Source of the DNA: an uncultured Actinomycetes bacterium
GTDB lineage: Bacteria; Actinomycetota; Actinomycetes; Nanopelagicales; Nanopelagicaceae
Direction: 5' to 3'
NCBI GenBank assembly: GCA_903821145.1
Contig: CAIJKC010000052.1
Location: 1 to 32,430, forward strand
DNA: 32,430 nucleotides
Shown here: piece after piece, positions 1-32,430 of the stretch
Numbering within the stretch: the stretch's first letter is position 1
Layout of the letters: each line of letters opens with the position of its first letter
The notes under the pieces: model-generated
The model's input: the letters and a program-made list of their open reading frames with translations, nothing else
The model's database searches: none
Told to the model about the DNA's origin: nothing
Program-made: the position numbers and the translations under genes

Positions 1-367
1 CAACCACGCCCTGACCGAGAAGCTTTTGACGGGCAGTCAGCCCCAGAGATCGTTGCTTAACAATTTTGCGCCAATCATCGAGGAACCCGACTAGCCCAAG
101 GCCTGCTACTAGCGCAAGAACGAGAAGGGCAGAGGTGCTGATATCTGAACCGGCTAGCAGATGTGAGAAGAAGTATGCGATAACAACCGATGCGATGATG
201 ACCAATCCACCCATCGTTGGTGTTCCACGCTTTACCTGATGTGCAGTTGGTCCATCACTGCGAATCTGCTGACCGTAGCCGCGCTTTGCAAGTATGCGGA
301 TAAATAGTGGTGTGAGAAACATCGAGAGGAAGAGGCCAGAGGCGCCGGCATAGAGGACTCCCTTCAT
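1..367 (-). CDS. mraY: Phospho-N-acetylmuramoyl-pentapeptide transferase MraY (partial, C-terminus outside window)
   Basis: MraY is the integral membrane enzyme that transfers phospho-MurNAc-pentapeptide from UDP to undecaprenyl phosphate, giving lipid I. Only the first ~122 residues are present; the gene runs off the left edge. Reading the minus strand from ATG at 367 gives a first TM segment, the conserved GTPTMGG stretch near residue 50, a second and third TM, and the family motif GFLDDW around residue 100, whose Asp pair belongs to the active site. It is followed by the basic KIVKQRSLGL segment typical of MraY. Its ATG overlaps the murF stop in an ATGA junction, so it is the seventh gene of the dcw operon and probably translationally coupled. 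Identity is based on directly visible motifs. Confidence 0.95.
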   Translation of the reverse strand, partial: MKGVLYAGASGLFLSMFLTPLFIRILAKRGYGQQIRSDGPTAHQVKRGTPTMGGLVIIASVVIAYFFSHLLAGSDISTSALLVLALVAGLGLVGFLDDWRKIVKQRSLGLTARQKLLGQGVV

Positions 368-1749
368 GCCTGCTCCCCCGTATCTCTCAAAGTTATTAAC
401 TCCAACAACTGCTGGGATAGTTTATCGAGTCCTTCAGCGCGTGATGCTTTCACGAGCAGGCTATCTCCGGCTTGAATATTCATGGCGATCTCCATCGCTG
501 CCTGACTATCTGGGCATTCATGAATCGTGAGCTCCTCACAGGTGACGGTATAGAGATCTGTTCCGACCGCCACAAGGTGATCTATCCCCAATCGATCCGC
601 AAGTCTGCCAATCTCCTGATGAGATTCACGTTCTAACCCGCCGAGCTCATGCATCTTCCCTAGGAATGCCCACGAGGAACCACCACGTTCTTGGGCGAAG
701 AGAGCCAAGGTGCGAAGTGCTGCGGCCATACTTTCGGGGTTGGCGTTGTAGGAATCGTTAATGAGGATGTAGTCACCCACATCATGAAGTTCCATACGCC
801 ACTTGCTTGTGCTCTCAGCCGTAGAAAGTGTGGCTGCAATCGTTTCAATGGGAACGTGAAGAGCAGTTGAAATTGCGGCAGCGGCAAGGGCATTAGCGAC
901 TTGATGAGCACCAAGCAGTCGCAGGCTGACAGCAGCCCGGCCTGAAGTGGTCACTAAATCAAAGTGAGCGCGTCCTTCACGAATCTCAACATCAGCAGCT
1001 CGAACTTTGCACAGTGACTTCTCTCCAAAAATCACACGTGAGAGATCAGATCGTGACTGCCCCATCAGTGGGGTGTATTCGTCGTAGGCACCAAGAACCG
1101 CAGTAGCCCCCGATGGCAATGAATCGATGAGTTCACCCTTTGTTTGCGCAATCATCTCTCGGCTTCCAAATTCTCCAAGGTGAGCATTACCGACGACCAG
1201 GACCGCTCCAATTGTTGGCTGCGCAATCTCACAGAGGGCTGCAATATCGCCCTTATGACGGGCACCCATTTCTAGGATGCAGAATTTTGTCTTATCAGTA
1301 CAACGCAGGATCGTGAGCGGTACTCCGATTTCGTTATTGAATGAGCCGGCCGGAACCACCGTCTCCCCTTGCGTCATCAAGATATGACCCAGCAACTCTT
1401 TTGTTGTGGTCTTTCCCTGTGATCCGGTGATGCCAATAAATACGCAATCAGATGATTTCGCTCGTGCTAACTGAGCAAGTGCTTGGAGGGCGATGAGCGC
1501 ATCCGTTACGACTAGACAAGGGCCATTGATCTCACGGGTGGTAATGGCAAACCTCGCTCCTGCAGCAAGTGCAGCTTCAGCGAAATCATTTCCATCTGAG
1601 TGTTCACCAGGGAGTGCGACGAAGAAGCAATCTCCTGTGGCATCGCGTGAATCAATGACTGGATATTGCGTGATGGTGGATTGAGGTTCAAGGCCAATCA
1701 TTCGTGCACCAAGTGCATCAGCAATCTCTTTGATTGTTAAGGCGATCAT
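364..1749 (-). CDS. murF: UDP-N-acetylmuramoyl-tripeptide--D-alanyl-D-alanine ligase MurF
   Basis: MurF is the cytoplasmic Mur ligase that adds D-Ala-D-Ala to the UDP-MurNAc-tripeptide with ATP. The 461-residue length is normal. An N-terminal UDP-binding domain contains DSRDATGDCFFVALPGEHSDG (about 33-53). The ATP-binding loop GITGSQGKTTTK lies at 106-117. The central domain has FNNEIGVPLTILR and the ATP-contact segment NDSYNANPESM near 330. The C-terminal ligase domain includes LGKMHELG. The ATG overlaps the murE stop (ATGA) and the gene's own stop overlaps mraY, so it sits in a coupled chain with no internal promoter evident. The same Mur-ligase fold occurs in MurE next door, but NDSYNANP and the tripeptide-ligase layout distinguish MurF. 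Confidence 0.96.
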   Translation of the reverse strand: MIALTIKEIADALGARMIGLEPQSTITQYPVIDSRDATGDCFFVALPGEHSDGNDFAEAALAAGARFAITTREINGPCLVVTDALIALQALAQLARAKSSDCVFIGITGSQGKTTTKELLGHILMTQGETVVPAGSFNNEIGVPLTILRCTDKTKFCILEMGARHKGDIAALCEIAQPTIGAVLVVGNAHLGEFGSREMIAQTKGELIDSLPSGATAVLGAYDEYTPLMGQSRSDLSRVIFGEKSLCKVRAADVEIREGRAHFDLVTTSGRAAVSLRLLGAHQVANALAAAAISTALHVPIETIAATLSTAESTSKWRMELHDVGDYILINDSYNANPESMAAALRTLALFAQERGGSSWAFLGKMHELGGLERESHQEIGRLADRLGIDHLVAVGTDLYTVTCEELTIHECPDSQAAMEIAMNIQAGDSLLVKASRAEGLDKLSQQLLELITLRDTGEQA

Positions 1750-3224
1750 GAGAGCCTCTCAATCGCTCGAGCAAGTTCCACGCGATCCTCAAAGGGATGC
1801 TTAATTCCTTGAATCTCTTGGCCCATCTCATGGCCCTTACCTAAAATAATCACGGTATCTCCTGCTTGCGCCTCACTCACTGCAATCGCAATGGCTCCCC
1901 GGCGATCTACCTCAGCCACAATCTTCTCACTTGGCTCCTTGCCATTGAGCATGGCTGCAAGGATTACATCTGGGCTTTCACTTCGTGGGTTATCACTTGT
2001 GAAGATTGCCAGGTCACTTCCTGCAACGAGTGCATCCCCCATAAGTGGGCGCTTTGTGGCATCGCGATCTCCACCGCATCCAAGGACAGCAATCACTCGA
2101 CCAGATGTAATTTCTTTCACGGCGCCGAGCACACGTGATACGGCATCTGGAGTATGAGCAAAGTCCACTAGAGCTAGGAAATTCTGCCCAATCGAAACAG
2201 TCTCGAGTCGTCCGGGTGCACCGACTAATTTCACAAGGTCACGACCGATGGCAAGGTGGTCTAATCCGGTAGAAACTCCAAGGGCGACAGCAAGCAGTGT
2301 GTTATCAAGATTGTGTAGTCCAACGAGTGGGACAGTCCCCTCGATCAGAATGCCGCCTACTCCTCGGATAGCAACTTCATAGCCACCCTTGATCTGATGA
2401 ATAGATGTGTAATGCCAATCAGCTTTGTGATTCTCACGGGAGAGGCTCTCTGTAGGAATTTCAGCGCTTTCATAGATGCGCTGACCCCAGGGATCATCAA
2501 TAGTCACAAGTGCTCGGTTGGCATACTCCTGAGTGAAGAGTGAGCGCTTTGCAGCGAAGTAGTTCTCCATCGATCCATGGAAATCCAAGTGATCTTGGGT
2601 CAGATTAGTGAATGCTACAAGTTCAAAGTGCGAGCCGAGCATTCGCTTATGTGAAAGGGCGTGGCTGCTCACCTCCATCACGGCATGGCTCAGAGAACGC
2701 TCGCGCATTGACGCGGCTATAGCCTGAAGTTCTGTACCTTCTGGGGTCGTGAAGCTTGCTGAGTAGAAATCGCTACCGACTGAAATACCCACAGTACCGA
2801 TCATGCCGACTTCACGTTGTTGCATCTGCCAGAGTTGGTTCAGAAGTGAGGCAGTTGTCGTCTTGCCATTTGTCCCAGTAATGCCAACGCTCATCATCGC
2901 CGAGAATGGACGGTCATAGAACCAGGATGCAATATCTGCTGCAATGGAACGTGGATCGGGATGAATGATGACCGGCAATGTAGTGCCGACAAGGTTTGCA
3001 CCTTCAGGATCAGTAAGTACCGCCACCGCACCTTTTGCCAGAATCTCACCGATGAAAGATGCGCCATGCACCTTGCTCCCAGGAAGAGCGATGAAGAGAT
3101 CACCTGCTTCGAGGTATTGGGTGTTGCTTGTTAATCCGGAGAAATCGCCAGCAAGAGTGCAGTCAACCGAGAGAAACCGTCCGAGTTCAGTGAAAGATTT
3201 GCTGTGGCTATTAATGGGTCGCAT
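1746..3224 (-). CDS. murE: UDP-N-acetylmuramoyl-L-alanyl-D-glutamate--2,6-diaminopimelate ligase MurE
   Basis: MurE adds the third stem-peptide residue to UDP-MurNAc-L-Ala-D-Glu in the cytoplasm. I place the start at ATG 3224 (492 aa): AGGTGG lies a few bases upstream, and the open frame beyond this point runs inside ftsI and codes for unrelated sequence. The start overlaps the ftsI end by 14 bases. Visible motifs are the UDP-site block LTSNTQYLEAGDLFIALPG (31-49), P-loop GITGTNGKTTT (114-124), the ATP/Mg region MEVSSHAL, the probable carbamylated Lys in YFAAKRSLF (K226), and DNPR at 411-414. DNPR is the established hallmark of enzymes adding meso-diaminopimelate rather than lysine, so A1gamma-type peptidoglycan is the likely consequence (inference). 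Confidence 0.95.
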   Translation of the reverse strand: MRPINSHSKSFTELGRFLSVDCTLAGDFSGLTSNTQYLEAGDLFIALPGSKVHGASFIGEILAKGAVAVLTDPEGANLVGTTLPVIIHPDPRSIAADIASWFYDRPFSAMMSVGITGTNGKTTTASLLNQLWQMQQREVGMIGTVGISVGSDFYSASFTTPEGTELQAIAASMRERSLSHAVMEVSSHALSHKRMLGSHFELVAFTNLTQDHLDFHGSMENYFAAKRSLFTQEYANRALVTIDDPWGQRIYESAEIPTESLSRENHKADWHYTSIHQIKGGYEVAIRGVGGILIEGTVPLVGLHNLDNTLLAVALGVSTGLDHLAIGRDLVKLVGAPGRLETVSIGQNFLALVDFAHTPDAVSRVLGAVKEITSGRVIAVLGCGGDRDATKRPLMGDALVAGSDLAIFTSDNPRSESPDVILAAMLNGKEPSEKIVAEVDRRGAIAIAVSEAQAGDTVIILGKGHEMGQEIQGIKHPFEDRVELARAIERLS

Positions 3225-4998
3225 TGGCCACCTGCAACGCTGCTTGAGTGAGTGGGTAGTGAATTGTCGATGGCGCTGTTGGCGCGATGTGTTTGGACTG
3301 TAAGACAAAACTCATCACTTTCTTGAAAACCGGAGCTGCAACCGTTCCTCCAAAGTGCTGACCCTTGGGATCTTGAACAACAACACTGACCACGTAGCGA
3401 GGAACATCTGCAGGTGCAAAACCAATAAAGGATGCGGTGTAACCGCTGTATCCCCCAGTGCCATTTGCTCTCATCGCTGTGCCAGTCTTACCAGCTACGC
3501 GATAGCCAGGGATCGCAGCTTCGGGTGCTGTGCCATCCGGTCCCACAACGCTCTCCATCATCAGTCGCATCTGCGTTGCCGTGGCAGCGCTAACCACCCT
3601 CGTTGTTGATGACGGTTTTGACGCTGTGAAATTTCCGCTTGGATCAAAGTAGCCAGCCACTACATTCGGCGTTACTCGCACGCCATCGTTGGCAATCGTT
3701 GCAAAGACACTTGTCGCCTGGAGAGCCGTGAGCGAATAGCCCTGACCAAAGGCGATCGTTGGAGCTGAGGTCGCTGACCAGGTCGACACAGGGTGAAGAA
3801 TTCCCTGCGTCTCACCTGGTAAGTGCGAACCTGTCAGTTGCCCAATTCCAAACTTCTGCAAGTAAGAGAAAAGTGTGTCGTTGCTCATCATTGCACCGAC
3901 TTGAATCGCCCCGGTATTACTCGACTCAGCAAGTGCTCCGGTTGTGGTCATGATCTGAGTAGGGTGGGCCTGATGGTCGTGAAAGGTGGTACCCCCAACT
4001 TTGAGCCCATAGGGGATGGTCAGCAAAGTTGTCGGAGTGATCTTTCCTTCCTCCATGGCTGCGGAATAGGTAATAATCTTTCCGACCGAGCCAGGCTCAT
4101 AAGCATCTGTGACCGCTGGATTACGTAGAACCGAGAGATCAGTGATTGATTTCGTCGGATCAAATGTTGGTGCTGACGCCTGTGCGAGAATTTGTCCAGT
4201 CTTTGGATCCATTACAACGACTGTTCCTGAAAGTGCATGTGCCTGCTTCACAGCTGCAGAGATGGCATCTTGAGCAACCCATTGAATATCTCGATCAATC
4301 GTGAGTTGGACACCCGTTCCAGGCTTCGCTTCTGTAAGAACTTCTTTTGAACCTGGGATCACAGTTCCTGCGCCATTTGCAAAGAGGTAGCGTCCGTTCA
4401 CTCCTGTAAGAGTTGAATCTAAACTCTCTTCAATGCCGCCGGCTCCAACACCAGCATCGTTGATCTTTCCAATCAGGGATGCTGCAAGGGCTCCTGTTGG
4501 ATAGTCGCGTACGTACGAGCGCTCTGAGTAGAAGCCGAGCATGCGATTTGCTAACCCCCCGGGCTGCTTGATGACTTGAGTGTTGTAGTCATTCAGAGCC
4601 TGGTTTACCGAGTTCCACACCGCTGGCTCCACTTGCTTGGCGATGATTTGGTAGCGCTTTGTTCCACTGAGCAAGGGAAGGAGCTCACTGGTTGTCATCG
4701 ATAGATAGGGAGCCACAAGAGCAGCTGTTTTTGCAGGATCGGAGATTTGCACCTGATCCACCACGATATTGATCGCAGCAACGCTGCGGGCAAGCTCTAC
4801 GCCATTGATATCTGTGATAGTTCCACGTGGTGCCAGCAAGACCGAGGAGTTCAAGAGTTCGGAGTTTGCCCGAGCGGTATATCCCCCAGCCTGGACTGCT
4901 TGAACATCGATGAGCCGTAGACCAAAGAGGAGAAAGACGCCTGCAGCGATACTCACCAACTGCATGATGCGCTTGGTGGTGAGCTGTGTTTCACTCAT
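3211..4998 (-). CDS. ftsI: Septal peptidoglycan D,D-transpeptidase FtsI (class B penicillin-binding protein, PBP3)
   Basis: FtsI crosslinks septal peptidoglycan during division. It is bitopic: a short cytoplasmic tail, one TM segment (about 12-30), a PBP dimerisation/pedestal domain with LAPRGTITDINGVELA (55-70), and a transpeptidase domain with all three catalytic motifs. These are SVGK with the acylated Ser at 304, SSN at 359-361 and KTG at 504-506. The 595-residue length is typical for actinobacteria, and there is no C-terminal PASTA repeat, as expected for FtsI rather than Pbp2x-like proteins. ATG overlaps the ftsL stop (ATGA). The partners FtsL and, in general, FtsW/FtsQ act with it; ftsW is not in the window but normally lies beyond mraY-murD. 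Confidence 0.96.
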   Translation of the reverse strand: MSETQLTTKRIMQLVSIAAGVFLLFGLRLIDVQAVQAGGYTARANSELLNSSVLLAPRGTITDINGVELARSVAAINIVVDQVQISDPAKTAALVAPYLSMTTSELLPLLSGTKRYQIIAKQVEPAVWNSVNQALNDYNTQVIKQPGGLANRMLGFYSERSYVRDYPTGALAASLIGKINDAGVGAGGIEESLDSTLTGVNGRYLFANGAGTVIPGSKEVLTEAKPGTGVQLTIDRDIQWVAQDAISAAVKQAHALSGTVVVMDPKTGQILAQASAPTFDPTKSITDLSVLRNPAVTDAYEPGSVGKIITYSAAMEEGKITPTTLLTIPYGLKVGGTTFHDHQAHPTQIMTTTGALAESSNTGAIQVGAMMSNDTLFSYLQKFGIGQLTGSHLPGETQGILHPVSTWSATSAPTIAFGQGYSLTALQATSVFATIANDGVRVTPNVVAGYFDPSGNFTASKPSSTTRVVSAATATQMRLMMESVVGPDGTAPEAAIPGYRVAGKTGTAMRANGTGGYSGYTASFIGFAPADVPRYVVSVVVQDPKGQHFGGTVAAPVFKKVMSFVLQSKHIAPTAPSTIHYPLTQAALQVANATH

Positions 4999-5393
4999 TT
5001 CTGGGTGCCGCTCAATTCGATAAATGCAGGTGTTGCATTGGCGACCATACCAAGCTTCTTCGCGGAAGCTGAGAGTGAGACAGGTGAGCTCTTGATTGCA
5101 GCCGCTCTTAAAATTGCATCACGCTGATCGTTAACGGTGTTCATTTGGTGCTTAAGTCGCTGAAGAACGAAGGCATCTTGATTGAGCGAAGTATTGATAA
5201 CAAGGAGTGCAATGAGACTGGCCATAAAGATTCCAGCCAACACGGTCATGAATGCACGAATTTGGATCTCTTCGCCGGCTTCAACGCGAAGTTCAGGTAC
5301 CAAACGCAGAACAACACGGGTCGATCCTTTGATGACTGCAGCGCGAGAGCGTGCGATCGTCGGTGCGATCGGTGCAAAGAGTGCGATAGCCAT
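4995..5393 (-). CDS. ftsL: Cell division protein FtsL-like (bitopic, coiled coil)
   Basis: This 132-residue protein has a basic cytoplasmic N-terminus, one TM segment at about 48-68, then a heptad-rich stretch LQRLKHQMNTVNDQRDAILR (78-97) that would form a short coiled coil. A C-terminal ASAKKLGMVANATPAFIEL block follows, resembling the conserved tail of actinobacterial FtsL/septum-formation-initiator proteins. FtsL pairs with DivIC/FtsB and FtsQ to activate FtsWI at the septum. FtsL sequences diverge strongly, so the call rests on size, topology, the tail motif and its position between rsmH and ftsI. The start codon shares one base with the rsmH stop (TAATG), indicating translational coupling. 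Confidence 0.88.
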   Translation of the reverse strand: MAIALFAPIAPTIARSRAAVIKGSTRVVLRLVPELRVEAGEEIQIRAFMTVLAGIFMASLIALLVINTSLNQDAFVLQRLKHQMNTVNDQRDAILRAAAIKSSPVSLSASAKKLGMVANATPAFIELSGTQK

Positions 5394-6346
5394 TATGCAG
5401 CCAACCTTTCGACTGCTCGTAATCTCATTGACTGAGCTCGTGAATTATCAATCATCTCTTCATTGCTAGCAGATTCACTTCCTGCAATGAGTAGGCGATA
5501 TTTTGCGGCTGAATTAGGAAGATCAATCGGTAAGCCAAGAGGTGTTCCAGATTTACACACTGTGGCAATCGCAGATTTCACAATCTTGTCTTCAAGAGAT
5601 TGATAAGACATGACGACTAGACGACCAGAGATGGTGAGTACGGAGAGGGCTGCAGGAATTGCCCTAGTGAGGATTTCTAATTCTTGATTGACTTCGATAC
5701 GAAGTGCTTGGAATGTGCGCTTTGCTGGGTTTCCGCCGGTACGACGAGCTGGCGCTGGAATACTCTCTTTCACGATATCGGCAAGCACCTTTGTACTATT
5801 GAGAGTGCCAGCGGTGCGAGCATCAATAATGCGATCGACAATGCGTGGCGCGAACTTTTCATCACCAAAGTTGCGAAGAATGCGGATCAGCGTGTTCCGG
5901 TCATATGTCATCAATACTTCATAGGCGGATATGCCTTGTGATTGATCCATACGCATATCGAGAGGTGCATCCTGGGAGTAGGCAAAACCGCGGTCTGCAA
6001 CATCGAGCTGCATCGAAGAAACTCCGAGATCAAAAAGAATGCCATCAACAGCTTCGATATTGAGTGAGGCTAAGACTTCAGCAATCTCGCTGTATACGGC
6101 ATGAACGATAATGATGCGAGAGCCAAATTGTGCAGTACGGGTACGAGCAATTTCGATTGCAGCAAGATCACGATCAAGACCAATCACCGTGAGTTCTGGA
6201 TAACGAGAGAGTAATTCACTTGTATGCCCAGCAAGACCAAGGGTCGCATCAATGACATAAGCACTCTTCTTCTCAGCGATTGCTCTTTCGATTGCAGGAG
6301 CAAGCAGTGCGATACAGCGATCGAGTGCGACTGGTACGTGTTGCAT
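5393..6346 (-). CDS. rsmH: 16S rRNA (cytosine(1402)-N(4))-methyltransferase RsmH (MraW)
   Basis: RsmH methylates N4 of C1402 in the decoding centre of 16S rRNA using SAM. At 317 residues it has the usual size. Motifs in order: HVPVALDRCIALL at the N-terminus, the SAM-binding motif VIDATLGLAGHTSELL (about 32-47), GLDRD, the family signature ILFDLGVSSMQLD followed by RGFAYSQDAPLDMRMD, and NPAKRTFQALRIEVN in the C-terminal half. One small difference is that the SAM loop reads LGLAGHT instead of the more common G-G-H arrangement. The ribosome binding site AAAGGGGAAG sits about 4 bases upstream of ATG 6346. Its second-place position in the dcw operon is the usual one, after mraZ. Confidence 0.96.
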   Translation of the reverse strand: MQHVPVALDRCIALLAPAIERAIAEKKSAYVIDATLGLAGHTSELLSRYPELTVIGLDRDLAAIEIARTRTAQFGSRIIIVHAVYSEIAEVLASLNIEAVDGILFDLGVSSMQLDVADRGFAYSQDAPLDMRMDQSQGISAYEVLMTYDRNTLIRILRNFGDEKFAPRIVDRIIDARTAGTLNSTKVLADIVKESIPAPARRTGGNPAKRTFQALRIEVNQELEILTRAIPAALSVLTISGRLVVMSYQSLEDKIVKSAIATVCKSGTPLGLPIDLPNSAAKYRLLIAGSESASNEEMIDNSRAQSMRLRAVERLAA

Positions 6347-6508
6347 CTGCTTCCCCTTTCTCTAAGTCGTGCTCTTGCTCACTTCTTAAAGCGCCCCCGC
6401 GCTCCCCTTTCTGTACTTAGGTCACCGCCGACCGACGGATCTTGGGGGATATCGGCGCCGGGGAAGAGGCGTCGATAACTGAAGATCGGCAGTGGCCTAA
6501 ATAAAGAT
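6347..6508 (-). other. mraZ-rsmH intergenic spacer with a small GC-rich hairpin
   Basis: This 162-base spacer is the only real gap in an otherwise overlapping operon. I see no convincing ORF of its own; the open frames running through it continue out-of-frame from mraZ. On the minus strand it holds a perfect 5-bp hairpin, AGCGC-GGGG-GCGCT (6390-6403), followed by only two T residues, and then the rsmH ribosome binding site. The hairpin could be a weak attenuator or an mRNA processing or stability element; its function is not shown by the sequence. Confidence 0.45.
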
Positions 6509-6940
6509 TTAGAAGAGTCCTGGGAGCACCTCCGTTGACACATCTGCAAAACCCTTCTCGCGATCTGCGAGGTAGGTACTCCATGCAGTGGCATCCCAAA
6601 TTTCTAATCGGGTATTTGCGCCGATAACGACGCAGTCTTTTTCAAGGCCGGCATAGGTTCGTAAGCCGCCAGGAATAGTTACGCGTCCTTGTTTATCTGG
6701 AGTCTCATCATGGGCTCCAGCGAACATGACGCGCATGTAATCGCGCGCCGCCTTCTCGGTGACGGGTGCTTGACGAAGGCGGTCGGTGATTGCGGAAAAT
6801 TCTTTTGCAGGAAAGACATAGAGGCAGCGCTCTTGGCCCTTGGTAATGACCAGGCCTTTAGCGAGCTCTTCACGGAATCTGGCGGGCAAGATAATGCGCC
6901 CTTTTTCATCGAGTTTAGGTTCGTGGGTGCCGAGAAACAT
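6509..6940 (-). CDS. mraZ: Transcriptional regulator / division cluster protein MraZ
   Basis: MraZ is a DNA-binding protein of the AbrB-like fold that regulates its own dcw operon. The start is set at ATG 6940 (143 aa) because GGGAGGT lies 7-8 bases upstream. A GTG three codons earlier (6949) would overlap that ribosome binding site. The protein begins [19 protein letters not shown] and contains the two repeats of the SpoVT/AbrB-like MraZ domain: the first around [15 protein letters not shown], the second around [14 protein letters not shown]. Both repeats keep the D-x-x-G-R core that contacts DNA. It heads the division cluster, directly downstream of a decameric repeat array at 7021-7080 that is its probable operator. 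Confidence 0.95.
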
Positions 6941-6994
6941 CGTGCCCACCTCCCCTTTATGCCCGTTTCGTTCCTACGAGCTCTTGCTTTTACG

Positions 6995-7014
6995 CTTAAA
7001 TCCCCCGATTTAAG
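6995..7014 (-). promoter_or_regulatory. Perfect 8-bp inverted repeat in the mraZ leader
   Basis: Arms CTTAAATC and GATTTAAG are separated by GGGG on the minus strand. The element lies between the decamer array and the mraZ ribosome binding site. If transcription starts just after the array, it would form a hairpin near the 5' end of the mraZ transcript. It could instead be a protein-binding palindrome. The AT-rich stem and missing T-tract argue against a terminator. Confidence 0.5.
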
Positions 7015-7020
7015 GTCGTG

Positions 7021-7080
7021 GCACCACTTTACTCCACTTTTCTCCATTTTCAACCATCTTTGACCACTTTCTTTCCCTTT
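7021..7080 (-). promoter_or_regulatory. Tandem decamer array, candidate MraZ operator
   Basis: On the plus strand six consecutive 10-base units share the pattern NNNCCACTTT (minus strand AAAGTGGNNN). Units at 7021, 7031 and 7061 match fully; those at 7041, 7051 and 7071 have one to three changes. Strict 10-bp phasing puts every repeat on the same helix face. MraZ boxes described in mollicutes are direct AAAGTG[T/G] repeats with 3-nt spacers, and E. coli uses TGGG repeats with similar phasing. This array has the same form and lies about 80 bases upstream of mraZ. A possible promoter inside it is TTGAAA (7048-7053), a 16-base spacer and TAAAGT (7026-7031), which would make bound MraZ an autorepressor. 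The promoter assignment is weaker than the array itself. Confidence 0.8.
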
Positions 7081-7134
7081 TACCCCCATCTGCCCCACCA
7101 GCCAAAGCTTCGCAATCCGGGCACCCCCAAGGGC

Positions 7135-7140
7135 TAGAGT
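7135..7140 (+). promoter_or_regulatory. -10 element of the ABC exporter operon (leaderless)
   Basis: TAGAGT matches the TANNNT -10 consensus and ends 7 bases before ATG 7148. Transcription would start at or next to the A of the start codon. No ribosome binding site is visible. No clear -35 is seen. Confidence 0.6.
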
Positions 7141-7147
7141 TCGCCAA

Positions 7148-8101
7148 ATGAGCACAATTGGTCCCGCTGCAGGCGGTAAAGAGCCTTTGATCATCGCCCG
7201 GGGCCTTCGCAAGGAGTACGGGGATTTCACCGCCGTCGATGGCATCGATTTTCAGGTCAACCGTGGAGACTCCTTCGGCTTCCTTGGGCCAAATGGCGCG
7301 GGGAAATCGACAACGATGCGCATCATCGCCGCCACACTCACCCGCTCTGGCGGAGATATCACTATCTTGGGTAAAGACCCAGAAGTTCGTGGCCCTGAAA
7401 TTCGTGCCCACCTTGGTGTTGTCCCTCAACAAGATAATTTAGATAACTCGCTGACCGTGGAAGACAATTTGTATGTCTACGGTCGCTACTTCGGGTTATC
7501 GAAGAAATTTATTCACGGAAAAATCGAAGAGCTCCTGGCATTTGCGCAGTTAGAAGAGAAACGCGGCGTCAAAGTTGAAGCGCTCTCGGGAGGAATGAAG
7601 CGACGCCTAACAATTGCACGCGCTCTCGTCAGTGAACCAGAAATTCTCATGCTCGATGAACCAACGACAGGACTTGATCCGCAAGCACGTCACATTTTGT
7701 GGGATCGTCTCTTCCGTTTGAAAGAGCAAGGCGTCACTCTCTTAATCACCACCCATTACATGGATGAGGCCGAGCAACTCTGTGATCGCCTCATGGTGAT
7801 GGATAAGGGTCGCATCATGGCCGAAGACTCCCCTGCCAATCTCATTAAAACCTATTCCACGAAAGAAGTTCTTGAGGTTCGATTCGGTTCAGATCGCAAC
7901 GCCCAATTCGCCGATCAACTTCGTTCAATGTGTGATCGGATTGAAGTACTTCCTGATCGCGTCTTGATGTACTCAGATGATTGTGAAACTTTGCTTCATA
8001 ACGTTGTAAGTAAAGGTATGCAGCCCACCACTTCACTTGTACGACGTAGCTCACTTGAAGATGTCTTCTTGCGCCTTACCGGACGCTCGTTGGTTGAATA
8101 A
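7148..8101 (+). CDS. ABC-2 type exporter, ATP-binding protein (DrrA/NodI/CcmA-like)
   Basis: This 317-residue ATPase powers an export-type ABC transporter with the two permeases that follow. Visible motifs: Walker A GPNGAGKS (47-54), Q-loop PQQDN (93-97), signature LSGGM (146-150), Walker B ILMLDEP (166-172) with the D-loop following, and H-loop His203 in TTHYMDEAEQ. The THYMDEAE block and the C-terminal domain of about 100 residues are typical of the DrrA/NodI subfamily, which exports drugs, lipids or lipo-oligosaccharides. The substrate cannot be read from the sequence. The gene is divergent from mraZ and appears leaderless. Its TAA overlaps the next ATG (TAATG), coupling it to the first permease. 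Confidence 0.92.
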   Translation: MSTIGPAAGGKEPLIIARGLRKEYGDFTAVDGIDFQVNRGDSFGFLGPNGAGKSTTMRIIAATLTRSGGDITILGKDPEVRGPEIRAHLGVVPQQDNLDNSLTVEDNLYVYGRYFGLSKKFIHGKIEELLAFAQLEEKRGVKVEALSGGMKRRLTIARALVSEPEILMLDEPTTGLDPQARHILWDRLFRLKEQGVTLLITTHYMDEAEQLCDRLMVMDKGRIMAEDSPANLIKTYSTKEVLEVRFGSDRNAQFADQLRSMCDRIEVLPDRVLMYSDDCETLLHNVVSKGMQPTTSLVRRSSLEDVFLRLTGRSLVE

Positions 8102-8940
8102 TGGCTATCTCTGATCTCACTCGCCGTGGTTCACTACAGATCATTGATGTAGCAAAAATACTTCGCAATGGATCTCTCTACGTTGCAGAGGCACGCATTC
8201 GTAACCTCCTTCAATGGAAGTGGTCGATCGTCGGTGAAGCTGTTGCCAACCCTATGTTCTACCTGCTCTCAATCGGCATAGGTATCGGAAAGATCGTCAA
8301 TTCTCATCAATCAGTTGGTGTCGATGGCGTGAAATACCTGACTTTCTTAGCTCCCGCACTCCTAGCTGCAACTTGCATCCAAGGCGCCGTCGGTGAGGCA
8401 ACACACCCTGTTCTTGAAGGCTTCAAGTGGCAGAAGGGTTTCTTTGCCATGAATGCCACACCGATCACCGGAAAACAGATTGCAAATGGTGTTCTTCTGG
8501 CGGCGATGACACGTGTGACCTTTGGTTGCGTCGTCTACTTCTCTGCCCTCTATCTCTTTGGCGCCGTCCATGGCCTGCACTCACTGTGGTTGATCCCGTT
8601 AACTCTCTTTGCTGCCAACTCCTTTGCAGTATTGATGATGGGCATCTGTGCTGCAATCAAAAATGATGATCTCTTTCTCAATATGGTCCAACGCTTCTTG
8701 ATCATGCCGCTCTTCCTCTTCTCGGGAACTTTCTATTCACTCTCCTCCATGCCAAAGTTCTTGCAGATTATTGGCTGGGCATCACCTCTCTGGCATGCCA
8801 CTGAAGTTGGTCGTTGGATCTCCTATGGTCATCACATCAGTCACGGCGCTCTCCTCTTTCACTTTTCCTATATGGCCATCATGACGATCGTTGGTTTTAA
8901 GGTTGCGCATCATCACTTCGTGAAACGACTCGCGAAATGA
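8101..8940 (+). CDS. ABC-2 type exporter permease, subunit 1
   Basis: A 279-residue membrane protein of the ABC-2 permease family (NodJ/DrrB-like), with about six predicted TM segments. The conserved family features are visible: an N-terminal amphipathic region followed by NPMFYLLSIGIGIGK, and the ABC-2 signature around MPLFLFSGTFYSLSSMPKFLQ near residue 200. It should dimerise with the next gene product, since the two are homologous but clearly different. Both genes overlap their neighbours (TAATG before, ATGA after), which supports equal stoichiometry. The substrate is unknown; neighbouring genes on both sides give no hint. Confidence 0.9.
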   Translation: MAISDLTRRGSLQIIDVAKILRNGSLYVAEARIRNLLQWKWSIVGEAVANPMFYLLSIGIGIGKIVNSHQSVGVDGVKYLTFLAPALLAATCIQGAVGEATHPVLEGFKWQKGFFAMNATPITGKQIANGVLLAAMTRVTFGCVVYFSALYLFGAVHGLHSLWLIPLTLFAANSFAVLMMGICAAIKNDDLFLNMVQRFLIMPLFLFSGTFYSLSSMPKFLQIIGWASPLWHATEVGRWISYGHHISHGALLFHFSYMAIMTIVGFKVAHHHFVKRLAK

Positions 8941-9767
8941 AGACGAGCGACGCAGTTCTGATTGCCGAATCCCTTAAAGGCAGGTTCGCTGAGGGCACCT
9001 ATTCCAGACGTGCTCGCGCCGTCTTAGAACACCGACGCATCGCTTTTAAACAAGGTCACTGGATTGTGGTTGCCAGCGGTTTTGTCGAGCCAATCCTCTA
9101 CCTCTTCTCCTTTGGATATGGCGTTGGCAAGCTTGTGGGGAAGATTCAAGTAACACCAGGACATTGGGTCACCTACGCTCAATTTATCGCCCCAGCTTTG
9201 CTTGCAACATCGGCGATGAATGGTGCGATCTATGACTCAACCTGGAACGTTTATTTCCGACTCAAATATGACGGCACCTATAAAGCAATGCTTGCTACCT
9301 CACTTGGACCCTTGGATGTTGCCCTGGGTGAGATTGGCTGGGCGCTCTTTAGAGGCCTGATCTATGCCACCGGCTTCACTGCCATTGTGATGCCACTTGG
9401 CATTATCAAGGGTTGGTATGGGCTCCTTGCGATTCCAGCAGCGGTGATTATCGCCTTCGCCTTTGCCTCAATCGGAATGCTCTATACGACCTATGCAAAA
9501 TCTTTTGCCCAGATGGATTGGGTGAATGTGGTGATGCTCCCGCTCTTCCTCTTCTCGGGCTCGCTCTATCCGCTCTCAATCTATCCCGATTGGCTGCGCT
9601 ATGTCATTGAAGCGCTTCCGCTCTATCATGGCATTCAGATCGTGCGCTGCTTATCGCTAGGGATTATTCAATGGAGCTTGCTGCTTCATGTTGCATACTT
9701 CGTTGTGATGATCGTTGTTGGATTGACATTCACAACTAAGCGCATGCGTGCGCTCTTTATGCGCTAA
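8937..9767 (+). CDS. ABC-2 type exporter permease, subunit 2
   Basis: The second ABC-2 permease has 276 residues and about six TM segments. The paired signatures match those of the preceding gene: VEPILYLFSFGYGVGK near residue 46 and MLPLFLFSGSLYPLSIYPDWL near 205. It starts in an ATGA overlap with subunit 1, so the three-gene unit encodes a heterodimeric permease plus one ATPase. It ends 18 bases before the converging DUF3040 gene. No hairpin is visible in that gap, only A/T-rich direct repeats of AGTTATTA, so termination is not explained by a classical stem-loop. Confidence 0.9.
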   Translation: MKTSDAVLIAESLKGRFAEGTYSRRARAVLEHRRIAFKQGHWIVVASGFVEPILYLFSFGYGVGKLVGKIQVTPGHWVTYAQFIAPALLATSAMNGAIYDSTWNVYFRLKYDGTYKAMLATSLGPLDVALGEIGWALFRGLIYATGFTAIVMPLGIIKGWYGLLAIPAAVIIAFAFASIGMLYTTYAKSFAQMDWVNVVMLPLFLFSGSLYPLSIYPDWLRYVIEALPLYHGIQIVRCLSLGIIQWSLLLHVAYFVVMIVVGLTFTTKRMRALFMR

Positions 9768-9785
9768 GACCTAGTTATTAAGTTA

Positions 9786-10154
9786 TTAATTATTGTTGCG
9801 ATCATCCCAGCGACGCTCAAGGCGATCGCCAAAACCCATTCTCTGACGCTTGCCAGAGTGTGAATTGACTGCCCCGGACCCCATCAACTGACGAAGTGAG
9901 AAGTTTGAAATTGCAGTAAAGGCACCAGCGAGTGCAATCACAAATCCGATGACACCAATAGGTGTGCTCTTAGCAACGAGCCCAGCGAAAATGACTGCTA
10001 ACCCTGTCAGGACTGCAATGAATCCAAGGAGTACTCGAGATGCTTGACGGGTGCGAGCCTTGCCAGTGAGTGTGCCAACCAGGCGAGGATCATCGGCAGC
10101 AAGAGCCGCCTCCATCTCTGCGAGGAGCTTCTGTTCATGTTCTGAGAGTGCCAC
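9786..10154 (-). CDS. DUF3040 family small membrane protein
   Basis: A 122-residue protein starting at GTG with the family-typical MALSEHEQKLLAEMEAAL, a predicted amphipathic helix, then DDPRLVGTL. Two TM segments (about 40-59 and 64-84) and a basic C-terminal tail with RMGFGDRLERRWDDR follow. DUF3040 proteins are widespread in actinobacteria, often near division or SOS genes; their function is unknown. It follows dinB by 15 bases but seems to have its own promoter, TAATCT at 10161-10166, six bases before GTG. It may therefore be expressed independently of the SOS operon upstream. Confidence 0.88.
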   Translation of the reverse strand: MALSEHEQKLLAEMEAALAADDPRLVGTLTGKARTRQASRVLLGFIAVLTGLAVIFAGLVAKSTPIGVIGFVIALAGAFTAISNFSLRQLMGSGAVNSHSGKRQRMGFGDRLERRWDDRNNN

Positions 10155-10160
10155 GTAGAT

Positions 10161-10166
10161 AGATTA
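10161..10166 (-). promoter_or_regulatory. -10 element of the DUF3040 gene (leaderless)
   Basis: TAATCT on the minus strand lies six bases from GTG 10154 and just after the dinB stop. The distance puts the transcription start at the start codon. There is no ribosome binding site in the short gap, which supports leaderless translation. The -35 would fall within dinB. Confidence 0.55.
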
Positions 10167-10169
10167 TCT

Positions 10170-11357
10170 CTATTCGGGGGAATCGTCAGCCTCGGAAATC
10201 TCAACCAGGCGCGCTGGTCGCACGCTCCCCTGTCCAAAGCGGGCGATAGCGGCATCCATGGCCACCGTCGCCTCCCGCCACCCCTTTTCACGCTCACCGA
10301 GAAGCAGTTGCTGTGGCGCGCCAGTGCCATCACTGAGATTTTCTAAAGAGACGCCAACCAGGCGAATTCGAGCTCGGTCCAGCCCGAGGGCGCGATAGAG
10401 AGTTCGGACAACCTCATAACATTCCTGCACGCCACTGAGTGGAAGTGGCACAGTCTTGGAGCGACTGATTGTGGTGAAATCTGCGAATCGGATTTTGATC
10501 GCGATTGTCTTGGAAACCAATCCTCGCTCGCGAAGACGATGAGTGGATTTCTCCACCATATGTAAAAGTTCGCGCAAAATTTCATCATGATTATCTAAAT
10601 CAATAAGAAAAGTCTCTTCAGCGCCAATGCTCTTATCTGGTTCATCCAGAGTCACACTTCGATAATCACGGCCCCATGCCAATTCGTAGAGCGTCTCTCC
10701 TGCAGATTGTCCTAGCGCACGAATAAGAGTCTGCCTTGGAGTCTTTGCGATATCACCGATCGTTCGTAGGCCTATCTTCTGCAACTCCTCGTTGGTCTTT
10801 GGTCCCACTCCCCACATCGCGCCAACTGGTAACGGATGGAGAAATTCAAGAATGCGATCGGGATGGATCTCGAGCATGCCATTGGGCTTTGCATAGGTTG
10901 AAGCCAACTTCGCAATAAATTTTGATGATGCGATTCCTACTGAACACGTGATTCCCTCTTCACTCTCCACGCGAGCTCGGATCTTTGCACCAATTTCTCT
11001 GCCAGAACCGTGCAGCCGCTTACTCCCCGTCACATCTAAAAATGCTTCATCTAACGAGATCGGCTCAACAAGTGGGGTGAAGGCTTGGAAGATCTCCATG
11101 ACGTGGCGAGAGACTTCAGCATTTCGCTCCATGTTGACGGGGACGAAGATTGCATGGGGGGCAAGGCGCCTGGCTTGGCCCAAGGGCATGGCTGAGCGAA
11201 CTCCAAGCTTGCGTGCTGCGTAATTGGCCGAGGAGACAACGCCACGCGCTCCCATACCTACGACGACAGCTTTACCTTTTAAGGTCGGGTCATCGCGTTC
11301 TGCAACAGAGGCGTAGAAGGCATCCATATCAACGTGAAGGATGGTGAGTTCGTTCAT
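10170..11357 (-). CDS. dinB: DNA polymerase IV (Y-family, DinB)
   Basis: A Y-family translesion polymerase of 395 residues from ATG 11357; the frame stays open upstream only because it runs through dnaE2. Catalytic acids are intact: Asp10 in HVDMDAFYASV and Asp103-Glu104 in SLDEAFLDV. Tyr15 occupies the steric-gate position. The helix-hairpin-helix region (WGVGPKTNEELQKIGLRTIGDIA) and the little-finger domain are present. A QQLLLG stretch about 45 residues from the C-terminus could be the beta-clamp-binding motif. It is therefore an active Pol IV rather than a catalytically dead ImuB. It follows dnaE2 with one base between stop and ATG, so it belongs to the LexA-box operon starting at 15071. 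Confidence 0.94.
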   Translation of the reverse strand: MNELTILHVDMDAFYASVAERDDPTLKGKAVVVGMGARGVVSSANYAARKLGVRSAMPLGQARRLAPHAIFVPVNMERNAEVSRHVMEIFQAFTPLVEPISLDEAFLDVTGSKRLHGSGREIGAKIRARVESEEGITCSVGIASSKFIAKLASTYAKPNGMLEIHPDRILEFLHPLPVGAMWGVGPKTNEELQKIGLRTIGDIAKTPRQTLIRALGQSAGETLYELAWGRDYRSVTLDEPDKSIGAEETFLIDLDNHDEILRELLHMVEKSTHRLRERGLVSKTIAIKIRFADFTTISRSKTVPLPLSGVQECYEVVRTLYRALGLDRARIRLVGVSLENLSDGTGAPQQLLLGEREKGWREATVAMDAAIARFGQGSVRPARLVEISEADDSPE

Positions 11358-11358
11358 C

Positions 11359-14300
11359 TCACTCACTAACTGCTCGCTCACGAGAGTTGAGATTACGCCA
11401 CTTCTCATAGGAAGCGCCCAACTCCCACACCTTTGTCGCTCGAATCGAGACTCCGCGTGGGCCAGTCCTTCGGATCTGCCCGCGAACCAAGAAGAGCGAT
11501 GAGCTGTAGAGCAGCGCAGCAGAGCTCTCTTGGACATCTTCGAAGAAGGTAATGTCATTGCAGCCATGGCTATCATCGATAGTAAGAAAGATGACTCTGC
11601 GGCCAGAGCGCACTGGTGGGGTTTGAAGCGCAACCTTCACACCTGCAACGAGAACAGTGCTGCCAGCGCGTTGATGGATGAGGTCAGAGGATTTTACTGC
11701 GCCGATTGCATTGAGGAAATCACCATAGAAGTTGAGCATATGCACTGAGATATCCATACCGGTCAGATCCATCTCATTACGCACTTTCTCAGATTGCGTG
11801 AGATCAGCAAGACCGGTTGGTTCAAGCGGTGGTGGTGTTAACCCAAGGGTGAGTTGGTTATTACTGAGATTGCTCTTCTTCGAACTCTTCGATGACGATA
11901 ATTTATAGAGGTCCTGGGCATAGAGCATGAGGTCTCGTCTATTGAGTGATCCTGCCACTGGCTCTGGATGTAATCCATGGAGCTGATCAAAGGCACCGAC
12001 CAGGATCAGCGCTTGTGTTGTGGGGTATGCCGAGCCAGATCTCATAACAAAATCACCAAGATCAAGATAGGGCTGCGCATTGAGAATTCGGTCGATCTCG
12101 ATATCGCTGATTCCAGCGATATCACTAATAGCCATACGGATTGCATACCCTCGTGCATCAGGAAGAGAGAGTGCAGCTCCAGTGCTCGCTAGATCTGGCG
12201 CGAGGTAAGGCTCTCTCACTGCATAAGGAGTATCACCATTAATCTTCTCAACTCGATACGTACGATCAGATGCATTGATATCAATAGGCGCTATAGCAAT
12301 CCCCCATTGCCGAGCCTCATCAAGAATCAATCTCTTTGGATACATTCCAGGATCATGAGTGAGTGCACCTGCAATAAAGGCAGCGGTGTGATGACTCTTA
12401 AGCCAGGCAGATTGATAGGTGGGAAGGGCGAAGGCTGCGGCATGTGCCTTACAGAATCCAAAAGAGGCAAAGGCGCGAAGAACCTCCCAGACCTTATCGA
12501 TCACCTTCATCTCAAATCCTTGAGCAAGGGAGGTTGGATAGAACCAATCGCAGACGACCTGCTGCTCTTCATAGGTACCAAGTTGGCGGCGGCGCTCATC
12601 TGATTCAGCGAGCGTCGAGCCAGTCATCACTGAGATAAGGCGTATGACCTGCTCATGAAAGACCACCACTCCTTCTGTCTCATCCAGGATTGGATCGAGT
12701 GCGGGGTGCAGCGTCATGCGCGAGCGGTGGCCATGGCGAGTATTAATAAAAGGAGTGATCATGTCACTCTTTACTGGCCCTGGCCGGAAGAGGGAGATAT
12801 CGATAATCAAATCAGTAAAGGTAGAGGGTGCAAATTTACCGACGAGCTCTCGTTGCCCTGGACTCTCTACTTGAAAGATTCCTAAGGTCCGAGTGGATTT
12901 GATGAGATCGAAGGTCTTCTTATCCTTAAGTGAGATCGCATCAATATCTACTGGTACACCCTCCACTCTCTCAATTTCAGAGAGGGCGTAGGAGATCGCA
13001 GATTGCATGCGCACACCAAGGACATCAAGCTTTAAGAGCCCAATAGCCTCAACATCATCTTTATCGAAGTAGAGCATCGGATAATTGCTAGCATTTCGCA
13101 GCGTCGGAGCAACATCCATTAACTTTGCATCTGAGAGCACAATCGCGCATGGGTGCATCGAAAGGTGGCGAGGCAGGCCATCAATTCGCCCCGCTAGCTC
13201 AATCGCCATCTTCATAATCGGAGTATCAAGTTTGAGATGCTTAAGCTCTGGCAGATTAGCAAGAGCCTTCCCAATATTCTTCGCCCTGATATGAGGTAGC
13301 GATTTTGCAATCAGATCAATCTCCATCGGCGATATGCCAAGGGCAGCACCCACATCACGAATTGCATGGCGAGCTCGGTAGGTATCAACCATCGCTACCG
13401 TTGCAGTTCGTTCTGGACCATATCGGGTAAAGATCGCATCATAGATTTCTAATCGTCTTGCAGACTCAACATCGATATCGATATCTGGTAGTTCGCCTCG
13501 AAGAGTGGAGCAGAAACGCTCCATCAATAGTCCTTGCTCTATCGGCTCAACACCTGAGATACCAAGTAGATAGCAGGTGAGAGAGCCTGCACCACTTCCT
13601 CGCGCTGCCACTCGAATGCCGAGATCTCGAGCCATATCCGTAATATCGGCAACGGTAAGAAAATAGGATTCAAAACCAAGGGTGCTAATCGTTGCTAACT
13701 CTTCTTCAAGCCTGGCGGCAGCTGCCACAGAATCTGCTGCTGAGTAGCGACGCAAAAGACCACTCTCGGCTCGACTGCGAAGTTGACTTGCCATCTCAGT
13801 GTGGTTCTTTGCACCAACCACACTGCTCTCTGGCAGGTGTACTCCACCTAGCCCAATATCTCGGCGCGGTGAGAGATGAGATCGTTCAGCAAAGAGCTGG
13901 GTATCTCGTAGTAACGAACTTCCATCTCGCTCCCCAGCCATTCGGGCAATCTCATCAGCAACAACTGCCATCTCTTTCTCACTTTTGAGATAGCCCTCAC
14001 TATTGCGCCGCTCAACATTGCTATGGTGGAGTGGAACTAGAAGCCTTGCTGCATCTAAAACATCAGCAACTGGGCCATCACTCCGATTAAGCATTCGCGC
14101 AGCATTTGTGAGAACTGCCGGGATTTTATGGTCTCGCGCAAAACCCAGCGCCTTTGCTGCATAAGGGGTTGAGAGCGGTCCATCGCCTCTGACCATATGT
14201 GATGTGCACTCAATAATCTGCTCTGCAAAGAGATCACGAGCTGAGTTATAAATAGAGAGCGCTGCGTCATATTTACGTGCTGCAATGTTTTGAGCAAGTT

Positions 14301-14679
14301 GTGAATCATAACCATGCATAATGAAGAGCTGAGAAGAGTATTCAGCTTCTTTCTCCAAAATCTCATAGGTAAGAAGGTTCTCGCTATTAGAGATGGTGAT
14401 GGCGCTGATCAGGCGGTAGAGCGCTGGTAGCTTTCCAGATTGGGCAAGGAGCGTCACGCGATACTTCTTCTGAATAAAACTCAGATTGACTCCAAGGATT
14501 GGGGTAATGCCTTGAGCTTCACAACTTTGAGCAAAGCGAATAGCGCCCGCCATGCCATCACGATCGGTGAGGGCAAGGGAACTCATTCCTAGATCCGCAG
14601 CTTTTGTAACGAGCGCATCGGGTTGGGCTGTTCCATATTTAAAGGAGTAGCCACTTGAGAGGTGCAGATGGGTAAACAT
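11359..14679 (-). CDS. dnaE2: Error-prone DNA polymerase III alpha subunit (DnaE2/ImuC-type)
   Basis: A C-family polymerase of 1106 residues, used in SOS mutagenesis and lesion bypass. It begins with a PHP domain (HLHLSSGYSF at 4-13, LTDRDGMAGAIRF at 37-49). The palm has RGSGAGSL (360-367), PDIDID (398-403) and LLKLDVLG (548-555), giving catalytic Asp401, Asp403 and Asp552. The segments RHLSMHPCAIVLS and ASFGFCKAHAAAFALPTYQSAWLKSHH resemble DnaE2 more than replicative DnaE1. The C-terminus carries an OB-fold region (VLVAGVKV...FLTIDDSHG) and lacks the DnaE1 tail. It lies between a DUF6504 gene and dinB in a LexA-box operon, and no ribosome binding site is obvious. A DnaE1 identity is unlikely from context and length. 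Confidence 0.9.
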   Translation of the reverse strand: MFTHLHLSSGYSFKYGTAQPDALVTKAADLGMSSLALTDRDGMAGAIRFAQSCEAQGITPILGVNLSFIQKKYRVTLLAQSGKLPALYRLISAITISNSENLLTYEILEKEAEYSSQLFIMHGYDSQLAQNIAARKYDAALSIYNSARDLFAEQIIECTSHMVRGDGPLSTPYAAKALGFARDHKIPAVLTNAARMLNRSDGPVADVLDAARLLVPLHHSNVERRNSEGYLKSEKEMAVVADEIARMAGERDGSSLLRDTQLFAERSHLSPRRDIGLGGVHLPESSVVGAKNHTEMASQLRSRAESGLLRRYSAADSVAAAARLEEELATISTLGFESYFLTVADITDMARDLGIRVAARGSGAGSLTCYLLGISGVEPIEQGLLMERFCSTLRGELPDIDIDVESARRLEIYDAIFTRYGPERTATVAMVDTYRARHAIRDVGAALGISPMEIDLIAKSLPHIRAKNIGKALANLPELKHLKLDTPIMKMAIELAGRIDGLPRHLSMHPCAIVLSDAKLMDVAPTLRNASNYPMLYFDKDDVEAIGLLKLDVLGVRMQSAISYALSEIERVEGVPVDIDAISLKDKKTFDLIKSTRTLGIFQVESPGQRELVGKFAPSTFTDLIIDISLFRPGPVKSDMITPFINTRHGHRSRMTLHPALDPILDETEGVVVFHEQVIRLISVMTGSTLAESDERRRQLGTYEEQQVVCDWFYPTSLAQGFEMKVIDKVWEVLRAFASFGFCKAHAAAFALPTYQSAWLKSHHTAAFIAGALTHDPGMYPKRLILDEARQWGIAIAPIDINASDRTYRVEKINGDTPYAVREPYLAPDLASTGAALSLPDARGYAIRMAISDIAGISDIEIDRILNAQPYLDLGDFVMRSGSAYPTTQALILVGAFDQLHGLHPEPVAGSLNRRDLMLYAQDLYKLSSSKSSKKSNLSNNQLTLGLTPPPLEPTGLADLTQSEKVRNEMDLTGMDISVHMLNFYGDFLNAIGAVKSSDLIHQRAGSTVLVAGVKVALQTPPVRSGRRVIFLTIDDSHGCNDITFFEDVQESSAALLYSSSLFLVRGQIRRTGPRGVSIRATKVWELGASYEKWRNLNSRERAVSE

Positions 14680-14702
14680 GGTGAATGTGAGCAGCCGTTA
14701 CC

Positions 14703-15071
14703 TTAGGCCGGCCGTGATGTTGGACGAATCTGCCAACTCCCGGTGATCTCATCGAGTTCGATCTCAAAGGTAGCGAGCGCACCAACAGGCGCCGCCTCCA
14801 CTCGCCAGATAGCGCGAGCCCCGTCATCAAAGATCGATTGTTCAAGATATTTCTGATGATGAAGACGCATTCCATCATCAATCCGATTCCACCACCCACC
14901 AGATTCACGCCAACGAGAGAGGACGGCGTGGATATGAAAGCGCTTGCCTTTGTAGAGGAACTCAACAGGCTCCCCTTCTGGGGCTAATACTGCTGGTATC
15001 GCCAATACAGGAGGAGCCCCTGGCTCAGGTGAGCGGGCGGGGGTGGCTGGGTTCTGGGTTGATTCGAACAT
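14703..15071 (-). CDS. DUF6504 family protein, first gene of the SOS operon
   Basis: A 122-residue soluble protein with a Pro/Ala-rich N-terminus and a compact domain containing PVEFLYKGKRFHIHAVLSRW, then WWNRIDDGMR and a C-terminal beta-rich part (IWRVEAAP, TFEIELDEITGSWQIRP). This fits the DUF6504 family, small actinobacterial proteins commonly found beside dnaE2 or Y-family polymerase genes; no biochemical role is established. I set the start at ATG 15071 rather than the open frame extending to 15311, because a -10 element and a LexA box lie exactly on this ATG. It ends 23 bases before dnaE2. A role as an accessory factor in translesion synthesis is inferred from context only. Confidence 0.82.
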   Translation of the reverse strand: MFESTQNPATPARSPEPGAPPVLAIPAVLAPEGEPVEFLYKGKRFHIHAVLSRWRESGGWWNRIDDGMRLHHQKYLEQSIFDDGARAIWRVEAAPVGALATFEIELDEITGSWQIRPTSRPA

Positions 15072-15080
15072 ATGTTCGAA
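15063..15080 (-). promoter_or_regulatory. LexA (SOS) box overlapping the start codon
   Basis: An 18-bp perfect palindrome, TTCGAACATATGTTCGAA, contains the actinobacterial LexA consensus TCGAAC-N4-GTTCGA (core 15064-15079). The ATG of the DUF6504 gene is inside it, and the -10 hexamer TATCTT abuts it. LexA bound here would block the promoter and the first codon at once, so the DUF6504-dnaE2-dinB operon should be DNA-damage inducible. Confidence 0.92.
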
Positions 15081-15108
15081 AGATAGTCCTCCCCACCGAC
15101 AGTAGCAA
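15080..15108 (-). promoter_or_regulatory. Promoter of the DUF6504-dnaE2-dinB operon
   Basis: On the minus strand TTGCTA (15103-15108) and TATCTT (15080-15085) are separated by 17 bases. The -10 ends eight bases before ATG 15071, predicting a leaderless or nearly leaderless mRNA. The LexA box begins at the last base of the -10 and covers the transcription start. Confidence 0.65.
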
Positions 15109-15192
15109 GGCTGGCCTTTTATTTGCTCAGCGTTTACCTGACAGCAACCTGATCGAGCGTGGGCGTTTATCCTGGCTCGAAAGTATGGGAAT
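15086..15192. other. Divergent intergenic region between the SOS operon and the 5'-nucleotidase
   Basis: About 120 bases separate the two divergent starts. The leftmost part holds the SOS promoter and LexA box described separately. For the plus strand, TATCCT at 15168-15173 is a plausible -10, putting transcription near 15180 with a leader of about 13 bases before ATG 15193. No good -35 is visible, and no hairpin or repeat of note. Confidence 0.4.
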
Positions 15193-17253
15193 ATGAAAAC
15201 CCTCATAAAGAAAGTCCGCACCTCATCCCGAACAAGCATCTCCATCCTTGGAGCCCTTGCTATCGGCGCAACCTCACTCCTTGGAGTGCAACAAGCCACA
15301 GCGCTTACCAATGCAGCACCCGCTGCCCCAACTGGAGTCGTCTCTCACCCAGGTGCAGGGGGCATCGTTGTTCGCTGGAACCCAGTTACAGCTACTCCAG
15401 CAGTGACGTCTTATATCGTCTCAGCTGGCGCTGGCTCATGCCCTATTGAAATTCCTGCATCAACTGCCAATCTCGTTGCCACACTCCCTGTTCTTGCAAC
15501 GCAAACTTCAATCCAGCCATATGTCCAAGCAGTCAGCAACTATGGCTTCTCCCCTAAAGGTCTAGCTCCACAGATCTATACCGGAACAGCTCTTGCAAGT
15601 ATTCCTGCAACTGCCGGTGTGAAGGCTGTTCAGCTCCTCGAGCTCAGCGACTTCCACGGTGCCATCGAAGCTACATCGACACAGATCGGTGCTGCAACAT
15701 ATAAGACAGCATGGGATAAAGATCGTGCTGCAAATCCTGCAACTTTCGCCCTTTCTGCTGGAGATAACATCGGTGCTGCTCCACCAATCTCAGCCTTCTT
15801 TGATGAGATGTCAACAATCAAATCTCTCAACGCAATGGGACTTGATGCCTCCACATTTGGAAACCACGAACACGATAAGGATATGACTGCGCTTTCGAAG
15901 ATCATCGGCGCATCTACCTTCAAGTGGGTTGTCTCTAACTACAGCTCGCTCTATCCAATCAAGGGTGGGGACAATCAGGCCGTATCGTTCACGGTTCTCG
16001 ATAAGGGCGGATTCAAGCTCGGTATCGTCGGTATGAATGTCGAAGAGACACCGATCGTGACAAAGCCAGGAAACCTCGACTACGTCGATGCCAATGGCGT
16101 GAAGAAGACCATCACAATTTCAACAGGTATCAAGGAGATGAATGCAGGGATCGTTGCTGCTAAGGCTGCTGGTGCCGATATCGTGATTGCACTCCTGCAT
16201 AATGGTTTCATCGATTACAACGCCTCTGATGCAAGCTCACCTGCTGAAGGTCCACTGCTCTTTATATCTCAGCAGCTCAAGGGTGCAGCGGTCGTATTTG
16301 GTGGCCATACCCACATTCAATATGCATCCGTCGCACCGCGTGGCCTATCCAAGCCTGTTGGCACACTCGTGGGGCAGGTTGTTAATGCAGGAACGAGCTA
16401 CAACCGTGTTCAGGTATGTATCAACTCTGCAACTAAGAAGGTCATTGGATCAAGCCTTGAGTTGGTGACAAAATCTGACGTCGCCAAGCTCACACCTGAT
16501 TCAACGACTGCAGCTCTTGTTGCTGACTACAAGTCAAAGCTTGGCGCAGCTGTAGATGTGAAGATTGGGCAAGTTTCTGCCCTCTTCCCTAACGGCAACT
16601 ACCTAGGTGCAGGCCTGAAGATTCAGCGTCAGAAGGAGACAGAGCTTGGTGATTACCTCGCCGATGCTATGCGCATCCGTTACAAGACTGATTTCGCAAT
16701 CACCAATGGCGGTGGAATTCGTGACTCCTTGCCTGCAAGTGGCTATCCACCTGTTAACACTTCCTATATCCGCCCTAAGGTCTTCAATGCCCCAGACACA
16801 TCCGTCGCTGGTCCATTTGATATCACCTACGGAGATGCACTCGCAGTCCTTCCATTTGGAAACTATGCAGTAGTAACCACCCTCACTGGAGCAGATATCT
16901 GGAAGGCTCTAGAAAATGGTGCTCGTGGCTACGCAAATGGCGACGGCTGGTTCCCACAGATCTCTGGGCTGCGCTTCACCTTCGATCCAACACATACTGC
17001 TGGTTCTTTGGTAACGGCAGTAACGAAGACCGATGGAACCCCGATTGCCAAGGATGACAAGGTCTACACAATCACCACCAATGACTACATGCTCTATGGT
17101 GGCGATGGTTACACCATGTTTAATCCAACCAAGGGATCGATTCGTGACCTTTTGGTAGATGTATTGGCTGACTCCCTCAAGGCTGATTTATCAGTTGGCA
17201 AGGTGACAAAGCTTCCAGCACTTGATGGTCGCATCACCCGCGTAGGTGCATAA
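15193..17253 (+). CDS. Secreted 5'-nucleotidase / UshA-like metallophosphatase with N-terminal Fn3-like domain
   Basis: A 686-residue exported enzyme that would dephosphorylate nucleotides outside the cell. It has a signal peptide (KK/R-rich start, hydrophobic 17-33, cleavage likely after ATA near 37) and a fibronectin-III-like domain at about 43-130. The calcineurin-type metallophosphoesterase domain has metal motifs ELSDFHG (150-156), AGDN (189-192), GNHEHD (223-228) and GGHTH (370-374). The C-terminal 5'-nucleotidase domain contains ETELGDYLADAMR, TNGGGIR, LPFGNYAV and TTNDYMLYGGDGY. There is no sortase motif or C-terminal TM segment. It probably supplies phosphate or nucleosides, matching the purine permease and Apt elsewhere in the window (inference). 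It is monocistronic, closed by a terminator. Confidence 0.93.
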   Translation: MKTLIKKVRTSSRTSISILGALAIGATSLLGVQQATALTNAAPAAPTGVVSHPGAGGIVVRWNPVTATPAVTSYIVSAGAGSCPIEIPASTANLVATLPVLATQTSIQPYVQAVSNYGFSPKGLAPQIYTGTALASIPATAGVKAVQLLELSDFHGAIEATSTQIGAATYKTAWDKDRAANPATFALSAGDNIGAAPPISAFFDEMSTIKSLNAMGLDASTFGNHEHDKDMTALSKIIGASTFKWVVSNYSSLYPIKGGDNQAVSFTVLDKGGFKLGIVGMNVEETPIVTKPGNLDYVDANGVKKTITISTGIKEMNAGIVAAKAAGADIVIALLHNGFIDYNASDASSPAEGPLLFISQQLKGAAVVFGGHTHIQYASVAPRGLSKPVGTLVGQVVNAGTSYNRVQVCINSATKKVIGSSLELVTKSDVAKLTPDSTTAALVADYKSKLGAAVDVKIGQVSALFPNGNYLGAGLKIQRQKETELGDYLADAMRIRYKTDFAITNGGGIRDSLPASGYPPVNTSYIRPKVFNAPDTSVAGPFDITYGDALAVLPFGNYAVVTTLTGADIWKALENGARGYANGDGWFPQISGLRFTFDPTHTAGSLVTAVTKTDGTPIAKDDKVYTITTNDYMLYGGDGYTMFNPTKGSIRDLLVDVLADSLKADLSVGKVTKLPALDGRITRVGA

Positions 17254-17275
17254 CCTGATAGCAAGATAACCTGGC

Positions 17276-17309
17276 AAAAGGCCCCTAGAGAGAATCTGGG
17301 GGCCTTTTT
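17276..17309 (+). terminator. Rho-independent terminator after the 5'-nucleotidase
   Basis: Arms AAAAGGCCCC (17276-17285) and GGGGCCTTTT (17299-17308) pair perfectly around a 13-base loop, and the stem runs into a T-tract ending at 17309. It lies 22 bases after the 5'-nucleotidase stop. It is the clearest intrinsic terminator in the window. Confidence 0.9.
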
Positions 17310-17315
17310 CATCGG

Positions 17316-17321
17316 TAGATT
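17316..17321 (+). promoter_or_regulatory. -10 element of the TauE/SafE gene (leaderless)
   Basis: TAGATT ends six bases before ATG 17328, so the mRNA would start at the start codon. It lies only seven bases after the upstream terminator T-tract. No ribosome binding site is seen. Confidence 0.55.
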
Positions 17322-17327
17322 CCTCTC

Positions 17328-18077
17328 ATGATTCTCTTTGAGGCGCTCCTTGCAGGACTCTTTATCGGCTCGGTCTTGGGCTTTGTTGGCGCCGGCGGTG
17401 CGATGGTCTCTGTCCCCATCCTGCTCTATATCTTCCACTTCACGAACCAGCAGGCGACGATCGCAGCTCTTGTCATTGTGGGTCTTGCTGCAGCATCTGG
17501 GGTCATTCCAAAATTCAAGAGCAAAGAAGTCCTTGTCCGAGAAGCGGTCTCCATCTGGGCGATTGGCCTCGTCGCAACCCTCTCCATGACAGCGCTGGCA
17601 AGTCATATCCATCCCAACGTTCTGCACATCGGCTTTGCCCTCGTTCTCATTGTTGCAGGCGGCTCGATGCTTCGTGGGCCTATCACGGCAGACCCAGAAC
17701 ACCGGATGTCTCTGCCAGTTCTCATTCTCGTTTCACTGATTGTCGGCACACTCACGGGCCTGTTCGGTATCGGTGGCGGCTTCCTCGCCATCCCAGTACT
17801 CGTCCTCTTTTATAACACGCCACAAAATAAGGCGGCAGGAACATCACTGCTCATCATCACGATGAACTGCGCAACATCATTTTTTGAACGCTATAAAAGT
17901 TGGCACGTTGTTGATTGGAAGACGCCCTTCACCATTGCACTGGTTGCAATCGTGATCTCGCGCCTGGCATCTCAGCGGAGCGGGAAGGTAAATGCCAAGC
18001 TGCTGCGAAGAGCATTTGGTTACCTGCTCTTTAGCCTCTCGGCATTCACTATCCTTAAAACTTTCTTCCTCAATTAA
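17328..18077 (+). CDS. Sulfite exporter TauE/SafE family permease
   Basis: A 249-residue membrane protein with about eight TM segments arranged as two repeats. Each repeat starts with the family's glycine-rich motif: GSVLGFVGAGGAMVSVPILL (about 18-37) and VGTLTGLFGIGGGFLAIPVLV (about 139-159). Members export sulfite, sulfoacetate or other organosulfur anions, but most are uncharacterised and the substrate cannot be told here. The gene stands alone between a terminator and a converging operon 18 bases after its stop. Its end is unusual: CTCAATTAAG, which includes the stop codon, is repeated in direct tandem at 18069-18088. Confidence 0.9.
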   Translation: MILFEALLAGLFIGSVLGFVGAGGAMVSVPILLYIFHFTNQQATIAALVIVGLAAASGVIPKFKSKEVLVREAVSIWAIGLVATLSMTALASHIHPNVLHIGFALVLIVAGGSMLRGPITADPEHRMSLPVLILVSLIVGTLTGLFGIGGGFLAIPVLVLFYNTPQNKAAGTSLLIITMNCATSFFERYKSWHVVDWKTPFTIALVAIVISRLASQRSGKVNAKLLRRAFGYLLFSLSAFTILKTFFLN

Positions 18078-18095
18078 GCTCAATTAAGCCCGTAT

Positions 18096-19037
18096 CTAGC
18101 TCTTACGCTGATACCACTTTCGCCAGATCAGACGATGCACCGGAATCCAGTAAGGGATCCGCGAGATGATCGGAAGCAATGGCAAGAAGATCAAACCAAG
18201 GCTTAAGACTCCCATCAGCGACATCACAAGGATGTCAGCATTACCGGAAGATTTAAATGGTTCTATCTGATACCAGAGCGAGTAGAGCCACAACCACGAC
18301 TGTCCTGGCCATGAGCCAGTCTCATTCATAACCCCCCATTGATCTCCACTCAGGTGTTGAGCAGCAGCCTTATCTGGGAAGTAGGTACCGCTATCTGCCA
18401 AGAAGAGAAGTGGTTTGGTGAAGTTAGTAGGAAGGGTTGTATCACTTGTGGTGAGTGCGCCATCCAGTGCTCCACTTTGCGCCATCGAATAGAGCGCAGT
18501 CACAAGCGTTGGCACAGGTCCATATGCCCCTGTTGGATCAGCCAAGGCAAGTGCCTTGCCATCCTTAGTTAAGGCATCAGAATAGGCGCTCGCCCACGTG
18601 ATCTCTTGTTTGCTAGAAGCCAAGCTCCACACCGCAATTGCTGATTTTGTGGTGCTATCGGGTTCAATCGCTAACGGTTCAATCACAAAACTCTTCGCTG
18701 GATCAATCGGAATTGTAATTCCGCTGATCTTGGCTGGATTGATGGGCCCGATATTCTGGCCACTTCCATTGTTGTTATAGGGAGGTCCATAAGAAGCGCT
18801 GGTCGTTGTGCCAGCAAGCTCACTTGCAGCTGTCTGAACGAAATCAGCAGGTGCCTGTATTGACCACGACTGCATGGTTAACGCCTTCTCATCAGGTGAA
18901 CTAAAGAGTGCCGCCAATGACAGTGCTAAGAAGCCAACGACGACAACTGCCACGACAATCTCTTTGACGAGATCATATTCACGAAGTGGCCCACTCCATT
19001 TTTTGGAGGGATCAACGCTAGAGAGTTTATGTCTCAT
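18096..19037 (-). CDS. Membrane-anchored extracytoplasmic partner of a cytochrome b6-like protein (unknown function)
   Basis: About 313 residues, cotranscribed with the cytochrome b gene. Near the N-terminus lies one TM segment (about 26-47), followed by a ~210-residue extracytoplasmic region containing YGPPYNNNGSGQNIGP and many Thr/Ser/Pro. One or two C-terminal TM segments (about 260-292) and a basic tail IPYWIPVHRLIWRKW follow. I see no cysteine at all, so CXXCH heme and a Rieske cluster are excluded, and there is no PEWY motif. The C-terminal tail loosely resembles cytochrome b-associated subunits. Start choice: ATG 19037 lies eight bases after GCAGGTGA. A GTG at 19043, in a GTGA overlap with the upstream stop, is the alternative. 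The family is not recognised with certainty. Confidence 0.75.
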   Translation of the reverse strand: MRHKLSSVDPSKKWSGPLREYDLVKEIVVAVVVVGFLALSLAALFSSPDEKALTMQSWSIQAPADFVQTAASELAGTTTSASYGPPYNNNGSGQNIGPINPAKISGITIPIDPAKSFVIEPLAIEPDSTTKSAIAVWSLASSKQEITWASAYSDALTKDGKALALADPTGAYGPVPTLVTALYSMAQSGALDGALTTSDTTLPTNFTKPLLFLADSGTYFPDKAAAQHLSGDQWGVMNETGSWPGQSWLWLYSLWYQIEPFKSSGNADILVMSLMGVLSLGLIFLPLLPIISRIPYWIPVHRLIWRKWYQRKS

Positions 19038-19039
19038 TC

Positions 19040-19657
19040 TCACTCACCTGCCTCATCAATAGGTGGAACAACCCCTCGGCGTCTCACCAAGATCACATGC
19101 CAGAGAACAATCGCACCAAGAACAAGTGGCAGAAGTGAAACGTGTAACAAGATTGCTTGGCCAGTGTTGAGAGTATTAAAGAAAGCACCAATGCCCACGG
19201 CATTAAAACCATCTTTGGCTTGAGTGGCAATCCATTGTGAGTCAAAGTTGGTCTGAATGATGTAGCCGGTGAAACCGGTGATGATGGATGCAAAGAAGGC
19301 GAGGCATCCTGTGATCCAGGTAGCAAGTCGGCGGCCACGCCATGCGGCCATCCAGAACTTACCCCAGAGGTGCACAACCATGAAGACGAAGAAGAGCTCA
19401 ACGCTCCAGAGGTGAACCGAGTTCACGTAGTGGCCAACGCTGGAGGTATGCCACCAAGCCGGGCCTTCTAGCGTGAGATAGAGCCCTGACGCGATCAACA
19501 TGATGAGCGCGGCAATTGTTGCAACGCCGAAGATGTAGATCCAGGAGGCGACATATGCTGGTTGATGATCTGGAAGCAGATCCTCAGGTTCAAATTTATC
19601 AAGGGTGGCTGAGCGCACCCGACTCGTCCATGAACTCTTATTGCTCATTGTGCTCAT
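19040..19657 (-). CDS. Cytochrome b6-like diheme membrane protein (cytochrome b N-terminal domain)
   Basis: A 205-residue, four-TM cytochrome b domain. Heme ligands are visible as two pairs: His82/His96 (HX13H, in VHLWSVELFFVFMVVH) and His172/His187 (HX14H, in LHVSLLPLVLGAIVLWH). The X14 spacing in the second pair is a b6-type trait rather than mitochondrial cytochrome b. The loop GFTGYIIQ corresponds to the conserved G-x-TGY segment. The Cys that binds the extra heme c in b6 is replaced by Ile. No C-terminal cytochrome b domain or subunit IV (PEWY) is in the window. It overlaps both neighbours (ATGA upstream, GTGA downstream). It would carry electrons across the membrane between quinone and an unidentified partner. 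Confidence 0.88.
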   Translation of the reverse strand: MSTMSNKSSWTSRVRSATLDKFEPEDLLPDHQPAYVASWIYIFGVATIAALIMLIASGLYLTLEGPAWWHTSSVGHYVNSVHLWSVELFFVFMVVHLWGKFWMAAWRGRRLATWITGCLAFFASIITGFTGYIIQTNFDSQWIATQAKDGFNAVGIGAFFNTLNTGQAILLHVSLLPLVLGAIVLWHVILVRRRGVVPPIDEAGE

Positions 19658-19845
19658 CTCTTTCCACCTACTCGCTCGCTCTTCTTGCTCGCTTTTTCAT
19701 GATCTGGAAATGGCAGGAAAAGGGCAACAATGAAGATCACACACATAGAGATGATGATCATCAGATTGCCTGCAGAAACAGAGAATGGTCCAACGCTCAC
19801 ATAATGAGCAGGGTGGTCGAGGGAGATAGCCAAAAATCTCACCAT
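19654..19845 (-). CDS. Small single-TM protein leading the cytochrome b6-like operon
   Basis: A 63-residue protein with one strong TM segment (about 26-45, NLMIIISMCVIFIVALFLP) and a Lys/Arg-rich cytoplasmic tail. Its stop overlaps the cytochrome b start as ATGA, which supports it as a real coding sequence despite its size. It is probably a small structural subunit of the same membrane complex, like the small subunits of other cytochrome b complexes; this is inference. The start is ATG 19845; a weak AGG-containing ribosome binding site lies nine or more bases upstream. No cofactor-binding residue is visible. Confidence 0.7.
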   Translation of the reverse strand: MVRFLAISLDHPAHYVSVGPFSVSAGNLMIIISMCVIFIVALFLPFPDHEKASKKSERVGGKR

Positions 19846-20012
19846 GATGAGTTGCCTGTCCTTTCACTATTCTGAGAATTTGCTTACCTCAGTGTCGTAA
19901 TTGTTCAGGATTGCAACCTTGCTGACTGCAGATTCGCTTGCGCTAGCACTCAATTAGGAGCATAATGAAAAAAGAGTGGGGTTTTCCCGCTCACATAGAA
20001 GGAGTCCATTAC
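19846..20012. other. Divergent intergenic region between the cytochrome b-like operon and the LuxR-type gene
   Basis: The region carries the start signals of both genes. For the plus strand two start codons each have a ribosome binding site: AGGAG four bases before ATG 19965, and AGAAGGAG (19997-20004) eight bases before ATG 20013. Between them lies a hairpin (19974-19992) with arms GAGTGGG and CCCGCTC, including one G-T pair, and a loop GTTTT. I find no certain -10/-35 pair in either direction. Confidence 0.45.
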
Positions 20013-20327
20013 ATGGATATCAGAATTCTTATGCGCGATTTGACCCCCTTTGAACGGCTTGTAGCCGAACATATGTGTGATGGTCTTTCTAACGCAGCTA
20101 TCGCCCGTGAGACCGCACATACCGAAAAGGTGATCGAGAATACGATCTCTCGCATGTCTCGAGCATTTAGCATCCAATCGGGTCCTGATGTAAACCTGCG
20201 CGTCCTGCTCGCCTTGGCCTACCGAGCACAATTTGGTGATGGTTCCTTTGAGAAACTTGGCGTTGATTGCGTTCATGCAGAACTGGGCCCAGATGGCCGT
20301 AGGTACTGCAGCCGACATATCGAATAG
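20013..20327 (+). CDS. LuxR-type helix-turn-helix transcriptional regulator (no receiver domain)
   Basis: A small DNA-binding protein, 104 residues from ATG 20013 (120 from ATG 19965). The core LTPFERLVAEHMCDGLSNAAIARETAHTEKVIENTISRM is a LuxR C-terminal HTH: LT opener, GLSNAAIA turn, and recognition helix TEKVIENTISR. The tail ends with three Cys/His-containing stretches (DCVHAE, RYCSRHIE), so a metal or redox role is possible but unproven. There is no receiver, PAS or autoinducer domain, so it is an orphan output domain. I prefer the second start because its ribosome binding site is stronger and better spaced. It is divergent from the cytochrome b-like operon, making that operon a candidate target (inference). 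Confidence 0.82.
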   Translation: MDIRILMRDLTPFERLVAEHMCDGLSNAAIARETAHTEKVIENTISRMSRAFSIQSGPDVNLRVLLALAYRAQFGDGSFEKLGVDCVHAELGPDGRRYCSRHIE

Positions 20328-20475
20328 CCGCGCATCCGTATTCCTCACATCACATTCTGTGAAGGGATAGCACTCTACTTTTCTCTACTTCCTCATCCAT
20401 CTCTCCTCAATACTTAGAACCAGATGAGATCCTCAATTTCTCATCTCTATGACGGAGAGAAAAGGGTAGAAAGAA
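20328..20475 (+). other. Intergenic region with an inverted repeat upstream of the two-TM protein gene
   Basis: A 148-base gap, pyrimidine-rich in its middle. It contains a perfect inverted repeat with arms AGATGAGA (20422-20429) and TCTCATCT (20439-20446) around a nine-base loop, about 30 bases before the next start. There is no T-tract, so a regulatory site or 5' leader hairpin is more likely than a terminator. The weak purine-rich stretch AAAGGGTAGAAAGAA precedes ATG 20476. Confidence 0.5.
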
Positions 20476-21066
20476 ATGAAGAGAAGAGCATTCGACAGAA
20501 TCACGAGTATGGTCGGCTTACTTTTGGCAGGAATATTGATTATCGCTGGCGGACTTCTCACCTGGGGCGGCACCTTCGCCAATAACCAAGTGAAGGACCA
20601 ACTCGCAGCACAGAAGATCACACTTCCCACTGCTACCCATAATCCCAAGGAGAGCGCCGCTGTGACCGCATTCTTTACCGCTAATGGCGGAAAGTTGATG
20701 ACAACGGGAAAGCAAGCACAGATGTATGCAGATCATTACATTGCATTCCATCTCCAAGGTATTGGTGGCGGAAAGGTCTACTCGGAACTATCGGGTGAAG
20801 AGATGGGCGTAAAGGCTCAACTCACAGCTGATCCAACAAATACCGTACTCTCCGCAAAAGTTGCCGCCCTCGATGGGCAGGTAAACACTGTCTTCAAGGG
20901 TGAATCACTGCGAGGCATGCTCCTCAATGCCTATGCATTCTGGCAATTAGGTCAGATCGCGATGATCGCTTCTTGGGTCACCTACCTAGGTGGATTGCTC
21001 TTGCTGATCCTCGCCCTCATGGGATTTGCACACTCCCGGCGCGCATCAGAGGATGATGCGATCTAG
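20476..21066 (+). CDS. Two-TM membrane protein with extracytoplasmic domain, function unknown
   Basis: A 196-residue protein with TM segments at about 13-31 and 163-184 and a ~130-residue domain between them that should face outside. The sequence between holds QLAAQKITLPT, MYADHYIAFHLQGIGGGKVYSEL and GMLLNAYAFWQLGQ just before the second TM. This architecture is common in actinobacteria, where such proteins are often mislabelled as LigA-type dioxygenases; no catalytic residues support that name, and the true role is unknown. It stands alone, preceded by an inverted repeat and followed by a 46-base hairpin. Confidence 0.8.
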   Translation: MKRRAFDRITSMVGLLLAGILIIAGGLLTWGGTFANNQVKDQLAAQKITLPTATHNPKESAAVTAFFTANGGKLMTTGKQAQMYADHYIAFHLQGIGGGKVYSELSGEEMGVKAQLTADPTNTVLSAKVAALDGQVNTVFKGESLRGMLLNAYAFWQLGQIAMIASWVTYLGGLLLLILALMGFAHSRRASEDDAI

Positions 21067-21077
21067 CCTGAGGAGTA

Positions 21078-21123
21078 CACAATGAGAGAGACCCTCGGTA
21101 ATCCGGGGGTCTCTCTCATTGTG
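21078..21123 (+). terminator. Very long perfect hairpin, probable terminator
   Basis: Arms at 21078-21094 and 21107-21123 pair perfectly over 17 bp, and the stem continues for four more pairs (one G-T) to a TAAT loop, about 21 bp in all. It begins 12 bases after the stop of the upstream gene and ends 10 bases before the -10 of the next. No T-tract follows. Actinobacterial terminators often lack one, but a processing or regulatory hairpin is also possible. Confidence 0.7.
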
Positions 21124-21132
21124 CCACTGAGT

Positions 21133-21138
21133 TAAACT
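21133..21138 (+). promoter_or_regulatory. -10 element of the alpha/beta hydrolase-carotenoid operon (leaderless)
   Basis: TAAACT ends six bases before ATG 21145. No ribosome binding site is present, and the upstream hairpin ends at 21123, so transcription must begin at or just before the start codon. Confidence 0.6.
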
Positions 21139-21144
21139 GAGCAT

Positions 21145-21933
21145 ATGAGTGAGCTATGGCATGAGAGCGTAGGTAGCGGTGAACCGCTGTTGCTCATCCA
21201 TGGCATGGGATCAGATCACACCGCATGGAAATTGATTCTGCCCCACCTTGCCGAAAACTTTGAAGTGATCTCCATAGATCTTCCAGGCCACGGCTACAGC
21301 AAACTTCCAGGTGGCACACCCATGGATGCGCATTCACTTGGGCAATTGGTTTTCTCACAGATGAGTGCGTGGGGTTACGACTCCTTCCACGTCGTTGGCA
21401 GCTCCCTTGGTGGGTGGGTGGGCATGGAGATGGCCGCAGCCAGACCTGAACGAATTCGATCTTTTGTTGGTTTAGCACCAGCGGGTTTGTGGTTAGTTCC
21501 AGAGACTAGGCGACATCCCATCTCTGCAGTCTCTCGGTATATGGCAGCAACTACTGTTCCGATCGCTCCACTTCTCCTGCGTTACACATGGGCACGAAAA
21601 ATTGGTTTCTCAATGGTTAGCCCGCAATGGGAGTCACTTCCTTTGGAGATCTGCATCGATGCAGCGCGCGCTATGGGAAGCTCCTCCGGATACTTTCCAG
21701 CATGGGATGCCATGCTCGGTCTTCGCTTTGATAAAGCGATCTCGGAAAATGTCCCAGTAACAATTTTATTCGGCGATACCGACAACACACTTCCTGCGCG
21801 ATATTCGCAAGAGCGATCACTGGCACCAGATCACACGCGATGGATCACACTGCCACGTGCCGGTCATGCACCGATGTGGGATAGCGTGCCGGCAGTTATC
21901 GCAGAAATTCATCAGACAGCACTACGCAGGTGA
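21145..21933 (+). CDS. Alpha/beta-fold hydrolase
   Basis: A 262-residue soluble enzyme with a full catalytic triad. Nucleophile elbow GSSLG places Ser87; Asp213 lies in LFGDTDN and His241 in RAGHAPMW. The oxyanion loop is LLIHGMGSDHTAW (16-28), followed by SIDLPGHGYS. There is no signal peptide. The substrate cannot be predicted. Its stop overlaps the GTG start of the CrtA-like gene (GTGA), so it is translationally linked to the carotenoid genes. A role in carotenoid ester or acyl-sugar metabolism is conceivable but is only guilt by association. Confidence 0.88.
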   Translation: MSELWHESVGSGEPLLLIHGMGSDHTAWKLILPHLAENFEVISIDLPGHGYSKLPGGTPMDAHSLGQLVFSQMSAWGYDSFHVVGSSLGGWVGMEMAAARPERIRSFVGLAPAGLWLVPETRRHPISAVSRYMAATTVPIAPLLLRYTWARKIGFSMVSPQWESLPLEICIDAARAMGSSSGYFPAWDAMLGLRFDKAISENVPVTILFGDTDNTLPARYSQERSLAPDHTRWITLPRAGHAPMWDSVPAVIAEIHQTALRR

Positions 21934-22604
21934 AGACATATCTTTTGCTCTGGACAGTCGATCCTCGCTCACTCCCCCAAGCACTCTTCCATATGGCCAC
22001 AGATCGCTTCTCCCTTCGTGCCGACTCGCGAATTACTTTCTTTAAATCTCTGGGAACTGGCGCAGGTAGCACCTTTACCCCACGCGATGCCGACATCCGC
22101 ACCTGGGGATTACTTCTCACCTTTGATGGTGAGCTAGAAGATTTAGATTCACAGCGCAGCATCCGTTCGTGGCGAAAATTCGCTCACAGAGAAGAGATCT
22201 ACCAACTCTCACCGATCTCATCTCACGGACTCTGGGCGAAGAAAGCACCTTTTGTGAGTGAAGACCCACTGGCTTCTCGTAACTGGAAGGGCGAAGTTGC
22301 CACGATTACTCGAGCAAGAATTCGCTGGCATGAGAATCTGCGATTTTGGCGAGCAGTCCCAGAAGTCACCCAATCTCTGCATCTGGCCGATGGCTTAATT
22401 CGTGCTATCGGAATAGGTGAGGCTCCCATCGGCTTGCAAGGAACCTTCTCACATTGGCGCTCCTCGGCAGATCTTCGAGCCTTCGCCTATCAGGGTGATG
22501 CTCACAAGAAGGCGATTGATCTCACCGCCAAACATCGCTGGTATTCCGAGGAGCTCTTTGCCCGTTTCGCAGTTCTCCAGCACACCAGCGTGAATCTGCG
22601 GTAA
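21930..22604 (+). CDS. CrtA-like carotenoid monooxygenase (spheroidene monooxygenase family)
   Basis: A 224-residue protein resembling CrtA, which oxidises C-2 of acyclic 1-hydroxy/1-methoxy carotenoids to a keto group in purple bacteria. Matching features are FKSLGTGAGSTFTPRDADIRTWG (about 38-60), the central W-R-F/IYQLSPISSHGLW stretch, RARIRWHENLRFWRAVP, and the C-terminal SADLRAFAYQGDAHKKAI...WYSEELFARFAVL, which is highly typical of the family. The start is GTG 21930, overlapping the hydrolase stop. Catalytic chemistry in this family is heme-dependent, but I cannot assign the ligand. The position directly upstream of CruF-, CruG- and CrtD-like genes supports a carotenoid role; the exact product is inferred. 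Confidence 0.78.
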   Translation: MKTYLLLWTVDPRSLPQALFHMATDRFSLRADSRITFFKSLGTGAGSTFTPRDADIRTWGLLLTFDGELEDLDSQRSIRSWRKFAHREEIYQLSPISSHGLWAKKAPFVSEDPLASRNWKGEVATITRARIRWHENLRFWRAVPEVTQSLHLADGLIRAIGIGEAPIGLQGTFSHWRSSADLRAFAYQGDAHKKAIDLTAKHRWYSEELFARFAVLQHTSVNLR

Positions 22605-22642
22605 TAAATACTCATTCCTACCTATTCCTCCTCGCATTAAGG

Positions 22643-22648
22643 CAGAAT
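22643..22648 (+). promoter_or_regulatory. Possible -10 element of the cruF-like gene
   Basis: CAGAAT ends six bases before ATG 22655, the same spacing as the other leaderless starts. The first base departs from TANNNT, so this is a weaker case. The 50-base gap after the CrtA-like gene contains no other start signal. Confidence 0.4.
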
Positions 22649-22654
22649 TGCACC

Positions 22655-23467
22655 ATGTCACTTCGCCAGTACCGACCTCGTGCGCGCAATCGCAGGATGC
22701 TCTCTGGCGCGTGGGCGATAGTTTTGAATCTGCTCTTTGGAATCGCCGTAGTACTTCAAATGGCCTATCCGCTCATTCATGGTGATGCACTTTCAACGGT
22801 AACAATCCTTACCGTCTACTTCGGTGCCGCAGCAATGGTCATCCATGCCAACTTTGCATACGGTCTGCGATTCTCAGCCTCTCTACTCTTTCTGACTTTT
22901 ACCTACTCACTCGCGGTAGAAATTATTGGTAGTAAAACTGGATGGCCGTTTGGTACCTACCATTACGATCACTCACTCGGTTTGGCCATCGCTGGAGTTC
23001 CCCTCGTTGTCCCCTTTGCGTGGATCATGATCAGCTATCCCATCTTGATCGTGGCACGGCGAATCGGCAAGGGTTGGGTCTTCCTTTATGGAGGAGGCGC
23101 ACTTATGGCCTGGGATCTCTTCCTTGATCCGCAGATGGTAAGCGCCCATCGTTGGAGTTGGAGTTTCCATGGAACGTCGATTCCTTTTGAACACGAGATC
23201 CCACTCTCCAACGCTGCTGGTTGGCTCCTTGCAGGAATGGGAATCATGGCCTTGCTGCACTGGGCACTTCCCAAAGATCGACGCAAGCACGGCGCCTCAC
23301 TTCTCCTTCCCAATCTCTTCTTAGAGTGGCTCCTCTTCTCTGGCATCGTCGGAAATCTCTTCTTCTTCCATCGTCCTGGCGTCGCACTCGTTGGTGGTCT
23401 GACCTTTGGAATCATCCTTCTGCCATACTTCTTTGAACTTCGTTTTGGCCGCCCGGATACCTTTTAA
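22655..23467 (+). CDS. cruF: CruF-like carotenoid 1',2'-hydratase (DUF422 membrane protein)
   Basis: A 270-residue membrane protein with about seven TM segments. Its conserved block is EIIGSKTGWPFGTYHYDHSLG (89-109), GVPLVVPFAWIM (114-125) and MAWDLFLDPQMV (151-162). These are the hallmarks of the DUF422/CruF family. CruF of cyanobacteria and deinococci hydrates the terminal 1',2' double bond of the acyclic end of gamma-carotene or lycopene derivatives, giving the 1'-hydroxyl needed for glycosylation. The invariant Glu/Asp residues (Glu89, Asp154, Asp159) are candidates for the acid-base step. The gene lies six bases before the CruG-like glycosyltransferase, the same pair that makes myxol glycosides in Synechococcus. 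Confidence 0.85.
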   Translation: MSLRQYRPRARNRRMLSGAWAIVLNLLFGIAVVLQMAYPLIHGDALSTVTILTVYFGAAAMVIHANFAYGLRFSASLLFLTFTYSLAVEIIGSKTGWPFGTYHYDHSLGLAIAGVPLVVPFAWIMISYPILIVARRIGKGWVFLYGGGALMAWDLFLDPQMVSAHRWSWSFHGTSIPFEHEIPLSNAAGWLLAGMGIMALLHWALPKDRRKHGASLLLPNLFLEWLLFSGIVGNLFFFHRPGVALVGGLTFGIILLPYFFELRFGRPDTF

Positions 23468-23473
23468 ACTCTC

Positions 23474-24559
23474 ATGCACTACCTCCTTCTGACGATCTCA
23501 GCTTTTGCCGCGCTCTCTCTCCTCATCTCGATCCTCAACTTCTTCACGATCCGCCGAGTGAGAAATGCACCTTCACAGATCACCTCAAGGGTTTCGGTAT
23601 TGATACCAATGCGCAATGAAGAGTTCAATGCGCACGCACTCCTTGAAACTCTCCTGCGCTCCACCGGTCTAGAACATGTCGAGTACTCAGTCCTTGATGA
23701 TGGCTCGACTGATAAGACGCCAGCCATTCTCAGCGCGTTTAGCGATCGTGTAAAGATCCTGACAGGTGGACCTTTGCCTGATGGGTGGCTTGGCAAGCCG
23801 CATGCCTGCCATCTCTTGTCACAAGCAGCTACCGGTGAATACCTCGTCTTTCTTGATGCTGATCTGCGCGTGAAGCCAGATGCAATCGCCTCCTCCATTT
23901 CACTCATGGATTGCCTAGGGTGGGATTTTCTCTCCCCCTATCCAGCAGAACATGGCAAGAGTTTCTTGATGCACCTCGTTCAACCACTCCTGCAATGGTC
24001 CTGGCTCTCATCAGTTCCGCTGCGTCTTGCAGAAAGTGGTCGCCGTAATTCCATGGTTATCGCCAATGGTCAGTTCTTCATCGTTAAGCGTGCTGCATAC
24101 GATGCGGTCTCAGGCCATACCAGTGTGAAGAATGAAATTCTTGAGGACCTCTCTTTGGCGCGAAGATTAACAAGTGCTGGTTTTAAGGGTGGGGTCGCTG
24201 AAGCAAGTGCTGTGGCTGAGTGCACGATGTATGAAAGTGATGCAGATTTGATTGCCGGCTATACCAAATCACTCTGGAAAGCTTTTGGTGGACCGGTTGG
24301 CACCATGGCAACACTGCTCTTACTCACACTCACCCAGGTACTTCCCTTTCTTCTCATCCTGGCTGGCGTATGGGCGGCATTGATCCCCTTCTTCCTCGTC
24401 GCATCAACACACCTGCTTGCTGCTATTCGAGTTCGCACTCATCCAGGTAATGCCCTTCTTCACCCCTTTGCTGGCCTTGCTCTCATGGCCTTGATCATGG
24501 AGTCCTATCGACGCAAATCTCGTGGTCAACTGCAATGGCGTGGCCGCAGAGTTCTTTAA
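23474..24559 (+). CDS. cruG: Carotenoid glycosyltransferase, GT2 family (CruG/CrtQ-like)
   Basis: A 361-residue membrane-associated GT-A glycosyltransferase. It has an N-terminal TM (about 3-24), then SVLIPMRNEE (41-50), LDDGSTDKT (74-82), the family-specific GPLPDGWLGKPHAC (99-112) and the metal-binding LDADL (128-132). ILEDLSLARRL supplies the ED-x-x-L acceptor-side motif near 222-232. Two or three TM segments follow. The PDGWLGKPHAC block occurs in CruG and in 4,4'-diaponeurosporenoate glucosyltransferase CrtQ. Given the CruF-like neighbour, the likely acceptor is a hydroxyl on the acyclic carotenoid end. The sugar donor is unknown. It starts six bases after the cruF stop. Confidence 0.85.
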   Translation: MHYLLLTISAFAALSLLISILNFFTIRRVRNAPSQITSRVSVLIPMRNEEFNAHALLETLLRSTGLEHVEYSVLDDGSTDKTPAILSAFSDRVKILTGGPLPDGWLGKPHACHLLSQAATGEYLVFLDADLRVKPDAIASSISLMDCLGWDFLSPYPAEHGKSFLMHLVQPLLQWSWLSSVPLRLAESGRRNSMVIANGQFFIVKRAAYDAVSGHTSVKNEILEDLSLARRLTSAGFKGGVAEASAVAECTMYESDADLIAGYTKSLWKAFGGPVGTMATLLLLTLTQVLPFLLILAGVWAALIPFFLVASTHLLAAIRVRTHPGNALLHPFAGLALMALIMESYRRKSRGQLQWRGRRVL

Positions 24560-24566
24560 GGGTGGC

Positions 24567-24572
24567 TAGAGT
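24567..24572 (+). promoter_or_regulatory. -10 element of the CrtD-like gene (leaderless)
   Basis: TAGAGT is identical to the -10 of the ABC exporter operon. It ends six bases before the second of two adjacent ATG codons (24579), which decides the start. Confidence 0.55.
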
Positions 24573-24578
24573 TCGATG

Positions 24579-26108
24579 ATGCGCAAAGTCATTGTTATCG
24601 GTGCTGGTATGGGTGGCATGGCGGCAGCTGCGCGGTTAGCTCGAGCAGGACTCGACGTTGAAATCTATGAAGCAGCGGGACATGTGGGCGGCAAGTGTCG
24701 TACCGAATGGATTGGTGACTACGCCTTTGATACCGGACCCTCCCTTCTCACAATTCCAGCGGTCTATCGTGATCTCTTTAAGAAGACTGGCAAGAGATTA
24801 GAACTCGTACGTGAGCTCCAACCGGTGGACCCCGCCTTTGCCTATCACTTCGCCGATGGCAGACATTTCGAATTTGCCAACCTTGCTCTGCCTCAGATCT
24901 GTGAGGAGCTAGATCGCGTTCTCGGAAAAGGCGCTGGCGATGATTGGCATACTCTCATGCAGCGCGCGGAGGCGATGTGGGATGTTGCTCGCGGGCCTTT
25001 CATTGAATCTGAACTTCCTTCGATCCCAGCTCTGCTGCGACGTAAGGGCTTCCTCAAAGATCTCAAGCAGATATCACCTTTTAAATCTTTGGATACGCTC
25101 ACCAATACCTACACATCCAATCCCTACCTTAAAAAGATTATTCATCGCTACGCCACCTATACCGGTTCTGATCCGAGGCAAGCGCCTGCAGTACTACTGA
25201 CTATCGCATTTGTTGAAATCACCTTCGGTGCTTGGCATGTAAAAGGCGGAGTCGGAACTCTTGCTCAAGCGCTAGGCCAGCGGTGCGAAGAGCTGGGTGT
25301 GAAGATCCACCTCAACACACCTGTCGAAGCAATCATCACCGATGCAGGCACCGCAACCGGCATAAAAGTTGGCGGCAGAGAGATCAAGGCTGATTACATG
25401 ATCTCTAATGCCGATGCCGAGATCACCTTTAATACCTTGATCGCACCCACTGAAAAGGGTGCCAAGCGTGAGCGTCGAAAGCTGCAGAAAGCGGATCGCT
25501 CCCTTGCTGGCTTCTCCCTCCTCCTTGGTCTTGATAATTCCAAGGTCCAGGGCGAGCTCCCCCAGATGAAACACCACAACGTCTTCTTCCCAGAAAATTA
25601 CGAGCAAGAGTTCATCGATATCTTTGATCGAAACCAAGCGGTAACTGATCCGACCATCTACATCTGCGCCCCACACGATCCAACAATGGTTAAGGGTGAG
25701 AATAAAGAGGCGTGGTTTGTCTTAGTTAATGCTCCGCGCCATCATCCAGAGGGTGGCTTTGATTGGACGAAAGAGCCGGAGAAATATGCAGAGAAGATTC
25801 TGGCAAAGCTTGATGCCTTGGGGCTGCGTGTTTCTGAGAGATTAGATGTGATGGAGTATCGAACGCCGTATGACCTTGAAGTGGCAGTCAATGCGCCGGG
25901 TGGTTCAATCTATGGAACATCAAGTAATGGCAGCAGGGCAGCATTCTCTCGTGCAAAAAATAGGAGTGAGATTACAAACCTTTATAGCGTGGGTGGCTCA
26001 GCCCATCCTGGCGGTGGCTTACCACTTGTCGGAATGAGTGGGGAGTTAGTTGCTGAGGCGATTATCAGTGCTCAAGGCGGTGTAGGAATCGCGAAGGACT
26101 ACCACTAA
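24579..26108 (+). CDS. CrtI-family carotenoid desaturase, probably CrtD-like
   Basis: A 509-residue FAD enzyme of the carotenoid desaturase family. The N-terminal Rossmann motif is VIVIGAGMGGMAAAARLA with the distal acidic residue in VEIYEAAGHVGGK. FDTGPSLLTIPAVY follows near residue 50, and the C-terminal FAD motif is SVGGSAHPGGGLPLVGMSGELVAE. Two CrtI-type genes exist in the window. This one lies after CruF- and CruG-like genes and has the HPGGGLPLV ending and LVNAPRHHP segment of 1-hydroxycarotenoid 3,4-desaturases, so CrtD is preferred over phytoene desaturase. ATG 24579 is chosen over 24576 because it sits six bases from the -10. Its last 63 bases overlap the converging phosphatidyltransferase gene. 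Confidence 0.82.
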   Translation: MRKVIVIGAGMGGMAAAARLARAGLDVEIYEAAGHVGGKCRTEWIGDYAFDTGPSLLTIPAVYRDLFKKTGKRLELVRELQPVDPAFAYHFADGRHFEFANLALPQICEELDRVLGKGAGDDWHTLMQRAEAMWDVARGPFIESELPSIPALLRRKGFLKDLKQISPFKSLDTLTNTYTSNPYLKKIIHRYATYTGSDPRQAPAVLLTIAFVEITFGAWHVKGGVGTLAQALGQRCEELGVKIHLNTPVEAIITDAGTATGIKVGGREIKADYMISNADAEITFNTLIAPTEKGAKRERRKLQKADRSLAGFSLLLGLDNSKVQGELPQMKHHNVFFPENYEQEFIDIFDRNQAVTDPTIYICAPHDPTMVKGENKEAWFVLVNAPRHHPEGGFDWTKEPEKYAEKILAKLDALGLRVSERLDVMEYRTPYDLEVAVNAPGGSIYGTSSNGSRAAFSRAKNRSEITNLYSVGGSAHPGGGLPLVGMSGELVAEAIISAQGGVGIAKDYH

Positions 26109-26684
26109 CGAGAAGAGTTGTAGGGCGAGCCAGATCCAAGACGTTGCAGTTACGATTCCAAATCCCATGATGTAGGCGAGTAGCGCAACAGCTAAAAAGA
26201 TCGCACGCACTGGTCGTTCACAGACTGTAACAACGCCAAGCACTCGGTGGCCAAGTCCTGCTGCGCGGGCCCTCGCATACTCTTGCGTTAATGCGGCAAC
26301 CCAGGCAAGAGCAATCACTATCACTGGTGCGCCAATACGGTAGAAAGTAAGCGCCCAGAAGAACTCCACGACTCGATCGACAACCGAGTCAAGGGCAGCT
26401 CCCCAGAGCGTCACTTTCCCCGAGATGATGGCAAGTGAGCCATCAATGCCATCAGCAATCAAGGAGAGAATGACGAGGAAGAGTGCTGCAATGTGATGAG
26501 CTTGTTCCCAGGTAAGTACGCCAAGAAGCAAGCCGATGAGTGTTATTGCGTTGGGCGAAACTTTGAGTGCGTGAAGTGGTCTCACAAGTAGATACGAGAT
26601 AGTAAGCCAGCCTTTAACAATGCCACTTACTTCTGCTCCACCGTGAAGTTCACTCCACTGGCGCAAGAAGGCCTGCTTATTCAC
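26046..26684 (-). CDS. CDP-alcohol phosphatidyltransferase family protein
   Basis: A ~212-residue membrane protein with about six TM segments. The family motif D-x2-D-G-x2-A-R-x8-G-x3-D-x3-D appears as ADGIDGSLAIISGKVTLWG then ALDSVVDR. All four metal-binding Asp residues are kept, but the Arg after Ala is replaced by Ile, as I recall for an actinobacterial subgroup. These enzymes transfer a phosphatidyl or phospho-alcohol group from a CDP-alcohol; the substrate here is unknown, with inositol-phosphate and glycerol-phosphate both possible. I use GTG 26684, overlapping the metF stop; a TTG at 26693 is the alternative. The 3' end overlaps the CrtD-like gene tail to tail by 63 bases. Confidence 0.85.
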   Translation of the reverse strand: MNKQAFLRQWSELHGGAEVSGIVKGWLTISYLLVRPLHALKVSPNAITLIGLLLGVLTWEQAHHIAALFLVILSLIADGIDGSLAIISGKVTLWGAALDSVVDRVVEFFWALTFYRIGAPVIVIALAWVAALTQEYARARAAGLGHRVLGVVTVCERPVRAIFLAVALLAYIMGFGIVTATSWIWLALQLFSLVVVLRDSYTALSTDNRLSN

Positions 26685-27552
26685 GATGACCAAGTCCCAA
26701 GTTTTGAGCGATCGCCATGGTGGATGCTGCCGTGTTCATCGTATAGAAATGAAGACCCGGAACTCCAAGAGTGAGAAGTTTTTGCGACAATTGGGTTGCA
26801 ATCTCGATTCCGTAACTTCGAATTGCGGCGATATCCTCACCAAGTTCTGCAACCCGAGTAAGAATGTGTGCTGGAACTGGAGTACCAGAGAGTTCAGCCA
26901 TACGTGTGAGCTGCTTGCCATTGGTGATGGGCAAAATACCAGCGATGATGGGGAGCTTTGATCCTCGAGCACTGAGTGCTTCAACCAATCGTTCGTAGGA
27001 GGCGATCTCAAAGAAGAATTGTGTTGTGGCAAATATTGCACCGTGCTCCTCTTTGCGAATGAGGGTTTCAACATCGAGTGCAAAATCACCGTTCGATGCT
27101 GGATGGCCATCTGGAAATGCTGCCACTCCAACTTCAATGCCACCCTGGCTAATCGCAAGGTCAACCAGCTCATCTGCATGATCGAATCCACCTGGAGTTG
27201 TGACCCAATCGGCTCTCGGTCCCCCTACTGGATCTCCACGCAATGCCAGGATGCTGCTGATGCCAGCGCTCTTGTAGTGGCGCAGGATTTCGACGAGCTC
27301 ACCTCGCGTTGAACCAACACATGTGAGGTGGGCAACTGTTGCAATGCCTGTCTTGGCGGTGAACTCTTCGGCGATGCGAATGGTGCGATCTCGTGTACTA
27401 CCGCCAGCGCCGTAGGTGACGGAGACGAAATCTGGATTGAGCTGGCGAAGGCTCTCCACTGCTTGCCACAACCGGGACTCACCTTCGGCATCCTTGGGCG
27501 GAAATAGCTCGACCGAGAAGGTGGCTCGTGGAGTCTCAACAGGCGTAACCAT
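26677..27552 (-). CDS. metF: 5,10-methylenetetrahydrofolate reductase MetF
   Basis: MetF reduces 5,10-methylene-THF to 5-methyl-THF with FAD, supplying methionine synthesis. From ATG 27552 it has 291 residues, close to the E. coli length. The catalytic Glu is in FSVELFPPK (11-19). VSVTYGAGGS, VAHLTCVG, ILALRGDPVGG, FPDGHPAS (FAD and folate contacts) and ATTQFFFEIASY follow in the normal order of the TIM barrel. The longer open frame to 27594 would place 14 extra residues across the divergent crtE start, and a -10 (TACCCT, 27561-27566) sits eight bases before ATG 27552, so the shorter start is preferred. The phosphatidyltransferase gene overlaps its end. Confidence 0.94.
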   Translation of the reverse strand: MVTPVETPRATFSVELFPPKDAEGESRLWQAVESLRQLNPDFVSVTYGAGGSTRDRTIRIAEEFTAKTGIATVAHLTCVGSTRGELVEILRHYKSAGISSILALRGDPVGGPRADWVTTPGGFDHADELVDLAISQGGIEVGVAAFPDGHPASNGDFALDVETLIRKEEHGAIFATTQFFFEIASYERLVEALSARGSKLPIIAGILPITNGKQLTRMAELSGTPVPAHILTRVAELGEDIAAIRSYGIEIATQLSQKLLTLGVPGLHFYTMNTAASTMAIAQNLGLGHRE

Positions 27553-27560
27553 AGAGAGGC

Positions 27561-27570
27561 AGGGTACCTT
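27561..27570. promoter_or_regulatory. Overlapping divergent -10 elements of metF and crtE
   Basis: Only 24 bases separate the metF ATG (27552, minus) and the crtE ATG (27577, plus). A central GGTACC palindrome gives TACCTT on the plus strand (27565-27570), six bases before the crtE start. It also gives TACCCT on the minus strand (27561-27566), eight bases before the metF start. Both genes would be leaderless, and each promoter's -35 region would lie in the other gene's coding sequence. Two polymerases could not bind at once. Confidence 0.6.
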
Positions 27571-27576
27571 TACTGC

Positions 27577-28653
27577 ATGGAATCGCGCGAACACCTCACC
27601 CTGCCTGCGCTGCGTGATTCGGTCAATTCATCCCTCAAGGCCTTTATTGAAGCTGATAATCACTATCTGACCTCCATCGGCCCTGAACTACTACCCGTGG
27701 CAGATGCCCTCAAGGGCTTCTTGCTCGACAGTGGCAAGCGCTTTCGCCCACTCTTTGCAATCGTTGGCTATCTAGGAACTGGCGCAGAGCTCTCACCAGA
27801 AGTCTTCTCAGCGCTCTCAAGTGTCGAACTCGTCCATGTCTGCGCCTTGATTCACGATGATGTGATGGATGTATCGGACACCCGTCGCGGTGCACCCGCA
27901 ATCCACAAACACTTCGAAGCATTACACACCAAAAATTCCTTCTCTGGATCTGCAGAGCAATTCGGTATTGCAAGTGCCATCTTGCTCGGCGATTTAGCGC
28001 TCGTCTGGGCGGCAAAGATGCTCCATGAATCAAAGATCGCTCCAGACCAGATCATCTCTTCTTTACCAATCTTTGATGAGATGCAAGTTGAACTGATGGC
28101 GGGTCAGTACCTTGATATGCATGAGCAAGCACTTGCCAGTGAGAGCGTGGAGCGTTCACTTCGTGTTGCTCGCTACAAATCAGGAAAATACAGCATTGAA
28201 CGTCCGCTTCATTTTGGTGCCGCACTTGCACATAAGAACCCTGAGCAGCTCTATCCAATTTATTCAGCATATGGAATTCCACTGGGTGAAGCGTTCCAAC
28301 TCCGCGATGACATGCTCGGTGTCTTTGGAGACTCAGCCGAGACCGGCAAGCCAGCAGGAGATGATCTTCGTGAAGGAAAGCGCACCGTCATGATGGCGAT
28401 GACACATGAGCTGGCTACGAGCGCCCAGCGTGCCACAATCAAGGAGCTCTTTGGCCGTGCAGATCTGACACCAGCTGATATCCAAACCCTTCGCGCCATC
28501 ATTGTTGATACTGGTGCTCAGGCGAGAGCTGAGGAACTCATCTCAGAGCTCACGGACGAGGCGATCGCTGCCATCGAAAACCCCTTGATTTCACCAATTG
28601 CCCAAGATCTCCTGCATCAAATGGCGATGATCGCCACAAAACGAAGGGTTTAA
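27577..28653 (+). CDS. crtE: Polyprenyl diphosphate synthase, probable geranylgeranyl diphosphate synthase CrtE
   Basis: A 358-residue trans-prenyltransferase making the C20 precursor of carotenoids. The first Asp-rich motif DDVMD (94-98) is followed by RRGAP (103-107). The second motif region is LRDDMLGVFGD (242-252), as seen in actinobacterial GGPP synthases. GKRFRP at 53-58 binds the allylic or isopentenyl diphosphate, and VELMAGQYLDM lies in the middle. Residues before the first Asp motif (VELVHVCALIH) are small enough to allow chain elongation beyond C15, fitting C20 or longer. A longer-chain quinone-side-chain synthase is the alternative, but the phytoene desaturase gene seven bases downstream favours CrtE. 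Confidence 0.9.
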   Translation: MESREHLTLPALRDSVNSSLKAFIEADNHYLTSIGPELLPVADALKGFLLDSGKRFRPLFAIVGYLGTGAELSPEVFSALSSVELVHVCALIHDDVMDVSDTRRGAPAIHKHFEALHTKNSFSGSAEQFGIASAILLGDLALVWAAKMLHESKIAPDQIISSLPIFDEMQVELMAGQYLDMHEQALASESVERSLRVARYKSGKYSIERPLHFGAALAHKNPEQLYPIYSAYGIPLGEAFQLRDDMLGVFGDSAETGKPAGDDLREGKRTVMMAMTHELATSAQRATIKELFGRADLTPADIQTLRAIIVDTGAQARAEELISELTDEAIAAIENPLISPIAQDLLHQMAMIATKRRV

Positions 28654-28660
28654 GACCGCA

Positions 28661-30145
28661 ATGGCTAAACAGATTAAAGGACCAACCGATCACGTCGTCA
28701 TCGTCGGGGCAGGTCTTGCCGGGCTCAGCACAGCGCTTCGATTAGCTGGCGCTGGCCGCAAAGTGACCGTCCTTGAGCGTGAGAGCGTGCCAGGTGGGCG
28801 CAATGGACTCCTTCAGCAAGATGGTTACTCCTTTGATACCGGCCCCTCTGTTCTCACCATGCCATCTCTCATCGCCGATGCCTTCGCCTGCGTCGGTGAA
28901 GATATGAAGGATTGGCTTGAACTCATGCCAGTCTCACCGCTCTATCGCGCCTTTTATGAAGACGGATCACAACTGGATGTCCATGCTGACACTGCCAAGA
29001 TGCAAGAAGAGATCCGCACTGTCATTGGTGAAAAAGAGGCAATCGGGTATGCCAAGTATGTAGATTTTGTGACGAAGCTTTATAAGTATGAGATGAATGA
29101 CTTCATTGATCGCAATATCGATAGTCCACTTAACTTACTTACACCCAATCTTGCAAAGCTCGTTGCCCTTGGTGGTTTTAGAAGGTTGGCACCGAAGGTC
29201 GAGCAGTACCTGAAAGATCCGCGCACCCAGCGCGTCTACTCCTTCCAAGCAATGTATGCAGGTGTGAGCCCGCAACAAGCACTCGCTATCTATGCCGTGA
29301 TCGCCTATATGGATTCAGTCAATGGTGTCTTCTTCCCCAAGGGTGGAATGCATGCAGTCCCTCGTGCTTTGGCCGCTGCCGCTGCCAAACACGGAGTCGA
29401 CTTCCACTACAACACCACTGTCACATCGGTAGAACACCACAATGGCCGTGCAACGGCAGTCTTAACTGAGAATGGTGAACGCTTTGAGTGCGACGTGGTT
29501 GTCCTCAACCCAGATCTTCCCGTCGCGTGGCGCGAGCTCTTGGGTAGCACTCCCAAAAAGGTTGCAAAGCTTAAGTATTCGCCCTCATGTGTAACGATGT
29601 TGATTGGTTCAAATAGGTCCTACGACCGACTCGCCCATCACAATATCCACTTTGGAAAGTCTTGGGATGGCGTCTTCGACGAGCTCATCAAGAAGAAGAT
29701 CCTGATGACCGATCCGAGCCTGCTCGTGACCGTGCCCAGCATGGATGATCCATCCCTTGCTCCTGCTGGCAAGAGCTCCTATTACGTCCTCTTCCCAACT
29801 CCAAACCTCACTGCAGATATTGATTGGAAGAAGATTGGTCCGCAGTACCGAGATCAGATGATTCGCACCCTCGAAGAGCGTGGCTACGACGGTTTTGGTG
29901 ACTCGATTGAATTCGAACACATGACCACCCCGCTTGATTGGCAGGCGATGGGGATGGAAGCCGGTGCACCATTTGCTAGCGCCCATACTTTTATGCAGAC
30001 CGGGCCATTTAGACCCCGCAATATTGCCCAAGGATTTGAGAATGTTGTCTTCACCGGATCTGGAACTCAACCTGGAGTTGGCGTACCTATGGTCTTAATC
30101 TCAGGACGCCTTGCCGCCGAACGGATCGTCGGAAGCATCAAGTAA
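28661..30145 (+). CDS. crtI: Phytoene desaturase CrtI
   Basis: A 494-residue FAD-dependent desaturase that converts phytoene to lycopene or related polyenes. The FAD-binding Rossmann fold is at the N-terminus (VVIVGAGLAGLSTALRLAGAG, about 12-32; Glu in TVLERES). YSFDTGPSVLTMPSLI follows near residue 55, and the C-terminal family motif is VVFTGSGTQPGVGVPMVLISGRLAAE. It retains FFPKGGMHAVPRALA in the substrate domain. It lies seven bases after crtE and is the better phytoene desaturase candidate of the two CrtI-type genes. The phytoene synthase gene is not adjacent; it begins at 32320 beyond a two-gene minus-strand insertion. It converges on apt with six bases between stops. Confidence 0.92.
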   Translation: MAKQIKGPTDHVVIVGAGLAGLSTALRLAGAGRKVTVLERESVPGGRNGLLQQDGYSFDTGPSVLTMPSLIADAFACVGEDMKDWLELMPVSPLYRAFYEDGSQLDVHADTAKMQEEIRTVIGEKEAIGYAKYVDFVTKLYKYEMNDFIDRNIDSPLNLLTPNLAKLVALGGFRRLAPKVEQYLKDPRTQRVYSFQAMYAGVSPQQALAIYAVIAYMDSVNGVFFPKGGMHAVPRALAAAAAKHGVDFHYNTTVTSVEHHNGRATAVLTENGERFECDVVVLNPDLPVAWRELLGSTPKKVAKLKYSPSCVTMLIGSNRSYDRLAHHNIHFGKSWDGVFDELIKKKILMTDPSLLVTVPSMDDPSLAPAGKSSYYVLFPTPNLTADIDWKKIGPQYRDQMIRTLEERGYDGFGDSIEFEHMTTPLDWQAMGMEAGAPFASAHTFMQTGPFRPRNIAQGFENVVFTGSGTQPGVGVPMVLISGRLAAERIVGSIK

Positions 30146-30151
30146 AACTTC

Positions 30152-30700
30152 TTAAATCAAGACCGTAATCGGAACCTTGATCCCTGAGGCTAAGAACTTT
30201 TCGCGTCCACCCAGGCCATCGATCTCCATAAGTACTGCGACGCTATCGACGATCGCCCCGCATTGCTCAATTAACTTTGCTGCAGCGCCAAGTGTCCCTC
30301 CCGTTGCTAAAACATCATCGATGAGGAGAACACGCTCACCGGTTTTAAGCGCATCAGTATGGATCTGAAGGGTGGCTTCTCCATACTCCAACGCATAGCT
30401 GTGGGAATACGACTGGTAAGGAAGCTTTCCGCTCTTTCGGATGGGAACAAAACCCTTGCCTGTTAACTGTGCAACTGCGCTAGCAAAGATAAAACCACGG
30501 GCTTCCACACCTGCCACCACATCATAGGTAGAACTCACATCGGCAAATGCTTGGACTGCTTGGGCAAAGGCCGCCCCTTCACGCAGCAGCGGAGTGATGT
30601 CCTTAAAGAGAATCCCTTCGCTAGGGAAATTTGGAACATCACGAATCAGGCCCCGAAGGAGATCCTTCAGAGCCTGATCGGTGATATGTGAGGTATTAAT
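30152..30700 (-). CDS. apt: Adenine phosphoribosyltransferase Apt, apparent ATT start
   Basis: Apt salvages adenine with PRPP to form AMP. The PRPP-binding motif VLLIDDVLATGGTLGAA and the GVEARGFIFASAVA segment are clear. The first canonical start in frame (GTG 30538) would give 128 residues and drop RDVPNFPSEGILFKDITPLL, the conserved N-terminal block needed for the fold. This block is intact in the same frame upstream. Going back, the frame contains no ATG, GTG or TTG, but an ATT at 30700-30698 overlaps the NCS2 stop as TAATT, just like the TAATG couplings elsewhere. Starting there gives 182 residues, normal for the family. The N-terminal residues would be (M)NTSHITDQALKDLLRGLIRD. Confidence 0.85.
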   Translation of the reverse strand: MNTSHITDQALKDLLRGLIRDVPNFPSEGILFKDITPLLREGAAFAQAVQAFADVSSTYDVVAGVEARGFIFASAVAQLTGKGFVPIRKSGKLPYQSYSHSYALEYGEATLQIHTDALKTGERVLLIDDVLATGGTLGAAAKLIEQCGAIVDSVAVLMEIDGLGGREKFLASGIKVPITVLI

Positions 30701-32142
30701 TACTTGCTCGTCCAGATACTGATTGGAGATTGCAAGAAGTAGACCATGAACAATCCACTCACTACATAAAGGAGTGCATGGACTTCCTTTGCGCGGCCTT
30801 GGACTACACGGACGACAACGTGTGAAACAAATCCTGCGCCGATTCCCACAGAGATGCTGTAAGTGAATGGCATCAAGATGATGGTCAGGAATGCTGGAAT
30901 TGCAATTCCATAATCAGTCCAGTCAATGTTCTTGATCTGGGTCATCATGAGGAATCCAACAATAATCAGCGCTGGTGTTGCCGCCTCGTAAGGAATCACT
31001 GCAACGAGTGGCGCAAGGAATGTTGTCAGAAGGAAGAGAATTCCTGTGACGATTGAGGCTAGGCCAGTGCGAGCACCTTCACCAACACCTGATGCTGACT
31101 CGATGTAGCTGGTATTTGAAGAGACATTGCCTGCTCCACCTGCAACAGCAGCAATTCCATCGATCAAAAGAATACGATCGATATTTGGAATATTGCCATC
31201 TGCATCGATAAGGCCACCCTCTGTTGCAATTGCTGTAACTGTTCCGACGTTGTCGAAGAAGTCTGAGAGCAAGAGTGAGAAGATCAAGAGGATCGCTGTG
31301 ACAACGGTTACGCGATTGAATGCGCCTGTAAGGTCGATATGGCCAAAGAGGCTGAAATCAGGCTTTGCAAAGATCTTTGAAGGAACGGAAGGAACGTTAA
31401 GTCCCCAACCTTTTGGATTGACCTTGCCAGTTGCTCCGTCGAAGTTAGGGCCAATCTTAAATGCCTTCTCCACGATGACTGCAATAACTGTGGTTGTTGC
31501 TATGCCAATAAGAAGAGCGCCCTTAACCTTGCGGACGACAAGAGCGATCATCAGGAGAAGTCCGAAGGCGAAGACCACGATTGGCCAGCCAACGAGATTT
31601 CCATTGTCACCTAACTGGACTGGAACAGGCCCGGTGCCAGTACGGCGAACGAATCCTGAATCAACAAGACCGATCATGGTGATGAAGAGACCGATACCCA
31701 CTGCGATAGCAGTTTTGAGTTGTGCAGGGACTGCACGGAAGACAGCGCCACGAACTCCAGTGAGAACGAGGACAACAATGATCAAGCCTTCAATGATCAC
31801 AAGTCCCATTGCATCTGCCCATGTCATACGTGAGGCAATTCCAATAGCGACGAATGTGTTGAGGCCAAGGCCGGTTGCAAGCGCAAGCGGGAAGTTAGCA
31901 ACTGAGCCCATAAGAATGGTGAGCAGACCGGCCATAAGCGCAGTCATTGCAGCTACAAGGGCGAGGTTTGGATGTGAACCATCTCCGCCGAGATATTTAC
32001 CATCGCCATCTTTTGCTAGGCCAATGATGAGGGGATTGAGGGCGACAATGTATGCCATGGTGAAAAAGGTGACGAAGCCGCCACGAATTTCCCTAGCTAC
32101 AGTCGATCCGCGCTCAGAAATCTTGAAGAACGAATCAAGCAT
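30700..32142 (-). CDS. NCS2 family purine permease (AzgA/PbuG-like)
   Basis: A 480-residue transporter with about 12-14 TM segments. AzgA-type features are REIRGGFVTFFTMAYIVALNP at the N-terminus, ATGLGLNTFVAI, the substrate-site motif SDFFDNVGTVTAIA (about 289-302), and NVSSNTSYIESASGVGEGARTG. It therefore likely takes up adenine, guanine or hypoxanthine by proton symport, rather than uracil or xanthine (UraA/UapA branch). Overlap with apt suggests coupled uptake and salvage. AAAGG lies about six bases before ATG 32142. A plus-strand frame covering almost all of this gene is an antisense shadow. Confidence 0.92.
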   Translation of the reverse strand: MLDSFFKISERGSTVAREIRGGFVTFFTMAYIVALNPLIIGLAKDGDGKYLGGDGSHPNLALVAAMTALMAGLLTILMGSVANFPLALATGLGLNTFVAIGIASRMTWADAMGLVIIEGLIIVVLVLTGVRGAVFRAVPAQLKTAIAVGIGLFITMIGLVDSGFVRRTGTGPVPVQLGDNGNLVGWPIVVFAFGLLLMIALVVRKVKGALLIGIATTTVIAVIVEKAFKIGPNFDGATGKVNPKGWGLNVPSVPSKIFAKPDFSLFGHIDLTGAFNRVTVVTAILLIFSLLLSDFFDNVGTVTAIATEGGLIDADGNIPNIDRILLIDGIAAVAGGAGNVSSNTSYIESASGVGEGARTGLASIVTGILFLLTTFLAPLVAVIPYEAATPALIIVGFLMMTQIKNIDWTDYGIAIPAFLTIILMPFTYSISVGIGAGFVSHVVVRVVQGRAKEVHALLYVVSGLFMVYFLQSPISIWTSK

Positions 32143-32319
32143 GAGGGACCTTTCTAATTTTTTAACGAGGGTGTTTGCGACCTCGTGTGAAGTGACGGCT
32201 CACAGACCGGGGAATGGCTAAAGGGTAGAAGAAACAATGCGGTTTCTGAGGTATCCCACTCTCAACCCAGCGTGGAGAGTTGAGCGTGCTAGGAAAGTAA
32301 TTTCGCTAGACTCCCGAGA
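32143..32319. other. Divergent regulatory region between the purine permease and crtB
   Basis: A 177-base gap. On the permease side a hairpin with arms ACGAGG and CCTCGT (32165-32186, ten-base loop) lies in the leader just before the ribosome binding site. Two more short stems are visible: AGAAAC/GTTTCT (32230-32247) and CTCAAC/GTTGAG (32261-32284); the second can also pair alternatively as CTCTC/GAGAG. I could not match a known purine riboswitch core. On the crtB side only the -10 TAGACT is clear. Confidence 0.45.
32307..32312 (+). promoter_or_regulatory. -10 element of crtB (leaderless)
   Basis: TAGACT ends seven bases before ATG 32320 and there is no ribosome binding site. No convincing -35 at the right distance; TTGAGC lies 21 bases upstream, which is too far for a standard promoter. 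Confidence 0.55.
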
Positions 32320-32430
32320 ATGAAGGAGCTAGATGCTGCAGGAATCCAGGGAGCAGAGCTCCGTGCCTCCTATGCCGAGTGCAAGCGCCTTAACTCCCTC
32401 CATGGCAAGACCTATTACTTAGCCACACTC
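32320..32430 (+). CDS. crtB: Phytoene synthase CrtB (partial, N-terminus only)
   Basis: The last 37 codons of the window begin a protein with [20 protein letters not shown]. This is the usual N-terminus of bacterial phytoene synthases (A-Y-x-x-C-x-x-L-x-x-x-H-G-x-T-Y-Y-L-A-T). CrtB condenses two GGPP into phytoene. The rest, including both Asp-rich motifs, lies outside. With crtE and crtI upstream it completes the route to the C40 polyene, although apt and the purine permease are interposed on the opposite strand. Confidence 0.85.

What the first reader, a model, noticed from the sequence alone, without database searches (positions are those of the whole stretch)
18096..20327. Compact cytochrome b6-like electron-transfer module without Rieske, cytochrome c or PEWY partner
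Three minus-strand genes overlap by stop/start codons. They encode a 63-aa single-TM protein, a 205-aa cytochrome b6-like protein with two His pairs (HX13H at 82/96, HX14H at 172/187), and a ~313-aa protein anchored at both ends with a large extracytoplasmic domain. The partner has no cysteine, so it cannot hold c-type heme or an FeS cluster. No PEWY quinol-oxidation motif is present, and the extra-heme Cys of b6 is Ile. A LuxR-type regulator with Cys/His-rich tail is divergent. Inference: a separate membrane redox complex, perhaps passing electrons between menaquinone and an unknown extracytoplasmic acceptor, distinct from the respiratory bcc complex.
Basis: partly seen in the sequence, partly recalled or inferred. 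Interest (0 to 1): 0.75.

Follow-up and report, generated by a model that had tools for sequence, protein, structure and literature searches.

The report
Rieske-less cytochrome b6-type membrane complex
Three neighbouring genes in a freshwater actinobacterium, always found together in scattered actinobacteria, appear to build a heme-containing membrane complex shaped like the core of the respiratory bc complex but lacking its usual iron-sulfur and cytochrome c partners, so it probably wires the quinone pool to an unknown substrate outside the membrane.

Summary
Three minus-strand genes, A (63 aa, one TM), B (205 aa, cytochrome b6-like, four invariant His) and C (313 aa, no Cys), form a self-contained module. 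The triad recurs in nearly all of 80 actinobacterial loci. In 396 phylum-wide genomes, C and strong B occur in the same 11 and are adjacent. Natural A-B, B-C and A-B-C fusions indicate one complex. The same genome has a separate complete qcrCAB, and 788 kb of flanks hold no Rieske motif, so this is not a split bc1. A and C match no Pfam or NCBIfam family.

New here: a template-free AlphaFold model of a natural B-C fusion aligns with whole cytochrome b (Z 11-12). Its aligned range runs past B into C's two TM helices, and C's invariant MNETGxxPGQxWLW lies near PEWY. Qi-type anchors (R192 of B, K25/E26 of C) are invariant. C is therefore probably a highly derived subunit-IV-like protein with a large helical insert; sequence-only tests of this are inconclusive. 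Best reading: a diheme b complex linking an inner menaquinone site with an outer substrate pocket, without Rieske bifurcation. Substrate and direction are unknown. The LuxR-type gene is not a dependable part.

The parts
19654..19845 (-). Gene A: 63-aa single-TM protein (expected N-out, C-in), small subunit; S24, N27, F38, A41, P45, F46 near-invariant in 89 sequences
   Evidence: naturally fused to B in several loci (L083, L084, L085, L090, L104, L109) and to B and C in L030
19040..19657 (-). Gene B: 205-aa cytochrome b6-like protein, 4 TM, heme ligands H82/H172 (P side) and H96/H187 (N side), near-invariant P-side H70, R192 at the Qi position
18096..19037 (-). Gene C: 313-aa protein, TM 23-45, helical extracytoplasmic domain about 55-230, invariant MNETGxxPGQxWLW 237-251, TM about 267-290; no Cys; probably subunit-IV-like membrane part with a large insert
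   Evidence: natural fusion to B in L072
20013..20327 (+). Divergent 104-aa LuxR-type HTH protein with invariant CxH-X10-CxxH tail; adjacent but not a dependable part of the module

Best explanation
A, B and C are subunits of one membrane complex built on the cytochrome b6 / subunit IV plan. B holds two stacked b hemes. C supplies helices equivalent to E and F, a Qi-type Lys-Glu pair on the inner side, and on the outer side an altered motif (PGQxWLW) near the PEWY position. C also carries a large helical domain on the face where Rieske and cytochrome c/f normally work. A is a small stabilising subunit. Electrons pass one at a time through the two hemes between a menaquinone site on the inner face and a small-molecule (probably quinol-like) redox partner in an outer pocket, without Rieske bifurcation. 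I favour outer substrate oxidised and menaquinone reduced, because that direction would conserve energy. Shown: one conserved operon, natural fusions, invariant heme ligands, no Rieske or c-type partner in the loci, separate bcc in the genome. Modelled: docking of C as helices E/F. Inferred: quinone reaction, outer substrate, direction.
For: Triad in nearly all of 80 loci, with A-B, B-C and A-B-C fusions; in the expected topology all fusion linkers are cytoplasmic. The same 11 of 396 phylum genomes carry C and strong B, adjacent. Four heme His invariant; b6-type HX14H spacing; b6 is the nearest solved family. Template-free model of the L072 B-C fusion aligns with whole cytochrome b over model 31-495 / chain 24-304 at Z 11-12.4 with about 180-224 residues, against about 148 for b6 alone; four rows end at model 447-448 (PGQ) on cyt b 271-277, i.e. 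at or near PEWY. C's first-TM profile lands on helix E with K25 on the Qi lysine in 20 of 23 cyt b / subunit IV proteins. Bovine K227/D228 open helix E at the matching place. The Qi Arg of b6 (R207) corresponds to invariant R192. Complete qcrCAB elsewhere in the genome. No Rieske motif in 788 kb of flanks, with a working control.
Against: Sequence-only homology of C to subunit IV is not significant: hhalign of C against QcrB finds nothing, shuffled-column decoys exceed the real score in several of 200 cases, per-protein p values are 0.02-0.8 (a few true C frames may remain among its decoys). The fusion model has pLDDT 74 and pTM 0.66, with the B loop 134-165 under 50 and the PGQ region at 55-60, so the register of PGQ against PEWY is uncertain by about 4 residues. 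No control fold with an unrelated two-TM partner was run. Quinone binding, heme content and redox activity are inferred from residues only. Habitats and gene neighbourhoods name no substrate.
Confidence: 0.5

Rival explanations
1. A-B-C is a membrane electron conduit that feeds (or drains) a separately encoded extracytoplasmic redox protein; C's helical domain is a docking platform and there is no small-molecule pocket of its own.
For: C has a large, strongly conserved extracytoplasmic domain without cofactor ligands. One locus (L102) has a multicopper oxidase with a twin-arginine-like start directly upstream.
Against: No soluble redox partner is conserved near the triad; the multicopper oxidase occurs in 1 of 80 loci. 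The longest invariant stretch of C is next to the membrane, not on the exposed domain.
Confidence: 0.22
2. C is unrelated to subunit IV; B works like a stand-alone diheme b561-type protein (superoxide oxidase or ferric-reductase-like) with a novel partner.
For: Minimal diheme four-TM proteins without other cofactors exist (established knowledge); C has no sequence match to any family.
Against: B is a b6-family protein, not b561: PF01292 is below cut-off (15.8 against 30.1 bits). The B-C model gains about 30-75 aligned residues over b6 chains on whole cytochrome b.
Confidence: 0.15
3. The module is an assembly or heme-handling factor rather than a respiratory enzyme.
For: In five Acidimicrobiaceae-type loci it sits beside ctaA/ctaB heme O/A synthesis genes.
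Against: No such link in the other loci; Qi-type residues and both heme pairs are invariant, as expected for catalysis.
Confidence: 0.08
4. It is a split or degenerate part of the ordinary bc complex.
For: B is homologous to the N-terminal half of cytochrome b.
Against: A complete qcrCAB with Rieske, diheme c and PDWY cytochrome b lies on another contig; many relatives have both; residues are invariant across several actinobacterial classes.
Confidence: 0.03

Closest known systems
Cytochrome b6 plus subunit IV (petBD) of b6f and b6-type Rieske complexes, including those of other Actinomycetota (e.g. L152, L161)
   Same: B is a b6-family protein with HX13H/HX14H; gene order B then C mirrors petB-petD; modelled helices A-F arrangement; Qi-type residues
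   Different: No Rieske or c-type gene in the locus; no PEWY; subunit-IV-like C has only two TM helices and a helical insert of about 180 residues; extra-heme Cys absent; additional small subunit A
Actinobacterial bcc complex (QcrABC, NF050120 for QcrB)
   Same: Distant homology of B to the QcrB N-terminal half (hhalign E 3e-14)
   Different: QcrB is one long protein with PDWY, with Rieske QcrA and diheme QcrC; present separately in the same genome
ExtP, b-type cytochrome of selenite/tellurite reduction operons (NF040969)
   Same: Short stand-alone b6-like cytochrome; matches all 48 B members weakly
   Different: 46.7 bits against a cut-off of 290; no such operon seen around
Superoxide oxidase CybB / cytochrome b561 family (from knowledge)
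   Same: Works with two b hemes and a quinone and no other cofactor (functional analogy only)
   Different: Different family; PF01292 match below cut-off

Membership tests
Cytochrome b6 / cytochrome b N-terminal family (PF13631, PF00033) | Profile match above curated cut-off and two bis-His heme sites on helices B and D | tested here: met
   46.5 bits (cut-off 27) and 29.5 bits (27.2); H82/H96/H172/H187 invariant in 92 sequences
Rieske/cytochrome b (bc1/b6f) complex | Rieske [2Fe-2S] subunit encoded with the cytochrome b | tested here: not met
   No Rieske motif in 788 kb of flanks of 80 loci (control positive); the qcrA Rieske belongs to the separate qcrCAB
Rieske/cytochrome b (bc1/b6f) complex | PEWY (or PDWY) quinol-oxidation motif | tested here: not met
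   Absent from B and C; PGQxWLW conserved instead
Rieske/cytochrome b (bc1/b6f) complex | c-type cytochrome partner (c1, cc or f) | tested here: not met
   No conserved CxxCH membrane protein in the flanks; C has no conserved Cys
Subunit IV / cytochrome b C-terminal half (PF00032) | Sequence-profile match | tested here: not met
   No hit for any of 57 C members; hhalign not above decoys
Subunit IV / cytochrome b C-terminal half (PF00032) | Helices E and F packed against the four-helix b6 bundle | tested here: inconclusive
   L072 B-C fusion model aligns with cyt b through helix F, Z 11-12.4, but pLDDT is 74 and the aligner gives ranges only
ExtP (NF040969) | Equivalog cut-off 290 bits | tested here: not met
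   46.7 bits
Actinobacterial QcrB (NF050120) | Cut-off 500 bits | tested here: not met
   25.7 bits
Cytochrome b561 / CybB (PF01292) | Cut-off 30.1 bits | tested here: not met
   15.8 bits
Diheme b quinone-reactive complex | Two b hemes and quinone binding in purified protein | not testable with these tools
   needs biochemistry

The most novel reading that the evidence does not exclude
A previously undescribed class of cytochrome b complex that keeps the b6 / subunit IV core and both substrate pockets but has dropped Rieske and cytochrome c, replaced PEWY by PGQxWLW, and added a new helical extracytoplasmic domain. It would carry out non-bifurcating transmembrane electron transfer between menaquinone and an extracytoplasmic small molecule.
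Probability: 0.35. Interest if true: 0.8.

Novelty: new variant of a known kind. Interest (0 to 1): 0.55.

Why it matters
Cytochrome b and Rieske subunits are normally treated as an inseparable pair, because bifurcated quinol oxidation needs both. A conserved, three-gene, Rieske-free version with a rebuilt outer pocket would be a natural experiment on what the b6 / subunit IV core can do alone. It would also add an uncharted electron entry or exit point to the respiratory chains of freshwater actinobacteria and of culturable Streptomyces and Curtobacterium.

Tried and rejected
Split bc1 component: rejected by the complete qcrCAB on contig C107. LuxR-type gene as dedicated regulator: tested in 60 relatives. 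It co-occurs with the triad within the genus (24 both, 6 neither, 1 and 1; Fisher p 5e-5, relatedness not corrected). But four other genera of the family carry it without the triad, one has the triad without it, and it stays next to the 196-aa gene (window 20476-21066) in most genomes where the triad is absent or elsewhere; so it is not counted as a part. Conserved genomic neighbours: none besides A-B-C; ctaA/ctaB in 5-6 loci, multicopper oxidase in 1, TauE in 4. Extracytoplasmic domain of C: no confident match among solved structures (best Z 2.9 and only in the C-terminal part); the domain was not folded and searched alone, so this does not show a new fold. Profile comparison of C with QcrB and subunit IV: not significant. 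Mixed unpaired alignment for the fusion model first overlaid C on B and was discarded. Plasmids, phages and viral contigs: no relative of C found. Literature: seven searches showed no description of this triad in the titles and abstracts listed; no paper was read in full and the library is open-access only.

Full report
Observation. The window lies in a 1.34-Mb actinobacterial assembly (G000, contig C52), by its gene content and relatives a freshwater Nanopelagicales-type lineage (inference). The three minus-strand genes exist as described. A is 19654-19845, B 19040-19657 and C 18096-19037. A and B share ATGA. C starts at ATG 19037, two bases after B's stop, or at GTG 19043 with a four-base overlap. 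B passes the Pfam cut-offs for cytochrome b N-terminal families (PF13631 E 5e-12; PF00033 E 8e-7) and its best solved relatives are b6 chains. A and C match nothing credible in Pfam or NCBIfam, and a C profile matches no PDB chain.

Separate from the bcc complex. The same genome carries a full qcrCAB on contig C107: QcrC of 263 aa with two CxxCH, QcrA of 334 aa with the Rieske ligands, and QcrB with PDWY. Many relatives likewise have both B and QcrB. A Rieske-motif scan of all 80 flanking regions (788 kb) found none; the same pattern does find QcrA.

Conservation and unity of the module. B-like loci were fetched from GTDB genomes. A, B and C occur together in essentially all complete loci, almost always in that order (L102 is an exception for A). 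They span Actinomycetes (Streptomyces humidus, S. violaceusniger, Curtobacterium ammoniigenes, Nakamurella, Propionibacteriaceae), Acidimicrobiia (Aciditerrimonas ferrireducens and others) and Solirubrobacterales. Natural fusions occur: A-B (several loci), B-C (L072, open frame 596 aa) and A-B-C (L030, 629 aa; a second frame of 642 aa in the same genome). In an even sample of 396 genomes of the phylum, C is found in 11 and strong B (E below 1e-70) in the same 11, adjacent in every case. Weaker B matches in that sample that were inspected are ordinary complexes: L152 and L161 have Rieske, b6, PEWY subunit IV and multiheme c genes, and L159 has a longer cytochrome b with PPWY. The module is patchy: 25 of 32 genus members have it, and several nearly complete genomes lack it. 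So it is an accessory function.

Anatomy. In 92 B sequences the heme ligands H82, H96, H172 and H187 are invariant, H70 on the outer loop is 98% conserved, the four packing glycines (G44, G58, G117, G131) are conserved, and the b6 extra-heme Cys position is Ile or Val. R192 sits where b6 has the Qi-site R207 (alignment; the site assignment is established knowledge). In C, Y21, D22, K25 and E26 open the first TM, SPD closes it, and MNETGxxPGQxWLW precedes the second TM. Cysteine is absent or unconserved, so C carries no c heme or FeS cluster; no His or Met set that would bind metal is conserved in the outer domain apart from M237.

Structure. AlphaFold of window C alone (57 sequences) gave pLDDT 82, with a helical outer domain 55-226, mostly above 75 and largely above 90, and a poorly defined MNETG-PGQ region. 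No solved fold matched. The natural L072 B-C fusion was folded with 64 sequences (pLDDT 74, pTM 0.66). VIA-align matches it to whole cytochrome b at Z 11-12.4 over model 31-495 and chain 24-304, with about 180-224 aligned residues, against about 148 for b6 chains alone. The extra residues can only come from C, and several alignments end with model 447-448, the PGQ site, at or near the PEWY position of cytochrome b. This places C's two TM helices as helices E and F. Sequence tests are weak: hhalign E 0.0016 for the N-terminal part, not above shuffled decoys; an ungapped helix-E profile lands with K25 on the Qi lysine in 20 of 23 proteins, at per-protein p of 0.02-0.8. The exact register at PEWY is unresolved (sequence scan and structure differ by about four residues).

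The LuxR-type gene. It is a 104-aa HTH protein with an invariant CxH-X10-CxxH tail. Within the genus it tracks the triad (Fisher p 5e-5, relatedness not corrected), but it is found without the triad in four other genera of the family, is absent from one that has the triad, and in most of the inspected cases keeps its own neighbour, the 196-aa gene, when the triad is elsewhere. I do not count it as part of the module.

Mechanism. The conserved heme ladder plus inner-side Qi anchors make a menaquinone site on the inner face likely (inference). The altered outer motif, the near-invariant H70 and the conserved B cd loop make a second, outer pocket likely (modelled and inferred). Without Rieske there is no high-potential acceptor for bifurcation, so one-electron steps through the hemes between the two sites are the simplest reading. 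The outer substrate and the direction are unknown. If both sites used the same quinone pool the complex would leak proton motive force, so a different outer substrate is expected. Many source genomes bear names suggesting acidic, iron- or humus-rich habitats (mine, mire and northern-lake isolates); that is a lead from record titles only.

Verdict. Confirmed, and with more structure than reported: a conserved, apparently undescribed three-subunit variant of the cytochrome b6 / subunit IV core without Rieske or cytochrome c. Function remains inferred.

Noticed in passing
window 20013-20327 (+): LuxR-type HTH protein without receiver domain, with invariant C-terminal CxH-X10-CxxH, the ligand order of a Rieske cluster with a shorter spacer; possible metal or FeS sensor. 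It usually travels with the 196-aa membrane gene at 20476-21066, in family members with and without A-B-C.
   Followed up: partly
L030 (G047:C7) and G047:C31: One genome carries two frames of 629-642 aa at B matches; L030 fuses A, B and C into one protein, and the second is probably the same fusion (sequence not read).
   Followed up: partly
L093, L098, L100, L101, L107: In these Acidimicrobiaceae-type loci A-B-C sits next to ctaA and ctaB (heme O/A synthesis).
   Followed up: partly
L102:4351-5832: Multicopper oxidase gene directly upstream of B in this one locus, with a weak A match downstream of C instead.
   Followed up: partly
window 17328-18077 and L171, L172: The slot between a TauE-like gene and the LuxR-type gene holds A-B-C in the window but an aquaporin-like gene in two genus members whose A-B-C lies on another contig.
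   Followed up: partly
window 22655-30145: Likely carotenoid biosynthesis cluster (two phytoene-desaturase-like genes, GGPP-synthase-like gene, CruF-like and glycosyltransferase-like genes), named by eye from the translations.
   Followed up: no
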